Source: Thiothrix litoralis (GTDB taxonomy: Bacteria; Pseudomonadota; Gammaproteobacteria; Thiotrichales; Thiotrichaceae). Taken from it: a stretch of DNA of 64,000 nucleotides. Each line of letters starts with the position of its first letter. Positions within the stretch are counted from its first letter, which is position 1. The notes beneath the pieces are model-generated. The model did not search any database. It worked only from the letters and a program-made list of their open reading frames with translations, and was not told where the DNA came from. Location of the stretch: the NCBI RefSeq assembly GCF_017901135.1, contig NZ_CP072801.1:1612001-1676000 (forward strand), in the 5' to 3' direction. The translations under genes and the position numbers were made by a program. Shown one piece after another: positions 1-64,000 of the stretch.

Positions 1-1214
1 ATTGGTTGCCGATAGTGTTGTTGCTGGCTGCGGTGCTATTTGGATATAGCAGCGTGGTTGACAGTGCCTTTGAGGTATGGAAGCAGCAATTCCGTCAGGT
101 TGCCCTGTCGGAAGGCATTCACGCTGAAACCGTGGATAGGGCTTTAAGCGGCTTGCTGCCTGACAGCAAGGTACTGCGTCTGGAAGCTCACCAACCCGAA
201 TTTACCAAAACCGTGTGGGAATACCTAGAAACGGCAGCGTCACCCGAACGCATTGCCACTGGGCAAGCTATGCTGCGCGATTACGCTGACTTGTTACAAC
301 GCATCCACACCCAATACGGTGTGCAGCCTGAATATTTGTTAGCGATTTGGGGGCTGGAAAGCAATTTCGGCAACCATACCGGGCGTTACAGCATTGTGCG
401 CTCCCTAGCGACGCTGGCGTATGCGGGGGCTGTTGAGCGGCGTGATTTCTGGCAAAAACAGCTTGTGTCAGCGTTACGCATCCTGCAACAGGGTGATATG
501 TCGCCGGTTGCCATGCAGGGTTCGTGGGCTGGCGCAATTGGTCATACCCAATTTATCCCAACAACATTTGAAGCCTATGCTGTCGATTTTGATGGCGACG
601 GGCATCGTGATTTGGTGAACAGCATCCCGGATGCGCTGGCTTCCACCGCCAATTATCTGGCCAGTTCCGGTTGGGAACGTGACCAGCCGTGGGGCTTTGA
701 AGTGCGTTTGCCTGCTAATTTCGATTGGTCGAAAGCTGACCCGGATTATTGGTTGCCCATGAATATCTGGGGCATGGTCGGTGGCTTGACCACAGCACAA
801 GGGCAAGTGCTGGATGGCACGGGCGAAGGTTTCGTGTTGCTGCCCGCCGGTTATCGCGGCCCAGCTTTTTTGGCCTTACGGAATTTTCAGGCAATTCTCA
901 AATACAACAATGCCCAGAATTATGCGCTGGCAGTGGGCTATTTGGGCGATCGTATCCAAGGCAAGCCACCGCTAACAGCAGCTTGGCCGACGCAAGATAC
1001 CTCGCTGAGCCATGATCAAAAATCCGAGTTACAAGCCTTGCTCACGTCAGCGGGTTTTAATACTGACGGGGTAGATGGCAAGCTGGGGCCAAATACCCGT
1101 TCGGCTTTGCGGCGCTGGCAAGTCGAAGCCGGTTTCCCGGCTGACGGTTACGCCACGCTGCAACAGTTGGATGCGTTGCGCCAGCGCGTGGCTTCAGCTC
1201 CCCGCCAACCGTAA
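1..1214 (+). CDS. Lytic murein transglycosylase (MltB/SltB-like), 5' end probably outside the window
   Basis: Periplasmic enzyme that cleaves peptidoglycan glycan strands. A TTG at position 6 opens a 402-residue frame, but the frame stays open to the window edge, so the true start may lie upstream. The hydrophobic N-terminus (PIVLLLAAVLFGY) looks like a signal peptide. The SLT_2-type catalytic domain spans roughly residues 20-310 and has AIWGLESNFG, whose Glu is the expected catalytic acid, followed by AQGSWAGAIGHTQFIP-like core motifs (read here as MQGSWAGAIGHTQFIP). Residues about 335-395 (GVDGKLGPNTRSALRRWQ) form a PG_binding_1 domain. The gene converges on the SWIM protein gene and the two overlap by 21 bp at their 3' ends. 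Confidence 0.88.
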   Translation, partial: WLPIVLLLAAVLFGYSSVVDSAFEVWKQQFRQVALSEGIHAETVDRALSGLLPDSKVLRLEAHQPEFTKTVWEYLETAASPERIATGQAMLRDYADLLQRIHTQYGVQPEYLLAIWGLESNFGNHTGRYSIVRSLATLAYAGAVERRDFWQKQLVSALRILQQGDMSPVAMQGSWAGAIGHTQFIPTTFEAYAVDFDGDGHRDLVNSIPDALASTANYLASSGWERDQPWGFEVRLPANFDWSKADPDYWLPMNIWGMVGGLTTAQGQVLDGTGEGFVLLPAGYRGPAFLALRNFQAILKYNNAQNYALAVGYLGDRIQGKPPLTAAWPTQDTSLSHDQKSELQALLTSAGFNTDGVDGKLGPNTRSALRRWQVEAGFPADGYATLQQLDALRQRVASAPRQP

Positions 1215-2825
1215 CGCCAGCATGTGTTCGCAGGGCCCTTGGTTCAGCTTGTTCTGGATGTAAAAGTGGCAATGGCAGCTTGCCGCCACCAGGCGCATAT
1301 CCGCATCCAGAGTGATTTCGGGCTGGTAGGTTTGTGCATTATCCAGCACTTCCCCGCGTATCAATACCCGGTCATTCTGCTGCGCTTCCCGCGCCAGTAC
1401 CGTCACCAAATTGGCTAGCCGGAAATTGTCTGCTTTGGCTTCACGCTCATTGCTGAAACGCAGCTTATCCATCGGCAGCGGGTCTTTGCTGAGTTCACGG
1501 ATGCGGTACACATCGCTATCCATGTCATACAACACCCGCCCGTATTGCGAATAAATCCCCAAGGCTGATTTGACGGTCAGTAGATCCAGCCCCAAGCGTA
1601 GCGCCAGCGAAGTAGCACTTTCCTGCCAAGTGGTTTGCAAAGCTGCAAAGACGCGTTCCGCCGTGACGCTATCGACTTCGCCGCGTGGCGCCATCAGGTC
1701 GAAATTGCCCATGCGTGAAAAGTCATTGGCGCTCCAGCCCGACAAACCCAGCGTGAAGGTCATGTGTTCCATTTCCGCCACCCAAAAGCTCGGCAGGCCG
1801 GAACCCATCAAACTCACGCGGAAATGTTTCACGATCGGCAACAAGCGTTCCAGAATGAACAAGCGTCGCCGCCCCCAAATACGGATTTCCTGCGCGGTAT
1901 TGCCGCTGTAAAGACTGCGCGGACAGGTCAGGGTTTCGCCCCACGGGTCAAACTTCACCTGAATCGGTTGGTCAGGCGTCAGGCAGAAACGCAAGGAGCG
2001 TGGCCCACTTTTTTCCTTGTGGCGCTTTAAAAACAGCAGGATATTATACATATCCATCGGGTGCAGCGTGAATTCGGTAAACGGCAAACTCATGGCCGAG
2101 CTGACTTGCAGGAAACCGCGCACCCAACTGTCGGGCAGGTCAATCTTTTCTTCCTTGAAGTCGTCGCTCAACGCGGTCTGCACTTCAAAGCCGGAGGGGT
2201 CGATCACAAACTGGGTGCGTTTGTAATCACGGATTTTCTGGAATTCCTGATACAACTCGTGCGAATAGTCGATATTGGTCGTGCCATAAGCGTGTTCACG
2301 CACCTTATCGAACACCTCGTAACGGCAGCTTAATTTGCCGTAACTCGACTCATCCTGCGAGAAGCATTCAAAAAAGAGGCTGTCGGGGTGTACCGTAATC
2401 ACCGGGTCGAGTACAAACCACGCATCCCTGTCATTTTTGTACAAATACTGGAAATACTTGGAGCGGGCATTGTAGAACGGTGATAACGCGGCACTTTCGG
2501 CGTGTTGCACTTCGCGCATTTGCTGGCGTAACTCATCCAGTTGCGCTTTGACCTTGCCCTGTTGCGCCATGGCTTGCGCCAGAAACACGTCTTCCTGCTC
2601 TTTGAGCCATGCCTTGTAATCGGATTTATCCTTGGGCTGGAAAGCCATATCCGACACCACGACCTGATGCAGCGCGGACATCGCCTCGCGGAACGGGATA
2701 TGTTGCCCAAGGTCAGCGGCAAAAAATGTCGGGTTGCGCAACGCATCCGGCACGAATGACATGTTGGTTTCACGGCCGTTATTGGCGACTTGCGAATGAC
2801 CGTGGTATTTTCTGGAAAATTCCAT
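1194..2825 (-). CDS. SWIM zinc-finger protein, third gene of the retron operon
   Basis: A 543-residue protein with a C-terminal SWIM zinc finger: C517-x-C519-x12-C532-x-H534 fits the CxCxnCxH consensus, a nucleic-acid or protein binding module. The rest of the protein has no motif I can name; a winged-helix-like segment is possible. Its start codon shares one base with the stop of the WGR/HEAT gene (TGATG), indicating translational coupling. I recall that type XIII retrons in the Mestre et al. scheme carry an ARM/HEAT-repeat protein plus a winged-helix/SWIM protein, which matches this order. I infer that it is part of the retron effector; its biochemical activity is unknown to me. Confidence 0.8.
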   Translation of the reverse strand: MEFSRKYHGHSQVANNGRETNMSFVPDALRNPTFFAADLGQHIPFREAMSALHQVVVSDMAFQPKDKSDYKAWLKEQEDVFLAQAMAQQGKVKAQLDELRQQMREVQHAESAALSPFYNARSKYFQYLYKNDRDAWFVLDPVITVHPDSLFFECFSQDESSYGKLSCRYEVFDKVREHAYGTTNIDYSHELYQEFQKIRDYKRTQFVIDPSGFEVQTALSDDFKEEKIDLPDSWVRGFLQVSSAMSLPFTEFTLHPMDMYNILLFLKRHKEKSGPRSLRFCLTPDQPIQVKFDPWGETLTCPRSLYSGNTAQEIRIWGRRRLFILERLLPIVKHFRVSLMGSGLPSFWVAEMEHMTFTLGLSGWSANDFSRMGNFDLMAPRGEVDSVTAERVFAALQTTWQESATSLALRLGLDLLTVKSALGIYSQYGRVLYDMDSDVYRIRELSKDPLPMDKLRFSNEREAKADNFRLANLVTVLAREAQQNDRVLIRGEVLDNAQTYQPEITLDADMRLVAASCHCHFYIQNKLNQGPCEHMLALRLAGS

Positions 2826-5800
2826 CAGTAAGCCCTCACCGCTGGTGCGATTATCTGTACCGGGGTTTGCTGGATGCCGTAGCGGTTTTGCAATTCAAAC
2901 AAGGTTTTGATGTAACGCGATTTGTCGGCAATCACTCGGCTCAACGATTGGTCGCTGAACAAGGCCGCTACCATCCGCGCCACTTGCTCATCCTTGCCGG
3001 ATTCGGTAAACAGGAAGGCAATCACCCGGTCTTTTACCAAACGCCCGCGATTCACCTGCGACAGCACGGTATTGAAATAGCCTTGCAGCTTGAGGATCGT
3101 GTCCGGCTTATTGGCGGCGTATGCCTGCAAAAAGTTCGATACAAACAACTGCACGTTATTGGCGGGGTGCTGGCTCAATTGCAGCAAGTAGGTTTCCCCC
3201 TCACCTTGCTGGAAGCCACGTAACACTAGTTCGCGCCCGAATTGTTGCACGTCGTGATAGACCTGATCACACACCGCCACGACCCGTTCACTCGTCCAGA
3301 AATCGTCTGCAAAGCCGCTGAAGAACTGGATGGCTTGGGCGCGGGTATCCTCCCAGCGGTTATCCAGAATCCGCACCGCTTCTGCGAACTGTGCGGCAAC
3401 CCGTGCCGGATCAGCCTGTAAAGCTGTGATTGCCCACTCGCGCACTTGCAAGGTCGGGATTTTGCTCAACATCGCCAACTGCTTGACCGAAAACGCACTG
3501 GCAGGGTGTGCAGGCAAAATCAACGCCCCGGCACGTTCCGCCAACTTGCTTTTCGCGGTCAGCAAGCGCCATAACAGATTTTGGTCAATCTCGGCGTGGA
3601 TCGCTGCAACCGCTTGCACCAGCGCCAGCATGTCATCGCTGTAACCATCCACAGGTTCAGCCTTGAATAGCAGCGGCAAAATATGTGCGAAAATGTCTTT
3701 CTGGAAGGCGGCATCGTTGATGGACAGCGCCACCGTCCGCGCTCCACGGCGCAATTCAGCATTGTCAGATGTGAGTGCATTGAACAGCAGTACCCGGTAT
3801 TGCTGTTTCTCGGCATCACTGAGCTTGCTGATCAGGGCGATACCCAGGGCTTGCAATTCAGGTTCTGGGCGTGCCAGTAACAGCGGCAGCAACACATGAT
3901 TGCCGGGCATGGCGTACACATAATTTTTCGCGAACAGTTGCACATCAGCATGGGGCGAGAGCAACAGGTTCAGCAATAAATCAGGGCTTTCTGCGAAGTG
4001 TTCTGGCGTCAGGTTTGCCAACGCGTGATGGCGGATGCTGGCAAACTGGGCATTCAGCAGTGTGTAGACCACCTCGGTCTGCTGCAAAGCGTCACGCAAG
4101 TGTTCCAGCGCCAGCGTCGCAGTATTTTCATAGGGGCGCACCACCAGTTCCAGCCAAGTGGCTTGGGTTTGTTCCTGCAAAAACGCCGTTTGCGGCTGGA
4201 GGCGACGGTAGGCGAAATCATTCACCATCGCTGCCTTGCAATGACGCAAGATGTAGAGCAAATCCTGCCCCGCATACGCCCACAAGGTTGGGAAAGCTTC
4301 CGGCTGGTTGGCTTCGTTCTGGCGGTTTTCCTGCAAAAACCAAGTGCCTATGTAGTTTTGTCCGTAGCGTTGGCTGTGACGGTGCAGGATGAAATTCAGC
4401 GCCACCAGTTCGGGGAAGTAAAGCAGGTGCTTTTTCGGGGTATGTTGTGCCATTGGCGAGGCATCATCCGCCAGCACTAATATTTCCCGCGCTAGCCGCA
4501 GATAATCGTTGGGGGCGAATTTACCCAAGTTGCGCAAATGGCGCACGGTACGGCGACGCAAATACAGCTTGCTTTGGCGGGTGAATGCCGTGTTTTCGTC
4601 GCGCCATGCTTGCCGCCGCCCTTCATCCGGGGTGGTTTCCAGCCGATGATTCAGCACGGCAAGTGCTGCGTGGTCATCCAGAAACTCGGCCATTTTGTAA
4701 AGCTTGCGGAACGAGGCGGTAAACGATTGGTTCACCGGGGCATTCTGGATGGCGCGGAAAGCCAGCGCCCGTTTGTCCGGCTGGATGCTGGCCAGCGCGT
4801 ATAAGCCCACCACATGCTGGCTGTAATGTTCCAGCAACTGCTCTTTGGGTTGCAGGGCATCTTTGCGCAAATCGGCAAAGCGATCCATGAACAAGCGGCG
4901 GACGTGGTAATTGAGTGCAGTGTCATATTTACTGCGGATGGCATCGCTGACCTGATGCTGGTAGCCATAGAACCAGCGATTAGCCCTGATGGTCGGCACA
5001 ACCCGCTTGACCACATCATCGTAAGCCTCGTGGGTGTGCAGGATGGCATAGCATTGCTGCAAACGTTCGGCGAACACGGCTGACTGACGTTTGCTTTGCT
5101 GCTCGTAGTAGTTGATGACACGCTGCCACAAGCTGCTGATATTTTTCACTTTACCCGTGGCTTTCAGGGCGTTTTGCAGGTTGCGTTTGGCCTCACCCCA
5201 CAGGTATTGCACATTGCCTTCGTTGGCGCGGGCAATGTCGTAGGTATCATGTGCCAGCACGGTTTGCAGATTCATGCCTGCCAGCAGTTGCTGATACAGC
5301 TCGAAGTCGGCTTGGTATTCGCGCTGTTTCTGAGCCAGCAAGGCGTTATAGTGGTAACTCAGGACATCGGTAATGGCAGGTTCGAGTTTGGGCACGGCGG
5401 CCTTGCTTGCCTGAATTTTGGTATAGCTGACAGCATCAATGCGTTGCTGCATGAAATCCTGATCTGCATCTGTCAATACGGTTTGGCTGAGTGCCTGTTG
5501 GATGGCGTCGGTCAGCCCTTGCCAATGCAGTACTTGCTGGATGTATGCCCGATCTTCCTCATTCAAGCGGTCGAAAGACATGGTGGCGTAATGGTCAAAT
5601 GCCTGGATGGCTTCAATCGCTTGCAGCGCATCCAGCGTTTGGTCAAATGCTGGTAGGCAGTTTTCTGGTGCTTGCCCGAGGTGCAGGCAGGCGAACTGGT
5701 ACAGGTGCGCGGGCACTTTGTCCTGAAGCTGTTGCAAGATGGGCAGGGCGGCACTGTCACGGGTGCGTCCGGCTGCCCAAGCGATGGCGTAATAACACAT

Positions 5801-6322
5801 CGGGTCGTCTTTGGCTTTACTGGGCAAGTTATTGAGCAGCGCTTGCAGGGCAGGAATCAGTTCCGGGATGCGTAGTTCCCCAGCTTTCCACACGCTGCGG
5901 CTTAGGGAGTAGCCATCAATCAGACCGGCGCTGTCGAGGTGCTGGTCGCCTTCCGCAAATTTGTAGAGACGTTCCAGAATTTGCTGGTCGCGGCTTTGGG
6001 CTTTTTTGCCTTTGCGTGGGGCGGCTTCGGTTGGGGCGGCGGTGCTGGCACCGATGGTTTCGCCCGTGACCGGGTTGTAGCCGATCAGCACTTCATAGCC
6101 TTTGTTCATCTTGCTGACCAGCAAGCTATCGGCGACTTTTTTGGCTTTGGCGGCATCGACGGGGGCGGCGGTTTTACTGCCTTCGGTGCGTGGCTTGCCG
6201 GAACGTCCGTAGCGGAAATTAACCAGCAGGTTGCCCTCAGAAACTTCCACAATGTCCACTTCGTACACTTTGTCGGAAGCGCCATCCTGAAAGCGCAGGG
6301 TAGTACGTCGGATCAGATTCAT
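2825..6322 (-). CDS. WGR-domain protein with HEAT/ARM-like helical repeats, retron accessory gene
   Basis: A 1165-residue protein. Residues about 1-80 (RRTTLRFQDGASDKVYEVDI, then NFRYGRSGKP) form a WGR domain, a module known in PARP-type and bacterial proteins for contacting DNA ends. The remainder is almost all alpha-helical, with many Leu/Ala-rich helical pairs (for example LPALQALLNNLP, LLLSPHADVQLFAKNYV) typical of HEAT/ARM scaffolds. A lysine-rich linker (PRKGKKAQSRDQQ) follows the WGR domain. Its ATG overlaps the RT stop (ATGA, 6319-6322) and its stop overlaps the SWIM start, so the three genes are one translationally coupled unit. The WGR domain suggests that it senses the reverse-transcribed DNA or its ends; that is inference. 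Confidence 0.82.
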   Translation of the reverse strand: MNLIRRTTLRFQDGASDKVYEVDIVEVSEGNLLVNFRYGRSGKPRTEGSKTAAPVDAAKAKKVADSLLVSKMNKGYEVLIGYNPVTGETIGASTAAPTEAAPRKGKKAQSRDQQILERLYKFAEGDQHLDSAGLIDGYSLSRSVWKAGELRIPELIPALQALLNNLPSKAKDDPMCYYAIAWAAGRTRDSAALPILQQLQDKVPAHLYQFACLHLGQAPENCLPAFDQTLDALQAIEAIQAFDHYATMSFDRLNEEDRAYIQQVLHWQGLTDAIQQALSQTVLTDADQDFMQQRIDAVSYTKIQASKAAVPKLEPAITDVLSYHYNALLAQKQREYQADFELYQQLLAGMNLQTVLAHDTYDIARANEGNVQYLWGEAKRNLQNALKATGKVKNISSLWQRVINYYEQQSKRQSAVFAERLQQCYAILHTHEAYDDVVKRVVPTIRANRWFYGYQHQVSDAIRSKYDTALNYHVRRLFMDRFADLRKDALQPKEQLLEHYSQHVVGLYALASIQPDKRALAFRAIQNAPVNQSFTASFRKLYKMAEFLDDHAALAVLNHRLETTPDEGRRQAWRDENTAFTRQSKLYLRRRTVRHLRNLGKFAPNDYLRLAREILVLADDASPMAQHTPKKHLLYFPELVALNFILHRHSQRYGQNYIGTWFLQENRQNEANQPEAFPTLWAYAGQDLLYILRHCKAAMVNDFAYRRLQPQTAFLQEQTQATWLELVVRPYENTATLALEHLRDALQQTEVVYTLLNAQFASIRHHALANLTPEHFAESPDLLLNLLLSPHADVQLFAKNYVYAMPGNHVLLPLLLARPEPELQALGIALISKLSDAEKQQYRVLLFNALTSDNAELRRGARTVALSINDAAFQKDIFAHILPLLFKAEPVDGYSDDMLALVQAVAAIHAEIDQNLLWRLLTAKSKLAERAGALILPAHPASAFSVKQLAMLSKIPTLQVREWAITALQADPARVAAQFAEAVRILDNRWEDTRAQAIQFFSGFADDFWTSERVVAVCDQVYHDVQQFGRELVLRGFQQGEGETYLLQLSQHPANNVQLFVSNFLQAYAANKPDTILKLQGYFNTVLSQVNRGRLVKDRVIAFLFTESGKDEQVARMVAALFSDQSLSRVIADKSRYIKTLFELQNRYGIQQTPVQIIAPAVRAY

Positions 6323-7878
6323 GACTTACCTCCGATTATTTCTTGGACTTGCGGCAATACATCGCGGTGCTGGATCAGCTCATCCAGCGTTGGTGGTGGC
6401 TTGATGGGGGCAACGCGCATGGTGTCCAGCGGCAGTTTGCCTTGCGCGGCACGTTCGCGGAATTGGGTGTTGCTGAACTTCGTTGCTTGTTCGGGTTTGC
6501 CGTGCTTTTGCTGGATGGCGCTAATCTGTTCTAAAAACTGGCTGCCTTTTGCTGGGTTCACCATGCGCACGTAATGGGCATAGCTTTTGATATTGGAGAG
6601 CAGGTTGTAACCGTTGCCCCAGCTTTTACCGGCGTAACCATCCTTGTCGATCTGGAACAGCAGGGCGCGGAATTGCTTGAGCTTTTTGTTATCCAGCGAG
6701 AGGTGCTGGTTGACGACGATGCCGGTGACTTCCTGTTTGCTACCCTGTTTCATGATGCGGGTTTTGTCTGGGTGCAGGTGGAAACCTTCTGCGGTCACGG
6801 TAGCCTTGGTTGAATAGAGCAGGGCGGGGATAGCATCAGCCTGTGTGCCAGAAAAGGTCAAATCGTCGGCGTAACGGGTGTAGGCAAAGCCATGTTTGCT
6901 CGCCAGACCTTGCAGGCGTTTGTCCAGCGTGCGGCAAATCACGTTGCTCAGGGCAGGGCTGGTGGGTGCGCCTTGCGGCAGGCGGCGGCTGGTGCTGTTC
7001 AGGTAATAGCGTTGCCCATCCATTTCCACGGTTTGGGTATCGGCTTCGGAACACAGCAGCGCCAGCAGGGAGGCGACTTCGTGGTTATAGCCGAGTTGCG
7101 CGAAAGTGCCTTTGATACGCGGGTAGGTAACGGTGGGGAAAAAGTCTTTCAGATCGAGATTGATCACGACTTTTTGCGCCAGATGCGGCTGGGCATTGCT
7201 GACAATGCTGCGGCCTTTGACGAAACCGTGCGCCTGTTCGGTGAGTTCCAGCGGTTGCAGGATATTATCCAGCACCCAGTATTGCAGGCGTTTCAAACGC
7301 GGCATGGGGGCGGAAATCAGGCGTGTACCGCCGGATTTTTTCTGCATCGCGAAATGCTGGTAGTGGCAAACCCGCGAAACTTGATTGCTGTAGGTCAGAA
7401 AGCGCAATTCGTTGAGGGTAATGCCCATGCCTTCCGCGAGTTCGGCAGCATTGGAATAGACGGGTAGGCCAAGGCTGTGCAGGCGTTCCGCGTCTGACAC
7501 GTCAGCGGCGGCAGAGGGTTTGAACCCGGCAGCATCGCCAAGGTAGTGGATGTGGTTTTGCTGCTTTTCATGCCAAGCCTGTGCGCGATGGAAGCGGGTG
7601 ACTTCGCGTTTGACTTTGGTATCAATGCGTTGCTGGCGGGCGGCGGCCATGCGTTCTTGGTGAATCGCTTTGAGGGCAGCTTTAGGGTCGGTAATCTGGG
7701 CGGATAAGGCGTTGATCTGGCGTTGCAAATCGCCACGGCGTTTGATCAGGGATTCGGCCAGCGTTGGCTGTGCGTCTTCCTTCCAGTAACCCAGCCGTTT
7801 CATCTCGCTGAGGATAACTTCATCCTTGGAGGTTTCTTTGATCTTGTCATAGAGTTGCTGGCGGGTGAGTTGGCTCAT
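6319..7878 (-). CDS. Retron reverse transcriptase (type XIII-like)
   Basis: A 519-residue RT that should copy part of the adjacent msr-msd RNA into multicopy single-stranded DNA. Key blocks: NAQPH at 228-232 (the retron-specific NAxxH of region X), INLDLKDFFP at 239-248 with the first catalytic Asp, LPQGAPTSP at 300-308, YADD at 336-339 with the metal-binding Asp pair, and VTG at 384-386 (the retron region Y motif). QGxxTSP together with NAxxH and VTG separates it from group II intron and DGR enzymes. It is longer than the roughly 320-residue minimal retron RTs: about 165 residues, partly helical and charged, precede the fingers domain. A weak ribosome site (AGGGAC) lies about 10 nt before ATG 7878. 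Confidence 0.92.
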   Translation of the reverse strand: MSQLTRQQLYDKIKETSKDEVILSEMKRLGYWKEDAQPTLAESLIKRRGDLQRQINALSAQITDPKAALKAIHQERMAAARQQRIDTKVKREVTRFHRAQAWHEKQQNHIHYLGDAAGFKPSAAADVSDAERLHSLGLPVYSNAAELAEGMGITLNELRFLTYSNQVSRVCHYQHFAMQKKSGGTRLISAPMPRLKRLQYWVLDNILQPLELTEQAHGFVKGRSIVSNAQPHLAQKVVINLDLKDFFPTVTYPRIKGTFAQLGYNHEVASLLALLCSEADTQTVEMDGQRYYLNSTSRRLPQGAPTSPALSNVICRTLDKRLQGLASKHGFAYTRYADDLTFSGTQADAIPALLYSTKATVTAEGFHLHPDKTRIMKQGSKQEVTGIVVNQHLSLDNKKLKQFRALLFQIDKDGYAGKSWGNGYNLLSNIKSYAHYVRMVNPAKGSQFLEQISAIQQKHGKPEQATKFSNTQFRERAAQGKLPLDTMRVAPIKPPPTLDELIQHRDVLPQVQEIIGGKS

Positions 7879-7915
7879 GCAAGTCCCTGATTATTCGTTA
7901 TTGTTTTTAAAATAA

Positions 7916-7939
7916 ATAGCCGACCCTTGAGTCGGCTAT
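7916..7939 (-). terminator. Hairpin with U-rich tail between msr-msd and the RT start
   Basis: A perfect 9-bp stem (ATAGCCGAC, 7916-7924, against 7931-7939) with a 6-nt loop is followed on the minus strand by TTTATTTT. It sits between the predicted 3' end of the retron RNA (about 7944) and the RT start at 7878. It has the form of an intrinsic terminator or attenuator that would release the ncRNA and let only part of transcription reach the operon. It could alternatively be a 3'-end stabiliser or processing hairpin. Confidence 0.6.
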
Positions 7940-7943
7940 CGGT

Positions 7944-8151
7944 AGTAAATTACCTTCGTTCATCCAGAAGATCAGCTTGCTACACTCGATGCGGGGACGG
8001 ACTACTGTGCGATATTGGTTTCCTTAGAAACGCAATGCAATTCGCACAGTAGTCCAGTCCCCGCCCTAGTAAAGAGCAAGCTGATGTCGCTTTGAAAGGC
8101 TCTATACGCGAACAGCGATCCACTGTTCAAGTTGCAAGGGTTCATTTACTG
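7944..8151 (-). ncRNA. Retron msr-msd RNA gene
   Basis: On the minus strand, immediately upstream of the RT. A long hairpin has arms 7991-8012 and 8042-8064 (22 bp, one bulged base) and is extended inward by GTTTC/GAAAC and ATTG/CAAT. It is closed outward by a perfect 11-bp stem (7971-7981 with 8075-8085), giving an msd-like structure of about 115 nt. Upstream, 8110-8128 forms an 8-bp stem with a triloop, fitting an msr stem-loop. Candidate a1/a2 terminal repeats are AGTAAAT (8150-8144) and ATTTACT (7950-7944), 7 bp, extendable by GGT/ACC across a bulge. The predicted transcription start (about 8151) falls exactly before a1. The branching guanosine is not assigned. Confidence 0.8.
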
Positions 8152-8157
8152 AGGAGG

Positions 8158-8185
8158 ATTTTACTACACATCATCACTTGGTCAA
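8158..8185 (-). promoter_or_regulatory. Predicted sigma70 promoter of the retron RNA/operon
   Basis: On the minus strand, TTGACC (8185-8180) and TAAAAT (8163-8158) are separated by 16 bp. Each matches 5 of 6 consensus bases. The implied start near 8151 lies one base before the a1 repeat of the retron RNA, which supports both calls. Confidence 0.6.
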
Positions 8186-8227
8186 TTTTGGACTGATAAG
8201 CGGTGTTGGTTTATTGTGCGCAAGCTC

Positions 8228-9901
8228 TTATAACGATTGCCACAGTGAGGTGAAATCGTCCTCATCCTCTTCATTGGCATTTTCAGCCAGCGCGGTAAAG
8301 CGGAAATAGGCAAACGCCCCCAAACATTCATCCAGCAACACTAGCCGTACCCGTTCCTCGCGTTCGGCAAACTCTAAGCGGATTTCATCCCCGGCCTGAA
8401 AAATGTAGGCGGGCAAGATCAACGCTGGGTCAGGCCGAATCCCTTCAATGCTCGGCAGCATCAGACCATCTACTGGCAGTTTCTGGCTCAACACCCGGTT
8501 GAGCACATGCTTCACCGACACCACCATGATTTTGGTGGAAAGCAGTTCAACACCGCAACATAAACCACTGCCTGCCACAAATTCCATCCACTTGATCACC
8601 CCGATCATCCACACGGCGCTCTCGTCCGCTATGTCACGCAAAGCCACGATTTCACCTACACGAGCACCGGATGCCTCCTTGCCTTCCCAGCACAAACCGT
8701 AACCACCCACGCTGGTATTGATCACTTTCCATGACTGGATACGTGCACCTTCCTCCTCTTCCGCCACCTGGTGAATCACCGTTTTTTTGGAACGGCCTTC
8801 ATCCTCATAATCGCTTTCCATAAACACATTGAACAACATGTCTTCCGCCTCCGCATCCTCGACGGCATCGGTTTTTTGTGCATCCCGGATCACGGTTAAC
8901 ACGTCAGGAAAACGTGTGACCATGCCAATCTGTTCCTTTTTGGGGAAGCGGTTGTAACTGCGGTTACGCACTGCCGACAGGTGATAAATGACCCGCTTGG
9001 CGAGGTTACGGCTCAAGCCTTCCTGAAGGATCATCGCGGGAACACCCTTCGCTTCCAGCTCCCGGATATGCCCATCCATACGCGCCAACAGTGCATTCAA
9101 ATTCAACACCCTGACCGTGGGGGAATGCGGTAAATCGCTTAACAGCATCATCGCGGCGGGTTCATCGCTATTGAGGACTATCGCATGGGCGTATTCCCCG
9201 GTTTGCTGACCCTCCGCATCCCGCGCCAACGTCACCAAGGCGGTATTTTGCACGAAATAATGCATCAAACGGGCGACTTCCCCTTGCCGCAAACAATAAG
9301 GCTTTACCAAAGCCAGCAGGTTTATCTGGATGTAACGCGCCTCAATGGTTGGCGCACCGGGCGAAGTATCCCGCAACACCACCTTTTCGACGCCGTTTTC
9401 CACTGCCAACAAATACAGATGGTTAATGTCATGCCACAAGGTTTCGCGGGTACGCACGTACACCGAATACGTCAGCAACAGCACCCTTCCCATCCAGTCC
9501 ATCGCCCGATAAATCGCCAATTGCAGGGATTTTTTATTGCCCTCCTTCTTGGTCATCATATCCAGCGTTGCCACCTGATAAGAACCCGCGAACTCCAGCA
9601 TCAACGATTGGGTCAGCTCAAAAATCTTCTGACTTTTAGGGGTTAAAGGAAAAGCGCGGGCTTCCAAATGGCGTTGCAAGGCTTCCAGCGCAACATCCAC
9701 CGCTGGGCGCAACATTTCGCTGATCTGCAAGCGGGTCATGGCGGGCAAGGCACGCCGATTCAAATCCACCAGCCCGTGGAAAATTCGCCGGGTGGTTTCA
9801 CCGGGGTCAGTCAGTGGCAAAGCGGAAATCCATTCACGCGCTTTGCCGCTGGAAAGGGGGATAAAACGATGGTTGCTAATTTGCGCTTCGTCTGTCGCCA
9901 T
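8228..9901 (-). CDS. PilZ-like domain protein, possible c-di-GMP responsive regulator
   Basis: A 557-residue soluble protein without signal peptide. The N-terminal 370 residues are mostly helical and have no family I recognise with certainty. About residues 385-480 contain SWKVINTSVGGYGLCWEG, reminiscent of the second PilZ motif (D/NxSxxG), followed by a beta-rich segment (GEIVALRD, WMIGVIKWM, CCGVELL) like PilZ barrels. The upstream RxxxR part of PilZ could be R379 or nearby, but I cannot fix it. It is transcribed towards the retron with only the RNA gene and its promoter in between. I regard it as housekeeping rather than as part of the retron, since retron transcription starts inside the gap. 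C-di-GMP binding is inference. Confidence 0.55.
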   Translation of the reverse strand: MATDEAQISNHRFIPLSSGKAREWISALPLTDPGETTRRIFHGLVDLNRRALPAMTRLQISEMLRPAVDVALEALQRHLEARAFPLTPKSQKIFELTQSLMLEFAGSYQVATLDMMTKKEGNKKSLQLAIYRAMDWMGRVLLLTYSVYVRTRETLWHDINHLYLLAVENGVEKVVLRDTSPGAPTIEARYIQINLLALVKPYCLRQGEVARLMHYFVQNTALVTLARDAEGQQTGEYAHAIVLNSDEPAAMMLLSDLPHSPTVRVLNLNALLARMDGHIRELEAKGVPAMILQEGLSRNLAKRVIYHLSAVRNRSYNRFPKKEQIGMVTRFPDVLTVIRDAQKTDAVEDAEAEDMLFNVFMESDYEDEGRSKKTVIHQVAEEEEGARIQSWKVINTSVGGYGLCWEGKEASGARVGEIVALRDIADESAVWMIGVIKWMEFVAGSGLCCGVELLSTKIMVVSVKHVLNRVLSQKLPVDGLMLPSIEGIRPDPALILPAYIFQAGDEIRLEFAEREERVRLVLLDECLGAFAYFRFTALAENANEEDEDDFTSLWQSL

Positions 9902-10013
9902 GGTCAGTGCATCCGTTATTATTTTTTATTTAGGGTATGCGTGCGAGTGTAGCAGCATCCCACCCAACAAACGAACACCACGCGATAATCGCGCTTAAAT
10001 CACGCGATAGCAC

Positions 10014-12467
10014 TCAGCTTTTCAACAAGGACAACGGCAATACTGTCAGCAACCCCCTTAAATTCCAGTAACCTGCAATGCCCACCAATACGCTGCCAAT
10101 CACACTGCTGACCACTAACGGCCACAGATTCAGGTTAATATCCAGATCAAACAGGTAGTAAGCCAGTAAATTCCCTGCCGTCAACGCCAGCAGCCCGGCC
10201 AATACCCCCGCCAACGCCCCCAGCAACAAAAATTCCCCCCAGATACGCTGCCGCAGCAGCGCACGCCCTGCCCCCAACGATTTGAGGATGGCAATCTCAC
10301 GCCGCCGCTCAGCCTTTTGCGATTGCAACGCCGCAATTAATACCACCACCCCGGCAATCAGGGTAAACACGAAAATGCCCTGCACCGCGAGGCCAGCCTG
10401 CGTCACCAAGGAACGCACCTGCGTCAAAATCGCCCCCACATCAATCGCCGTCACGCTAGGGAATTGGTGAATCATTTCCGTAATCAGCGGCTTTTTATCA
10501 CCCAGATGAATGCTGGTAATCAGGGTTTGCGGCATATCCGTCACACTACCGGGTGCTGCAATCACAAAGAAATTCGGCTGCATACTGTCCCAACGGACTT
10601 CACGCACGCTGGTCACGGTATCGCTGAAACGCTGCCCGGCAATATCGAAAGTCAGCTTGTCACCTATGCCAAACCGCAACATTTCACCGATACCCTGCTC
10701 AATCGACAAGCCCTTTTCCCCTTTAGCAAACCACTTGCCTTCCAGCAAGGCATTACTTGCCGGAAATTCCGCAAAGGACGACAAATTAAACTCACGTTCC
10801 AACAAATTCTGCGCCCGCTGGTTTTCGTAATCATCAGGCTTCACGGGCTTATCATTAACTTCCACCAAGCGCCCCCGAATCATCGGATACAGATTCAGCT
10901 TCACCGCGTGTGCATCAAAAAAGCGCGTCAACGGCTCCGCCTCCGCAGGCTGGATATTAATCAGGAAATGGTCAGGCGCATCCGCCGGTAAGGTTTCCGC
11001 CCAACGATCCAGCAAATCGGTACGCACCGTGGTCAGCAGCAGCAACGCAAACAACCCGGTCGCAAATACCACCACCAGTAACACCGCCCGACGGGAACGC
11101 CCCAGCGCCGGAATCCAGCCCGCGCCGATCCGTTTGCCAAATGCTTGCACCAACCGCAATGCGCCGCTTGCCAATAACCAGAACAACCCCGTGCCCGCCA
11201 ACAAGCCCAGCAACAGCATTCCCGCCAACGGCAAATCCCGCGATTGCAACCACAGCAACCCGAAAACGGCCAGCAACAAGCAGCCGACCACCCACCACAG
11301 CGACTGCTGCGGGCGTTGCAATGCCCCTTGCAAAATCTGCATCGGCGAGGTATTCACCAAACGCAACAACTGCGGCAAGGCAAACCCCAGCAACAGCACC
11401 ACCGCCGTCAGCACTCCGGTGACAATCGGCATCAAGCTCGGCGCAGGCAAATCCTTACCCACAAAGCGGCTTAACCATTCCGCCAGCGCAAACTGCAACA
11501 CCAGCCCCAGCAACACGCCGATAACAGCCGCCAACAACGCCGTCAGCAACAAGGAAAACGCATGGTCAAACAGCACTTGCCGCCGCGACATCCCCATTGC
11601 TTTCAACACTGCCACCGCTGGCAGTTCACGCCGCATCAAACTCGCGGAAGTCAGCACCACCGCCGCCCCTGCCAGCACCACACTCAACAAAGCCGCCAGC
11701 CCCAGAAAACGCCCGGAACGCTGCAACGTCTGCTGCACCGACGACAAATCATCCTCCAACGTGCGGATGCGTTCGGTCGGTTTAAGCTGCGGCTCCAACG
11801 CTTGCTGGAATGTTTTGATCACCGCCGCCTTGCCTGCAAACAACTGGTTGAAACGGGCGCGGCTAGCAGGCGAGAGTAATTCCGTCGCCTTCAAATCATC
11901 CAGATTCATCAGCACCACGGGGGCAAGCTGGAACAGGTTGCTGCTACGGTCAGGTTCTTGGGTCAAGACCCGCGTCAGGGTGAAGGTGCTGCGCCCCAAG
12001 GTAACACTTGCGCCCGGTTGCACCGCCAGTTCCGCAAACAAGCGGGCTTCTGCCCAGATTTCACCTTTTGCGGGTAGTTGCCCGTTGGAAGCGACTTCTG
12101 GCGCATCCGGCGCGGGCGCGGTTTTCAAATCGCCTCGCAGCGGGTAGCCGCTAGACACTGCTTTCAATTGCGCCAATTGCAACTTGTCGCCAGCGGAAGC
12201 CATGCTCGGAAAACTGACCGTTTCCGCCGTTTCCAGTCCCACGGTTTTGGCGCGTTGCACATAAGCCGCATCCAGCGGACGCGCCGAAGTCAGCACCAAA
12301 TCACCCCCCAGTAATTGGCGGGCTTGCGCTTGCATGGCGTTTTCCACCCGGCTGGTGAAAAAACCCACGGCTGTGACCACGGTGACGGACACAATCAGCG
12401 CCAACAGCAGCAAACGCAGCTCCGGCATCCGCCAGCGTTGCTGCCAGTGTTTAAACAGCAAACTCAT
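10014..12467 (-). CDS. ybbP: YbbP-type ABC transporter permease (FtsX/MacB fold)
   Basis: An 817-residue inner-membrane permease. A first TM segment (LRLLLLALIVSVTVVTAVGFF, about residues 16-36) is followed by a large periplasmic domain, then FtsX-type three-helix blocks around residues 250-390 and again at the C-terminus (QKAERRREIAILKSLGAG motif). Two internal helices lie at about 400-450. I start it at 12467 (MSLLFKHW) and not further upstream, because this ATG overlaps the ybbA stop as ATGA. YbbA-YbbP with TesA is a conserved trio in Proteobacteria; substrate is unknown, and export of lipids or other envelope-toxic molecules is usually suggested. Confidence 0.88.
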   Translation of the reverse strand: MSLLFKHWQQRWRMPELRLLLLALIVSVTVVTAVGFFTSRVENAMQAQARQLLGGDLVLTSARPLDAAYVQRAKTVGLETAETVSFPSMASAGDKLQLAQLKAVSSGYPLRGDLKTAPAPDAPEVASNGQLPAKGEIWAEARLFAELAVQPGASVTLGRSTFTLTRVLTQEPDRSSNLFQLAPVVLMNLDDLKATELLSPASRARFNQLFAGKAAVIKTFQQALEPQLKPTERIRTLEDDLSSVQQTLQRSGRFLGLAALLSVVLAGAAVVLTSASLMRRELPAVAVLKAMGMSRRQVLFDHAFSLLLTALLAAVIGVLLGLVLQFALAEWLSRFVGKDLPAPSLMPIVTGVLTAVVLLLGFALPQLLRLVNTSPMQILQGALQRPQQSLWWVVGCLLLAVFGLLWLQSRDLPLAGMLLLGLLAGTGLFWLLASGALRLVQAFGKRIGAGWIPALGRSRRAVLLVVVFATGLFALLLLTTVRTDLLDRWAETLPADAPDHFLINIQPAEAEPLTRFFDAHAVKLNLYPMIRGRLVEVNDKPVKPDDYENQRAQNLLEREFNLSSFAEFPASNALLEGKWFAKGEKGLSIEQGIGEMLRFGIGDKLTFDIAGQRFSDTVTSVREVRWDSMQPNFFVIAAPGSVTDMPQTLITSIHLGDKKPLITEMIHQFPSVTAIDVGAILTQVRSLVTQAGLAVQGIFVFTLIAGVVVLIAALQSQKAERRREIAILKSLGAGRALLRQRIWGEFLLLGALAGVLAGLLALTAGNLLAYYLFDLDINLNLWPLVVSSVIGSVLVGIAGYWNLRGLLTVLPLSLLKS

Positions 12468-13135
12468 GCCAGCGCCCCTTCCACCAAGCGGTAATGGGTT
12501 TGGCAACGCGCCGCCAGTGTTTCATCGTGCGTAACCAATACCAGCGTGGTGTGGAATTGTTCCTGCAAGGCAAACAGCAACTCGGTGATTTCATGACCAG
12601 TGGTACGGTCAAGGTTGCCGGTTGGCTCATCCGCGAACAGGATTTGCGGGCGAGTCACAAAAGCTCGCGCCAAAGCAACCCGCTGTTGTTCACCGCCGGA
12701 AAGCTGGTTGGGGAAATGCCCCATGCGTTCCGCCAGCCCAACTTGTTGCAGAGCTTGCGTGGCTAAAGCGGTACGATCACCGGCTTGCGTGCCCAATTCC
12801 AGCGGCAGCATGACGTTTTCCAAGGCCGTGAGGTTCTCCAGCAAATGAAACGATTGGAACACGAAGCCGACCCGCCCCAAACGCAAGGCGGCACGCTGGT
12901 CTTCATCCAAACCATCCAGCGGCTGCCCGAAGAGCTTGACCGAACCATGGCTGGGCAAGTCCAAACCTGCCAGTAAACCCAGCAAGGTACTTTTCCCCGA
13001 ACCGGACAGGCCGGTAATCGCCACCGACTCGCCGCTGTCAATCGTCAGGCTAATGCCACGGAGAATGTGTAATTCACGCCCCGCTTGAGGGATGGTTTTC
13101 ACCAGATCGTTGGTTTGAATAGCTATTTTGTTCAT
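12464..13135 (-). CDS. ybbA: YbbA-type ABC transporter ATP-binding protein
   Basis: A 223-residue ATPase of the LolD/MacB type, partner of the downstream YbbP permease. It has Walker A (GLSGSGKST, about residues 42-50), the Q-loop [10 protein letters not shown], signature [15 protein letters not shown], Walker B ([12 protein letters not shown]) and the H-loop (VLVTHD). Its start codon at 13135 lies inside the duplicated segment described at 13061-13180. Normally tesA is its divergent neighbour; here an ATPase/nuclease gene intervenes. Confidence 0.93.
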
Positions 13136-13180
13136 TTACTAAGAAATCCATGGGATGTTGCGCATACTTTACCTGATCTT
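13061..13180. repeat. Direct duplication copy A: ybbA start plus tesA 5' remnant
   Basis: Copy A aligns without gaps with 14834-14953 at an offset of 1773 bp. I count 18 mismatches in 120 positions (85 % identity), and similarity fades beyond. It carries the functional 5' end of ybbA (minus strand) and, on the plus strand, a dead copy of the tesA start. The two copies bracket the AAA/PD-(D/E)XK gene. Confidence 0.9.
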
Positions 13181-13208
13181 GCGCCGCCCTGAGCTTTTCA
13201 CCGGCTAG
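13155..13208 (+). pseudogene. tesA 5' remnant (17 codons)
   Basis: ATG at 13155 opens MLRILYLILRRPELFTG and then TAG. The first nine residues match the TesA signal-peptide start (MLRVLYLIL) at 14928, after which the frame diverges and stops. The same in-register upstream bases occur at both places. It is the abandoned tesA start of the ancestral ybbA-tesA intergenic region. Confidence 0.8.
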
Positions 13209-13229
13209 GAATATGGTTATCTATGCGTT

Positions 13230-14777
13230 TTATCCCTGTTCCCACTCAAAGCCCACAATATTACGGTCAGTTTTGCTGAACTCGACGCCGATCAAATATA
13301 TCGGCTGGTTTAGCCCCCGGTATTTGTCAGCATACGCACGGTCTTTGATTTGCTGTAATGCCTTACCTTGCGGAATCAGTTCCACCACCTTGAACTCAAA
13401 AATGTACACTTGCTGGTTAAACTTCAGGGTCATGTCAATGCGCCCTAAATTGCTGGTATCTTCCAGCGTGACATTCAAGCCCAGTGAGGCGAAATAGGAA
13501 TAAAACACGCTGGCGTAATAGCCTTCGTAATGCTGGATCTCGTTATTGTTGTACCACTGGTGTGGAATGCTGGCGAAAAAGCTGTGGAACAATTGTTTGA
13601 GGCCAGCAAAATCATTGTTGAGCAACAAGCGGTACAACTGATTGCTATGCACGACCTGTTTGGATTTGTCCAGCACCAGTGCGGAGAGCAACGTTTCGTT
13701 CAGGCTTTGATAGACCTCACGATTGGGATAGCCCAGCGTATAAAAATACTGCCCGCCCAGATTTTCTTCCTGTTTAATGGTCAGGTAGCCGGTCTGAAAC
13801 AATAACGCTTCGGTGGTGATATTACCCACTTCAAAACTGGATAGCATATCGCTGCTACTGAGCATACTATCGAGTGTCAGGGTCGGTATCTGGCGCTTAA
13901 GAAGCTGCTCCACCAGAAAAGTCGGTGTACCTGTTTCAAACCAGTAATTCCTGAACAGATGGTTTTTAAACAGTTGCAGAATATCAAACGGGTTATAGAC
14001 GCCCGTCCCCAACCAGTTGTAACCGTTGTACCACGCCCGGATTTCAGCACGATCCAGCCCCGGTAGTTCAGGCGCGAATACGGTGTCGATATCCTCATCG
14101 GTGTAACCACACAGGCTGGAATAGCGCGGGATCAGGGTAATATCTTCCAGATTATTCAAACCGGAAAACAGGCTGACTTTGGAAAACTTGCTCACGCCAG
14201 TCAGGAAGCTGAAGCGGATATGCCCGTCAAAATCCTTGATCGTACCGTAGAAGCCGCGCAGGAAATCGCGGTTGGCTTTGGCAATGTCGGGGTATTCCAG
14301 CGCATCCAGAATGGGTTTGTCGTATTCGTCGATTAGCACCACGACGGGTAAGCCTGTTTGTTTGTGGGCATGGAGAAGCAGTGACTGAAAGCGTTCAGGA
14401 CAGGTGGTGTAACCTGAGCGATACTGGAATTGTTCTTCAAGTCGATCCAGTTGCGCCATGAGATTTTGCGGCAGATAGTCGGCTTGCCGGAAGTTCCCCG
14501 AGCCAAAACTGAAGCGCAGCACCGGGTATTTCACCGACCAATCCCACTGATCATGGATAGCCAGCCCCTGAAACAACGGCTCGTTGCCTTCAAACAGTTC
14601 CTTAATGGTATCCAGCAACAGACTTTTGCCGAAACGGCGCGGGCGCGACAGAAAGTAATGTTTGCCGCTCTCGACAATTTGCTGGATCAGGCCAGTTTTA
14701 TCCACGTAATAGTGGTTATCCTCACGGATTTCACGGAAGGTCTGGATACCGATGGGAAGGCGTTTGCGTTCAGTCAT
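13230..14777 (-). CDS. AAA-ATPase-like / PD-(D/E)XK nuclease-family protein (first of two)
   Basis: A 515-residue protein of the AAA-ATPase_like (DUF1703-type) family. N-terminal PIGIQTFREIREDNHYYVDK precedes SRPRRFGKSLLLD, the family's Walker A variant. The Walker B-like strand is VVVLIDEYDKPIL. The C-terminus has GRIDMTLKFN and IFEFKVVE, i.e. the D and E-x-K of a PD-(D/E)XK nuclease fold. The family is multicopy in many bacteria; function is unproven, and links to toxin-like or mobile nucleases are speculative. The start ATG overlaps by ATGA the stop of a chimeric leader frame derived from ybbA (14774-14908). The gene interrupts the usual divergent ybbA/tesA pair. Confidence 0.85.
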   Translation of the reverse strand: MTERKRLPIGIQTFREIREDNHYYVDKTGLIQQIVESGKHYFLSRPRRFGKSLLLDTIKELFEGNEPLFQGLAIHDQWDWSVKYPVLRFSFGSGNFRQADYLPQNLMAQLDRLEEQFQYRSGYTTCPERFQSLLLHAHKQTGLPVVVLIDEYDKPILDALEYPDIAKANRDFLRGFYGTIKDFDGHIRFSFLTGVSKFSKVSLFSGLNNLEDITLIPRYSSLCGYTDEDIDTVFAPELPGLDRAEIRAWYNGYNWLGTGVYNPFDILQLFKNHLFRNYWFETGTPTFLVEQLLKRQIPTLTLDSMLSSSDMLSSFEVGNITTEALLFQTGYLTIKQEENLGGQYFYTLGYPNREVYQSLNETLLSALVLDKSKQVVHSNQLYRLLLNNDFAGLKQLFHSFFASIPHQWYNNNEIQHYEGYYASVFYSYFASLGLNVTLEDTSNLGRIDMTLKFNQQVYIFEFKVVELIPQGKALQQIKDRAYADKYRGLNQPIYLIGVEFSKTDRNIVGFEWEQG

Positions 14778-14908
14778 GACGGTTGTCTCTCTTGCCGGTG
14801 ACGGCGGCAGCGGTAATCAGAGCAGTATACAGGGAGAATTTGCAATTCACGCCCCGTCTGGGGGATAGTTTTCACCCGATCGTTGGTCTGAATAGCGGTC
14901 TTGTTCAT
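14774..14908 (-). pseudogene. Chimeric 44-codon leader frame beginning as ybbA
   Basis: On the minus strand from ATG 14908, the first 25 codons (MNKTAIQTNDRVKTIPQTG...) match the YbbA N-terminus ([19 protein letters not shown]...). The frame then continues with unrelated sequence and stops at TGA inside an ATGA overlap with the ATPase/nuclease start at 14777. It could act as a translated leader coupling the captured ybbA start signals to the inserted gene. Confidence 0.7.
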
Positions 14909-14953
14909 TTATGAAGGAATCCATTGGATGTTGCGCGTACTTTATTTGATCTT
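14834..14953. repeat. Direct duplication copy B: ybbA 5' remnant plus functional tesA start
   Basis: Partner of 13061-13180 (102 of 120 identical, no gaps). This copy keeps the working tesA start and carries a truncated ybbA start. Confidence 0.9.
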
Positions 14954-15572
14954 GTGCCTCATGGGCTTGTTACCGTCTACGACTGTGGTGATGGCGGCGG
15001 AAACACCCGTTACAACCACGCCCGAAACCCCGACTTTGCTGGTATGGGGCGACAGTTTGAGTGCTGCGTATGGCATCGCTGTGGATAAGGGCTGGGTCAA
15101 CCTGTTGCAAGAAAAGCTGGGGGATGACTACAAAGTCGTCAACGGCAGCATCAGCGGCGAAACCTCCGCCGGAGGCTTGACCCGTTTGCCCGAAGCCCTG
15201 AAAACCCACCAACCTGCTTACGTCCTGCTGGAACTCGGGGCAAATGACGGGCTACGCGGCATCGACCTACCCACCATGCGCAGCAACCTGGAACAAATGG
15301 TGAAACTGGCACAAGCAGCCAAGGCCAAAGTCGTGCTGATTGGCATCAAACTGCCGCCGAATTACGGCACAACCTTTACCGACAAATTCGACGCGGTGTA
15401 TACCGATCTGGCGAAAGAGTACGAATTGCCGCTCGTACCCTTCTTGCTGGCAGGTGTGGCGGAAGACTGGGATTTGATGCAAGCAGACGGCCTGCACCCG
15501 ACAGCGGAAGCAGAACCCAAGGTGCTCGACAATGTGTGGGCAGTGCTGGAAGGCGTATTGCCCACAAAATAA
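14928..15572 (+). CDS. tesA: TesA-type multifunctional acyl-CoA thioesterase / arylesterase
   Basis: A 214-residue SGNH/GDSL hydrolase with a signal peptide (LRVLYLILCLMGLLP, then VVMAAE). Block I is LVWGDSLSAAYGI with nucleophile Ser, block II GSISGETSAGG with the oxyanion Gly, block III ELGANDGLRG with Asn, and block V DGLHPTAEAE with the Asp-His pair. I use ATG 14928, because GAAGGA lies about 9 nt upstream; a TTG at 14901 would add nine residues encoded by the duplicated ybbA side. It converges with the antiporter cluster, whose last stop lies 15 bp away. Confidence 0.9.
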   Translation: MLRVLYLILCLMGLLPSTTVVMAAETPVTTTPETPTLLVWGDSLSAAYGIAVDKGWVNLLQEKLGDDYKVVNGSISGETSAGGLTRLPEALKTHQPAYVLLELGANDGLRGIDLPTMRSNLEQMVKLAQAAKAKVVLIGIKLPPNYGTTFTDKFDAVYTDLAKEYELPLVPFLLAGVAEDWDLMQADGLHPTAEAEPKVLDNVWAVLEGVLPTK

Positions 15573-15587
15573 ACGTCAATATCCACG

Positions 15588-17090
15588 CTATTCAACGCGA
15601 CAGCGTGTCATCTGTACACGCTGCCGCGCCCGATACCCCAACTTAGCCAGCCATACGGGCACATCCCCCGCTGCCACACGCGGCAACCTTGCCACCCACC
15701 ATAGCGGCACGCTCAGCAATACCCCCAAGATGATCGGCAAGAAATCCACCCATTCACCACGCGGCATATCCACCCACCAGTACCAGCCAAACACTCCCTC
15801 CAGCAACAGCCCCCAAGCCAGCAACTCCACTGCCGCTGCCTCATGATGCCCATGCGCCCGGTGCTGTTCCCGATAACGCTGGAGTGATAACACAAACCGT
15901 CCCATCAGCAAACTGGTTGCCACCGTACTCACCAACAGCACAGCCCCCAACCACTCATAGTCAGCAGGCAACACCGCCTTAATCTCCGCCTTTGCCAACG
16001 CTCCACTGGTGAACGGCAAGCCTGCCAGCACCAGAGCCAACACCGCCAGCAAACCCAACGCCCACCCCGCCAGATTACGCTTGAACACCCCCACCCCGAG
16101 AAACAACGCCCCCTTCACCAGCGCGTGATGCACCATATACCACAGCAACGCCAGCACCAACGCGGCATTCACCTCAGTCTGAAGCAGCACTAACCCCGTA
16201 AAGGCACTCATCAAGCCCAATTGGCTCATGGTTGAATACGCCAAAATCACCTTTGGTGCCTGTTGCAGCAACCCAAGCAGCACCGCATAAAACGCCCCAA
16301 ACAACCCCAGCCCTATCAATATTTCAGCCACCCATACCGTGGTTTCTGCCCCTGTTGGCAAAAAGCGCAACAAACCCAGAATCCCTGCCTTGACCATCAC
16401 CCCACTCAACAACGCCGACACTGCGGGCGGAGCAGCCCCATGCGCCAATGGCAACCATACATGCAGCCCCGGCAACGCCAGCTTGATGCCAAACCCCAAG
16501 GTCAGTAATACCACCGCCTCCAACGGCAATGCTACCCCAGCGGCTTGGCTGAAGTAATGGCTGCCAGTAACGCCCATTGCCAGCATCATCCCCGCGAACA
16601 ATGCCACCTCACCCAGCACTGTCCAGACCATATACACCCGCCCTGCCCGTGAGGTTGTTACTGAACGCTGCTGCACCACCAAACCGTAGGAAGCCAACCC
16701 CATCGCTGCAAACCCAAGGAAAAAACTGCTCATATCCTGTGCCACAATCAGCAGGAAGTTGCCCCCCATCGCCAACAGGAAAAACACTCGAAAACGCCAA
16801 GCATGACGGCTGCCCGGCGGTACACTCGCAACGCTATACAAACCCGCGCACAACCACAGCCAAGCGCTTACACCCAACCATACTTGCGCTACAAAATCAG
16901 TCAGCCCCCAGCGTAACCCCAGCAACACCCACGGCAAATCTTGCGTCACACCACTCGCGAAGCCTGCCGCCAGCAAGGCAGGCACTGCCGCCAACGGTAA
17001 CAACCACCGCCCCAGCCCATCCGCTTTCACCAATACCAGCAACCACGGCAGCAGCGGTACACTCAGCAGCAACCACTTGAGTTCATCCAT
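15588..17090 (-). CDS. Proton-channel antiporter-like subunit (NuoL/M/MrpD superfamily), cluster 1, third large subunit
   Basis: A 500-residue polytopic membrane protein of the proton_antipo_M superfamily. Lys-containing helices such as FGIKLALPGLHVWLPLAHG and MVKAGILGLLRFLP correspond to the conserved Lys/His channel signature of Nuo and Mrp subunits. I choose MDELKWL at 17090, whose ATG shares one base with the stop of the upstream gene (TGATG). It is the last gene of an EFG-B-C-D-like order. As the extra third large subunit it has no place in a canonical seven-gene Mrp complex. It may be a proton-translocating module of a modified antiporter. Confidence 0.8.
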   Translation of the reverse strand: MDELKWLLLSVPLLPWLLVLVKADGLGRWLLPLAAVPALLAAGFASGVTQDLPWVLLGLRWGLTDFVAQVWLGVSAWLWLCAGLYSVASVPPGSRHAWRFRVFFLLAMGGNFLLIVAQDMSSFFLGFAAMGLASYGLVVQQRSVTTSRAGRVYMVWTVLGEVALFAGMMLAMGVTGSHYFSQAAGVALPLEAVVLLTLGFGIKLALPGLHVWLPLAHGAAPPAVSALLSGVMVKAGILGLLRFLPTGAETTVWVAEILIGLGLFGAFYAVLLGLLQQAPKVILAYSTMSQLGLMSAFTGLVLLQTEVNAALVLALLWYMVHHALVKGALFLGVGVFKRNLAGWALGLLAVLALVLAGLPFTSGALAKAEIKAVLPADYEWLGAVLLVSTVATSLLMGRFVLSLQRYREQHRAHGHHEAAAVELLAWGLLLEGVFGWYWWVDMPRGEWVDFLPIILGVLLSVPLWWVARLPRVAAGDVPVWLAKLGYRARQRVQMTRCRVE

Positions 17091-18592
17091 CACTTGTACT
17101 CCCGCTCCACAATCAGTTGCACCCATTCCAGCGGGCTAAACGGCATGGATGCCAGCAAACCCACCAACAAGGCAAACGAGGCCGTTATGACGGGTGGCCA
17201 CAACAACAAAGCATGAGTTTCCAGCCGCCGGAACGGCACACGCTCATGCGGCCACGGCTCGGTGGCAGGCACAAACCACGCCCGATGCAAAATCGGCAAA
17301 AAATACGCCGCATTCAGCAAACTGCTAGCAATCAGGATCGGCAATACCCAAAACGCCTGCCCTGCTTCCACCGCACCCCAGCCCAGATACCACTTGGAAA
17401 TGAACCCTGCCAGCGGCGGCACACCAATCATCCCCAAGGCCGCCAGCGTAAACGCCAGTGTCGTCAACGGCATCCGCCTGCCAATCCCGTTCATTTCGCT
17501 GACTTTATGCACCCCTAGTGTTTCCGCATAATTCCCGGCGGCAAAAAACAGGGTAATTTTCATAAACCCCTGATGCACCAGATGCACGATGCCACCCATC
17601 GTCGCAATCGGCCCCAAGATGGATACGCCCAGCGCAATGTAAGACACCTGACTCACTGTCGAAAATGCCAGCCGCTTTTTCAAATCATTTTGGAATAATG
17701 CCAACACTGAGCCATACACAATGGTAAACGCCGCTGCGATTCCCAAGGGAACCAGCAGCCCCAAGGAAGCCGCAAACTCAATCCCGTAAATGTCGTAAAC
17801 CACGCGAACAATGCCGAATGCGCCCGCCTTGACCACCGCCACCGCGTGCAACAAAGCACTTACCGGCGCAGGGGCAACCATCGCCCTCGGCAACCAGCCA
17901 TGCAGGGGAAATAACGCGGCCTTCACCCCTAGGCCAATAATCAGCAACAGAAAAATCCATTCCAGTTGCGGATGCAGCACCGCAGGCAAAGCGTCCAGAA
18001 TACCGCCCTGCGTGAAATCCAGCGTCCCCGCCAACGCGGTCAGCCACACCGTCCCCACCAGCAGCAACACCCCACCACCCAGCGTATACACCAGATACAA
18101 ACGTGCCGCTTTACGCGCTGCCTCACTGCCTTTGTGCGCCACCAAGGGGTAAGTCGCCAAGGTTAAAAACTCGTAAAACAACACAAACGTCAACAAATTA
18201 CCCGCCAACGCCAAGCCGACTGTTGCTGACACACACCAGCTAAAAAATCCAAAGAAGCGGCTACGGTGTGGCGCACCTTCCAGATAGCCAATCGCATACA
18301 CCGTTGTCACCAACCACAGTAGCGAGGAAAGCGTGACAAACAGCACCGACAAAGCATCCGCATTCAGCACCAGCTCCATGCCCGGCGCGAGTTCCCATGC
18401 CACCCGGTATGTCTGCTCGTGGAATACGCCCCAAATCATCATCCCGACAAACGCCAACCCCAGCAACGCCCCCGACAGGTTCAAGGTGGTACGCAACCAG
18501 CGACTCTCCTCTTTGAGGAAAAAAATCACCATCCCCACCCCAAACGAACTGAGGACAATCAGCAATGGCAACCATTGTTCCACCCAGCTCAT
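17090..18592 (-). CDS. Proton-channel antiporter-like subunit (NuoL/MrpA-like), cluster 1, second large subunit
   Basis: A 500-residue polytopic protein. YEFLTLATYPLV carries the conserved helix-5 Glu, and GVKAALFPLHGWLPRAM and AVAVVKAGAFGIVRVV carry the channel Lys residues. Broken-helix motifs follow (FQNDLKKRLAFSTVSQVSY). The start is ATG 18592 (MSWVEQW), which overlaps the previous stop as ATGA; the longer upstream frame encodes Gly/Val-rich shadow sequence. It lacks the C-terminal DUF4040/MrpB extension of a true MrpA and is therefore closer to a stand-alone NuoL/M-type subunit. Confidence 0.8.
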   Translation of the reverse strand: MSWVEQWLPLLIVLSSFGVGMVIFFLKEESRWLRTTLNLSGALLGLAFVGMMIWGVFHEQTYRVAWELAPGMELVLNADALSVLFVTLSSLLWLVTTVYAIGYLEGAPHRSRFFGFFSWCVSATVGLALAGNLLTFVLFYEFLTLATYPLVAHKGSEAARKAARLYLVYTLGGGVLLLVGTVWLTALAGTLDFTQGGILDALPAVLHPQLEWIFLLLIIGLGVKAALFPLHGWLPRAMVAPAPVSALLHAVAVVKAGAFGIVRVVYDIYGIEFAASLGLLVPLGIAAAFTIVYGSVLALFQNDLKKRLAFSTVSQVSYIALGVSILGPIATMGGIVHLVHQGFMKITLFFAAGNYAETLGVHKVSEMNGIGRRMPLTTLAFTLAALGMIGVPPLAGFISKWYLGWGAVEAGQAFWVLPILIASSLLNAAYFLPILHRAWFVPATEPWPHERVPFRRLETHALLLWPPVITASFALLVGLLASMPFSPLEWVQLIVEREYK

Positions 18593-20043
18593 AAGCCTGC
18601 CTCCATCACCCGAATACCCAGCCAATGCCAAATGCCTGATGCACCCAAGCCCAACCCAAACGTTGCCACCAACACCAACAGTAACGCCGGTGCTTCCCGC
18701 AACAACGACACCACCGACACCCGCACCGCAGGCAAATGCCCGAACACATGCCCCAGCAAACGGAACACATAAGCACTTGCCAACAATGTACCCACGGCGA
18801 TCACCACCGCCCACCACCATTGCCCGCTGGCAAATGCTGCCACCAGTAACTGCCACTTGCCAATAAACGTGCCACTCGGCGGCAAACCAATCAGCGCAAT
18901 CCCCGCCAAAGCCATCACGAAGGTTGCTACGGGTAACTGTTGCGCCATCCCCCCCAGTTCACGGATACGGTCATGCCCCGCATGGTGCAACAATGTCCCC
19001 GCCACCAAAAACAGCGCAGACTTGGCAAACGCATGGGTCAGGGCAAACACCACCAACGCCCCCAGCAATACTTCACGACTCGCCGCATCAGCCACCGCCA
19101 GCAAGGGCAAAAACAGCATGAGATACCCCAATTGCGCCACCGTTGAATACGCCGCCAGCAATTTCAAGCGCTCCGCCCGCAAGGCTGACCACGCCCCCCA
19201 CAACACTGCTATTGCCCCCAACACCCCGAGCGCATCGGCCAACCAGCCATCACGTATCACGGGTGGGAACAACTCCAGCCAGAAACGCAACAACAGATAG
19301 AAAGCCGCCTTCACGACCAAAGCAGATAACACCGCACTCACCGGCGCAGGCGCGTTGGAATGCGCCGGAGGCAACCAGAAATGCAGCGGGAACAAGGCCA
19401 TTTTCAGCATCAGCCCAGCGCACAGTAGCAATACGGCCACCCATGCCAGCGGCTCAGGCTGCATCACGGCTGCGACCTGACGCATATCCAGACTGCCATA
19501 CCCCGCATACAGCAAGCCAATGCCCACCAGATACAGCATCGACCCCACCAACCCCACCAGCAGGTAACGCAATGCCGACACCAATGCCTCACGCCCGCCA
19601 CCCAAGCCCGCCAGTGTTGCTGCCGACAAACCCAGCAATTCCAACGTCACGTAAATATTGAACAAATCCCCGGCGACAAACAGCGCATTCAAGGCAGTTG
19701 CCAATAACAACCACAACGGCCAGAAATGGGCGCGGCTCGCGACATCAGGAAAATACTGCCACGCATACACCCCCGCGCCTAACATCACCATGCTTGCCAT
19801 CAACACCATCAACACGGCCAGCCCATCAGCATACAATACGATGCCCAACCCAGCACCCCAGCCTCCCGCTGCAAGGGTTTGCACCCCGTACTGACTAACT
19901 TGCAACGCCAGCATCACTGCCATCGTGACACTCACCGCCAAAGCGACTACACCCACTTGATGAGCGCGTTTTCCCCACAACACCGCCAGCAAACTCGCCA
20001 ACAACGGCACGGCAATCACGCCTAACAGCGCCTCACTCATCAT
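18589..20043 (-). CDS. MrpD-like antiporter subunit, cluster 1
   Basis: A 484-residue polytopic MnhD/NuoN-type subunit. Conserved features include the helix-5 Glu in YVTLELLGLSA and the channel Lys in LMLKMALFPLHFWLPPAHS and ALVVKAAFYLLLRFW. It overlaps mrpC-like by about 11 bp and the next gene by ATGA. It is the counterpart of 24756-26291 in the canonical cluster but is clearly diverged from it. Confidence 0.85.
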   Translation of the reverse strand: MMSEALLGVIAVPLLASLLAVLWGKRAHQVGVVALAVSVTMAVMLALQVSQYGVQTLAAGGWGAGLGIVLYADGLAVLMVLMASMVMLGAGVYAWQYFPDVASRAHFWPLWLLLATALNALFVAGDLFNIYVTLELLGLSAATLAGLGGGREALVSALRYLLVGLVGSMLYLVGIGLLYAGYGSLDMRQVAAVMQPEPLAWVAVLLLCAGLMLKMALFPLHFWLPPAHSNAPAPVSAVLSALVVKAAFYLLLRFWLELFPPVIRDGWLADALGVLGAIAVLWGAWSALRAERLKLLAAYSTVAQLGYLMLFLPLLAVADAASREVLLGALVVFALTHAFAKSALFLVAGTLLHHAGHDRIRELGGMAQQLPVATFVMALAGIALIGLPPSGTFIGKWQLLVAAFASGQWWWAVVIAVGTLLASAYVFRLLGHVFGHLPAVRVSVVSLLREAPALLLVLVATFGLGLGASGIWHWLGIRVMEAGL

Positions 20044-20320
20044 CCGTGTCCTCCAGACGGCGGATCAACGCCACCGCCAACGCCGTTGCACTGATCGCCA
20101 CCACAATGCCGGTCAGCACCAAAGCGTGCAACAACGGGTCGGGCGACACATTTTCGCCCCGATACGCCAAGGTAATCAGCAACAGAAATACCCCCGCGCC
20201 CATCACATTCACACTAATGACCTTGCGCAACGGTTCAGCGTGCAACCATGCCCCCCACAAGCCCACTGCCAATAGGCATACGCCAGCGAACACATACAAT
20301 TCATGACTGGAAAGCGTCAT
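20033..20320 (-). CDS. MrpC-like (NuoK-like) antiporter subunit, cluster 1
   Basis: A 95-residue protein with three TM helices. VISVNVMGAGVFLLLI and DPLLHALVLTGIVVAIS match the MnhC/NuoK signature (N-x-x-x-G-V, then LxLTGIVI). The order B-C-D is conserved with canonical Mrp operons. Its start overlaps the end of the MrpB-like gene by 4 bp. Confidence 0.85.
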   Translation of the reverse strand: MTLSSHELYVFAGVCLLAVGLWGAWLHAEPLRKVISVNVMGAGVFLLLITLAYRGENVSPDPLLHALVLTGIVVAISATALAVALIRRLEDTDDE

Positions 20321-21252
20321 ATTTTATCCTCTTGCCGTGGTGGAATTCCTCCCATGAAAGCCAGTACCAAGGTCATGCCAATCGACAGCGTTGCCGCCCC
20401 TTCAATCAACAAAATCCACACCCCAGCCTGCCCCTCGGGATAACGCAGAAAACCCTCACCCCACCATGCCAAACCCACCCCGACCAACAGGAATATCCCC
20501 GTACCGACCACCAACCCGCCGTGCAAATACAACGGACGTAACGGCAAACCACCCCAGCGCTTACCCGCCAGCACCAATACAATACCCGCACCACCCAGCA
20601 ATGCGCCCGCCTGAAATGCGCCACCGGGGGCGTGCGCCCCAGCCCACAACACATATCCCGCCATCACGATCAGCACCGGCACCAGCCACACCGCCAAATC
20701 AGTTAAAGTCGCTTCCGCCACATACGCTGGCTGCGGCTTACCCAAAGCGCGAATCCCCAGCACTGCCACCAGCAATACCGCCAGCTCCAGCAAGGTATCG
20801 TAAGCCCGAAAATTCAACAGCACCGCCGTCACCGGATTACTAACACCGCTCTCAGGCAGATGCGCATACACCTGTTCACCCAAGCGCCAGCCATTACCGG
20901 TGACCAGCACCGACAGTAAACCCCACGCCACCGCGACACCCAGCAACATCACCGCCACACCTGCCAACCACTGTAGCGGGGCAGTGAACAACAGCGCATC
21001 GGGTGATTTGCGTCGCCCACGTAAAGTAGACACCAGCAATGCACCGCTAACCCCAGCGCCAATCGCGGCTTCTGCTAAAGCCACATCTGGGGCATACAGC
21101 CGCGCCCACAGCAAAGCCAGCACCAGACCCAACACCACAAATAACAGGATAGCGAGCCGCCGATCACGGGTCAGGGTAGACACCATTCCCAGCAATACCA
21201 CCAAACTCGCCAACAGCAGATCCTGCCATTGCCATACAGTATCAATCGGCAT
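20317..21252 (-). CDS. DUF4040-MrpB fusion subunit, cluster 1
   Basis: A 311-residue membrane protein. Residues 1-85 contain the DUF4040 core (APDVALAEAAIGAGVSGALL). A middle segment (FRAYDTLLELAVLLVAVLGI) and a C-terminal MnhB part (GAHAPGGAFQAGALLGGAGIV) follow. In the canonical cluster these parts form the tail of MrpA; here they are a separate protein, as in the MbhD/E/F arrangement of archaeal membrane-bound hydrogenases. The start is ATG 21252 (MPIDTVW), overlapping the MrpG stop. Confidence 0.82.
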   Translation of the reverse strand: MPIDTVWQWQDLLLASLVVLLGMVSTLTRDRRLAILLFVVLGLVLALLWARLYAPDVALAEAAIGAGVSGALLVSTLRGRRKSPDALLFTAPLQWLAGVAVMLLGVAVAWGLLSVLVTGNGWRLGEQVYAHLPESGVSNPVTAVLLNFRAYDTLLELAVLLVAVLGIRALGKPQPAYVAEATLTDLAVWLVPVLIVMAGYVLWAGAHAPGGAFQAGALLGGAGIVLVLAGKRWGGLPLRPLYLHGGLVVGTGIFLLVGVGLAWWGEGFLRYPEGQAGVWILLIEGAATLSIGMTLVLAFMGGIPPRQEDKI

Positions 21253-21529
21253 CTCGTTCTCTCCGCCGCAAGCTATTGGCAATCAGATAGGCATTCACCG
21301 CACTGGCAAGCAAAGCCAGCACCCAGACCAGCAGCACTTTGCCTGCCCACCAGCCGTCCGGGGCTTGCAACAGCAAACCTGCCACCAATAAACCCAGCCC
21401 CAAATTATCCACCTTGGTTAAGGCATGTAGCCGCGAGTATGTGTCTGGCAAACGCAATAAGCCCACGCTACCCGACCAGTAGAAAAACACACCAGCACTC
21501 ACCAATATCACGGTCAGCCAATCAATCAT
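21242..21529 (-). CDS. MrpG-like antiporter subunit, cluster 1
   Basis: A 95-residue, three-helix protein. VGLLRLPDTYSRLHALTKVD is the MnhG hallmark. It overlaps the MrpF-like stop by 8 bp. Confidence 0.88.
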   Translation of the reverse strand: MIDWLTVILVSAGVFFYWSGSVGLLRLPDTYSRLHALTKVDNLGLGLLVAGLLLQAPDGWWAGKVLLVWVLALLASAVNAYLIANSLRRRERDAD

Positions 21530-21791
21530 GCTGCCCCCGCTGCGCCTGCCGACGGGTAAACACGGCTGTCACCAACACCGCCAATACCACCAGCACCAAG
21601 GCTACATCCACCAAGACGGGCAGCGGCAAACTCACCCCCAACACCAGCAGAATACCAACACCCGATGTTCCCAGCAATTGCGCTGCCATTACCCACTCGA
21701 CGGTGGAATTGCGCGATAAAATCGCCACCAACCCTGTCAGCAAAGCCAGCAGCAAGGCCAGTATTACCAATCCCCAAAAGACTTGCATCAT
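21522..21791 (-). CDS. MrpF-like antiporter subunit, cluster 1
   Basis: An 89-residue, three-helix protein between MrpE-like and MrpG-like genes. The pattern (LTGLVAILSRNSTVEWVMAA, then LPVLVDVALVLVVLAVL) fits MnhF, including an Asp in the last helix. It starts in an ATGA overlap with the MrpE-like stop. Confidence 0.82.
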   Translation of the reverse strand: MMQVFWGLVILALLLALLTGLVAILSRNSTVEWVMAAQLLGTSGVGILLVLGVSLPLPVLVDVALVLVVLAVLVTAVFTRRQAQRGQHD

Positions 21792-22312
21792 CCAACCTTC
21801 CCCACGTCCAAACCAAATACATCAGCAATCCGCTGTTCCACGCGTACCAAACCTTCCTGCGTTGACGCATCCACTATCAGTGCGTGTATATGTAACTGCC
21901 CATCCTCACCCAATTCCGCACTCAGGGTTCCTGGCAACAGGCCGATAGAATAAATGAACAAGGTACGCGCTGTACCCGCTGGCAAATGGATAGGATAAAC
22001 GAGGAACTCAGGGTGTATCGGAATGCGCGGCAACCACACACGCCACGCCACATCCACACCACCACGGATGGACTCCAATAAAAAAAAGGAGACGAAGCGC
22101 AACACACCAAACCATGAAACGGCTGTTCCCACCTGTGACACAGATGATGATTTAGCCAGATACAATTGACGATAAGCCAGCCATGCCAGCAATACCGTCG
22201 GCACACCCAGTATCCACGAACCAACATCACCGGCTACCAACAACCACCAAAACACCGTCAGTATGGCTAAAACAGATAACGATCGGGACAAGGAGAATGT
22301 AATTCTCGGCAT
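21788..22312 (-). CDS. MrpE-like antiporter subunit, first gene of cluster 1
   Basis: A 174-residue protein: two N-terminal hydrophobic helices, then the MnhE core (FLLESIRGGVDVAWRVW, SIGLLPGTLSAEL, LHIHALIVD). I start at ATG 22312 rather than TTG 22318. The gene order E-F-G-B-C-D of this cluster is the Mbh-like order and the reverse of the canonical ABCDEFG order seen in cluster 2. Confidence 0.85.
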   Translation of the reverse strand: MPRITFSLSRSLSVLAILTVFWWLLVAGDVGSWILGVPTVLLAWLAYRQLYLAKSSSVSQVGTAVSWFGVLRFVSFFLLESIRGGVDVAWRVWLPRIPIHPEFLVYPIHLPAGTARTLFIYSIGLLPGTLSAELGEDGQLHIHALIVDASTQEGLVRVEQRIADVFGLDVGKVG

Positions 22313-22413
22313 AAACAAGGTTCCGGCAAGTGGCTGACTGGGGAAGTATAATATACCCCTGCACTAGCCCCAGAATGAAACCTTGAAAACACAGGTTTTA
22401 TGATTACCGAACG

Positions 22414-22824
22414 CTACTTTGAGCTATCAGCACACTTAATAACCCAGTAGCCACCCACTAACGAGGCAATAATCACCCCAACGCCGATAAGTGCTAGTGG
22501 CTGGTACTTGTCAATATCCAGCGTGATAATTTTTCGTCCCAAGGCAATCAGCGCAATGGCAATAATGACATGCAGGCCAATTTTGCCATGAAGGTAGTAC
22601 TCCTTCATGGTTTCCAGTAATTCCAGACCGATCAGGATCATCAGGAAGAAACCAAAAATTTCCAACAACTCCGCCGTATCAAGTACAAACAAAGGAGGAT
22701 TGAAAACATCCTTATACAGTAACCAACCCAATTCCATGGTAGACAAGGCAACAACAATAAGCATCATCACAATCAGGGCAAGCGTGATGAATTTCTCGAA
22801 ATTCTTCATTAACACAACAAACAT
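22414..22824 (-). CDS. PsiE-like (phosphate-starvation-inducible E) membrane protein
   Basis: About 136 residues with four predicted TM helices. FEKFITLALIVMMLIVVALS, AELLEIFGFFLMILIGLELL and HVIIAIALIALGRKIITLD fit the PsiE family. I start at ATG 22824, which has GAGGT upstream; ATG 22809 is possible. The function of the family is unknown. It overlaps neither antiporter cluster and sits between them on the same strand. Confidence 0.72.
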   Translation of the reverse strand: MFVVLMKNFEKFITLALIVMMLIVVALSTMELGWLLYKDVFNPPLFVLDTAELLEIFGFFLMILIGLELLETMKEYYLHGKIGLHVIIAIALIALGRKIITLDIDKYQPLALIGVGVIIASLVGGYWVIKCADSSK

Positions 22825-22834
22825 GCAACTGACC

Positions 22835-23620
22835 TCAGACCGTTGCCACCATATCGCGGTAAGCGTGCCAACTGGCATAAGAAATCAAAGGCATGGCAAT
22901 GATCAAGCCAAGGCTAAAAGGCAACAAACCCGCGCCAATAATCAGCGCAATGGTTGCCCCCCACGCCAGCATCACTTTCCAGTTGGTCAGGATAGCGCGG
23001 ATACTGGTATTCAAGGCCGTCACCAGACTCACCTTGCGTTCCAGCAACATCGGCACAGTAGCCACACCCGTCACGAATGACACGAGTGCAAACATCAACC
23101 CGACCGACATAAACGACAGCGTGAACAGCCAACCCATTTTTGACCCCAGCAGTGCCGCCATAAAACCAATATAACTATGCTGCTCCGCTGCTGCCGTATC
23201 TTGCAGGAACACATCCAGCACGATGGACGACATCCGTAACCACAACAACACCAGCACCCCCAGCAACGCAGAGTACAGCAGTAAATTGACCGGGTTACGC
23301 TTTAACGCCAGCGTAGACTTCAAAAAATTGACCGGATCGCCGTGTTCACGCCGCAGGCTTAAATCGTATAAACCCAGCGCAAGGAACGGCCCCCACAACA
23401 TGAAACCCGCTGCTGTCGCCATAAAAAAACCGGGATTATTGGCAGACAACAGGCTCATGCCCACCCCCACCAGCGCAAAGATGATGCCATACAACAGGCT
23501 GGACCACGGGTTGGCCTTAATATCCTGCGCCCCCTGCCGTAACCACTTGGGAATATCGGCCAATTCGACCTGACGCACGGGGTACTCAGTGAACGGCTGT
23601 TCGGTGCTGATGGATTGCAT
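22835..23620 (-). CDS. DUF2189 integral membrane protein
   Basis: A 261-residue protein with about six TM helices. The N-terminal soluble part (VRQVELADIPKWLRQGAQDI) followed by PWSSLLYGIIFALVGVG and MLWGPFLALGLYDLSLRRE is characteristic of DUF2189. AGGAAA lies upstream of ATG 23620. The family has no established function. It lies directly downstream of the canonical MrpG gene, with 2 bp between stop and start regions, and is probably cotranscribed. Confidence 0.8.
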   Translation of the reverse strand: MQSISTEQPFTEYPVRQVELADIPKWLRQGAQDIKANPWSSLLYGIIFALVGVGMSLLSANNPGFFMATAAGFMLWGPFLALGLYDLSLRREHGDPVNFLKSTLALKRNPVNLLLYSALLGVLVLLWLRMSSIVLDVFLQDTAAAEQHSYIGFMAALLGSKMGWLFTLSFMSVGLMFALVSFVTGVATVPMLLERKVSLVTALNTSIRAILTNWKVMLAWGATIALIIGAGLLPFSLGLIIAMPLISYASWHAYRDMVATV

Positions 23621-23622
23621 AA

Positions 23623-23991
23623 TTATTCTTTCCTGCTGAATGGGGTTCCATCATACGAATTCGCCACCCCTGATTCAACCACGGCTGAACGTGTCCGCTC
23701 CACCTGTTTCAATTTCAAGTGCAAAGCGGCCTTCGCCATCATGTGCGCACTCACTGGCGCGGTCATGAACAAAAACAGCGTCACCAACACTTCGTGCAAG
23801 CTCACCCCATCGGCGTTGAACGAAAAATACAGCGCCGAAGCCACCAACACCGCCCCCACACCCAAGGTACTCGCCTTGGTTGGCCCGTGCAGGCGCATGA
23901 AAAAGTCCGGCATTTTTGCCAAACCCCACGACCCTACCAACGTAAAAAACGCCCCGACCAAAACCAACACCGCCAATGCTGCATCCAACAT
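23623..23991 (-). CDS. mrpG: MrpG subunit, canonical Mrp cluster
   Basis: About 122 residues. GSWGLAKMPDFFMRLHGPTKA is the MnhG signature, and three TM helices are present with a longer C-terminal tail than usual. GTG 23994 immediately precedes ATG 23991; I use the ATG. It is the last gene of A(B)-C-D-E-F-G. Confidence 0.88.
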   Translation of the reverse strand: MLDAALAVLVLVGAFFTLVGSWGLAKMPDFFMRLHGPTKASTLGVGAVLVASALYFSFNADGVSLHEVLVTLFLFMTAPVSAHMMAKAALHLKLKQVERTRSAVVESGVANSYDGTPFSRKE

Positions 23992-23995
23992 CACG

Positions 23996-24265
23996 CTACT
24001 CCATAATATCGCCGCGCAACAAATACTTGCTCAGCGCGATCGTACCCACAAAACCCATCACCGCAATCAGCAGCGCCGCTTCAAAATACAAAGGGCTACC
24101 CTGCATCAACCCAAACAAAATCAGCAAAGCAATCGTGTTCAAGTAAAGCGTATCCAACGCCAATATCCGGTCAGGCACACTCGGCCCCACCAACAAGCGG
24201 TACAAGCTCAACAACAAGGCCAGCGACACCATGCCAAATGCCAGCGGCAATACCATGCTTAACAT
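23996..24265 (-). CDS. mrpF: MrpF subunit, canonical Mrp cluster
   Basis: An 89-residue, three-helix MnhF protein (LLVGPSVPDRILALDTLYLN with the conserved Pro-Asp-Arg-Ile-x-A-x-D). It overlaps the mrpE 3' end by 7 bp. Confidence 0.9.
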   Translation of the reverse strand: MLSMVLPLAFGMVSLALLLSLYRLLVGPSVPDRILALDTLYLNTIALLILFGLMQGSPLYFEAALLIAVMGFVGTIALSKYLLRGDIME

Positions 24266-24759
24266 ACCTGTAACACCTCCATCAAAGGCCGTTCGTAACG
24301 CTGCTTCATCTCGCGCAAACTCGCATCCACATCATCCACATGCAGCGCGTGAATCAACAACTGGCGACGGTCAGCCGACAATTCGCAGGAAACCGTCCCC
24401 GGTGTCAATGAAATCGTATTCGCCAAAATACTCGCCCCCAACGGCGAACGTATATCCAGCTCCATCACCATAAAAGCCGGTTGCAGCGTGCGGGCAGAAC
24501 CCAGAATCAACGCGGCCACATGCAGGTTTGCCACCACAATATCCCACAACACCACCAGCAGGAACTTAAGCAATACCCACGGATGCCGCACCACCACCCG
24601 TTCCGGCCAAAACCCCAACGTCAACAACGGGATCAGCAACGCCAATACCGCGCCCAACACCACATGCCCCATGGCCACGGTATTGTTCAGCAATAACCAG
24701 ACCAACAACAGGAACACGCTCAATAACGGGTGTGGTAATACTTTATTCCACATTTTCAC
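24259..24759 (-). CDS. mrpE: MrpE subunit, canonical Mrp cluster
   Basis: A 166-residue MnhE protein: N-terminal TM helices, then LANTISLTPGTVSCELSADR and LLIHALHVDD, the conserved soluble core. It overlaps mrpD as ATGA and mrpF by 7 bp. It is paralogous to 21788-22312 but easily told apart. Confidence 0.9.
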   Translation of the reverse strand: MKMWNKVLPHPLLSVFLLLVWLLLNNTVAMGHVVLGAVLALLIPLLTLGFWPERVVVRHPWVLLKFLLVVLWDIVVANLHVAALILGSARTLQPAFMVMELDIRSPLGASILANTISLTPGTVSCELSADRRQLLIHALHVDDVDASLREMKQRYERPLMEVLQVC

Positions 24760-26291
24760 TTACCTCCCACTGCTGGGGCAAATACAGCCGATTGGTAGCC
24801 GGAAACATCCAGCACTTGCGCCGCCACCCGCTCCATGACCGCACTGACCGGGTTTGCCAACACCACCAGCAAGGGCACGGCTGCCAGCAACCACAACACC
24901 GCCACCATGCTCAGCCCAAAGGCCGGAATCGTCTCCGTTATCACCGGGTCAGCCGCATCTGGCTTAGCCTTGACCTTGTAAAACAACACCGAACCACTCC
25001 GCGCCAAGGCAATCAGCAACAGCATACTGCCCAGCAACACCGTTGCCAACACAACCCAATGCCACGGATGCGGCAAAGCTGCCTGCAAAATCCACACCTT
25101 ACCAAAGAAGCCAGATAACGGCGGCAAACCCACTGCTGCCATTGCCGCCAACAAGAACACCCCACCCAAGAGCTGGTAATGCGGCATCTGCATTCCGGGG
25201 TCAAAGCGGTCGGCATAATCGCCACGCCCGCGCACGATCAAATCAGCCAACAGGAACATACCCCCCGCCAGCAAGGTAGAATGCACCAAGTAATACAGCC
25301 CCGCCGCCAGTGCCGCCTGCGACTGCAAACCCACCGCAATCAGCAAAGTCGCCACCGACGCCAATACCAGATAGGCCACCTGCACCCGCAATTGGAAAGC
25401 CGCCATCACGCCCAATGCTGCCAGCAACAGCGTCACCAGACCCAGCCCCAGCAACCACGGCGCATAGAAATACGCCAGATTACCCGCCTCCGCTCCAAAC
25501 ACCGTGCCATGCACACGGATAATCGCGTACACCCCGACCTTGGTCATCACCGCAAACAACGCCGCCACCGGTGCTGAAGTATTTGCATACGCCGCAGGCA
25601 ACCACAAATACAGCGGGAACAGCGCCGCCTTCAGCCCGAACACCACCAACAACAGCAAGCCCGCCGCCATCACCAAGCCTTCACGTTTTGCTGGTAATGC
25701 CGCCACTTTGACCGCCATATCCGCGATATTCAGCGTCCCCAGCGCCCCGTACAATGCCCCTAGTGCAAACAGGAACACCGTCGAACCCACCAGATTCACC
25801 ACCACGTAATGCAGCCCCGCCACCGTGCGTTTTGCCCCACCGCCATGCAACAACAGGCTATAGGACGCCAGCAGCAACACCTCAAAAAACACGAACAGGT
25901 TAAACGCATCACCGGTCAGAAATGCCCCGTTCAAGCCGAACAATTGCATCTGAAACAGCACATGAAAATGGCGGCCTTGCGCATCGGTTTCCGTAACAAT
26001 CGCATACCACAGCGCCCCGACTGCCAACACTGCCGTCACCAGCAACATCAACGCAGCGAGCTGGTCGAATACCAGCACTATCCCGAAAGGTGCAGACCAA
26101 TTCCCCAGTACATACACCTGCCGTTGCCCCGACAATGACGCATCAAACAGCAACACCGCCAGCATCAGCAAGGCAAACCCGGCACCGAAACTCACCATGC
26201 GCTGCACTTTCACCCCCAGCGGGCGCAGCAACAACAATACGATCCCCGCCAGCAATGGCAACAAGATCGGCAAAATGGGTAAATGCATCAT
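24756..26291 (-). CDS. mrpD: MrpD subunit, canonical Mrp cluster
   Basis: A 511-residue MnhD antiporter subunit with about 14 TM helices. VFFEVLLLASYSLLLHG carries the conserved Glu; FGLKAALFPLYLWLPAAYA and AVMTKVGVYAIIRVHG carry the Lys residues of the proton path. Start and stop both overlap their neighbours. With MrpA it would form the antiport core exchanging external protons for internal Na+ or K+. Confidence 0.92.
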   Translation of the reverse strand: MMHLPILPILLPLLAGIVLLLLRPLGVKVQRMVSFGAGFALLMLAVLLFDASLSGQRQVYVLGNWSAPFGIVLVFDQLAALMLLVTAVLAVGALWYAIVTETDAQGRHFHVLFQMQLFGLNGAFLTGDAFNLFVFFEVLLLASYSLLLHGGGAKRTVAGLHYVVVNLVGSTVFLFALGALYGALGTLNIADMAVKVAALPAKREGLVMAAGLLLLVVFGLKAALFPLYLWLPAAYANTSAPVAALFAVMTKVGVYAIIRVHGTVFGAEAGNLAYFYAPWLLGLGLVTLLLAALGVMAAFQLRVQVAYLVLASVATLLIAVGLQSQAALAAGLYYLVHSTLLAGGMFLLADLIVRGRGDYADRFDPGMQMPHYQLLGGVFLLAAMAAVGLPPLSGFFGKVWILQAALPHPWHWVVLATVLLGSMLLLIALARSGSVLFYKVKAKPDAADPVITETIPAFGLSMVAVLWLLAAVPLLVVLANPVSAVMERVAAQVLDVSGYQSAVFAPAVGGK

Positions 26292-26620
26292 GAATCCACC
26301 TCGCCATCCACATGGTCACTGCCAGTTTCCCCGCGTGCTTTCAGCGCCAGTACAATTGCAAACGCCGTCATCCCAAACGCAATCACAATCGCGGTCAGCA
26401 CCAAGGCTTGCGGCAACGGGTCAGCGTAAACCGTTGCATCCGGGCGGATCACCGCAGGCACACCAATCGCCAAACGCCCCATCGCAAACAAAAACAGGTT
26501 AGTCGCATACGACAACAAGGTCAGCCCCATCACCACCGGAAACGTACTGGCACGTAACACCAGATACACCCCGCAAGCCACCAAAACCCCGATACTCAAG
26601 GCAATCAACAATTCCATCAT
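26288..26620 (-). CDS. mrpC: MrpC subunit, canonical Mrp cluster
   Basis: A 110-residue NuoK-like, three-helix protein. VMGLTLLSYATNLFLFAMGR and DPLPQALVLTAIVIAFGMTA are the MnhC hallmarks. It is coupled to mrpA and mrpD by ATGA overlaps. Confidence 0.92.
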   Translation of the reverse strand: MMELLIALSIGVLVACGVYLVLRASTFPVVMGLTLLSYATNLFLFAMGRLAIGVPAVIRPDATVYADPLPQALVLTAIVIAFGMTAFAIVLALKARGETGSDHVDGEVDS

Positions 26621-29436
26621 GCACCTTCCTTCGGGATTGACGCACCCACACGGCTCAACTTGCCCAGTTCCACCAGAATCATCACGGTTGCCCCAACGAC
26701 CACCAGAAACACCCCGGTATCAAAGAACATCGCACTCGCCAGCTCAAAATCACCCACCAGCGGCCAATGCACATGCGTAAAGGCCGATGTTAAAAACGGA
26801 TAACCCAGCGCCATTGCCACCAAGCCGGTTCCTGCTGCCACCAGCAAACCGCCTGCCAACCACTGATGCATATCGAAACGCAAGCGTTGCGCCGTCCAAG
26901 CAATGCCGTTCGCCAGATTTTGCAACACAATCGCCAACGCCGCGATCAACCCGGCAATAAAGCCCCCGCCCGGCAAGTTATGCCCGCGCAAGAACACATA
27001 CACCGCCACCATCAACATCAACGGGAATAAAATGCGGCTAAACATCTGCAAAATGAACGGATTAGCCTCAGCAGACCACGCCCGCCCGCCACTATCTTCT
27101 GTGGGCACATACAGCTTAATCTGTTGCAATAAGGCAAAAATCCCCAGCCCTGCCAAAGCCAACACCGCGATTTCACCCAAGGTATCAAAGCCCCGGAAGT
27201 CCACCAGAATCACGTTCACCACATTCTTGCCGCCACCGCCCGGCACGCTATTGGCAAGGAAATAATCTGCCAGCGGTGTTGCGGTGTCGCGCGTCATTAC
27301 CGCCAACGCCAGCAGCGCAGCGCCCAGCCCCAACGCCCCCGCCAGCAAACCATCGCGCCACTTGCGCCATACCGAGCTAATCCTGGGGGTGTATTGCGGC
27401 AAAAAATACAGCGCCAGCATCAGCAATACCACTGTGACGATTTCCACTGACAATTGCGTCAACGCCAAATCCGGCGCGGAAAATTTCACAAAAGCCAACG
27501 ACACCACTAAACCCACCGCCCCCAGTACCACAAGCGCAACCAAACGTTCGCGATGCAATACCACGCTCAACAGGCTTGCCAGTATCAGGGTCGACCCCAC
27601 GGCAAGGCTTACCCCATCCAACGGCAACAATTCGCGCCCACCCAGCAAAGGTGCGGTGCTGGACAAGAAACCCGCCAACCCCGCCAGCAAGGTAAATCCC
27701 AATACCCAGAACAGCACATCCTGCAAACTTCCCCGGTCAAACCACTGGGTCACAAAACGGGCGAAGGCTTGCAGATTTTCCAGCATCCAATCATACACAT
27801 GCCGCAACTGCTGACCTTTCACCCGCTCTTCATACAAAGTAAACAACGGCTGACGTACCACATACACCGCCACGCCACCCAATAAAGCGATGACACTCAT
27901 CAATAACGGCACATTCAGCCCATGCCAAACAGCCAAACTGTATTCAGGGGGCGGTGCTTGCAACGTTCCTTGCACGGCAACTGCCAACAACGGCGCGACC
28001 GTGAACATTGGCAACATCCCCACCGCCAAGCACAACACCACCAATACATCGACCGGAATACGCATAAAACGCGGCGGCTCGTGTGGTGTTTTCGGCAAAT
28101 TGATCGGCTCACCGTTGAAAAACACGTCATGGATGAAACGCAGCGAATATGCCACCGAAAACACCCCAGCCAACGTCGCCAATGCCGGAATCACCCACGC
28201 CCACATAGACGTATTCGATGCCACTACGGCTTGATCAAAAAACATTTCCTTACTCAGGAAACCGTTCAACAGAGGCACACCCGCCATCGCCGCCGATGCA
28301 ATCATCGCCAGCACCGCCGTATGCGGCATGTATTTGAGCAAGCCATTGATACGCCGCATATCCCGCGAGCCGGTTTCATGGTCAATAATCCCCGCCACCA
28401 TGAACAGTGATGCTTTAAACGTCGCGTGGTTAATGATATGGAAGAGCGCCGCCACCGCTGCCAACTCCGTCCCCAAGCCAAACAGCAAGGTAATCAAACC
28501 CAGATGGCTGATGGTGGAATACGCCAGCAAACCCTTCAAATCGTGCTGGAACAACGCTGTATACGCCCCGATCAGCAATGTCAACATCCCCACCGAACCG
28601 ATCAGCCAAGACCATTCCGGCGTACCCGACAACACCGGGAAAAACCGCGCCAACAGGAAAATCCCCGCCTTGACCATCGTGGCAGAGTGCAAATAAGCAG
28701 AAACAGGAGTGGGTGCTGCCATCGCATTTGGCAGCCAGAAATGGAAGGGAAATTGTGCCGATTTAGTAAAGACCCCCAGCGCAATCAGCACCAGCGTCGG
28801 CAAATACCAAGAATGTGCGCGGATTTGATCCCCCGCCAGCAGCACATCAGACAGGTTATAACTACCCGCCATTTGCCCCAGCAACAAAATACCCGCCAGC
28901 AAGGCCAGACCGCCGCCACCCGTTACCGCCAACGCCATCCGCGCCCCTTGCCGCGCATCCGAGCGATGTGTCCAATAGCTGATCAACAGGAAAGAACTCA
29001 GGGAAGTCATTTCCCAAAACACCATCAATTGCAACAGGTTTTCAGAGAGCACCACGCCCAGCATCGACCCCATGAACAGCAACAGATAGGCGAAAAAGCG
29101 CCCCATCGAATCTTTCGCGGAAAGGTAATAACGAGCGTAGAGAATAACCAACAGACCAATGACCAGAATCATCAGCGCGAATAAAGCACCCAAACCATCC
29201 AGTCGGAAAGCCAGATCCAGCCCCATAGCCGGTAGCCATGCCCATGATTGAATAAGGGTCTCGCCCGCAAAAACCGCCACCAGAGAAGGCAACAGCGCCA
29301 ACAACGCCAACAACGTCACCAACCCGGCGAGCCATGCGGAAGCCACCCGGTGAAAATGTGCTGCCCATACTGTCAATCCCGCACCCATCAAAGGCAACAG
29401 CACTGCCAACGGCAGGTTTATGCTTGAAAAATCCAT
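26617..29436 (-). CDS. mrpA: MrpA-MrpB fusion subunit, canonical Mrp cluster
   Basis: About 939 residues. The NuoL-like antiporter domain occupies roughly residues 1-640 (FWEMTSLSSFLLISYW with the key Glu, FTKSAQFPFHFWLPNAM and TMVKAGIFLLARFF with Lys). The DUF4040 segment follows (SAPDLALTQLSVEIVTVVLL), then FRGFDTLGEIAVLALAGLGI. The C-terminal 140 residues are MrpB (LRGHNLPGGGFIAGLIAALA). I start at ATG 29436 (MDFSSINLP); two TTG codons upstream are less likely. The AB fusion is the usual form in Proteobacteria. Complex function: Na+(K+)/H+ antiport, pH and Na+ homeostasis. Confidence 0.92.
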   Translation of the reverse strand: MDFSSINLPLAVLLPLMGAGLTVWAAHFHRVASAWLAGLVTLLALLALLPSLVAVFAGETLIQSWAWLPAMGLDLAFRLDGLGALFALMILVIGLLVILYARYYLSAKDSMGRFFAYLLLFMGSMLGVVLSENLLQLMVFWEMTSLSSFLLISYWTHRSDARQGARMALAVTGGGGLALLAGILLLGQMAGSYNLSDVLLAGDQIRAHSWYLPTLVLIALGVFTKSAQFPFHFWLPNAMAAPTPVSAYLHSATMVKAGIFLLARFFPVLSGTPEWSWLIGSVGMLTLLIGAYTALFQHDLKGLLAYSTISHLGLITLLFGLGTELAAVAALFHIINHATFKASLFMVAGIIDHETGSRDMRRINGLLKYMPHTAVLAMIASAAMAGVPLLNGFLSKEMFFDQAVVASNTSMWAWVIPALATLAGVFSVAYSLRFIHDVFFNGEPINLPKTPHEPPRFMRIPVDVLVVLCLAVGMLPMFTVAPLLAVAVQGTLQAPPPEYSLAVWHGLNVPLLMSVIALLGGVAVYVVRQPLFTLYEERVKGQQLRHVYDWMLENLQAFARFVTQWFDRGSLQDVLFWVLGFTLLAGLAGFLSSTAPLLGGRELLPLDGVSLAVGSTLILASLLSVVLHRERLVALVVLGAVGLVVSLAFVKFSAPDLALTQLSVEIVTVVLLMLALYFLPQYTPRISSVWRKWRDGLLAGALGLGAALLALAVMTRDTATPLADYFLANSVPGGGGKNVVNVILVDFRGFDTLGEIAVLALAGLGIFALLQQIKLYVPTEDSGGRAWSAEANPFILQMFSRILFPLMLMVAVYVFLRGHNLPGGGFIAGLIAALAIVLQNLANGIAWTAQRLRFDMHQWLAGGLLVAAGTGLVAMALGYPFLTSAFTHVHWPLVGDFELASAMFFDTGVFLVVVGATVMILVELGKLSRVGASIPKEGA

Positions 29437-29533
29437 GCAACACCATCGCAACAAGACCGGCTAGAACCCGGCAAACGCCGCCATTCTAACCCAACTCAAC
29501 GATGGAATACGGATTTACGTCATACAAACCGGA

Positions 29534-31249
29534 TTAATTGCCTAACCCCGATGACAACGCAACAACTTCGACCCGCTCGCTATCCGTCAGCATCAGCCAC
29601 GCGCGGAGCTTGGGCAACGCAGCAATGGCAGGCAGTTGTAAATAACCTTGTACCTGCTCGATACCTTCCTGCTTTTTGGCTGCCCAGCCCGCTTCACCGT
29701 CGCCTTTTTTGGCGTATTTCAGCTCGATCAAATGCTGGTGCTTGACCGCAAACGGGCTGCGCTCCAATAACATGACATCGGGGTATTTCCTGCCCATTTC
29801 GCGTTCGCTCTGGATGAAGTAAATCGGAAACTGGTACAGCAACGTCAATAGCAGGGTTTTGATGTGCTTTTCATCCAGCTTGATCAGGTCGCGGTTGGAA
29901 AGCCCTTCCAACACCCGCTGCATTTCCACCGCCAAGGGCTGCAAATCACCTTGTAAAGCCAGCGTTTCAATGGCGACAGCCAACGTCTGGTTGGGTAAGG
30001 TCAGTTGGTTGCGCTGTTCCAGCTCCACTTTGAAATATTGGAAATACAGCTCGCGGATAACATGGTTGGGGATGGCAAAACGGGTCTGGGTCATGGTTTC
30101 GCCACTGATCGTCACAAACCCCATGTAGGCCAACAGGCTGATGAAATCGTTACGGTCAAAATGTTTATCCAGCTCAAATTTGCGTTGCTGCACTGCCAGC
30201 ACTTCGTCACTGTTGATCAGGTCATCCAGCACCTGATAATTGGCTTCGCGGTCGCCAATCTGGAACAAGGCCATGATTTTGCGGTAATCGGAGGCGATAT
30301 TATCGTCCAGCATTCGCTTGGGGTAGGCGCATTTGTCGCGATCAAAGTTCTTGGCGAAATACAGCACCATATCCGAGTTAAATACGGTTTCGGTTCCATC
30401 CGGGTGGAAACGGTAGCCGTTATACCAATCCGTAACATCCACCATTATCACTGCCGTTTCCAGCTTGCACTGCTCTGCCAAAGGTTGCAGCAACCCCTGT
30501 GTCTCAGCATGGGTAAAGCCCATCGCGGCGTTAAAATCAGCCTTGATGGAAAGGTTTTCCGCGATATTGAAACCACTGGTGAGGCTATCCAACATCAAGG
30601 GCGTAACCCCGGTGATGAACAGGCGATCTAATACACCGGTCATGGTGGCACTTTTTAGCACTTCATAAAAGCTGCGTACAAAACCGCCTTTGCCCATAAT
30701 GGTTTGAAACAGTGCACGGTCTTCTGCCAGTAAGGTATTGGCAAAATGGTCATATTCGTCGATCAGCAGCAGGATTTTTTGATCCGCTATTTTCACTGCT
30801 TCAAAGAAAATACGGATTTTTTCTTCAGAAGTGGTTTTTTGTGTGATATGGGCAAACACCTCAGGCGCGTAGCCATAACGGTGTAAAAAACTCCCTATGC
30901 TGGCATTGACTGAAGCTGTAAAACCGTTATGTACCCGCTCAGCGGTAGCAGTGGCAATCCCGCTGAAATCCATCAGCAACACCTGATAAGCATTTTTCAG
31001 TGAGGTAGGCTGTTGCCCGATGTAGAGCTTGCCAAACAGCGCATCAAATTCATCGGCACGGCTAACATCGTAGTAATGCGCCAGCATCGACACAAACAGG
31101 CTTTTGCCGAAACGGCGCGGGCGCAGCAGGAAGTGGTAGCTGCCAGTGTTTTCCAATTGCGCGATGTATGCCGTCTTGTCAATGTAGACGTAGCCGCCGC
31201 TGATGACTTTTTTGAAATTGCTCTCGCCGTAGGGGAGTTTCTGGTTCAT
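29534..31249 (-). CDS. AAA-ATPase-like / PD-(D/E)XK nuclease-family protein (second of two)
   Basis: A 571-residue protein of the same AAA-ATPase_like/DUF1703-type family as 13230-14777 but only distantly related to it. The N-terminus is LPYGESNFKKVISGGYVYIDK, Walker A variant LRPRRFGKSLFVS, Walker B-like ILLLIDEYDHFAN. The C-terminal nuclease-like motif is YPDVMLLE with HLIELKYAKKG (D and E-x-K). GAGG lies 11 nt before ATG 31249. It stands alone between the Mrp operon and a MITE-like repeat, which suggests mobility. Confidence 0.84.
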   Translation of the reverse strand: MNQKLPYGESNFKKVISGGYVYIDKTAYIAQLENTGSYHFLLRPRRFGKSLFVSMLAHYYDVSRADEFDALFGKLYIGQQPTSLKNAYQVLLMDFSGIATATAERVHNGFTASVNASIGSFLHRYGYAPEVFAHITQKTTSEEKIRIFFEAVKIADQKILLLIDEYDHFANTLLAEDRALFQTIMGKGGFVRSFYEVLKSATMTGVLDRLFITGVTPLMLDSLTSGFNIAENLSIKADFNAAMGFTHAETQGLLQPLAEQCKLETAVIMVDVTDWYNGYRFHPDGTETVFNSDMVLYFAKNFDRDKCAYPKRMLDDNIASDYRKIMALFQIGDREANYQVLDDLINSDEVLAVQQRKFELDKHFDRNDFISLLAYMGFVTISGETMTQTRFAIPNHVIRELYFQYFKVELEQRNQLTLPNQTLAVAIETLALQGDLQPLAVEMQRVLEGLSNRDLIKLDEKHIKTLLLTLLYQFPIYFIQSEREMGRKYPDVMLLERSPFAVKHQHLIELKYAKKGDGEAGWAAKKQEGIEQVQGYLQLPAIAALPKLRAWLMLTDSERVEVVALSSGLGN

Positions 31250-31335
31250 GCCGCTGCCTCGTAACCGATGGATTCCCCAGAACTATAGCACAACGCGCCT
31301 CCCTAACCCGCTGGGAGGGTGTCGCAAAAACCACG

Positions 31336-31456
31336 AAGAAAATCCCCCTCGATCCCCCTTTTTCAAAGGGGGAGGCCGGAGTCACTTCGTAAAACCAACC
31401 AATGCTACCTCTTACCCCCTCCTTTGAAAAAGGAGGGGCTGGGGGAGGATTTTCTC
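31336..31456. mobile_element. MITE-like palindromic repeat, about 120 bp
   Basis: Two imperfect inverted arms of 35-40 bp (31336-31375 and 31413-31456), each beginning GARGAAAATCC on its own strand. Each arm folds by itself: CCCCCTTT/AAAGGGGG at 31354-31372 and CCCCTCCTTT/AAAGGAGGGG at 31416-31438. No ORF is inside. It lies between two convergent-free minus-strand genes and could also terminate transcription of the upstream TIR gene. Sequences of the TTTTTCAAAGGGGG type are common dispersed repeats in bacteria. Confidence 0.65.
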
Positions 31457-31478
31457 CCCGACGGTAAAGGGAAAAGGG

Positions 31479-34382
31479 TTAATTAGTCCTGGCTGAACGC
31501 AATACACGAAAACCCACAGTGATGTTACGGTTGGCAGTGAAGCTCCTGAGACGCGCGGAGGAACGCAACCACACAGGTTTGGAGCTCCACGAACCACCGC
31601 GCAACACCCGCATACCCTCCTCATTTTTAGGCTCTATACAACGGCTTTCACTGCCATCAAAATCTGTTTTCCATTCCGAACATGTCCATTCCCAGATATT
31701 GCCCGCCGTGTCATACAGCCCGAAAGCATTAGGGGCAAAACTGCCTATTGGTGCTACATACTTGCCACCCCATTGCTCATCGCAACCATCACAGTTCGCT
31801 TTGCCTTTTGCAGCATATTGATCACCCCACCAGTAAGGCGTATCCGTTCCGGCACGGGCAACATATTCCCATTCAGCTTCCGTTGGCAGGCGGTACTGGT
31901 ACTTGCCTTCCGTTTTTGTACCCAACCATTGCAAGTAGGCATTGGCATCGTTCCACGACACATAAGTAACGGCACGTTGCCCGCGTTCGTTCTTGCTGGG
32001 TTCACCGTTCGGGTATTTCAGGTCTTTTTGTGTACTTTGCTGCTGCCAGACGTAGTAATCATACTGTTCATAAGTCACTTCATACTTGCCAATGAAAAAA
32101 GGCTGTGGAATCGTGGCATTGGTTGCGGGATAGCCAAAATTTTGTTGTACATACTGCCCTGAGTCTTTCAGCACTTTATTTGCCATTTCACCAAACTCTT
32201 TGTCGTACTCTCCTACCCGGAATTCACCAGCGGGCGGCTGGATTTCTTTTTCCAGCATTTCAGGCAACGGCTCATCTAACCAGCCCAAGTTCATCAGGCG
32301 AAATTTCTGCAAGGTCAGCAGGTAGGATGGCGGTAAGCTGTTATCCAGCGTCCACAGGTAGGATTGCCCGACGAAGCCCAGCAGCAACGCCATTACCCCG
32401 CCTTGCAGCCATGCCATGCGTTCGCTTTGGCGCAGGAAACGCCCTTCCAATGTGGCCTTGCCGGGACGCACCTTGCGGTAGTGCCTGATGTCAGACCAAC
32501 CCGCCAAATGCCACCACCGCCCGAACCAGCCGCTGGCTTGCCATGTCGCAGCCTGTTCCTTCAATTGGTCGCGGTAAAATAGCCTGTCACGGTTTTTGTC
32601 GATGTAGTTGTAGAGCGTTTCCCAATAGCCAACCAGTTTGCCGCCCTTGTCCGTTTTGTCTACCGGGCGGGCGCGGATCAGGGTTTCGTGGATCAGGTCA
32701 ACGTATTTGCCTTCGTATTTGGGTTCACGGTAAGCACCCGTGGTGACATCCCACGTACCCGCCTCATCGTCCTTTTTCTCACCAACGGTAGTGATCAAGC
32801 GCGAACTGCCATTGCCGCCTTCAACCCGCTTGCCCGCCAAATAGTCGATGATTTTCTGCCCGCGTGCCTCGTCCTCCTCACCCGCAATCTGCCGCGCTTT
32901 CAACAGCGGGATACGTTCGCGGGTGTGGTTGCCCTGCGGGTTGATGCGGGTCAGGTGCAACAACAGTTCCAACGCCCCTTCGCGGCCTTTGGGAATGTCT
33001 TTTTCCTTGTCCAGCCGTTCCAGCAGGGCATCGGCTTGCATCCCCAATAAACCAATCAGTTTGCCTTGGCTGCGGTACAACTCGTAGCTGAGACGATTGC
33101 CTTTGCGGTGTTTCCACAAGTAATACAGCGCATTTTCCACCAGTGGCAATGCGCCGGGTTCGTTTTCGGTGTCGCTTAAAATGGCGCTGGTGATTTCGCT
33201 GGCATCCAGCCCCGCCAAGCGGGCGGGTTGTTCGATGACCTGGCGGATACCGTCTTGTGACAGGGTTTTCAGCAGGTAGCGTTTGCACTGGTCGTTGTAG
33301 CGTTCTGACAATTTGCCCAAACGCTCAAAGCCATCCAGAAAGTCGATACGCACGGTGCTGATCAAAAATAGCGGGCAAGTGCTATCCGCCAGCGCGTAGG
33401 CAAGCTGGGCATCAAACTGGCGCTTCTCGGTTTCTTCGGCAAAGGTAAACAATTCCTCGAACTGATCAACCACCAGCAGGAAAGCAGTATCCGCCTGTTT
33501 GCGGTCACCTAACCTGTAAGCTAGAACACGCTGGTCAGCTTCCATTTTGGTTTGCAACCCCAGCGAACCATCCTTATCAATATCAGGGAAAGCATGTACC
33601 AGAGCCTCCGCCAACTGTCTGAGCGGTTGCTTACCCGGCATCATCGGGCCAATGATTTGCCACTTTTCGTAGCCAGTCCGCGCCCACAATGCGCCTTGCT
33701 GAATCAGCGGCAACATCCCAGCATTCACCAGCGACGACTTGCCTGCGCCGCTGTTGCCTTCGATTTGCAGCCAGCGGCAGTATTGGGTGTCGATATGGAT
33801 ATTGTTTGGGTTGCTGTCGCGTTGCGTGCCGAGGAATTTGAGGGCTTCCAGTGTCTCCTTGCGCCGCCCGAAAAACAGCCTGGCATCTTGTTGCTGGAAC
33901 GCACCCAAACCAAGGTATGGGCAACCATCGAAGCTATTGCTGTCATCCAGCAGTTCGGCCTTGTCACGGATAGCCTGAATGAGCGTGTCAGGCAAGGCTT
34001 GGTCTGCTTGCCAACGCTGGATCTGGAACAGGCTTAAAAACGGTGGCAGGTTGTGCAAGTCACCTTCCGGCAACAAGATGGGGAAAATCGGCAGGCGCAA
34101 AGCATCATCGTGCGGGGAAAGGTTGCGACCCAAGGCATACTGCACTTCCGCCCCCACCCAACGCCGCACACCTTCATGACCATAGAGCAGCACGAAAGCA
34201 GAACAATCTTTCAACGCGGTTTGCAGGCACTCCATCCAGTTATCGCCCGCACGGATGGAGTCTTCGTCACGAAAAACCGTGAATCCAGCTTTTTCCAGTT
34301 CGGTACGCAAAGCAATCGCCGCTTCCAGATTGGTGCGGCTATAACTGAGGAAAATTTGTGCGTTCGGCGGGGTTGTACTCAT
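31479..34382 (-). CDS. TIR - nSTAND1 NTPase - TM - formylglycine-generating-enzyme-like (FGE/C-lectin) protein
   Basis: 967 residues from ATG 34382 (MSTTPPNAQ). Residues 8-135 form a TIR domain (IFLSYSRTN; FVLLYGHEG; RRWVGAEVQ, with W75-x3-E79 placed like the catalytic Glu of NADase TIRs). Residues about 150-560 form an nSTAND1 NTPase: CPYLGLGAFQ, Walker A GNSGAGKSS (209-217), Walker B-like LLVVDQFEELF. A hydrophobic helix (GGVMALLLGFVGQSYLW) lies near 665-685. The C-terminal 200 residues are an FGE-sulfatase/C-lectin fold (YRLPTEAEWEYVARAG, GLYDTAGNIWEWTCSEW, VLRGGSWSS, VGFRVLRS). The architecture suggests an effector domain, a switch and a sensor domain, as in antiphage STAND proteins. Target and trigger are unknown. 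The extreme C-terminus resembles a DGR variable region. Confidence 0.85.
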   Translation of the reverse strand: MSTTPPNAQIFLSYSRTNLEAAIALRTELEKAGFTVFRDEDSIRAGDNWMECLQTALKDCSAFVLLYGHEGVRRWVGAEVQYALGRNLSPHDDALRLPIFPILLPEGDLHNLPPFLSLFQIQRWQADQALPDTLIQAIRDKAELLDDSNSFDGCPYLGLGAFQQQDARLFFGRRKETLEALKFLGTQRDSNPNNIHIDTQYCRWLQIEGNSGAGKSSLVNAGMLPLIQQGALWARTGYEKWQIIGPMMPGKQPLRQLAEALVHAFPDIDKDGSLGLQTKMEADQRVLAYRLGDRKQADTAFLLVVDQFEELFTFAEETEKRQFDAQLAYALADSTCPLFLISTVRIDFLDGFERLGKLSERYNDQCKRYLLKTLSQDGIRQVIEQPARLAGLDASEITSAILSDTENEPGALPLVENALYYLWKHRKGNRLSYELYRSQGKLIGLLGMQADALLERLDKEKDIPKGREGALELLLHLTRINPQGNHTRERIPLLKARQIAGEEDEARGQKIIDYLAGKRVEGGNGSSRLITTVGEKKDDEAGTWDVTTGAYREPKYEGKYVDLIHETLIRARPVDKTDKGGKLVGYWETLYNYIDKNRDRLFYRDQLKEQAATWQASGWFGRWWHLAGWSDIRHYRKVRPGKATLEGRFLRQSERMAWLQGGVMALLLGFVGQSYLWTLDNSLPPSYLLTLQKFRLMNLGWLDEPLPEMLEKEIQPPAGEFRVGEYDKEFGEMANKVLKDSGQYVQQNFGYPATNATIPQPFFIGKYEVTYEQYDYYVWQQQSTQKDLKYPNGEPSKNERGQRAVTYVSWNDANAYLQWLGTKTEGKYQYRLPTEAEWEYVARAGTDTPYWWGDQYAAKGKANCDGCDEQWGGKYVAPIGSFAPNAFGLYDTAGNIWEWTCSEWKTDFDGSESRCIEPKNEEGMRVLRGGSWSSKPVWLRSSARLRSFTANRNITVGFRVLRSARTN
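31488..31600 (-). other. Candidate DGR variable region (C-terminal FGE segment)
   Basis: This stretch encodes RGGSWSSKPVWLRSSARL, then RSFTANRNITVGFRVLR. In FGE/C-lectin targets of diversity-generating retroelements this is where the VR lies. Codons at the usually variable positions end in C and differ in the first two bases (AGC, TCC, CTC, AGC, TTC, AAC, AAC, ATC), as expected if each came from an AAC template codon by adenine mutagenesis, while framework codons (TGG, CGT, GGT, TTT) keep no such pattern. No template repeat or DGR-type RT is in this window. Confidence 0.4.
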
Positions 34383-34464
34383 GCCCGATCTCCAAGCCCA
34401 TAGGAATAGCAAGGATTATGGCACAAAAATACTCGTCAAAACCGGGATTCGCAGAACTCAAAGT

Positions 34465-35586
34465 TCACATCGCTTCGCCCAGCCTTACCTGCTGGTAATC
34501 ATCACCCTGCATCTCATTCAGCCGACTCAGCGCCCGCTGGAACTCAAAACGCAACTTGTGCCCCTGATACAGGTTTTCCAGTGAAATCGTGGTAGAGAAA
34601 ATAAACTGCACATTGCGGTCGTACAGCTCATCAATCAGATTGAGAAAACGCCGCGCTGCTGATTCATTGTCCTCAGTCAGCACATGCAAACCTGACAGCA
34701 CAATGTAATCAAAGCGTTCCGCCAACTCGATGTAATCGCGGGTAGAGCGGGCAGTTTCACACAAGGTCTGGAAATCAAACCACACAATGTTTTCAGACAA
34801 GCGATGGGTAGGCAAGGTACGCCCCTGCACCTCAATGTCTTGACCGATTTCGATAGCGCCTGTCGCCAATTCAGCGAAACATTTTTCCAGCTCGTGCTCC
34901 ACCAGTACGGCGTCATCGTCTTCGAGGAAACTGTCGTGACTAGCCTGTTTCAACATGCGGTAGTCAATATTGTTGTCCAGCTCCACCACATGGGTGTGCT
35001 TTTTCAACAAGGCAATGGCAGGCAGGAAGCGTTCGCGCTGCAAGCCATTCAAATACAAATCATCAGGTGGACGATTGGAAGTCGTCACGATGGTAATACC
35101 GTGCTTGCACATTGCATCCAGCAAGCCGTGCAGCAACATTGCATCGACAATATCCATGACATGGAATTCGTCGATACACAGTAAACGCACATCCTTTGCC
35201 AATTCCACGGCCACCGCTTCCAACGGATTACGGTGACGTGACAATTTTTTCAGCTCTTCGTGAATGAAGAACATGAAATGGTGGTAATGCATCCGACGTT
35301 TTTCCACCAGCGGAATGCGGGCGTAAAACATATCCATCAGCCAAGTCTTGCCGCGCCCGACGCCACCCCACAGGTAAGCGCCGCGCACTGGATCAATCGA
35401 AACGTCATGCCGCTGCTTGGAAAAAACCGCTAAAAAACCGCGTGAGCGCGCAACAGGCGCTTTTTCACGTGGTTTAAGCAGTCCGTTCCAGACTTCCTGC
35501 AATACCTGAATGCCTTCCAGTTGGGCTGGATCTTTCTGGATCGCACCCTCCTTAATGGCATCGTGATAATGCTTCAGTAATGGCAT
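34465..35586 (-). CDS. zapE: Cell division protein ZapE (AFG1-like ATPase)
   Basis: A 373-residue AFG1-family ATPase. Walker A is GGVGRGKTWLMDMF, Walker B VRLLCIDEFHVMDIVDAM, followed by TTSNRPPDDLY (sensor-like) and later FDFQTLCETARSTRDYIEL, typical of ZapE. In E. coli it acts on the Z ring under low-oxygen or stress conditions. ATG 35586 has AAGGAAA 5 nt upstream, so I prefer it over ATG 35604. It follows sucA by 14 bp and is probably cotranscribed with it. Confidence 0.9.
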   Translation of the reverse strand: MPLLKHYHDAIKEGAIQKDPAQLEGIQVLQEVWNGLLKPREKAPVARSRGFLAVFSKQRHDVSIDPVRGAYLWGGVGRGKTWLMDMFYARIPLVEKRRMHYHHFMFFIHEELKKLSRHRNPLEAVAVELAKDVRLLCIDEFHVMDIVDAMLLHGLLDAMCKHGITIVTTSNRPPDDLYLNGLQRERFLPAIALLKKHTHVVELDNNIDYRMLKQASHDSFLEDDDAVLVEHELEKCFAELATGAIEIGQDIEVQGRTLPTHRLSENIVWFDFQTLCETARSTRDYIELAERFDYIVLSGLHVLTEDNESAARRFLNLIDELYDRNVQFIFSTTISLENLYQGHKLRFEFQRALSRLNEMQGDDYQQVRLGEAM

Positions 35587-35600
35587 AACGTTTCCTTCCT

Positions 35601-38444
35601 TCATGATTCAACAATTCCTAATGCAGTATTCACTAATTCTTGTTGCTGTGCAGCATGTACTTTAGCGCTCCCTACCGCTGGTGAAGCAGATGCTGGGCGA
35701 CTGGATACATCCAAGCGTGCCAAACCACCCAATACAAGACGCAAGGATGGCTGAATGCTTAACCATGCGCCCTGATTCAATGGCTCTTCCTGACACCAGA
35801 CATTCACCGCAATATTCGGGTAACGGTCGAGCAGCGCGTTCATATCCGCTTCGGGGAAGGGGTACAACTGTTCGATACGCACAATCGCCACATCCTCAAG
35901 GCCAGCATTGCGACGCTTTTCCAGCAAATCGTAATAAACCTTACCACTGCACATCACCAGACGTGTTACCGCCAAGGGGTCAAGCGCGTCAATTTCGTCG
36001 ATAACATTCTGGAAGCCACGCTCGGTCAGGTCTTCCATGCTGTTCACCGCCAAGGGGTGGCGCAACAGGCTTTTCGGTGTCATCACGATCAACGGGGTGC
36101 GGTAATCACGCACCATCTGACGACGCAGCATGTGGAACGCCTGCGCTGGCGTACTAGGCACACACACCTGCATGTTATCTTGAGCACACAGCTGTAAGTA
36201 ACGTTCCAAACGCGCGGAGGAGTGCTCTGGCCCCTGACCTTCATAACCGTGTGGCAGCAACATAACCAAGCCGCACAACAAGCCCCATTTCTGTTCGCCG
36301 GAGCTGATGAACTGGTCGATAACCACTTGCGCACAGTTGGCGAAGTCACCGAATTGCGCTTCCCAAATGGTCATCATATTGGCTTCGGTGGTGGCATAAC
36401 CGTATTCAAATGCCAGTACCGCCTCTTCTGACAGCAACGAGTCGATCACCACAAACGGCAGTTGCGCTGGGGAAAGGTTTTGCAAGGGCACGTAAGTTTC
36501 ACCGGTTTCCTGCTCATGGAATACCGCGTGGCGATGGAAGAACGTACCACGCCCGCAGTCTTCACCCGACAAACGAATGGGGTAGCCTTCCTTGATCAGG
36601 GTTGCGTAAGCTAGGTTTTCGCAGAAGCCCCAATCCATAGGCTGTTCGCCTGCTGCCATTTTTTTACGGTCAGCAACGATACGCGCCACGCGGGAATTGA
36701 GTTGGAAACCTTCCGGTACGATGGTCAGCTTTTCACCCAGTTCGCGCACTGTCTCAGCACTAACGCTAGTATCCGCAGGCATATCCCACGCACCGCCGAC
36801 AAAGCGTTTCCATTTGACCGGGTGGGGGTTTTCCACTTTGCCTTTTTCCAGCAAATGCGGCACGGTGGGTGCGCCTTCAGTCAGTTGCTGGCGGCAACGT
36901 TGCACACGTTCCTGCGAGGCTTCCGCACTGATAACGCCCTCAGCAATCAGTTGCTGGGCGTAGCGTTCGCGGGTGGTTGGCATGGAACGAATTTTGCGGT
37001 ACATCACCGGCTGGGTGGCGGATGGCTCATCGGCTTCGTTGTGACCGTGGCGGCGGTAGCACACCAGATCAATCACCACATCCTTGTCGAACTTGGCGCG
37101 GTAATCGAAGGCCAGTTTGGTCACTAACACCACCGCTTCCGGGTCATCGCCGTTGACGTGGAAAACCGGGGAGTCGACCATTTTGGCAATGTCGGTACAG
37201 TAGAAGGTGGAACGTGCATCGGAGGCTGCACTGGTGGTAAAACCGACCTGATTATTGATGACGATGTGAATCGTGCCATAGGTGCGGTAGCCACGGGTTT
37301 CCACCATTTGTAGCATTTCCATGTTGACACCCTGCCCTGCGAACGCCGCATCGCCGTGCAACACCACCGGGATAATCTTGTCACCACCCGCGTCGTCCCA
37401 ACGGTCTTGGCGGGCGCGTACAGCACCTTGCACCACCGGGCCAACAATTTCCAGATGTGAAGGGTTGAAGGCCATCGCCACATGAACTGCGCCGCCCGGC
37501 GTCATCATATCGGAGGCGTAACCCATGTGGTATTTCACATCACCTGTGCGCCCGGTGTAGGAATATTTGCCTTCAAACTCGCCAAACAACATGCCTGGCG
37601 CTTTGCCCAATACATTGACCAGCACATTCAGACGCCCACGGTGTGCCATGCCGATGACCATTTCCTGCGCCCCCAGCGTGCCACCGTGCTGGATCAGGGT
37701 GTTCAACATGGGGATCAGGCTTTCGCCGCCTTCCAGTGAGAAACGTTTCTGCCCGACGTAATTGGTGTGCAGGTAACGTTCCAGACCTTCGGCAGCGGTG
37801 AGGCGGTCGAGGATTTCGAGCTTCTCATCATGGGTGTAAGCAGTCGTGGAACGCACCGTTTCCAGACGTTGCTGAATCCAGCGTTTCTGTTCGGTGTTGG
37901 TAATGTGCATGTATTGCACCCCAACATGCCCGCAATAGGTCTGTTCCAGTTGCGCCAGAATGTCGCGCAACGTCATTTGGTCAGAGGAAAACAGGGAACC
38001 GGTATTAAAGGTCGTCCCCAGATCAGCTTCGCTCAATGAGTGATACGCCAGCGTCAGTTCTTTGACGAATGCCGGGGTATTTTCATCCAGCGGATTGGTT
38101 TTGGCGTGGAAGTGACCGAGGAAGCGGTAAGCGTTGATGAGCTGCAATACTTTGACTTGCTTGCGCTCGTGTTCCAGATCAGCGCTATTATTCGCCGCCG
38201 GAGCAGCATGGGCTTGCGGCTTGGCGGCGTAAGCGCGGAAATAATCTTTCACCAGTGAGTGGCGAGCGTCACGGTCTTGCCCGTTGACCTGTGGCAATGC
38301 ATCAAAATAGTGCTGCCAACTGGCGGGGATGGAGTCTGGCTCCTGCAAATAGCGTTCGTACATTTCTTCGAGGTACAACACGCTGTTACCGTCCAATTGC
38401 GTATCGACATTCCAGGCCGTAACCTGCCCTGCTCCTTTGTTCAT
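35601..38444 (-). CDS. sucA: 2-oxoglutarate dehydrogenase E1 component
   Basis: A 947-residue thiamine-diphosphate enzyme, the decarboxylating E1 of the TCA-cycle oxoglutarate dehydrogenase complex. Motifs include GMAHRGRLNVLVNVLGK, GDAAFAGQGVNMEMLQ and the ThDP/Mg site GDDPEAVV, then YRRHGHNEADEPS and LLPHGYEGQGPEHSSAR. The N-terminus holds a lipoyl-transferase docking-like segment (YLEEMYERYLQEPDSIPASW). The length is typical. sucB and lpd are not adjacent, unlike the usual sucAB order. The 262-bp gap to the divergent GntR gene carries five TGTCRACA boxes. Confidence 0.95.
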   Translation of the reverse strand: MNKGAGQVTAWNVDTQLDGNSVLYLEEMYERYLQEPDSIPASWQHYFDALPQVNGQDRDARHSLVKDYFRAYAAKPQAHAAPAANNSADLEHERKQVKVLQLINAYRFLGHFHAKTNPLDENTPAFVKELTLAYHSLSEADLGTTFNTGSLFSSDQMTLRDILAQLEQTYCGHVGVQYMHITNTEQKRWIQQRLETVRSTTAYTHDEKLEILDRLTAAEGLERYLHTNYVGQKRFSLEGGESLIPMLNTLIQHGGTLGAQEMVIGMAHRGRLNVLVNVLGKAPGMLFGEFEGKYSYTGRTGDVKYHMGYASDMMTPGGAVHVAMAFNPSHLEIVGPVVQGAVRARQDRWDDAGGDKIIPVVLHGDAAFAGQGVNMEMLQMVETRGYRTYGTIHIVINNQVGFTTSAASDARSTFYCTDIAKMVDSPVFHVNGDDPEAVVLVTKLAFDYRAKFDKDVVIDLVCYRRHGHNEADEPSATQPVMYRKIRSMPTTRERYAQQLIAEGVISAEASQERVQRCRQQLTEGAPTVPHLLEKGKVENPHPVKWKRFVGGAWDMPADTSVSAETVRELGEKLTIVPEGFQLNSRVARIVADRKKMAAGEQPMDWGFCENLAYATLIKEGYPIRLSGEDCGRGTFFHRHAVFHEQETGETYVPLQNLSPAQLPFVVIDSLLSEEAVLAFEYGYATTEANMMTIWEAQFGDFANCAQVVIDQFISSGEQKWGLLCGLVMLLPHGYEGQGPEHSSARLERYLQLCAQDNMQVCVPSTPAQAFHMLRRQMVRDYRTPLIVMTPKSLLRHPLAVNSMEDLTERGFQNVIDEIDALDPLAVTRLVMCSGKVYYDLLEKRRNAGLEDVAIVRIEQLYPFPEADMNALLDRYPNIAVNVWCQEEPLNQGAWLSIQPSLRLVLGGLARLDVSSRPASASPAVGSAKVHAAQQQELVNTALGIVES

Positions 38445-38512
38445 GTGATAAACCTACATTGATGGTAAATATCAAACATTCATGACTTGACGCACCGCAG
38501 CAAAGTAGTGCA

Positions 38513-38692
38513 TTGTCGACACATTGGTGTCGCAAGTGGGCTTATCACCCACTATTTCAGGTCAAAAACAGTCATTTCTTGGTTATAGTGTCGACATTAT
38601 AACTTCAAAGTGTCAACAATGTCAGGATGTTTTTCTTGAAAAAGCGCTATTTCAAGGTATTATTGTCAACATAACGCATAAGATGTCGACAA
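38513..38692. promoter_or_regulatory. Array of five TGTCRACA operator-like boxes between sucA and the GntR gene
   Basis: TGTCGACA occurs at 38514-38521, 38589-38596 and 38684-38691, and TGTCAACA at 38611-38618 and 38664-38671. They are spaced irregularly over 180 bp of the sucA/GntR intergenic region. The last box is 16 bp before the GntR start, where the ribosome site would be. Palindromic GTC/GAC half-sites are typical for FCD-type GntR proteins, so autoregulation and control of sucA (and perhaps sdh) are likely; this is inference. Confidence 0.65.
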
Positions 38693-38706
38693 CTTGAGGT
38701 AGCACC

Positions 38707-39396
38707 ATGGCCTTTCTGACAGCCTGCAAATTGCAGGATCCGGTAACGATTGCAGACAAGTTATTCATAGATCTGCGACGTGCCATTCTGGAGGGAGAGA
38801 TTCCCGCCGGAAAAAAGATTAGTGAGCCAGAGCTGGCAGCAGCGTATGGCGTGAGTCGAGGTTCCCTGCGGGAAGCCATCGGCAAACTGGAAAATTGCAA
38901 TTTAGTGACGCGCAAGCCCAATATTGGTGCACGCATCATTGGTTTTTCCACAGAACAACTGGTGGAAATTTACCAAATACGTGAAGCAGCGGAAGGTATG
39001 GCTGCGCGACTGGCAGCGGAGAACATGACGGAAGAAGAAGTGGTGCGCCTGCGTAAGATTCTGGAGCAACACAAAGCGGAAATCGCCCAACATCAAAGCT
39101 ACTCACAGCACGATGTGGATCTGGATTTTCACTTTTCCATCATTCAAGGCAGCAAGAACAAACGTCTGATCCGCATGTTATGTCAGGATTTGTATGATTT
39201 GGTGCGGTTTTACCGCTTCCGTATCCAGTCCGGCTTTAGCCGCAGCGAACAGGCATTTCAGGAACACAACCTGATCGTGTCCGCCATTGAACGGCGCGAC
39301 GGGGAAATGGCGGAAACTTTGATGCGTCATCACATCCGTGCTTCGCGGGACTATGCCTGCAAGCTACTGGAACAGATGCCACATTCGGAAGGCTGA
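38707..39396 (+). CDS. GntR-family transcriptional regulator (FCD/FadR subfamily)
   Basis: A 229-residue regulator. The winged helix-turn-helix occupies residues about 12-80 (GEIPAGKKISEPELAAAYGV, RGSLREAIGKLENCNLV). The FCD ligand-binding domain spans about 85-215 and has metal-type residues (D in DLDFHFSIIQGSKN, then H in HNLIVSAIERRDGEMAETLM and RHHIRAS). FCD regulators usually respond to small carboxylates. It sits divergently to sucA and in line with sdhC, 34 bp upstream of it, so it is a good candidate regulator of these TCA genes. The ligand cannot be read from sequence. Confidence 0.88.
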   Translation: MAFLTACKLQDPVTIADKLFIDLRRAILEGEIPAGKKISEPELAAAYGVSRGSLREAIGKLENCNLVTRKPNIGARIIGFSTEQLVEIYQIREAAEGMAARLAAENMTEEEVVRLRKILEQHKAEIAQHQSYSQHDVDLDFHFSIIQGSKNKRLIRMLCQDLYDLVRFYRFRIQSGFSRSEQAFQEHNLIVSAIERRDGEMAETLMRHHIRASRDYACKLLEQMPHSEG

Positions 39397-39430
39397 CCGC
39401 CCACGACATTTCTATCAACGGGGATTATTC

Positions 39431-39808
39431 ATGAAGACCGCGAACAAACGACCACTTTCACCCCATTTGCAGGTGTACAAACCACAAATCACCTCGGTGC
39501 TATCCATCCTGCACCGGGTAACGGGTGCGGCACTGGCTGTCGGCACGTTGCTGGTGGTGTACTGGCTTGCTGCGATTGCCGGGGGCGAAGAATCTTTTAA
39601 CACTGCCAATGCGATCTTCGGCTCGTGGTTGGGGCAGTTGATGTTGTTTGGCTGGTCATGGGCGCTGTTTTATCACCTTGCCAACGGCATCCGCCACCTA
39701 GTCTGGGATGCTGGCTTTGGCTTTGAACTACCCACGGTTTACCTTGGCGGTAAAATTACCGTTGCGGCATCCTTCGTACTCACTATCCTGCTTTGGCTTG
39801 TTGCCTGA
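39431..39808 (+). CDS. sdhC: Succinate dehydrogenase cytochrome b556 subunit
   Basis: A 125-residue, three-helix membrane anchor. RPLSPHLQVYKPQITSVLSI and LHRVTGAALAVG contain the conserved Ser/Arg of the quinone site. The heme-ligand His region is FYHLANGIRHLVWDAG. The start at 39431 matches the family N-terminus; the frame's longer upstream part belongs to the regulator's 3' region. Confidence 0.93.
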   Translation: MKTANKRPLSPHLQVYKPQITSVLSILHRVTGAALAVGTLLVVYWLAAIAGGEESFNTANAIFGSWLGQLMLFGWSWALFYHLANGIRHLVWDAGFGFELPTVYLGGKITVAASFVLTILLWLVA

Positions 39809-39831
39809 ACCCTGTTGAGGAATTGCTACAC

Positions 39832-40212
39832 ATGAGTTTATTGACACCTTTCAAACGCGCCAGCGGCCTGGGTACAACCAGTGACGGGGTAAAACATTGG
39901 TGGATGCAACGGGTAACAGCGGTGGCGCTGGTTCCCCTGACCCTGTGGGTCGTATTTGCCGTCGCCGCGCATTCTGGCGATGATTACGCCACTGTCGCGG
40001 CGTGGTTCGCCCAACCATTCACCACCACCATGCTCACCCTGTTCGTGTTTACCACGTTCCTTCATGCCATTCAGGGGCTGACGGTGATCATTGAAGATTA
40101 TATCCATCATGAAGGCTACAAGATTGCTGCCATGATCGGAATGAAACTGGTGCTGGTGTTGTTGGGAACCAGTAGTGTTTTGAGTATTTTACGCGTCGCT
40201 TTCGCAGGCTGA
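39832..40212 (+). CDS. sdhD: Succinate dehydrogenase hydrophobic anchor subunit
   Basis: A 126-residue protein with three TM helices: [20 protein letters not shown], then [20 protein letters not shown] with the heme-region His and the Asp-Tyr near the quinone, then [16 protein letters not shown] lies 11 nt before ATG 39832. The stop shares a base with an ATG of the next frame (TGATG). Confidence 0.92.
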
Positions 40213-40235
40213 TGACAGAAGAGGTTGATTACACA

Positions 40236-42023
40236 ATGACTGAGTACAAAATTGAACATCACACCTACGATGTCGTGGTCGTGGGTGCGGGTGGTGCGGG
40301 CTTGCGTGCCACCTTCGGGATGGCGGTAAAAGGCTTATCAACAGCCTGTATTACCAAAGTATTCCCAACGCGTAGCCATACCGTCGCAGCACAAGGCGGC
40401 ATGTCCGCCGCGCTCGGCAATATGGGGCCGGATAAATGGCAATGGCATATGTACGACACCGTAAAAGGCTCGGACTGGCTGGGCGACCAAGATGCCATCG
40501 AATACATGTGCCGCGAAGCGATTCCGGCGGTCATCGAACTGGAACATCAGGGCGTGCCGTTTTCGCGTACTGAGGAAGGCCGTATTTACCAACGTCCGTT
40601 TGGCGGCATGACCACTGAATTCGGCAAAGGCATTGCTCACCGTACTTGCGCGGCGGCTGACCGTACCGGGCACGCGATTTTGCATACCCTGTACCAGCAA
40701 TCGCTGCGTCACGATGCGGTATTCTTCATCGAGCATTTCGCGACCGACCTGATCATGGATGAGGAAGGCGTCTGCCGTGGGGTACTGGCGTGGGATCTGG
40801 CGAATGGTGTCCTGCGTATCTTCCGTGCGCAAAAAGTCGTACTGGCAACCGGCGGTTACGGTCGTGCCTACTTCTCTGCTACCTCAGCACACACCTGTAC
40901 GGGTGACGGTAACGGCATGGTAACCCGCGCTGGCCTGCCCTTACAGGACATGGAATTCACCCAGTTCCACCCAACCGGTATCTACGGCTCCGGTTGTTTG
41001 ATCACTGAAGGCGTGCGCGGTGAAGGTGGCTACCTGACCAATTCCCAAGGCGAACGTTTCATGGAACGTTACGCACCGAATGCCAAAGACCTTGCCTCAC
41101 GTGACGTAGTAAGCCGCGCCATGACCATCGAAATCAACGAAGGCCGGGGCGTGGGCAAGGAAACCGACCACATCCACTTGCACCTGGAACATTTAGGGCC
41201 GGAAGTTATCCACGAACGCCTGCCGGGTATCGCCGAAAGTGCGCGTATCTTTGCTGGCGTTGATGTCACCAAAGAGCCAATCCCAGTATTGCCGACAGTG
41301 CATTACAATATGGGCGGCATCCCCACCAATTATCACGGCGAAGTCGTGACCCTGAAAGATGGCGAACCGGATTCTGTGGTTCCCGGCCTGATGGCGATTG
41401 GTGAATGTGCTTGCGTATCGGTTCACGGCGCGAACCGTCTGGGTTCCAACTCCTTGCTGGACATCGTGGTCTTCGGGCGTGCAGCAGCCAACCGTTGCGC
41501 TGAAACCTTGACCGCAGGCGCAACTCAGCAAGAATTGCCTGAATCTGGCGTACAAAAAGCCCTCGACCGTTTCAAGCGCATCCACACTGCTGACGGCAGC
41601 AAATCCACCGCCGACATCCGCGATGCTATGCAGCGCACCATGCAAAAACACGCAGCGGTCTTCCGTACCGGCGAGTCCATGCAAGAAGGTGTCGCGAAAA
41701 TGAATGAGATTTACGCCAGCTTCAACGATGTTGCCGTCAAGGATCGTGGTCTGGTGTGGAATTCCGACCTGATGGAAACCTTCGAGCTTGCCAACCTGTT
41801 GGATTGCGCCCAGACCTCCATCAATTGCGCCCTCAACCGCGAAGAAAGCCGTGGTGCTCATGCCCGTGAAGACTTCCCGGAACGCGATGATGCTGGCTGG
41901 ATGAAACACTCCATCTCTTGGGTGGATGAAGCTGGCAAAGTCTCCATCGACTATCGCCCCGTCCACACGTACACGTTGACGGATGAAATCGAATACATCG
42001 CGCCGAAGAAACGGGTCTACTAA
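40236..42023 (+). CDS. sdhA: Succinate dehydrogenase flavoprotein subunit
   Basis: About 595 residues. It has the FAD-binding [12 protein letters not shown], the flavinylation region [15 protein letters not shown] with the covalent-FAD His, substrate site [15 protein letters not shown] and active-site Arg in RGEGGYLTN. The C-terminal helical and capping domains are complete. I start at ATG 40236 (MTEYKIEHH), which has AGAGG upstream; ATG 40212, overlapping the sdhD stop, would add eight residues and is possible. It oxidises succinate to fumarate and delivers electrons to SdhB. Confidence 0.95.
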
Positions 42024-42035
42024 AGGAGCATCGTT

Positions 42036-42815
42036 ATGGCTGAATTTACCTTACCTGCCAACTCGGTCGTGAAACCGGGCAAAACGTGGCCTGCGCCTAC
42101 TGGTGCAACCCGCGTGAAAAATTTCCGAGTCTACCGTTATGACCCGGATAGCGGCGAAAACCCGCGTTGGGACACTTACCAGATCGACCTCGACCAATGC
42201 GGGCCGATGGTGCTGGACGTGCTGCTGAAGATCAAAAACGAGATTGACCCATCCCTGACCTTCCGCCGCTCGTGCCGTGAAGGGATTTGTGGTTCGTGCT
42301 CGATGAATATCGGCGGTACCAACACACTGGCGTGCGTCAAGGCGATTGACGCTTTCGACGGCGATGTCACCATCAGCCCACTGCCGCACATGGAAGTGGT
42401 GAAAGATCTGGTGCCTGACCTGACGCATTTCTATGCGCAATACGCCTCGATCAAACCGTGGCTACAGACGCAAACTCCTGCCCCACCGGATCGTGAACGC
42501 CTGCAATCGCCGGAAGACCGCAAGAAACTGGATGGGCACTACGAGTGCATCCTGTGTGCTTGTTGCTCCACCTCTTGCCCAAGCTATTGGTGGAACAGTG
42601 ACCGTTATCTGGGGCCTGCGGTGCTGTTGCAAGCCAACCGCTGGGTGGTGGACAGCCGTGATGAAGCCACGGGCGAACGGCTCGACAATCTGGAAGACCC
42701 GTTCCGTTTGTACCGTTGCCACACTATCATGAACTGCACCAACACTTGCCCGAAGGGTTTGAACCCGGCGAAGTCCATTGCCGAACTCAAGAAAAAGATG
42801 ATCGAACGTAGATGA
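42036..42815 (+). CDS. sdhB: Succinate dehydrogenase iron-sulfur subunit
   Basis: A 259-residue protein. The [2Fe-2S] motif is [15 protein letters not shown] with a later Cys in LACVKA. The C-terminal clusters are built on [12 protein letters not shown] and [14 protein letters not shown]. The N-terminal 30 residues are a slightly long lead. It follows sdhA by 12 bp with GGAG before the ATG and precedes two sdhE-family genes. Confidence 0.95.
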
Positions 42816-42816
42816 T

Positions 42817-43053
42817 ATGAGTGAACTTTCCCGACTGAAAATGCGCTCCCGGCGCGGTCTGAAGGAATTGGATGTGGTGCTCCAGCATTATCTGGAACAC
42901 CACTACCCAAGCGCCAGCCCGACAGACATCCAGCGGCTGGATGAATTGCTGGATCTGCAAGACCCCTTGCTGTTCGGAATGCTGCTGGGGATGGATCCCG
43001 TGCCAGAGGCTTACACAGCGTTGATCAACACGCTGAGGCAGGCGCATGACTGA
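42817..43053 (+). CDS. sdhE: SdhE FAD assembly factor
   Basis: A 78-residue protein, mainly helical. RLKMRSRRGLKELDVVLQHY holds the RGxxE motif that defines the SdhE/SDHAF2 family, which promotes covalent FAD attachment to SdhA. It begins one base after the sdhB stop and its end overlaps the next gene by 8 bp. Confidence 0.88.
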   Translation: MSELSRLKMRSRRGLKELDVVLQHYLEHHYPSASPTDIQRLDELLDLQDPLLFGMLLGMDPVPEAYTALINTLRQAHD

Positions 43054-43318
43054 CGCCCACCAAGCGGAACGGTTAGTACGCTTGCGATGGGCCTGTCGGC
43101 GCACCTTACAGGTACTGGATCAGCCCTTGGGTGAATTCCTGCGCGAATGCTTTCAGGATCTGGATATGGGCGAACAATTCGCGTTCGAGCGTTTATTGAA
43201 ATCCAGGGATCAGGAAATTCTCGACTGGTTAATTGGCAATCGCCAGCCCAGAGATGCCGGCATTTGCGCTATTATCGGGAAAATACGCCAACACAATGAT
43301 CTGACCGCCGGAGAGTAA
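43046..43318 (+). CDS. SdhE-like paralogue lacking the RGxxE motif
   Basis: A 90-residue protein with the same fold pattern (RLRWACRRTLQVLDQPLGEF, then FERLLKSRDQEILDWLIG) as the neighbouring SdhE. In place of RRGLKELD it has CRRTLQVLD, so both the Gly and the Glu of RGxxE are lost. It is translated from an 8-bp overlap with sdhE. It may be a partner, a regulator or a decaying duplicate of the assembly factor. Confidence 0.75.
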   Translation: MTDAHQAERLVRLRWACRRTLQVLDQPLGEFLRECFQDLDMGEQFAFERLLKSRDQEILDWLIGNRQPRDAGICAIIGKIRQHNDLTAGE

Positions 43319-43321
43319 CCC

Positions 43322-43744
43322 ATGCCTGACTTGCACGACCTGTCCCCTAGCGCTGCTTATACCTTGTTACAAAACACCCCACGTAGCGTACTGATTGATA
43401 TCCGTTCTTCGATGGAATACTTGTTTGTCGGGCACCCGGTCGGTTCCGTGCATATTCCGTGGATTGATGAGCCGGACTGGGAAGAAAACCCCCATTTCGC
43501 CAAAGACGTGCAAAGTTTACTCCAAAACCGTTTCAAAGACGGTACACCTCCGCAGGATGCAGCCGTCATCCTGATTTGTCGCAGTGGCAAACGCTCGCGT
43601 GAAGCCGCAACAGCGTTGCTGGCAGCAGGTTTCCAACAAGTCATGCACATCGACGAAGGCTTTGAAGGCGAGCGCGATGACAACCATCACCGAGGCACAT
43701 TAGGCGGATGGCGTTTTCATGGCTTACCTTGGGAACAGTGCTGA
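43322..43744 (+). CDS. Single-domain rhodanese-like sulfurtransferase
   Basis: A 140-residue rhodanese. The active loop is LICRSGKRSREAA with the catalytic Cys and basic residues. Other family parts are SVLIDIRSSMEYLFVGHPVG and GFQQVMHIDEGFEG. No signal peptide is visible, so it is cytoplasmic. It starts 3 bp after the previous stop and is the last gene of the sdh run. In a sulfur oxidiser it may carry persulfide sulfur, but that is inference. Confidence 0.9.
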   Translation: MPDLHDLSPSAAYTLLQNTPRSVLIDIRSSMEYLFVGHPVGSVHIPWIDEPDWEENPHFAKDVQSLLQNRFKDGTPPQDAAVILICRSGKRSREAATALLAAGFQQVMHIDEGFEGERDDNHHRGTLGGWRFHGLPWEQC

Positions 43745-43745
43745 T

Positions 43746-43766
43746 ACCCCTTAACCGGGGTTTATT
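43746..43766 (+). terminator. Rho-independent terminator after the sdh/rhodanese run
   Basis: ACCCC (43746-43750), loop TTAACC, GGGGT (43757-43761), then TTTATT. It lies 2 bp after the rhodanese stop. Confidence 0.7.
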
Positions 43767-43788
43767 CTGTCGATAGTCTTGACATCCT

Positions 43789-43809
43789 CCCCTCCCTGAA
43801 GGAAGGGGA
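43789..43809 (-). repeat. Right-end hairpin of the TnpB element / omegaRNA 3' part
   Basis: CCCCTTCC, loop TTTCA, GGGAGGGG (one G-U pair), followed by AGGATGTCAA. In TnpB systems this is the 3' end of the omegaRNA scaffold, with the guide taken from the flanking chromosome, here starting at about 43778 downward. It is now about 1.85 kb from tnpB because of the inserted IS. Confidence 0.6.
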
Positions 43810-43826
43810 TTCCTACTGCATTCAGC

Positions 43827-43834
43827 TAGATAGT
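43827..43834. repeat. Target-site duplication CTAGATAG (left copy)
   Basis: An 8-bp match with CTAGATAG at 45664-45671. The two copies directly flank the inverted repeats of the inserted IS. Confidence 0.85.
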
Positions 43835-44032
43835 GTCTGACCGAAAAAGCCTTCCTGCCGCCACGAGTGCCCAATTTTAGTCCATGCAGCCGTTTTCCCC
43901 GCCACCTTCTGGCAAGCACGAGGGTAAAACGCTGGGTTTCAAGGCATGGCTGGCAGCGCAGGCTTGCCTTCGGTGCAGGGGCTGCCCTGCCTTCCCGGCA
44001 TTTTCCCTCATCGGTCGGCGTTGTGGGGTGGT

Positions 44033-45019
44033 TCAGGCGGCTTGGCGCTGTCGTCGGCGTTCATCCTTCTGCAAGGCCTCCAACGCCCTGGCCTGTAAAA
44101 TGGCCCCGACCTTTTGCAGGTTCCTGCCCACCACCGCCAGTGCCACATAGCGCTTGAAGCGTTCCAGCCCCCGGTCGGGGCAATAGTCCAGCCCATGGAC
44201 TTCCAGTGCGTTGATGCCGGATTCCACCGCTGAGTGCTGGCGTCTGGCCTGGACAAACGCCGGGTCGGTTTCACGGGCAGTGTCCGCCTGGCTCCAGCGG
44301 CCCTTTTTCGGCAACACCACCCGGTCGAGCAGTTCGGCCAGTTCGCGCTGGTTTGCCGGTGAGTGGAACCCCTTGTCAAAGCTGCACGCGCTCAGGGAGG
44401 GGAACAGCGCTTTGGCTTGCTTAACCATGGTCACGGCAATCTCACTGTCGGGGCAGTGTTGCATCACTTGGTGGTGGAGGATGAAGCCGTCAGCCGATTC
44501 CATCACGCACACGTTCAGGCCCAGCTCCACCGGCACACCGGCTTTGCCCTTGCTGAGCCATTCGCTGTAATCCTCGAAGAGGGAGAAGATCTTGTCGCCG
44601 TGGGGGATGGTTTCCCCGTCCAGCACCCGCCGCCGCACCAGGTCAACCTGATGCCACCCGTACCCCAGCCAGCGCTGGAGGTCGTTGCCCGACCGGCTGT
44701 CCAGCAGGCTGAGGGGCAGGTCAGCCACCGTTTCCTCCACTTTCGACAACAGCGCGGCGCACAGGCCCAGGTAGGTGTGGTGGGCGTCACGGATGGCCTG
44801 TTGCCGGGTGGCCTGCTTGTCCGGGTCTTGGGAGCTGGAGTGCTTGAGCTTCTGCGCATGACGGCAGGCTTTCTTCACCTGGCGGAGATTGTACTGCCAT
44901 TGCCGCCAGCGGCTGTCGCCGTGCCCTTCACACCAATCGGCCACCGTGCGCACCGAACAACGCACCGCGTCGTACAACAGGTTGATGTCGGTCGGGTAGT
45001 GGATGTTGCTTTCCACCAC
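44033..45019 (-). CDS. Transposase C-terminal frame (DDE catalytic part)
   Basis: A 328-residue frame with its own ATG, though the true protein probably enters from the upstream frame. Read through the slippage, the first Asp lies in ARCDSFVVESNIHYPTD, the second in ACSFDKGFHSP and the Glu in HSAVESGINALEVH: a DDE triad in the right order. The N-terminal half is rich in Lys and helical. The C-terminus ends EALQKDERRRQRQAA. Confidence 0.82.
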   Translation of the reverse strand: MVESNIHYPTDINLLYDAVRCSVRTVADWCEGHGDSRWRQWQYNLRQVKKACRHAQKLKHSSSQDPDKQATRQQAIRDAHHTYLGLCAALLSKVEETVADLPLSLLDSRSGNDLQRWLGYGWHQVDLVRRRVLDGETIPHGDKIFSLFEDYSEWLSKGKAGVPVELGLNVCVMESADGFILHHQVMQHCPDSEIAVTMVKQAKALFPSLSACSFDKGFHSPANQRELAELLDRVVLPKKGRWSQADTARETDPAFVQARRQHSAVESGINALEVHGLDYCPDRGLERFKRYVALAVVGRNLQKVGAILQARALEALQKDERRRQRQAA

Positions 45020-45039
45020 GAAGGAGTCACAACGGGCGC

Positions 45040-45507
45040 TCAGCGGCGCGGCTTTTTTTTCAGCAGCTTGTGACCGGCCTCCACCACCAACTGGTTGATG
45101 CGTTGCAGGCTGGCTTCGTCCACCAGAGCGGCGTTGTCCTTGACCGTTTGCAGCTTGTACTCATCGTCATCATCCCAGAAACCATGCCCCAGCATCTGAC
45201 GGATGCTGCGGTGCTGGTTCGCCATCTCCAGCAGCCGGTCATAGTCCCAGTTCAGGTTCACCCGCAATGTCGCCAGCACCAGCGCATTCCACAGATCCAT
45301 GCCGGGGCGTCCACGGCTGGCGTCCACCTCCGCCGGAACCCGCTTTTCCAGCACCGCAAACACCGCCTCACGCAGTTCGTCTGTCACATAAATGTATTGC
45401 AGCCCTTGCAACACCTGCGGGATGTCGTCCCGCGAACGTGGGTTGAAGGTCAGCCTGCCGATGTCAGCGTGACCCAGGCGAAGTTGGCGGGCGATCACTT
45501 CACGCAT
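45040..45507 (-). CDS. Transposase N-terminal frame
   Basis: A 155-residue frame beginning MREVIARQLRLGHADIG and ending LLKKKPRR. It carries the N-terminal DNA-binding part of the transposase. Eight adenines (minus strand of 45053-45060) followed by G give A-AAA-AAA-G-type slippery sequence right before its stop. A -1 shift there continues as KKKAAPLSARCDSFVVESNIH into the second frame without a stop. Programmed frameshifting is more likely than decay because both halves look intact. Confidence 0.78.
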   Translation of the reverse strand: MREVIARQLRLGHADIGRLTFNPRSRDDIPQVLQGLQYIYVTDELREAVFAVLEKRVPAEVDASRGRPGMDLWNALVLATLRVNLNWDYDRLLEMANQHRSIRQMLGHGFWDDDDEYKLQTVKDNAALVDEASLQRINQLVVEAGHKLLKKKPRR

Positions 45508-45656
45508 CGTGTGTCTCCTGCGAAGTTTGGCGGATGGATGCCCTATTTTGCCCTATTTTGGGCGCTTTTGCAGCTTTCTGGCCTGCTTCCGGGAAATCTT
45601 AGGGCAAGGAAAACGGGCGTAGCATCTTGATCGGAAAAGGGTTTTAGGGTTTCCGG

Positions 45657-46760
45657 TCAGACACTAGATAGCTGACTGACTTCGGCGGGTTCCTGCTTCA
45701 TCGAGCGGCTTAAGGCCGCATCTCCACAGGCTAACAAGCGGTATCCCCGCTCTAAAACATTGATCGCGCCGACATGATCGGCATGATTTTCGTAGTGGCA
45801 TTGCACGCACACAAACCGTGCTTGCGTCTGGCGGTTATCTGCCGATACATGATGGCATTCTGGGCATTCTTGACTGGTATAATGCGGCGGCACGGCAAAC
45901 AACATCCCGCCCTTCCATGCCAGCTTGTAGTCAAGTTGCCGTCGAAATTTACCCCAGCCTTGGTCGAGAATGGCTTTGTTTAAGCCGGATTTCTGGGCAA
46001 CGTTTTTACCGGGGTTTTCTGCTGTGCCTGCCGCTGACTTGGACATATTCCGTACCTGTAAATCTTCGATGAACACGAACGCGTGGTTTTGGCTGAGCGT
46101 GGTCGTCGCCTTGTGCAGGAAATCGCGGCGGGCGTTGGCGATTTGCGTGTGAATTTTTTGAACTTTAACTTGGGCTTTTTTCCAGTTGTTGCTGAACTTT
46201 TGTTTGTGCGCCATGCGCCGTTGGTATTTGGCGAGTTTGGCGGCTTTGGTTTTGAAGCTGTTGCGCGGTTCGAGGTACGTACCGTCGGAGAACGTGGCAA
46301 AACGGGCTATACCAAGGTCGATGCCGATGGCTGTCGTGGCTTGAGAGGCGATTTTCTCCACTTCCCGCTGAGTTTGGATGCTGACAAACCATTTGCTGCC
46401 CTTGCTGGAAACCGTAACATTGCGCAGTTCTCCCAGCACATCGCGGCTGTTGCGGTAGCGTATCCAGCCCAGTTTCGGCAAGAAAAGTCGGCTATTGCCT
46501 GGGTCGAGCTTGATTTGTTTGGGGTCAGGATAACGGAAGCTGTCACCGCTGCCTTTACGCTTGAAGCGGGGGAAATCAAGGTGTTTTGCCATTGCCACGT
46601 AACCGATGAATTTTTCGCCCGCTTCATGGTTGGCTTGCTGCAACGCTAATGCCTTGTTGTAAACGAAGCGGCATGACCCAGCAAAACGGCGTAGTTGACG
46701 CTGTGTTTCACCATTGGGCATGAGTTCGTATTTGAAGGCTTGTAGTCGTTGCATCCTCAT
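45657..46760 (-). CDS. tnpB: TnpB RNA-guided endonuclease (IS200/IS605 family)
   Basis: About 367 residues from ATG 46760 (MRMQRLQAFKYELMP). RuvC motifs are complete: GIDLGIARFATFSDG (Asp), VFIEDLQVRNM (Glu) and HADHVGAIN (Asp). The zinc ribbon is CPECHHVSADNRQ, then CVQCHYENHADH. The last native codons read EVSQLSS and a TGA would follow in the undisturbed element. The inserted IS replaces that stop, adding Val and a TGA supplied by the IS end. The protein is thus intact, but its normal RNA partner downstream is split off. Confidence 0.9.
   Translation of the reverse strand: MRMQRLQAFKYELMPNGETQRQLRRFAGSCRFVYNKALALQQANHEAGEKFIGYVAMAKHLDFPRFKRKGSGDSFRYPDPKQIKLDPGNSRLFLPKLGWIRYRNSRDVLGELRNVTVSSKGSKWFVSIQTQREVEKIASQATTAIGIDLGIARFATFSDGTYLEPRNSFKTKAAKLAKYQRRMAHKQKFSNNWKKAQVKVQKIHTQIANARRDFLHKATTTLSQNHAFVFIEDLQVRNMSKSAAGTAENPGKNVAQKSGLNKAILDQGWGKFRRQLDYKLAWKGGMLFAVPPHYTSQECPECHHVSADNRQTQARFVCVQCHYENHADHVGAINVLERGYRLLACGDAALSRSMKQEPAEVSQLSSV
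45664..45671. repeat. Target-site duplication CTAGATAG (right copy)
   Basis: Matches 43827-43834; see that entry. Confidence 0.85.
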
Positions 46761-46931
46761 ATTGTAGTTTGGTCTATGAGTTAATGACAACGACGCTTTA
46801 TGGTCGCCCAGTTATTTTGCGGGTAGCTGTGACGGTGCCCCTATTTCTCTCATTCACCAATACATTGAGCAGCAGCAGACACCACACTAAACACTCCGAA
46901 CATAGGGCGGCTTCGCCACCCGCGCTATCCT

Positions 46932-46951
46932 CCCCGACCTGAAGGACGGGG
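46932..46951 (-). repeat. Left-end hairpin of the TnpB element
   Basis: CCCCGTCC, loop TTCA, GGTCGGGG (one mismatch), followed on the minus strand by AGGAT, as at the right end. The gap 46761-47098 otherwise holds only the leader of tnpB and, on the plus strand, the leader of the OmpA-like gene (AAGGAG-like site before 47099). Confidence 0.6.
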
Positions 46952-47098
46952 TTTGCCGCGCAACCTGATCAAGCTCATGCCGTTCATGCTAATTTCAGTC
47001 AGCTTATTATCAGGTTGTAATTCACTATGTGGCATACTATAAAAAGTGTGTCCTGTGACGTAATCTGATAATGACTCAAGAAAAGGAGTTTCGACCGC

Positions 47099-48097
47099 AT
47101 GAAAGCAAAATCATTAATCGTGCTATTACTGGCCGGTATCTGGGGGGTTGGTAGTTGGTGGTGGTATACCTGCAAAGTCAAAGGCTTCTGCGAAGTCGAC
47201 ACCACTGCTGCACAAATGGCGAGCGGCACGGCGGCAACAGGTGTAACAGCATTGGCAAGTGCTGACGCTGACCAGACTAACCAAGGTGGTGCTCAAACAG
47301 GCGCTGATGAGGCCGATAAAGCGGACGCTGAACAAGCTAAAGCCGATGCCGATAAAGCGGACGCTGAACAAGCTAAAGCCGACGCCGACAAAGTGGACGC
47401 TGAACAAGCTAAAACCGATGCTGATAATGCTGCCGCTGAACAAGCTAAAACCGATGCGGATAATGCTGCCGCTGAACAAGCTAAAGCCGACGCCGACAAA
47501 GCAGCGACTGAGCAAACACAAACTGGTGATGCGGATAAAGCTGCCACTGAACAAGCTAAAGCGGATGCTGATAATGCTGCCGCCGAACAAGCCAAAGCAG
47601 ATGCTGATAATGCTGCCGCCGAACAAGCCAAAGCCGATGCCGATAACGCTGCGGCTGAACAGGCTAAGGCAGATGCTGACAAAGCTGCCGTTGAACAAGC
47701 CAAAGCCGACGCCGATAAAGTTACCATGGAAACCGACAGTACCACGCAAGGCAGTGATATTGGCCCAGCCACACTGACATTCCCTACCGGATCTGCCAAC
47801 CCAAAACTGGCTGATTCAACCCAAGCCTACTTTGAAAAAGTTGCCCAATTCCTGAAAGACAACAGCAGTGCCACTGTCACGATTGTCGGGCACACCGACA
47901 GTCAGGGTAATCCTGCCAGAAACAAGGCGCTGGGTTTGAAACGTGCTGAAATGCTCCAGAAAACACTGGTTGATCTTGGTGCACCCAAAGACCGTGTGAC
48001 AGCCTCTTCCCAAGGCGCTGACCAGCCGATTGCGGACAACAATACCGAGGAAGGCCGCAAAAAGAACCGTCGCGTTGTTATTACCCCTGCAAAATAA
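47099..48097 (+). CDS. OmpA-C-domain protein with an alanine-rich 12-residue repeat tract
   Basis: A 332-residue protein. An N-terminal hydrophobic segment (SLIVLLLAGIWGVGSWWWYT) looks like a signal anchor. Residues about 70-208 consist of 11 copies of a 12-residue unit, consensus EQAKADADKAAA, highly charged and probably helical or extended. The C-terminal ~115 residues are an OmpA-like peptidoglycan-binding domain (ATLTFPTGSANPKL, VGHTDSQGNPARNKALGLKR, GADQPIADNN, KKNRRVVI), with Asp and Arg for diaminopimelate contact. It probably tethers the inner membrane to the cell wall. GGAG lies near -8. It is followed by three small-to-medium membrane genes. Confidence 0.85.
   Translation: MKAKSLIVLLLAGIWGVGSWWWYTCKVKGFCEVDTTAAQMASGTAATGVTALASADADQTNQGGAQTGADEADKADAEQAKADADKADAEQAKADADKVDAEQAKTDADNAAAEQAKTDADNAAAEQAKADADKAATEQTQTGDADKAATEQAKADADNAAAEQAKADADNAAAEQAKADADNAAAEQAKADADKAAVEQAKADADKVTMETDSTTQGSDIGPATLTFPTGSANPKLADSTQAYFEKVAQFLKDNSSATVTIVGHTDSQGNPARNKALGLKRAEMLQKTLVDLGAPKDRVTASSQGADQPIADNNTEEGRKKNRRVVITPAK
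47311..47722 (+). repeat. 36-bp tandem repeat tract inside the OmpA-like gene
   Basis: About 11 in-frame units of 36 bp (gctgaacaagctaaagccga core), one of them degenerate (EQTQTG) and internally shifted. They are nearly identical in DNA, so copy number may vary between strains by slippage. Confidence 0.85.
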
Positions 48098-48117
48098 ACT
48101 GAATTGGAGTTGTCACC

Positions 48118-48252
48118 ATGTTTACAGACATTACAAGCCGTCACCCTGACATGACCAGCGCCAGTCTGGATGTCACCATTCTGCTCGCCGGTGCCTTTCT
48201 GCTAGGGTTCCTGTTCTGTTATTTCCGCAACCGCTCAAACGACGGGGAGTAA
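48118..48252 (+). CDS. Small single-helix membrane protein (44 residues)
   Basis: ATG 48118 to TAA 48252: MFTDITSRHPDMTSASLD, then VTILLAGAFLLGFLFCYF, then RNRSNDGE. One TM helix with a positive C-terminal side. TTGGAG lies 8-13 nt upstream of the ATG. It sits between the OmpA-like and the first HHH protein gene with spacings of 20 and 3 bp, so it is very probably part of the operon. No family known to me. Confidence 0.7.
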   Translation: MFTDITSRHPDMTSASLDVTILLAGAFLLGFLFCYFRNRSNDGE

Positions 48253-48255
48253 GCA

Positions 48256-48903
48256 ATGAAGCAGACAAGTGCTGACTACACCTTTGGTATTGCCAGTTTG
48301 GAAATCGTCCTGCTATTGCTGGGTTCCTTTTTACTCGGCATGTTGCTGTGCTGGCTGTTACGCAAACTGGGAATTTGCTGTGCAGTGCGAAAAACAGAAC
48401 CAGAGTACAGACGCGCCTCGCTAAGCACGCCATCCACCACACAAGAAGGTGGACGTACCCCACGCAAATTTCCAGGGGAAGAACTCAAGGGTGGCGGTTA
48501 CACGGCAGACATCAACAGTCTGTTGCGTACCCGTGACCCCGTAACCCCACCAGCATCCCGCACGCCAGACACCTCAGCCGCTGGCATCACAACCGCAGCA
48601 GTAACAGCGTCGGTAACTTCGAGAGCTGGCATGGGTGGGACAATAGGTCACAAGGATGACCTGAAAAAGCTGGAAGGCATTGGTCCTAAAATTGAGCAGG
48701 TACTCAATGCAGCAGGTATCTATAATTTTGCGCAACTGGCCAGCATGGCACCTGACGAGATCAAACCTGTGCTGGAAGAAGCGGGTAATCAATTCAAGAT
48801 GCACGACCCTAAAAGCTGGCCCTACCAAGCAGAATTAGCCAACAAGGGTGAGTGGGAACGCCTCAAGGAATACCAGAGCCTGTTGATCGGCGGAAGTATT
48901 TAA
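48256..48903 (+). CDS. Membrane-anchored helix-hairpin-helix (H3TH-like) protein 1
   Basis: A 215-residue protein. An N-terminal helix (LEIVLLLLGSFLLGMLLCWL) is followed by CC and a Pro/Thr/Ser-rich linker of about 95 residues. The C-terminal domain (DDLKKLEGIGPKIEQVLNAA, GIYNFAQLASMAPDEIKPVL) is the LxxLxGIGP HhH type found in COG3743-like proteins, which may bind nucleic acid or act as a protein-protein module. It shares N-terminus and C-terminus with the downstream paralogue. A terminator follows. Orientation of the HhH domain (cytoplasmic) is inferred from the positive residues after the helix. Confidence 0.72.
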   Translation: MKQTSADYTFGIASLEIVLLLLGSFLLGMLLCWLLRKLGICCAVRKTEPEYRRASLSTPSTTQEGGRTPRKFPGEELKGGGYTADINSLLRTRDPVTPPASRTPDTSAAGITTAAVTASVTSRAGMGGTIGHKDDLKKLEGIGPKIEQVLNAAGIYNFAQLASMAPDEIKPVLEEAGNQFKMHDPKSWPYQAELANKGEWERLKEYQSLLIGGSI

Positions 48904-48916
48904 CGCTTATTCCCCT

Positions 48917-48946
48917 AAAAACCGGCAGATATTGCCGGTTTTTTTG
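48917..48946 (+). terminator. Intrinsic terminator between the two HHH genes
   Basis: AAACCGGCA, loop GATAT, TGCCGGTTT followed by TTTT (48917-48946). It should end transcription from the OmpA-like gene, leaving the second HHH gene with its own promoter. Confidence 0.82.
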
Positions 48947-48994
48947 CTAGCAGGACGCTAGCAGCCGTCACTATATGCATAAGGAATGACAATC

Positions 48995-50038
48995 ATGGAT
49001 ACTGCCAATACCCCGTACACTTTCGGCATGGCAACAGGGGAAATTATTATCCTGCTACTGCTGACGTTTTTCTTGGGTATGCTACTGTGCTGGTTGCTAC
49101 GCCAAATGGGATTGTGCTGCACCCACAAAAAAACGACAACAAGCAAGTTGCACAACCTCAATATGAACTTGCCCCAGCCAACGCCCACACTTGCTAAATC
49201 AGAGGCATACATACCCAAGGTCAAAGTCCAATACAGACTGACTGATATTCCAGCCGCTGAGACCACCGTTAGCCTCCCGGACATTGAGTTACGCAAACCC
49301 ATCATCGACCCGCCTGACAAGGATATTGAAATGGAATCACCACAGGTAGAGCCGCAGCATAGTGCGCCATCAAGTAACCGTATCGAACTGCTCACTATTG
49401 ACCCACTGCTAACAGCAATCGACCCGCACAAACCCATTATCGACCCACCCGACATGGAATCCCACCCAAGCCCGGGCACAAGCGGCAACCTGTTCAATGA
49501 CTGGCTGCACAAAGCCAAAGACAGCGTGGAACACCTCACTGAAAAAGCCACGCCAGCCACCAATGACTGGCTGCACAAAGCCAAAGACAGCGTGGAACAC
49601 CTCACTGAAAAAGCCACACCAGCAGCTAACGAATGGCTCAACAAGGCCAAGGAAATCGGCAATGGTATCGCCGCTAAAGGCAGCACCATCGGCTCATCCG
49701 AAGCCCTGAGCAAGGGCAGCTCCACCCTAGCAGCACTCGCCGCCAGTGCCAAGGAACTTACCGAAAAGCTCGCCAGCAATCTGTCGAGCAAGCAAGATGA
49801 CCTGCAAAAACTGGTCGGCATTGGCCCCACGTTTGCTTCGGTATTGCACCGGGCAGGCATCTACACCTACAAGCAACTGGCGGAAACCTCCCCGCAGAAA
49901 CTTCAGGCATTGCTGATTGTGGAAGACGAACAATTCAGTAAGCACGACACCTCAAGCTGGCCGAGACAAGCTGCTCTGGCAGCCTATGAAGAGTGGGAAC
50001 AACTCAAGGCTTACCAAGACAGTCTCCTAAACGCCTAG
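48995..50038 (+). CDS. Membrane-anchored helix-hairpin-helix (H3TH-like) protein 2, with internal repeats
   Basis: A 347-residue paralogue of the previous protein. N-terminal helix (GEIIILLLLTFFLGMLLCWL), then CC and a long linker containing DPHKPIIDPPD-type duplicates. Residues about 168-225 are two copies of a 22-residue unit (NDWLHKAKDSVEHLTEKATP) plus a third diverged copy, amphipathic and apolipoprotein-like. The C-terminal domain DDLQKLVGIGPTFASVLHRA, GIYTYKQLAETSPQKLQALL repeats the HhH type. I start at ATG 48995 because AAGGA is 9 nt upstream; ATG 48986 lies directly on it. It converges with pgsA with a 4-bp overlap. Confidence 0.72.
   Translation: MDTANTPYTFGMATGEIIILLLLTFFLGMLLCWLLRQMGLCCTHKKTTTSKLHNLNMNLPQPTPTLAKSEAYIPKVKVQYRLTDIPAAETTVSLPDIELRKPIIDPPDKDIEMESPQVEPQHSAPSSNRIELLTIDPLLTAIDPHKPIIDPPDMESHPSPGTSGNLFNDWLHKAKDSVEHLTEKATPATNDWLHKAKDSVEHLTEKATPAANEWLNKAKEIGNGIAAKGSTIGSSEALSKGSSTLAALAASAKELTEKLASNLSSKQDDLQKLVGIGPTFASVLHRAGIYTYKQLAETSPQKLQALLIVEDEQFSKHDTSSWPRQAALAAYEEWEQLKAYQDSLLNA
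49496..49627 (+). repeat. 66-bp tandem repeat (two copies) in HHH protein 2
   Basis: 49496-49561 and 49562-49627 are identical over the first 56 bases, which suggests a recent duplication. They encode 22 residues each. Confidence 0.9.
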
Positions 50039-50583
50039 GCTTTAAAAGCACTGCGCAGGTACTGCACCATCGACCAGAGGGTCAGTACCGTCGCAATCGC
50101 CAACGCCACCATGCCCCATTCCCGCAACGGGAACATACCCAACAAGGTCTGGTTATAGAGCAGGAAGATCAACGCGATAATTTGCGCGGTGGTTTTTAGC
50201 TTACCAATAAACGCCACCGCCACTTTGGAACGGCTACCAGATTCCGCCATCCATTCACGCAACGCTGAAATCACAATTTCACGCCCAATGATGATGATCG
50301 TCGCCGAAGTAATCCAGATATTGGCTTCGCGTTCTACCAGCAAAATCAATGCCACTGCTACGATCAGCTTGTCCGCCACCGGGTCAAGGAATGCGCCGAA
50401 ACGCGATTCCTGCTGCCATAACCGCGCCAAATAACCATCCGCCCAATCGGTTATCCCTGCGATCCCAAACAAGGTTGCAGCCGCCAGTGGAGCCCAAGGG
50501 CGATCCAGATAAAACAGAAACACCAACAGCGGAATAAACGCAATCCGCAGCCATGTCAGCAACACTGGCAGGTTGAAAATCAT
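50035..50583 (-). CDS. pgsA: CDP-diacylglycerol-glycerol-3-phosphate 3-phosphatidyltransferase
   Basis: A 182-residue CDP-alcohol phosphotransferase with the signature DWADGYLARLWQQESRFG and later AFLDPVADK (D-x2-D-G-x2-A-R-x8-G-x3-D-x3-D). About six TM helices. It makes phosphatidylglycerophosphate. I start at ATG 50583 (MIFNLPVLLTWLRI), the usual family N-terminus, right after the uvrC stop; ATG 50595, overlapping uvrC, is possible. uvrC-pgsA is a common pair. Confidence 0.93.
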   Translation of the reverse strand: MIFNLPVLLTWLRIAFIPLLVFLFYLDRPWAPLAAATLFGIAGITDWADGYLARLWQQESRFGAFLDPVADKLIVAVALILLVEREANIWITSATIIIIGREIVISALREWMAESGSRSKVAVAFIGKLKTTAQIIALIFLLYNQTLLGMFPLREWGMVALAIATVLTLWSMVQYLRSAFKA

Positions 50584-50584
50584 A

Positions 50585-52417
50585 TCAACTCTCATCTCCA
50601 TTAAAGAAATCATAAATCTTGCGAGCCAAAGCCTGGCTCACACTAGGCACTTTCGCCAACTCTTCCACACTCGCGCGTTCAATCGCTTTCAAGCCACCAA
50701 ACTGTTGCAGTAATACCTGCCGCCGCTTCGCACCCAAACCCTCAATCTGTTCCAGGGGCGATTGGGTACGTGCTTTCTGGCGGCGGGCGCGATGCCCGGT
50801 AATCGCGAAACGATGCGCCTCATCACGGATTTGCTGGATCAAATGCAAGGCGGCGGAATGTTCCGGCAAAGCCAAACGCCCAGTGCCCTGTTCGATGATC
50901 AACGTTTCCAGACCCGGCTTGCGCCCTTCACCTTTCGCTACACCGATGACGTTGACGCCGACTACCTGCAACTCACGCAATACATCCAGCGCTTGCGTTA
51001 CTTGCCCTTTGCCGCCGTCGATAAATAGAATATCAGGGAGTTTGCCATCTTGTTCGACGGCACGACGAAATCGCCGCGTCAGGGCTTGATGCATCGCGGC
51101 GTAATCGTCACCGGGCTGGATACCCTCGATATTATACCGCCGGTATTCGGCTTTTACCGGGCCATTCAGATCAAATACTACACAGGAAGCCACTGTTGCC
51201 TCACCCATTGTATGACTGATGTCGAAACACTCCATCCGGGCGGGTAAACCATCCAGCGACAGCGCTTCCTGCAAGGCAAACATGCGTTGCTGCACCCCAG
51301 CGCGGGACAGTACCTGCATTTGCAAGGCTTGCTCGGCATTACGCTGGGCGAGCTCCACCCATTTACTGCGCTCACCACGCTGCGGCTGACGGATCACCAC
51401 CTTACGCCCCTGTTTCAGGGTAAGCATGTCTGCCAACACTTCTGGCTCATCGGGTGTTTCCGATACCAGAATCTCCCCCGGCACATCATGGTTCAAATAA
51501 TATTGCGCCAAAAATGAGCCAAGAATGTCCGGGGTGCTCACTTCTTCGTCTGGCAGCTTGGGAAAGAAGTTCCGGTTACCGAGATTATTGCCATTGCGCA
51601 CCGTAAACACCTGCACGCAGGCCAGCCCGGAACCGACGCAAATCGCCACCACATCGACATTGCCGTTACTGCCACTGACGTATTGTTGCTGAGAAATATG
51701 CCGCAAACTCTCAATCAGGTCGCGGTATTCCGCCGCCTTCTCGAAGTTCAGGGTGTCGGCAGCATTACCCATTTTTTGCACCAGCTCATCAATCGCCTCT
51801 TGGGTACGACCTTGCAAAAATTGCACGGCATGACGGATGCTTTGGTCATAATCCTGTTTCTCAATCAACCCTACGCAAGGGCCGCTGCAACGCTTGATCT
51901 GGTATTCCAGACAAGGGCGCGAACGGTTGGCGAAATAACTGTCTTCGCATTGCCGCGCCTTGAACAGCTTTTTCATCAAATGCATGGTCTGGCGCACCGC
52001 CCCCACGCTGGGGTAAGGGCCGAAATACTGCCCCGGCTGCTTGCGTGACCCTCGGTAAAATTCGATACGCGGAAATTCCCCGGCTGTGACATGGATGTAG
52101 GGGTAGCCTTTGCCGTCTTTCAGCAAAATGTTGTAGCGTGGTGAATGCTGCTTGATCAAGTTGCTTTCCAGCAACAAAGCTTCAGCTTCGGTGTTGGTGA
52201 TAGCGATTTCGACATTGCAGATTTGCTTGACCATCGCAAAGATACGCGAATGGGTCGGTGTCCCCCGAAAATAGCTCGATAGCCGGTTTTTCAGGTCTTT
52301 AGCCTTGCCGACATAGAGAATTTTGCCGTCTTTACTCAGCATACGGTACACGCCCGGCTTGTGCGGGACGGTCTTCAGGAAATCTTTGGGGTCGAATGGG
52401 GGCAAGTCGGTTTGCAT
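50585..52417 (-). CDS. uvrC: Excinuclease ABC subunit C
   Basis: 610 residues, the usual length. It has an N-terminal GIY-YIG nuclease (KPGVYRMLSKDGKILYVGK, KNRLSSYF), the UVR motif (LVQKMGNAADTLNFEKAAEY), the RNase H-like nuclease (CFDISHTMGEATVASCVVF with the catalytic Asp, ILFIDGGKGQVTQAL) and C-terminal double HhH (IEGLGAKRRQVLLQQFGG, VEELAKVPSVSQALARKIY). It makes both incisions of nucleotide-excision repair with UvrAB. The longer frame to 52903 overlaps the divergent protease gene and lacks family similarity. Confidence 0.95.
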   Translation of the reverse strand: MQTDLPPFDPKDFLKTVPHKPGVYRMLSKDGKILYVGKAKDLKNRLSSYFRGTPTHSRIFAMVKQICNVEIAITNTEAEALLLESNLIKQHSPRYNILLKDGKGYPYIHVTAGEFPRIEFYRGSRKQPGQYFGPYPSVGAVRQTMHLMKKLFKARQCEDSYFANRSRPCLEYQIKRCSGPCVGLIEKQDYDQSIRHAVQFLQGRTQEAIDELVQKMGNAADTLNFEKAAEYRDLIESLRHISQQQYVSGSNGNVDVVAICVGSGLACVQVFTVRNGNNLGNRNFFPKLPDEEVSTPDILGSFLAQYYLNHDVPGEILVSETPDEPEVLADMLTLKQGRKVVIRQPQRGERSKWVELAQRNAEQALQMQVLSRAGVQQRMFALQEALSLDGLPARMECFDISHTMGEATVASCVVFDLNGPVKAEYRRYNIEGIQPGDDYAAMHQALTRRFRRAVEQDGKLPDILFIDGGKGQVTQALDVLRELQVVGVNVIGVAKGEGRKPGLETLIIEQGTGRLALPEHSAALHLIQQIRDEAHRFAITGHRARRQKARTQSPLEQIEGLGAKRRQVLLQQFGGLKAIERASVEELAKVPSVSQALARKIYDFFNGDES

Positions 52418-52541
52418 AGTGGGTATTTTGCCACAGCGCGGTTGAAGTTGCGTCTGAAGTTGCCGAACATGCTTAAAAATTCCCTGCACAACACCGCTCA
52501 CGTGGTTATAGTAGACGCTATACAGCATTGGGGAAACTGAC

Positions 52542-53744
52542 TTGAATACCGAAAAATACATTGTACTGCAAAGCCGGGAGGCGGTATCAGCCACTCGCGG
52601 CGCAAACCTGACACGCAGCGGTGCTGGCGTGACCACATTCGCACAACCCGGCTCTGACATACGTCTGGAAGAGGCCGACTTGACCAAACGGGAAAGCCAT
52701 GACCTGCGGCGCGACCCCCGTACCCGCGCCGTTGCCCAGCCTATGCCGCTCAAACTGATTGCCCCTATCCGGCGCATGGCTGCCGATGCAACGACACCCT
52801 CCACCCCGGAAACTTGGGGTATCAAGGCAGTCCGTGCGCCCGAGTCGCGGTTTGACGGCTCTGGCATTACCGTCGCGCTACTGGATAGCGGCATTGACCC
52901 CAATCACCCGGCATTCGCGGGCATCAAGCTGGTACAGCAAAATTTCACCGATGAAGACCCGAATGACATCGAAGGGCACGGCACACACTGTGCAGGCACC
53001 ATTTTCGGCGGAGATGTCAACGGAACCCGCATCGGCATTGCCCGCAACCTCGACCGCGCCCTGATAGGCAAAGTGCTGGGCAAAAGTGCTGGCACATCTG
53101 CCACGCTGGCCAAAGCCATCCAATGGGCGCTACAGGAAGGGGCGCATGTCATCTCGATGTCGCTCGGCATTGATTTCCCCGGCTATGTAGACTCGCTGGT
53201 CAAACAAAAACGCATGAACATCAACCCCGCCACCTCGATGGCGCTGGAAGAATACCGCGCCAATATCAACCTGTTTACCGAACTGGCACGGCTGGTGCAG
53301 GCTTACAGCGCGATAGGGCAAGGTGCCATCATTGTTGCCGCCTCCGGTAACGAAAGCAGACGACCTGCGTATGAAATTGCCGTAGCGCCCCCGGCGGCGG
53401 GCGAAGGCATTATCGCTGTCGGGGCAGTCGGCGAATCTGATCAGGGCTGCACGGTCGCCAAATTCTCCAACAGCCAGGTGGACATTGCTGCCCCCGGCAT
53501 GAATATCCTTTCCGCCGAAGCAGGCACCAGTAACCTGATCATGATGGATGGAACCAGCATGGCGACCCCGCATGTCGCAGGCATCGCCGCACTCTGGGCG
53601 CAACGCCAACTGGAAATGCACGGGCGGGTAGAAAACGCCAGCCTGATGGCACAACTGGTTGCCAGCGGCACTTACACCCCATTAGTGCCGGGTAGCGCAG
53701 AAGACGACGTAGGAACCGGCATGGTACAAGCCCCGTTGAACTGA
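52542..53744 (+). CDS. Subtilisin-like serine protease (S8), cytoplasmic
   Basis: A 400-residue S8 protease. The catalytic triad is complete: Asp in ALLDSGIDPNHPAF, His in EGHGTHCAGTIFGG, Ser in DGTSMATPHVAGIAALW, plus the oxyanion Asn in VAASGNESRR. A roughly 90-residue prodomain-like lead has no hydrophobic segment, so no classical secretion is predicted. It starts with TTG at 52542 after GGGGAAAC. Sequence after the subtilase core is short. It is divergent from uvrC and alone. It may be an intracellular protease; a defence role is possible but unsupported here. Confidence 0.85.
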   Translation: MNTEKYIVLQSREAVSATRGANLTRSGAGVTTFAQPGSDIRLEEADLTKRESHDLRRDPRTRAVAQPMPLKLIAPIRRMAADATTPSTPETWGIKAVRAPESRFDGSGITVALLDSGIDPNHPAFAGIKLVQQNFTDEDPNDIEGHGTHCAGTIFGGDVNGTRIGIARNLDRALIGKVLGKSAGTSATLAKAIQWALQEGAHVISMSLGIDFPGYVDSLVKQKRMNINPATSMALEEYRANINLFTELARLVQAYSAIGQGAIIVAASGNESRRPAYEIAVAPPAAGEGIIAVGAVGESDQGCTVAKFSNSQVDIAAPGMNILSAEAGTSNLIMMDGTSMATPHVAGIAALWAQRQLEMHGRVENASLMAQLVASGTYTPLVPGSAEDDVGTGMVQAPLN

Positions 53745-53867
53745 TAAAGCACAGACTACGGTTTTCTTGCCTTACAGCAAGGTAAGCACCTGTCAAAGTT
53801 GTTAGGGTAATCGAGTTGATCACAACATTTTTACTACCACTTGATAACGATTACAGGGTGACATCAT

Positions 53868-56654
53868 ATGAAAAATAAATGGGTATATTCCTACCACGAA
53901 GGTGACGGCAAAAACAAACAACTACTGGGCGGCAAGGGCGCAAACCTGTGCGAAATTACGCAGATCGGCCTCAATGTTCCGCCCGGCTTTGTCATTAGCA
54001 CCGACGCCTGCCTGAGCTACCTCGCCCAACCTGAACACCAGTTGCCCGAAGGCGTCATGGCACAAACCCGCGAGCAGATGGCGACGCTGGAAAGCGCCAC
54101 CGGCAAACGCTTCGGCAGCGCTACCGACCCGCTGCTGGTATCCGTGCGTTCCGGCTCGGCAATGTCCATGCCCGGCATGATGGATACCATCCTCAACCTC
54201 GGGCTGAATTCGCAAACCCTGCTGGGGCTAATCGCCCATACCCGCAACGAACGCTTTGGCTACGATTCCTACCGCCGCTTCATCCAGCTCTTCGGTAAAG
54301 TGGCGCTGGGTGTGCCGGACGAGTTGTTCGACGAACAGTTTGAAGCCGTGAAAAAAAACGTCGGCGCAGAATCCGATGTGGGCTTGCAAGCCAATGACCT
54401 GAAAGACATCAGCGAACGCTTCCTCGCCGTGGTGCGCCACCACACCGGCAAGCCGTTCCCCGAAGACCCTTACGAACAGCTCGAAATCGCCATCAAGGCG
54501 GTCTTTGGTAGCTGGTCGGGCAAACGCGCAGTCGACTACCGCCGCGAATTCCACATTACCCCGGAAATGGCCAACGGCACGGCGGTCAACGTCGTCACCA
54601 TGGTATTCGGTAATATGGGCAATGACTGTGCCACCGGCGTCGGCTTCACCCGCAACCCCGCTACCGGCGAAAACATGCTGTACGGCGAATACCTCACCAA
54701 CGCGCAGGGCGAAGACGTGGTAGCCGGTATCCGCACCCCCAAACCCTTGCAGGAAATGGCGCGGGAAATGCCCGCTCTTTACACCCAGTTGCTCGACCTG
54801 CGCAACAAGCTGGAACGCCACTATTGCGAAATCCAAGACTTCGAGTTCACCATCGAAAAAGGTGTGCTGTACTGCCTGCAAACCCGCAACGGCAAGATGA
54901 ACGCCAGCGCCATGGTGCGCACCTCGGTGGAAATGGCGCACGAAGGGCTGATCAGCGAGGAAGAAGCCCTGCTGCGCGTCAACCCGCAACATCTGGAACA
55001 AATGCTCTACCCACGGCTTGACCCGGCATTCAAGGGTACGCCGCTGGCTACTGGCCTGCCCGCTTCCCCCGGTGCTGCCAGCGGACAAGTGGTGTTTGAC
55101 GCCGACCGCGCCGAGCAGTTGGGCAAGCAAGGCATCAAAGTTATTCTGGTGCGCGAGGAAACCAAGCCCGAAGACATTCACGGCTTTTTCGCCGCGCAAG
55201 GCATCCTCACCAGCCGGGGTGGCAAGACCTCGCACGCGGCAGTGGTCGCCCGTGGCATGGGCAAACCGTGTGTCGCTGGCGCAGAAGGCATCCACGTTGA
55301 CGTACAACTGCGCAAGGCCTTCGTCGGCAACACCATCATCAAGGAAGGCGACGTCATCACCCTCGACGGCACGCGCGGCAGTATTTACCTCGGTGCGGTT
55401 CCCAAGGTCGAATCCGATTTCTCCGACGAACTCGTCACCCTGCTCGGCTGGGCAGACAAGGCTGCACGCCTCAAGGTCATGGCGAATGCCGACACCCCCA
55501 ATGACGCGGCCCGCGCCCTCAAATACGGGGCGATGGGCATTGGCCTATGCCGTACCGAACGCATGTTCAACGCCGCCGAACGCCTCCCCATCGTCATCGA
55601 CATGATCGTGGCCGACACACCTGAACAGCGGCAGGCCGCACTCGACAGGCTGTTACCCATCCAACGCGCCGATTTCAAGGAAGTGTTCAAAACCATGTCG
55701 CCGCGCCCGGTCACGGTGCGTCTGCTCGACCCGCCAATCCACGAATTCCTGCCCAGCGAACAGCAACTGGTCGATGAACTGCAACAGTTACAGCACTTGC
55801 GCCTTTCCGTACAAGGCATGGAAGTGCTGGTGGAAACCGCCAAACTGCTGGCGGGTAGCAGTGGCGAACCACTCCCTTCCAGCGTGCACGAACTCGGCGA
55901 CACCCGTCTGGTCGACAGCGTAATCACCCGCAAGGAGCAAATCCTGAAAAAGGTGCGGGCACTGCGCGAAGTCAACCCCATGCTGGGGCATCGCGGCGTG
56001 CGCCTCGGCATTACGTTCCCGGAAATCTACACCATGCAGATCCGCGCGGTGCTGGAAGCGGCTGCCGACTGCACCAAGGCAGGCATCCCGGTATCCCCGG
56101 AAATCATGGTGCCGCAGGTCTGTACCGTCGAAGAACTCAAGCATGTCAAAAAGCTGGTGCAATCGGTGCATCAGCAAGTTGAAGCCACCTTTGGCGTCAA
56201 AGTTCACTACCAGTTTGGCAGCATGATGGAAGTAGTGCGTGCCTGTATGCGGGCGGACAGTCTGGCGGAAGAAGCGCAATTCTTCTCCTTCGGCACCAAC
56301 GACCTGACCCAAGCCACCTTCTCGTTCTCCCGCGAAGACGCCGAGAACAAGTTCCTGCCGATGTACAACGAACGCAGCATTTTGCAGGACAACCCGTTTG
56401 AAGTGCTGGACTTAAAAGGTGTCGGGCGGCTAATGGGACTGGCAGTCGGTTGGGGACGTAGCACCCATCCCAAACTCAAGGTCGGCATCTGCGGCGAACA
56501 TGGCGGGCATCCGGCCTCCATCCAGTTCTGTGACAGTATCGGGCTGGATTATGTGTCCTGCTCCGGGCCGCGCGTGCCGATTGCACGGCTGGCGGCTGCC
56601 CATGCGCAAATACTGTTGGGCAAGGAAAAAGCCAACGCTGACAAAACGGCTTAA
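53868..56654 (+). CDS. ppdK: Pyruvate, phosphate dikinase
   Basis: 928 residues, a few dozen longer than many homologues. ATP-grasp start: LLGGKGANLCEITQIG. Phosphohistidine domain: SRGGKTSHAAVVARGMGKPC with the active His. C-terminal PEP/pyruvate barrel: TNDLTQATFSFSREDAE and VGICGEHGGHPASI with the catalytic Cys. It interconverts pyruvate + ATP + Pi and PEP + AMP + PPi, supporting gluconeogenesis in organisms living on C1/C2 or organic acids. A terminator follows. Confidence 0.95.
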   Translation: MKNKWVYSYHEGDGKNKQLLGGKGANLCEITQIGLNVPPGFVISTDACLSYLAQPEHQLPEGVMAQTREQMATLESATGKRFGSATDPLLVSVRSGSAMSMPGMMDTILNLGLNSQTLLGLIAHTRNERFGYDSYRRFIQLFGKVALGVPDELFDEQFEAVKKNVGAESDVGLQANDLKDISERFLAVVRHHTGKPFPEDPYEQLEIAIKAVFGSWSGKRAVDYRREFHITPEMANGTAVNVVTMVFGNMGNDCATGVGFTRNPATGENMLYGEYLTNAQGEDVVAGIRTPKPLQEMAREMPALYTQLLDLRNKLERHYCEIQDFEFTIEKGVLYCLQTRNGKMNASAMVRTSVEMAHEGLISEEEALLRVNPQHLEQMLYPRLDPAFKGTPLATGLPASPGAASGQVVFDADRAEQLGKQGIKVILVREETKPEDIHGFFAAQGILTSRGGKTSHAAVVARGMGKPCVAGAEGIHVDVQLRKAFVGNTIIKEGDVITLDGTRGSIYLGAVPKVESDFSDELVTLLGWADKAARLKVMANADTPNDAARALKYGAMGIGLCRTERMFNAAERLPIVIDMIVADTPEQRQAALDRLLPIQRADFKEVFKTMSPRPVTVRLLDPPIHEFLPSEQQLVDELQQLQHLRLSVQGMEVLVETAKLLAGSSGEPLPSSVHELGDTRLVDSVITRKEQILKKVRALREVNPMLGHRGVRLGITFPEIYTMQIRAVLEAAADCTKAGIPVSPEIMVPQVCTVEELKHVKKLVQSVHQQVEATFGVKVHYQFGSMMEVVRACMRADSLAEEAQFFSFGTNDLTQATFSFSREDAENKFLPMYNERSILQDNPFEVLDLKGVGRLMGLAVGWGRSTHPKLKVGICGEHGGHPASIQFCDSIGLDYVSCSGPRVPIARLAAAHAQILLGKEKANADKTA

Positions 56655-56664
56655 TAGCCTCACC

Positions 56665-56692
56665 AGCCTCCTCCGCTGGGGGGAGGCTTTTA
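56665..56692 (+). terminator. Intrinsic terminator after ppdK
   Basis: AGCCTCC (56665-56671), loop of about 10 nt, GGAGGCT (56682-56688), then TTTATT. Confidence 0.78.
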
Positions 56693-56768
56693 TTGGCTTT
56701 ATGTACGCCAATTTGCACATCCCCCCCGCTGCCCCTACCATGAGCGTTTTCCCCGAAAACTGCCTACT

Positions 56769-58157
56769 ATGCCAGACCTCGACATCAAAGCCATTGAAGA
56801 CAAACTGGTCGCCGCCCGCACCAAGCTGATCCTCGACAAACCGTTCCTCGGGGCGTTGGTGTTGCGCCTGCCCTTGCAGATTGCCAACCCGGCATGGTGC
56901 CCGACCACGGGCACGGATGCCCGCAAGTTTTATTACAACCCCGAATACGTGCAAGAATTGCGCACCGAAGAAGCCCAGTTCGTGCTCGCCCACGAAGCCC
57001 TTCATTGCGCCCTGTCGCACTTTGCCCGCCGTGCCCACCGCGTCAAACACCGCTGGGATCTAGCCTGCGATTACGCCATTAACCCCATCCTGATTGCCGA
57101 CGGCCTGAAACCACCGCCGGGCATGATCATGATGAAAGAATACGTCGGCATGACCGCCGAGGAGATTTACCCGCTCCTCGACGACAACGACATGACCGAA
57201 ACGATGGATCAGCACCTGTATGACAAGGAAGACAACCCCTCCGAAGGCGGGCGTGATACCAGTGACAACCCGCTGAATAACCGCGACAAACAGGAAACTT
57301 CCACACCCAACAACCAGGATGACCAACCACAGGAATCCGAACCAGAACCCAGTGACGAGGCCGAGCCAACCGAGCCGGAGCCTTCCGAACCAGAACCCGC
57401 CGACGCGGGCGCGGGACAATCTGCCGCCCCCACCGAAACCGATAATGACAGCGGCGGGCAACAACAAGAACGCGATGAACAATCCGAAGGCGGCGAAGCC
57501 CCCCCGCCGCCACTGAACCAGCAAGAAGCTGAAGACCTCAGTGTGCAATGGCAGCAACGCCTTGCCGGAGCAGCACAACAAGCCCAGCAAGCCGGAAAAC
57601 TCAGCGGCGTCATGAAACGTCTGGTGGAAGAACTGCTGCAACCACGCTTACCCTGGCGCACCTTGCTGGCGCACTACATGACCGCTGTGGCTCGCGATGA
57701 TTACAGCTATGCCCGCCCCAGCTCACGGCGCGGCGACCCGGCGATTTTCCCCAGCCTGAAAAGCTACCAGATTAACGCAGTCGTCGCGCTGGACGTGAGC
57801 GGCTCAGTCAACGACAAGGAATTGCAAGACTGCCTGTCAGAAATCAACGCCATCAAAGGGCAAGTCCGCGCGGCTGTCACCCTACTCGCCTGCGATTCCG
57901 AAGTGGTGGAAGGTTTCCCGCGCCGTTTTGAGCCGTGGGAAGAAGCCACCCTGCCACAAGCCATGCCTGGCGGTGGTTCCACCGATTTCCGCCCGGTATT
58001 CGAGTGGGTAAATGCCCAAGACCAGCAGCCGGATATTTTGGTGTATTTCACCGATGCGCAAGGCTATTTCCCCAAAGCACCGCCGAACTTCCCCGTCATC
58101 TGGTTGGTAAAAGGCAAGTCCCCCGTACCGTGGGGCACAAGAGTACAACTAAACTAG
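56769..58157 (+). CDS. DUF2201 metallopeptidase-like / VWA-like protein
   Basis: A 462-residue protein. The N-terminal half carries HEALH (75-79) with a Glu/Asp-rich continuation (WDLACDYAINPIL), the putative metallopeptidase of DUF2201. A long acidic, Pro/Glu/Asp-rich linker (about 160-250) follows. The C-terminal domain begins VVALDVSGSVNDKELQ, a MIDAS-like DxSGS of VWA-like domains. Family members are usually next to a MoxR-type AAA ATPase; none is next to this gene here. It starts close after the ppdK terminator and may have its own promoter. It ends convergently with the sugar-kinase gene, overlapping it by 9 bp. Confidence 0.85.
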   Translation: MPDLDIKAIEDKLVAARTKLILDKPFLGALVLRLPLQIANPAWCPTTGTDARKFYYNPEYVQELRTEEAQFVLAHEALHCALSHFARRAHRVKHRWDLACDYAINPILIADGLKPPPGMIMMKEYVGMTAEEIYPLLDDNDMTETMDQHLYDKEDNPSEGGRDTSDNPLNNRDKQETSTPNNQDDQPQESEPEPSDEAEPTEPEPSEPEPADAGAGQSAAPTETDNDSGGQQQERDEQSEGGEAPPPPLNQQEAEDLSVQWQQRLAGAAQQAQQAGKLSGVMKRLVEELLQPRLPWRTLLAHYMTAVARDDYSYARPSSRRGDPAIFPSLKSYQINAVVALDVSGSVNDKELQDCLSEINAIKGQVRAAVTLLACDSEVVEGFPRRFEPWEEATLPQAMPGGGSTDFRPVFEWVNAQDQQPDILVYFTDAQGYFPKAPPNFPVIWLVKGKSPVPWGTRVQLN

Positions 58158-59411
58158 TAGGGGCGTATTGCATACGCCCTCTTCCAGAGCCAACAACGCT
58201 GCCCCAAACGCGGCCTCATCATGCCGTGAAGCCAGCAACGGCGCACCAATCAGCCTTGCCCGCATCTGCATCCACGCCGGATTGCGGCTACCGCCACCGA
58301 CAGTACGCAACGTTTGCGGGTAAGGTGCTCCAAGCTCATGCAGGCGTTGCCAGCCTTCCCGCTCAATCCGGCTCATGCCTTCCAGCATGGCTTGCAGAAA
58401 TGGCACATCGTCTGCCGGGCGTGGCGTTAGCCGAGGCTGCAATTGCGGATCAGCATGGGGAAAGCGTTCCCCCTGCTTCACCAACGGGTAATAATCCAGC
58501 CCAGTGGGGGTTTCCGGTGTGAGCAGCGACGTCAAACGCTCCAACGCCGCCCGCGAAAAATGCTGTAACAGCACTGCCCCACCGCTATTGGATGCGCCCC
58601 CCGCCAACCACTTATCCCCCAAACGATGGCTGTAAATACCGAATTCAGGGGCAAATATCGGCTGATCACTGATGATTTTAAGCGCAATGGTACTGCCCAG
58701 CGACGTCACCGCATCGCCCAACGCGCTTGCACCTGTAGCGATGAAAGCCGCAATGCTGTCAGTGGTTCCAGCGCGACAGATCCCCGCCCCAATTTTCTCC
58801 CCCGGCACATACACTTTCGGCAACAAGCGCTCAGGAACCAGCCCCTTCACCCATTCCGGCCATGCTCGCCGCACCGGGTCATACCCCAACTTCAAACAAT
58901 TATTTTCATCGCTGAAACCAAATTGCCCTGCCAGCTTGCCTGCAATCCAGTCGGCCTGATGCAAAGCGTGAGCGTGGGGTTGGTCGGGGTAATGCTCCAA
59001 GAGCCACAGCAATTTGGCGAGACTGCTGCTTGCACCGTGCGCACCGCTTTCTCTGGGGGCAATGGCTGCAATGCGCCGCGCCTGTTCCAGCGCACGCGCA
59101 TCGTTGTACATCAGGGCGGGTGTGGTCGGGTTGCCAGCCACATCCGTCAGCAAAATCGTGCCGGAAGTGCCATCCACAGCGATACCTTGCAGATTTGAGC
59201 GGATAGCTGCGGGCAGTTCAGCCATGACTTGCTGCACAGCAGCCCACCACAATTCAGGGGTTTGCTCGGCATGGGCGGGGTAAATAACCCGCGCTTCGGC
59301 TTGCACCGCCTGATTGCCATCAATAACAATCAAGCGGCAACCAGATGTGCCTAAATCAAGACCGGCGTAGTAATTCTCGGGCAGTGCTGCGGGCAATTTC
59401 AAGCTCCTCAT
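58149..59411 (-). CDS. FGGY-family carbohydrate kinase
   Basis: About 420 residues. N-terminal AGLDLGTSGCRLIVID is the FGGY phosphate-1 motif; GIAVDGTSGTILLTD follows. C-terminal ASNSGGAVLLQHF and TVGGGSRNPAWMQMRARLIG are the adenosine/phosphate-2 part. Members phosphorylate ribulose, xylulose, glycerol or similar; the substrate is not readable. The start is uncertain: ATG 59411 overlaps ackA by 56 bp, and a TTG about 15 bp downstream also has a GAGGAG-like site. It is third in a pta-ackA-kinase operon. Confidence 0.82.
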   Translation of the reverse strand: MRSLKLPAALPENYYAGLDLGTSGCRLIVIDGNQAVQAEARVIYPAHAEQTPELWWAAVQQVMAELPAAIRSNLQGIAVDGTSGTILLTDVAGNPTTPALMYNDARALEQARRIAAIAPRESGAHGASSSLAKLLWLLEHYPDQPHAHALHQADWIAGKLAGQFGFSDENNCLKLGYDPVRRAWPEWVKGLVPERLLPKVYVPGEKIGAGICRAGTTDSIAAFIATGASALGDAVTSLGSTIALKIISDQPIFAPEFGIYSHRLGDKWLAGGASNSGGAVLLQHFSRAALERLTSLLTPETPTGLDYYPLVKQGERFPHADPQLQPRLTPRPADDVPFLQAMLEGMSRIEREGWQRLHELGAPYPQTLRTVGGGSRNPAWMQMRARLIGAPLLASRHDEAAFGAALLALEEGVCNTPLLV

Positions 59412-60492
59412 TGGTGGGGATAACCAAAAGCTTGAGGGTAGCAGCTTCCTGCTGGAATTCCAGAATGCCTGCGGTGTGAGCCGTATTTCTGTCAAGGTCA
59501 GGGTGTACACCAAATACCTGCAAATTCGCGCACACTTGCGCCCGGATTCGCGCCGAATGTTCGCCAATGCCGCCGGTGAATACTACGGCATCTATGCGCC
59601 CCAACACGGCGATATACGCGCCGACGTATTTTTTCACACGGTAGGCAAACATGGCTTCCGCCAGTTGCGCATCGGTATCCCCGCTATCGGCCAGTGCCTG
59701 CACTTCGCGCATGTCGCCGACGCCACACAGCCCTTTCAGGCCACTTTTTTTATTGAACAGGCTTTCCACATCATCGGCTGATAACCCGGTTTCGCGATGC
59801 AGGTAGAAATGCAGCGCGGGGTCAATGTCACCACAGCGGGTTCCCATCACCAGCCCTTCCAGCGGTGTCATGCCCATCGACGTGTCTATACTCTTGCCCC
59901 CAGCAATCGCCGCCGCGCTGCAACCATTCCCCAGATGCAGGGTAATCAGGTTGAGATCAGCCAAATCACGGTGCAAATACGCTGCCGCCTGTTGCGCCAC
60001 GTACTGGTGTGACGTGCCGTGGAAACCGTAACGCCGTACCTTGTGTTGCTGGTACAGCTCGACCGGCAGCGCATAGCGGAACGCCACAGGCGGCATGGTC
60101 TGGTGAAACGCCGTGTCAAACACCGCCACCTGTGGAATGCCCGGAAACAGGCGTTGCGCCACTTCGATACCTTCCAGATTCGCTGGATTGTGTAGCGGAG
60201 CCAACGGAATCATTGCCCGGATGGTATCCACCACCGCCGCATCAATCAGCGCCGGTTGCTTGAAATGTTCGCCGCCGTGTACGACGCGATGCCCAATCGC
60301 ATCAATTCCGGCAATGCCTGCTGCTTGCAAACGCTGAATAATTTGTTCCAGCGCTTCATGGTGAGAGGCCATTTCACCACCGGCTTCACCAATCCGGTCG
60401 ATCAAGCCGCCCGCCAGCACTTGCTGCTCGTCCATGCCGAACACTTGGTATTTGATGGATGAGCTGCCTGCATTCAGTACCAGTATTTTCAC
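59356..60492 (-). CDS. ackA: Acetate kinase
   Basis: A 378-residue ASKHA-fold kinase (VLNAGSSSIKYQVFG, HRVVHGGEHF, DTAFHQTMPPVAFRYA, GFHGTSHQYVAQQA, VFTGGIGEHSARIR). It starts with GTG 60492, which overlaps the pta stop as GTGA. It interconverts acetyl-phosphate + ADP and acetate + ATP. The sugar-kinase gene starts inside its 3' end. Confidence 0.95.
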   Translation of the reverse strand: MKILVLNAGSSSIKYQVFGMDEQQVLAGGLIDRIGEAGGEMASHHEALEQIIQRLQAAGIAGIDAIGHRVVHGGEHFKQPALIDAAVVDTIRAMIPLAPLHNPANLEGIEVAQRLFPGIPQVAVFDTAFHQTMPPVAFRYALPVELYQQHKVRRYGFHGTSHQYVAQQAAAYLHRDLADLNLITLHLGNGCSAAAIAGGKSIDTSMGMTPLEGLVMGTRCGDIDPALHFYLHRETGLSADDVESLFNKKSGLKGLCGVGDMREVQALADSGDTDAQLAEAMFAYRVKKYVGAYIAVLGRIDAVVFTGGIGEHSARIRAQVCANLQVFGVHPDLDRNTAHTAGILEFQQEAATLKLLVIPTNEELEIARSTARELLRRS

Positions 60493-62630
60493 GCTGCGGT
60501 CTCCTGTTGCGCCTGAATCGCGGTAATCACCACGGTATTTACAATATCCGTCACCGTGCAGCCTCGGCTGAGGTCGTTGACCGGCTTGTTCAAACCTTGC
60601 AAAACCGGGCCGATGGCGACGGCGTTGGCGGAACGTTGCACCGCTTTATAAGTGTTATTGCCGGTATTCAGGTCAGGAAAAATGAATACGGTGGCTTTGC
60701 CTGCGACTTCGCTACCGGGCATTTTGGAGTTGCCAATACTGGCGTCCACCGCTGCGTCGTACTGGATTGGACCATCGAGTTTCAGCTCAGGGCAACGGGC
60801 ATGGGCAAGTTTGACGGCAGTACGCACTTTTTCCACGTCATCGCCTTTGCCCGATTCACCTGAGGAATACGACAGCATGGCGGTACGTGGTTCAATGCCA
60901 AACATCCGCGCCGTGTCGGACGAAGTGACGGCAATATCCGCCAACTCCGCCGCATTCGGGTTGGGGTTGACCGCGCAATCGCCGTACACCAGCACCCGGT
61001 CTTCCAGACACATGAAGAACACGCTGGACACCAGTGAGCAATCCGGCTTGGTCTTGATGATTTCAAACGCCGGGCGGATGGTGTGCTGGGTGGTATGTGC
61101 CGCGCCGGATACCATGCCATCGGCATAACCCAGATGTACCATCATCGTGCCGAAATAACTGACATCCACCATCGTATCCCAGGCGAAGGCCGGGGAAACG
61201 TTCTTGTGCTTGCGCAGCTCGTAATAAGCATCGGCAAATTCCTGCCGCCACGGCGATTTGCGCGGGTCGATAATGTCCACATGGCGCAATTTCAGCCCCA
61301 GATGCGAGGCTTTAGCACGCACGTCTTCCTCAACACCCAACAGACTGACTTGCACCACATCCCGCAAGGAAAGGATTTCAGCCGCGCGTAACACGCGCTC
61401 GTCACTGCTTTCCGGCAACACAATGTGTTTGCGCTGCGACTTGGCACGCTGGATCAGCTCGTATTCAAACATCAACGGGGTCATGCGCTGCCCGACGTTT
61501 TGAATAATCAACTGGCGCAACTGGTGCATATCCACGCAGGATTCCATCAAGCCCAGCGCCACCGCGATCTTGCGTTCGTCGGAGGGCAGGATGCTGCCTT
61601 CCACTTCGTTGACTTTCAGCGCAGTCTCGAAGGTATCCAGCGGTGAAGACAAAATAGGCAGGCGTAAAGGGTTCATGCCTTCCAGCAGCTTGCTGACCTG
61701 TGGCGCGGGTTGTTGCCCACCTGTGAGTACCAACCCGGAAATCAACGGGTAATTGCTGGACGCATCCGCCGCCAAAGTACCCAAAATAATGTCGGAACGG
61801 TCGCCGGGGGTAATGATCAGGGTACAGTTGTCCAGATGGTCGAGGAAATCCTGTACCTGCATCGCCGCCACTTTGTAGCGGGAAACTTCGTGGTTCATTG
61901 ACTGCGGCGTGCCGTACAAGCAGGTGAAATGCAGAGCGCGGGCAATTTCACCCACGGTTGGGCGTCCCAGCGAACTCTTTTCTGGCAGTACGTAAAACGG
62001 GAAGCGCGAACCTTGCAGCAAGGTCGACAGCTCATCGACCTGATCGGGCGGCACGCGGTTGGCAAAAGCTGCCAGCAACTCGCAATGCTGCCCCGCGTCC
62101 AAATGTTCTTCCAGCATCCGCACCGCATCGGCAATTTCACCCGCAGTACGCCCGTGACCTTTGACGACAGGCATGAACAGGCAACCAAAATGGTTGGCAA
62201 GTCTGGCATTGAATCCCAGCTCCAGCGCGGTATTTGCCCCGGTGAAATCGGTTCCAGCGCACACCACGATGTCCATCTTTTCTTGCACGGCGCGGTATTT
62301 GGCGAGAATCAGCTTGAGCAAGTCATCGTGATGGCCTTCCGCGATCATTTTACGGGCAACGTCCAACGTCACGCCGTAGAGTTCGCTGCCTTCCATGTCC
62401 AGACCATAACGCTTGGAAATCAGGTGGATCAGCGGGTCGCGCCCGTTGTTTTCAGTAATGACCGGGCGGAAGAAACCCACCTTGGGTGTCATGGCGCGGA
62501 GCATTTCCATCATGCCCAGCACGATGATTGACTTGCCGCTGCGGGGTTCTGCCCCGGCTATGTAGATACTGTGAAACACGTGCGTCCCCTTGAGTCCCGA
62601 AATGATTTTGTGCATTGCAGCATTTATCAT
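60489..62630 (-). CDS. pta: Phosphate acetyltransferase (long form)
   Basis: 713 residues, the same size as E. coli Pta. N-terminal P-loop domain (IAGAEPRSGKSIIVLGMMEM) and DRTGG-type middle (RSDIILGTLAADASSNYPLI) precede the catalytic PTA_PTB domain (HIVLPESSDERVLRAAEIL, GYADGMVSGAAHTTQHTIRP, DAAVDASIGNSKMPGSEVAG). ATG 62630 and ATG 62615 are both possible starts. It makes acetyl-phosphate from acetyl-CoA and works with AckA. Confidence 0.95.
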   Translation of the reverse strand: MINAAMHKIISGLKGTHVFHSIYIAGAEPRSGKSIIVLGMMEMLRAMTPKVGFFRPVITENNGRDPLIHLISKRYGLDMEGSELYGVTLDVARKMIAEGHHDDLLKLILAKYRAVQEKMDIVVCAGTDFTGANTALELGFNARLANHFGCLFMPVVKGHGRTAGEIADAVRMLEEHLDAGQHCELLAAFANRVPPDQVDELSTLLQGSRFPFYVLPEKSSLGRPTVGEIARALHFTCLYGTPQSMNHEVSRYKVAAMQVQDFLDHLDNCTLIITPGDRSDIILGTLAADASSNYPLISGLVLTGGQQPAPQVSKLLEGMNPLRLPILSSPLDTFETALKVNEVEGSILPSDERKIAVALGLMESCVDMHQLRQLIIQNVGQRMTPLMFEYELIQRAKSQRKHIVLPESSDERVLRAAEILSLRDVVQVSLLGVEEDVRAKASHLGLKLRHVDIIDPRKSPWRQEFADAYYELRKHKNVSPAFAWDTMVDVSYFGTMMVHLGYADGMVSGAAHTTQHTIRPAFEIIKTKPDCSLVSSVFFMCLEDRVLVYGDCAVNPNPNAAELADIAVTSSDTARMFGIEPRTAMLSYSSGESGKGDDVEKVRTAVKLAHARCPELKLDGPIQYDAAVDASIGNSKMPGSEVAGKATVFIFPDLNTGNNTYKAVQRSANAVAIGPVLQGLNKPVNDLSRGCTVTDIVNTVVITAIQAQQETAA

Positions 62631-62685
62631 AAAGCAATTCGGGGGCTGCTACCAGTGGGGGATGGTTAAGCGGTATGCATACGAC

Positions 62686-63822
62686 TTACCCCATCAGCCG
62701 CTCTACCAACCAAAACGCCCCCATCAAACCAATCAGCACAGACCCTACCTGCATGTAAGATCTTGACTGCTTTTGCTTGAACAATAACAACAACACAGGA
62801 AAAATCAGCAAAATTGCCAGCAACTGCCCAGCCTCAACACCGAGATTGAAGAACAACAATGCACTGGCCACCTGATCACCCAGCCCGATTTCCTTGAGAA
62901 TGTAGGAAAAGCCGAAACCGTGGATCAAGCCAAATAGAAAAGTCACCACGACACGACGCTTCCAAGGGGAAACTGGCTGTGGCTGGTGTTGCCGCTGCAA
63001 TTCGTAAAGGTTTTCAAGCGCCACGTAAACAATACTGAAGGCAATCGCCACTTCCACCCATGCAGCAGGCAGGTTGACAATATCCAGCACGGACAAGCCC
63101 AAGGTGATGGAGTGAGCCACGGTGAAAGAGGTCACCAGCGCCAACAAAGGTTTAATGCGAATGGGCAACATCAGCAGGGCAAGCAAGAAAAGTAGATGGT
63201 CAAATCCAAATAAAATATGCTTCACGCCTATCGGGAAATAATGGGTGGAGCTGAATAAGGCGCGGATTCCGCTAGCAGCTGGTGCATCCGGCGCTAATGT
63301 AGACATAGACGCCTGTTGTGATGCCTGTTGTGATGCACGCTTCTGCCATGCTGCCATGACCCTTCCGAGTGGCACCTGATGTTGGCGCTTTTCTGCCGAA
63401 AAGACAAAATCCTGGAAACGGTCGACGTTGGCAATGGCCAAACGGGTGAAATTTTGATGGTTGGGAAGCTGGTCGATAAAGAGCTTGTACTCAATCGTCA
63501 GTGTCTCAATGGCAGCGCCGCAGTCATACTCCATCTTAAATTGCTGTGAGGCAATATCATTCAGCACAAGGGTTCCAGCCGTTTTAGCCGTGCAGACGGC
63601 TTCACCATTTTTCATCACCAAGCCTTCGCGGATAGCTTGCTCCACCCCGGCCTCATCGGTATTCAGCGTCTTCAAATTGGCGATGGGAGCTGTATAAACA
63701 ACCGTAAGCTGGCTGTTGCTGGTGATGAGGATACCCGTATCCGTGACACCACCGGCAACATGAGCAAAGGCCGGTGTACTCAACAACCATAGCCAACTAA
63801 ACAATAATAGGTATTTAATCAT
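62686..63822 (-). CDS. HupE/UreJ-family membrane protein
   Basis: About 378 residues from ATG 63822 (MIKYLLLFSWLWLLSTPAFA, a signal peptide). A periplasmic domain of about 180 residues with one Cys pair follows (EAVCTAK, YDCGAA). The C-terminus has six to seven TM helices with HILFGFDHLLFLLALLML, FTVAHSITLGLSVLD and FGLIHGFGFSYIL, whose His residues fit the HupE/UreJ_2 metal-transport family. Ni or other metal transport is the usual guess. A short in-frame duplicate (QQASQQAS, 63307-63335) lies in the linker. Its 5' leader (63823-64000) shows no feature I can name. Confidence 0.8.
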   Translation of the reverse strand: MIKYLLLFSWLWLLSTPAFAHVAGGVTDTGILITSNSQLTVVYTAPIANLKTLNTDEAGVEQAIREGLVMKNGEAVCTAKTAGTLVLNDIASQQFKMEYDCGAAIETLTIEYKLFIDQLPNHQNFTRLAIANVDRFQDFVFSAEKRQHQVPLGRVMAAWQKRASQQASQQASMSTLAPDAPAASGIRALFSSTHYFPIGVKHILFGFDHLLFLLALLMLPIRIKPLLALVTSFTVAHSITLGLSVLDIVNLPAAWVEVAIAFSIVYVALENLYELQRQHQPQPVSPWKRRVVVTFLFGLIHGFGFSYILKEIGLGDQVASALLFFNLGVEAGQLLAILLIFPVLLLLFKQKQSRSYMQVGSVLIGLMGAFWLVERLMG

Positions 63823-64000
63823 GACAAACAACCAGATAAAGAAAAGAAGTGATAAGTGAGCATGTGATACTAATGCCGAAATGTGTATCAAATATGGACA
63901 AAACCAAGCTTTCAAGACATGAAAATCTCCATGACTTCTCCATATTTGCCCCTCACTTGCTCCTTATTTCACGATCAGAATGCACCCTGTCAATAAGACA

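Follow-up and report, generated by a model that had tools for sequence, protein, structure and literature searches.

The window, i.e., the whole stretch of 64,000 nucleotides that was analysed, belongs to a Thiothrix genome of one contig (4.28 Mb), and its positions 1-8151 are 97% identical at the DNA level to Thiothrix lacustris DSM 21227. On the minus strand of this part the features follow each other in the order promoter-like site, non-coding RNA (ncRNA), terminator-like hairpin, reverse transcriptase (RT), WGR/HEAT protein and SWIM protein (Table 1). All parts of the retron operon described in the initial annotation were confirmed at the positions claimed, with reading frames 7878-6319, 6322-2825 and 2825-1194, and so were the gene overlaps ATGA (4 bases, RT to WGR/HEAT) and TGATG (1 base, WGR/HEAT to SWIM).

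Table 1. Features of the retron locus, in positions of the window
Feature	Position	Strand	Basis
Promoter-like site TTGACC-16-TAAAAT, for ncRNA	8158..8185	-	10/12 matches
Predicted retron ncRNA (msr-msd) transcript with terminator	7909..8150	-	ends inferred from promoter and T tract
a1 arm, pairs with a2	8136..8150	-	fold and duplex
Candidate branching G, inside conserved CCTTGC	8135	-	position after a1, by analogy; CTTGC nearly invariant
msr hairpin	8110..8128	-	fold; covariation helix 1
msd: base helix and long variable hairpin (about 8064-7991)	7971..8085	-	fold; covariation helix 6
a2 arm	7944..7956	-	fold and duplex
Terminator-like hairpin (7940-7915) and T tract, in the ncRNA/RT gap	7909..7940	-	terminator scan
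Retron reverse transcriptase, 519 aa	6319..7878	-	PADLOC RT_XIII E 2.4e-179; Pfam RVT_1 4.8e-25
NAxxH motif (NAQPH), RT residues 228-232	7183..7197	-	translation, alignment of 5 RTs
YADD catalytic motif, RT residues 336-339	6862..6873	-	translation, alignment of 5 RTs
VTG motif, RT residues 384-386	6721..6729	-	translation, alignment of 5 RTs
WGR/HEAT-repeat protein, 1165 aa	2825..6322	-	PADLOC WGR_XIII E 3.7e-232; helical solenoid model
WGR protein residues 201-500, insert typical of RT-first clade	4823..5722	-	alignment filling
SWIM protein, 543 aa	1194..2825	-	PADLOC SWIM_XIII E 6.5e-230
SWIM protein residues 34-366, predicted PCNA-like sliding-clamp fold	1728..2726	-	predicted model
SWIM protein residues 386-445, winged-helix-like segment	1491..1670	-	model secondary structure; weak Pfam matches
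SWIM zinc-finger ligands Cys517, Cys519, Cys532, His534	1224..1277	-	invariant in 39/39 rows

Retron RTs are marked by the motifs NAxxH, YADD and VTG, and all three were present as the initial annotation had read them. Residues N228, A229 and H232, all four of YADD and the three of VTG were invariant in the five RTs of alignment A1, whose members also share some 125 additional residues at the N-terminus. The alignment with the solved Ec86 retron RT, chains of which were the closest solved structures (E 4e-48), covers residues 126-464. A group II intron-type RT was rejected, the maturase model reaching 64 bits where 300 is the cut-off; clustering with introns, which had been named beforehand as speaking against a retron, is thereby excluded. 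Between this RT and the one in T. lacustris DSM 21227, identity is 99.8-100%.

Among PADLOC families, the RT matched RT_XIII best, with 595 bits, followed by RT_other with 316. The best family of the second protein was WGR_XIII (772 bits; HEAT-ARM_XIII reached 56 and 50 bits), and the third protein matched SWIM_XIII alone (762 bits). The WGR_XIII match was split into residues 1-538 and 619-972, the family being without the insert of the window protein. Type XIII is said to be included in the retron classification of Mestre et al. from 2020. These matches support the type XIII assignment made in the initial annotation, and sequence comparison shows the locus to be a true type XIII retron, in a variant form, within an already known class of systems.

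Distribution and gene order of the module

Relatives of the RT numbered 166 in the 84,980 species genomes scanned, and the best 80 of the 166 were analysed. Both partner proteins were matched in 73 of these 80 loci, so that the two downstream genes are conserved together with the retron RT, a point on which the proposal had beforehand been made to depend. Three loci at a contig end had one partner only (L020, L022, L054), and four had neither in the stretch examined (L061, L064, L070, L071). In a sample of 398 genomes of the phylum, RT_XIII was found in seven at E<=1e-90, four with more than 588 bits and three with 311-345 bits; SWIM_XIII and WGR_XIII matched exactly the four strong genomes and none of the three weak ones. 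The profile of 39 SWIM proteins (A3), run against 200 genomes at E<=1e-3, likewise found only those four, so that in both samples the SWIM protein occurred only together with a retron RT.

The order of the window, ncRNA-RT-WGR-SWIM, is that of a minority. The RT came last, as WGR-SWIM-ncRNA-RT, in 65 of the 80 loci (best of 166; L054 cut by the contig end) and first in nine; two loci were rearranged, and four were without a partner. In the RT tree, built on RTs cut to 480 aa, with L070 11% filled and with varying support for the deep branches, the nine RT-first loci and the window were separated from the other loci by a branch with 100/100 support. Two protein features go along with this clade. 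Residues 351-500 of the WGR protein were filled (over 40%) in 7/7 RT-first rows and in 0/34 others, and a hydrophobic RT tail, defined as a 19-residue average of at least 1.6 on a hydrophobicity scale rather than by a membrane-helix predictor, occurred in none of 10 RT-first RTs, as compared with 42 of 81 RTs overall. The RT-first arrangement is a permuted variant of the type XIII retron, apparently new within the literature searched.

A full-length relative was found in 12 of 16 Thiothrix genomes, and in nine of the 12 loci the same transglycosylase gene adjoins the SWIM gene on the far side. The upstream flank varies in several of these loci, and outside the genus the distribution is scattered. 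The module looks like a long-resident system in Thiothrix. Its frequency there, mostly at a common site, is not what an accessory defence system typically shows, and this stands against the main reading given below; together with the transglycosylase neighbour it also allows for functions other than defence. We considered that the retron-based module is a resident element of Thiothrix which serves DNA maintenance or regulation more than defence. The 12/16 genomes within the genus against 4/398 in the phylum, the constant neighbour, and the DNA-maintenance type of the WGR, HEAT, clamp and SWIM domains favour this, while the phage-defence role of retrons in general, the fast evolution of the WGR protein, the changing upstream flanks and the scattered occurrence outside the genus speak against it; we judge it unlikely.

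The non-coding RNA and its signals

Bases 8153-7940 fold with -92.7 kcal/mol, as compared with -55.9 for shuffled sequences (z -7.9; none of 200 shuffles as good). A core of about 187 bases, running from CCTTGC to CGAAGG, could be identified in 66 of the 74 loci tested, comprising 65 RT-last and nine RT-first loci with the window included; L015 (a near copy), L061, L064, L070, L071, L087 and L091 were omitted from the test, and the pattern missed L033, L035, L057, L065, L077, L080, L085 and L088. Thirty-five cores were aligned (A5), seven from the nine RT-first loci and 28 from the 57 RT-last loci in which a core was recognised; L036 was excluded because of its odd length, the row of L019 begins a few bases late, and L084 is cut short. 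CTTGC is nearly invariant across this alignment. We take the position after a1 to be that of the branching G in other retrons, which makes 8135 the candidate.

Base pairing is conserved beyond what sequence composition gives. Over the 35 cores, which come from several phyla, 92.3% of cells pair (shuffled 72.1%, slid 31-45%), both sides had changed in 29 of 36 pairs (shuffled mean 22.6, 0/500 as high; slid 16-21), and the covariation score was 0.585 against 0.211 for shuffled alignments. Among nine sequences of the RT-first clade, 25 of 60 pairs had changed on both sides (shuffled mean 14.2, 0/500 as high; slid 6-7). One measure of covariation, that of further pair types, gave a weaker result, its values being reached by 24/500 and 27/500 shuffles. 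The msr hairpin (helix 1 in the test of 35 cores) had double changes in 5 of 8 pairs with 99.6% of cells paired, and the long msd stem (helix 6), with 19 of 26 pairs doubly changed, was the most variable part of the ncRNA within the RT-first clade. The arms a1 and a2 were compared with swapped partners: in the RT-last group the own partner ranked in the top 5% in 48 of 57 loci, and in the RT-first group in 2 of 9, where the test says little because the arms are short and near-identical. No Rfam family was found to cover the ncRNA. With this z value and a covariation above shuffled controls, the RNA gene directly upstream of the RT folds as the initial annotation expected, and the comparison across loci establishes ncRNA, retron RT, WGR/HEAT protein and SWIM protein as one conserved module. 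The type-wide consensus of the ncRNA makes detection of msDNA straightforward to design, and from the fold an msDNA length of roughly 100-125 nt is predicted.

The promoter-like site is weak taken alone, since one was found with 0.7 expected by chance; on visual inspection, L015-L018 have similar hexamers ahead of their ncRNA. Two terminator-like sites occurred in 500 bases (0.5 expected), and one of them is the hairpin at 7940-7915, which was absent from the initial description. In a looser scan, a hairpin just after a2 was found in 9/9 RT-first and 31/57 RT-last loci, and one with a T tract (at least four T in the next eight bases) in 6/9 and 0/57, respectively; a first, stricter scan gave 5/9 and 1/57. 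The sequence of these hairpins differs between genera, which suggests selection for terminator function. Among the 57 RT-last loci, 17 have a T-rich stretch after the a1/a2 stem itself, so that termination may be met otherwise there. Given a promoter-like site of its own and a terminator-like hairpin, the ncRNA of the RT-first clade is probably in excess over the RT, the presumed terminator presumably giving more ncRNA than RT message, and this small clade is a natural test of whether such an excess matters.

The partner proteins and a proposed mechanism

The model of the WGR/HEAT protein, made from 41 sequences (mean pLDDT 86), has a WGR-like beta domain at the N-terminus and, after it, a long solenoid of helices, the structural matches of which were non-specific. 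The window protein matches WGR with 20.5 bits, just under the Pfam cut-off of 22. Of 41 relatives, 20 have a WGR match at E<=0.01 (best 4e-7) and 17 retain the YGR triplet, and the FR preceding it is present in most rows. No enzyme domain was recognised in Pfam and structure-model comparisons. The WGR domain may, as the initial annotation inferred, act as a DNA-end-type sensor. Identity of this protein was below that of the RT in all 496 locus pairs (medians 27.9 and 50.8%), whereas the SWIM protein exceeded the RT in 394 of 496 (medians 53.8 and 50.8%).

In the SWIM protein the zinc ligands were invariant (Table 1), and Pfam SWIM matched 37 of 39 members at E<=1. Winged-helix matches in Pfam were weak and found in a minority of members (DprA_WH, 8/39). 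One model (mean pLDDT 74; low confidence at 60-67, 131-139 and 213-229) predicted a two-domain PCNA/DnaN-like clamp fold for residues 34-366, and the best structural matches, among those listed, were all clamps, at 7-11% identity. No Pfam clamp family, among 25 families listed, matched any of the 39 members at E<=1; an hhalign comparison of the SWIM profile with bacterial DnaN (30 sequences) did not surpass column-shuffled controls; and a profile search of PDB sequences with the SWIM protein gave no clamp chain. These three comparisons and the pLDDT would fit a modelling artefact, i.e., a protein of another fold, which we find unlikely. Of the four putative inner helices, assigned by the order of elements and not by coordinates, 317-328 carries a mean net charge of +3.2 over 39 rows with R319, R320, R321 and R327 invariant, 256-277 carries about +3.5 (39 rows), and the other two, 42-57 (-0.2) and 189-199 (+0.2), are neutral. 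The SWIM protein is predicted, from the one model, to be clamp-shaped. If true, a clamp fold in the most conserved partner would be the first concrete structural handle on the action of type XIII retrons, and would tie retron immunity to the DNA-replication machinery.

Patches of the SWIM protein are near 100% conserved across phyla and include D140, D148, E153, D158, E159, D186 and H146. Such near-invariant acidic patches could mean catalysis, which is a point against the main reading. The protein would then be an unrecognised enzyme, e.g., a nuclease, with the clamp shape as scaffold, and a toxin kept off by the retron ribonucleoprotein. The patches are conserved beyond the need of a plain DNA ring, but neither the PADLOC comparison of the window protein nor, among the families listed, the Pfam comparison of the 39 members gave an enzyme family, and the best listed structural matches were all clamps; we consider this quite unlikely.

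In our main reading, held with moderate confidence, the partners in this chromosomal type XIII retron would be a DNA-holding WGR-SWIM effector pair that is released from msDNA and leads to abortive infection. By analogy with retrons in general, the RT would copy msd into msDNA, and RT, msDNA and partner proteins would form an inactive complex. As no enzyme domain was recognised in either of the two proteins, their probable mode of action is to hold DNA. At rest the clamp-shaped SWIM protein, as the conserved nucleic-acid-binding core, would grip the msDNA hairpin, and the fast-changing WGR/HEAT solenoid would be the surface that meets a phage signal or DNA ends. A phage product that disturbs the msDNA would release the pair onto DNA, where it may block replication or transcription and so stop the infected cell. 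This reading is favoured by the family matches, the co-occurrence of the three genes, the ncRNA covariation, the clamp-like model with its two basic putative inner helices, the relative rates of change and the winged-helix partner of a type IX retron. Against it stand the dependence of the clamp fold on a single model that no sequence comparison backed, the two neutral helices, and the a1/a2 result in the RT-first group, besides the points named above.

Two other arrangements of the same parts were weighed. The long msDNA hairpin might sit within a PCNA-like ring or half-ring, or lie against it, and the WGR/HEAT protein might serve as gate or loader; the clamp, freed by phage disturbance, would close on replicating or broken DNA and jam replication. 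We put this forward tentatively, as a rather doubtful version; if true, this retron effector would owe its action to the clamping of DNA and not to enzyme activity. Alternatively, the WGR/HEAT protein may be the effector and the SWIM protein an msDNA-bound lock displaced by a phage DNA-binding protein, its winged helix or clamp recognising the msDNA tip as the winged-helix protein does in the type IX retron. This agrees with the two-partner architecture of Retron-Kva2, in which, in passages of PMC13405049, a winged helix cradles the msDNA loop, and with the high conservation of the SWIM protein, as expected for a subunit tied to RT and msDNA. The WGR/HEAT protein has no recognised toxic enzyme domain, however, and its solenoid matches are non-specific, and we likewise regard this alternative as doubtful. 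The three competing roles of the SWIM protein are separable with simple mutants.

Relation to known systems

In the open-licence literature no type XIII retron with a worked-out mechanism was found, in line with the initial remark that few or none had been worked out experimentally, and no retron linked to a sliding clamp by title, or to WGR together with SWIM. In the parts of PMC11953036 that concern it, type XIII appears as a mere PADLOC call in a Variovorax strain. Passages of PMC12548924 and PMC13405049 describe an RT-ncRNA-msDNA complex that silences the effector for as long as no phage product disturbs this complex, and for the type IX retron those of PMC13405049 describe a winged-helix partner that cradles the msDNA stem-loop and a phage trigger that mimics it. 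Retron-Kva2, of type IX, resembles the window in having a pair of partners of which one contains a winged helix, and its RT is distantly related (27-79 aa bits match to 36ht_A, E 3.4e-21). Its effector, in the same passages, is a HEPN RNase, whereas none was recognised in the window.

Within type XIII, all three window proteins match the type models end to end or nearly so, and the ncRNA core is common with 28 RT-last loci of other genera. The window differs from the majority in its RT-first order, the T-tailed hairpin, the WGR insert and the lack of a hydrophobic RT tail. The Thiothrix genome G400 carries, as a second system (L133), an operon that likewise combines a HEAT-repeat protein, a SWIM-type protein (34% identity) and an RT (40%); we read it as the HEAT-ARM_XIII subtype, an assignment of our own. 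Unlike the window, it has a HEAT protein of 1963 aa, an RT of 430 aa and the order HEAT-SWIM-RT, and a search with P0002 gave no WGR protein match. With PCNA and DnaN sliding clamps the SWIM protein has the predicted two-domain fold in common, at the low identity given above and, for DnaN, with no profile-level similarity. It differs from them in a helical insertion (about 61-138), a fused winged helix and the SWIM finger, and such a clamp-like prediction for a retron partner appears to be new within the literature searched.

Boundary of the stretch shared with T. lacustris

The window and the corresponding locus of T. lacustris DSM 21227 are 97% identical at the DNA level over positions 1-8151. 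The two sequences diverge at 8151/8152, precisely where the ncRNA has its 5' end, and different genes are found upstream of this point in the two strains. Elsewhere in the window, the product of one ORF resembles, by eye, the AAA-ATPase/PD-(D/E)XK proteins, which are frequent in accessory DNA.

Additional ORF in the window
Feature	Position	Strand	Remark
515-aa ORF	13230-14777	minus	likeness judged by eye

Rearranged loci and RT C-termini

Two type XIII loci from Pseudanabaena, L087 and L091, were rearranged, with an inverted WGR gene placed between SWIM and RT and adjoined by an additional 297-aa ORF. For the type XIII-like RTs L061, L064, and L070, from Roseofilum and a cyanobacterium, neither partner gene was found in the locus stretch examined; these genes may be located elsewhere in the genome. 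Strongly hydrophobic C-terminal tails past residue 430 were observed in 42 of the 81 RTs compared (L024-L053 and others), all outside the clade of the window RT. The tail looks as if it were a membrane anchor of the retron RT.

Sister operon in Thiothrix

Thiothrix genome G400 contains an RT-first system and, as a second system, the sister operon L133. The latter encodes a 430-aa RT and a 608-aa SWIM-type protein (40% and 34% to their window counterparts, respectively), as well as a 1963-aa HEAT-repeat protein, and probably represents the HEAT-ARM subtype of type XIII.
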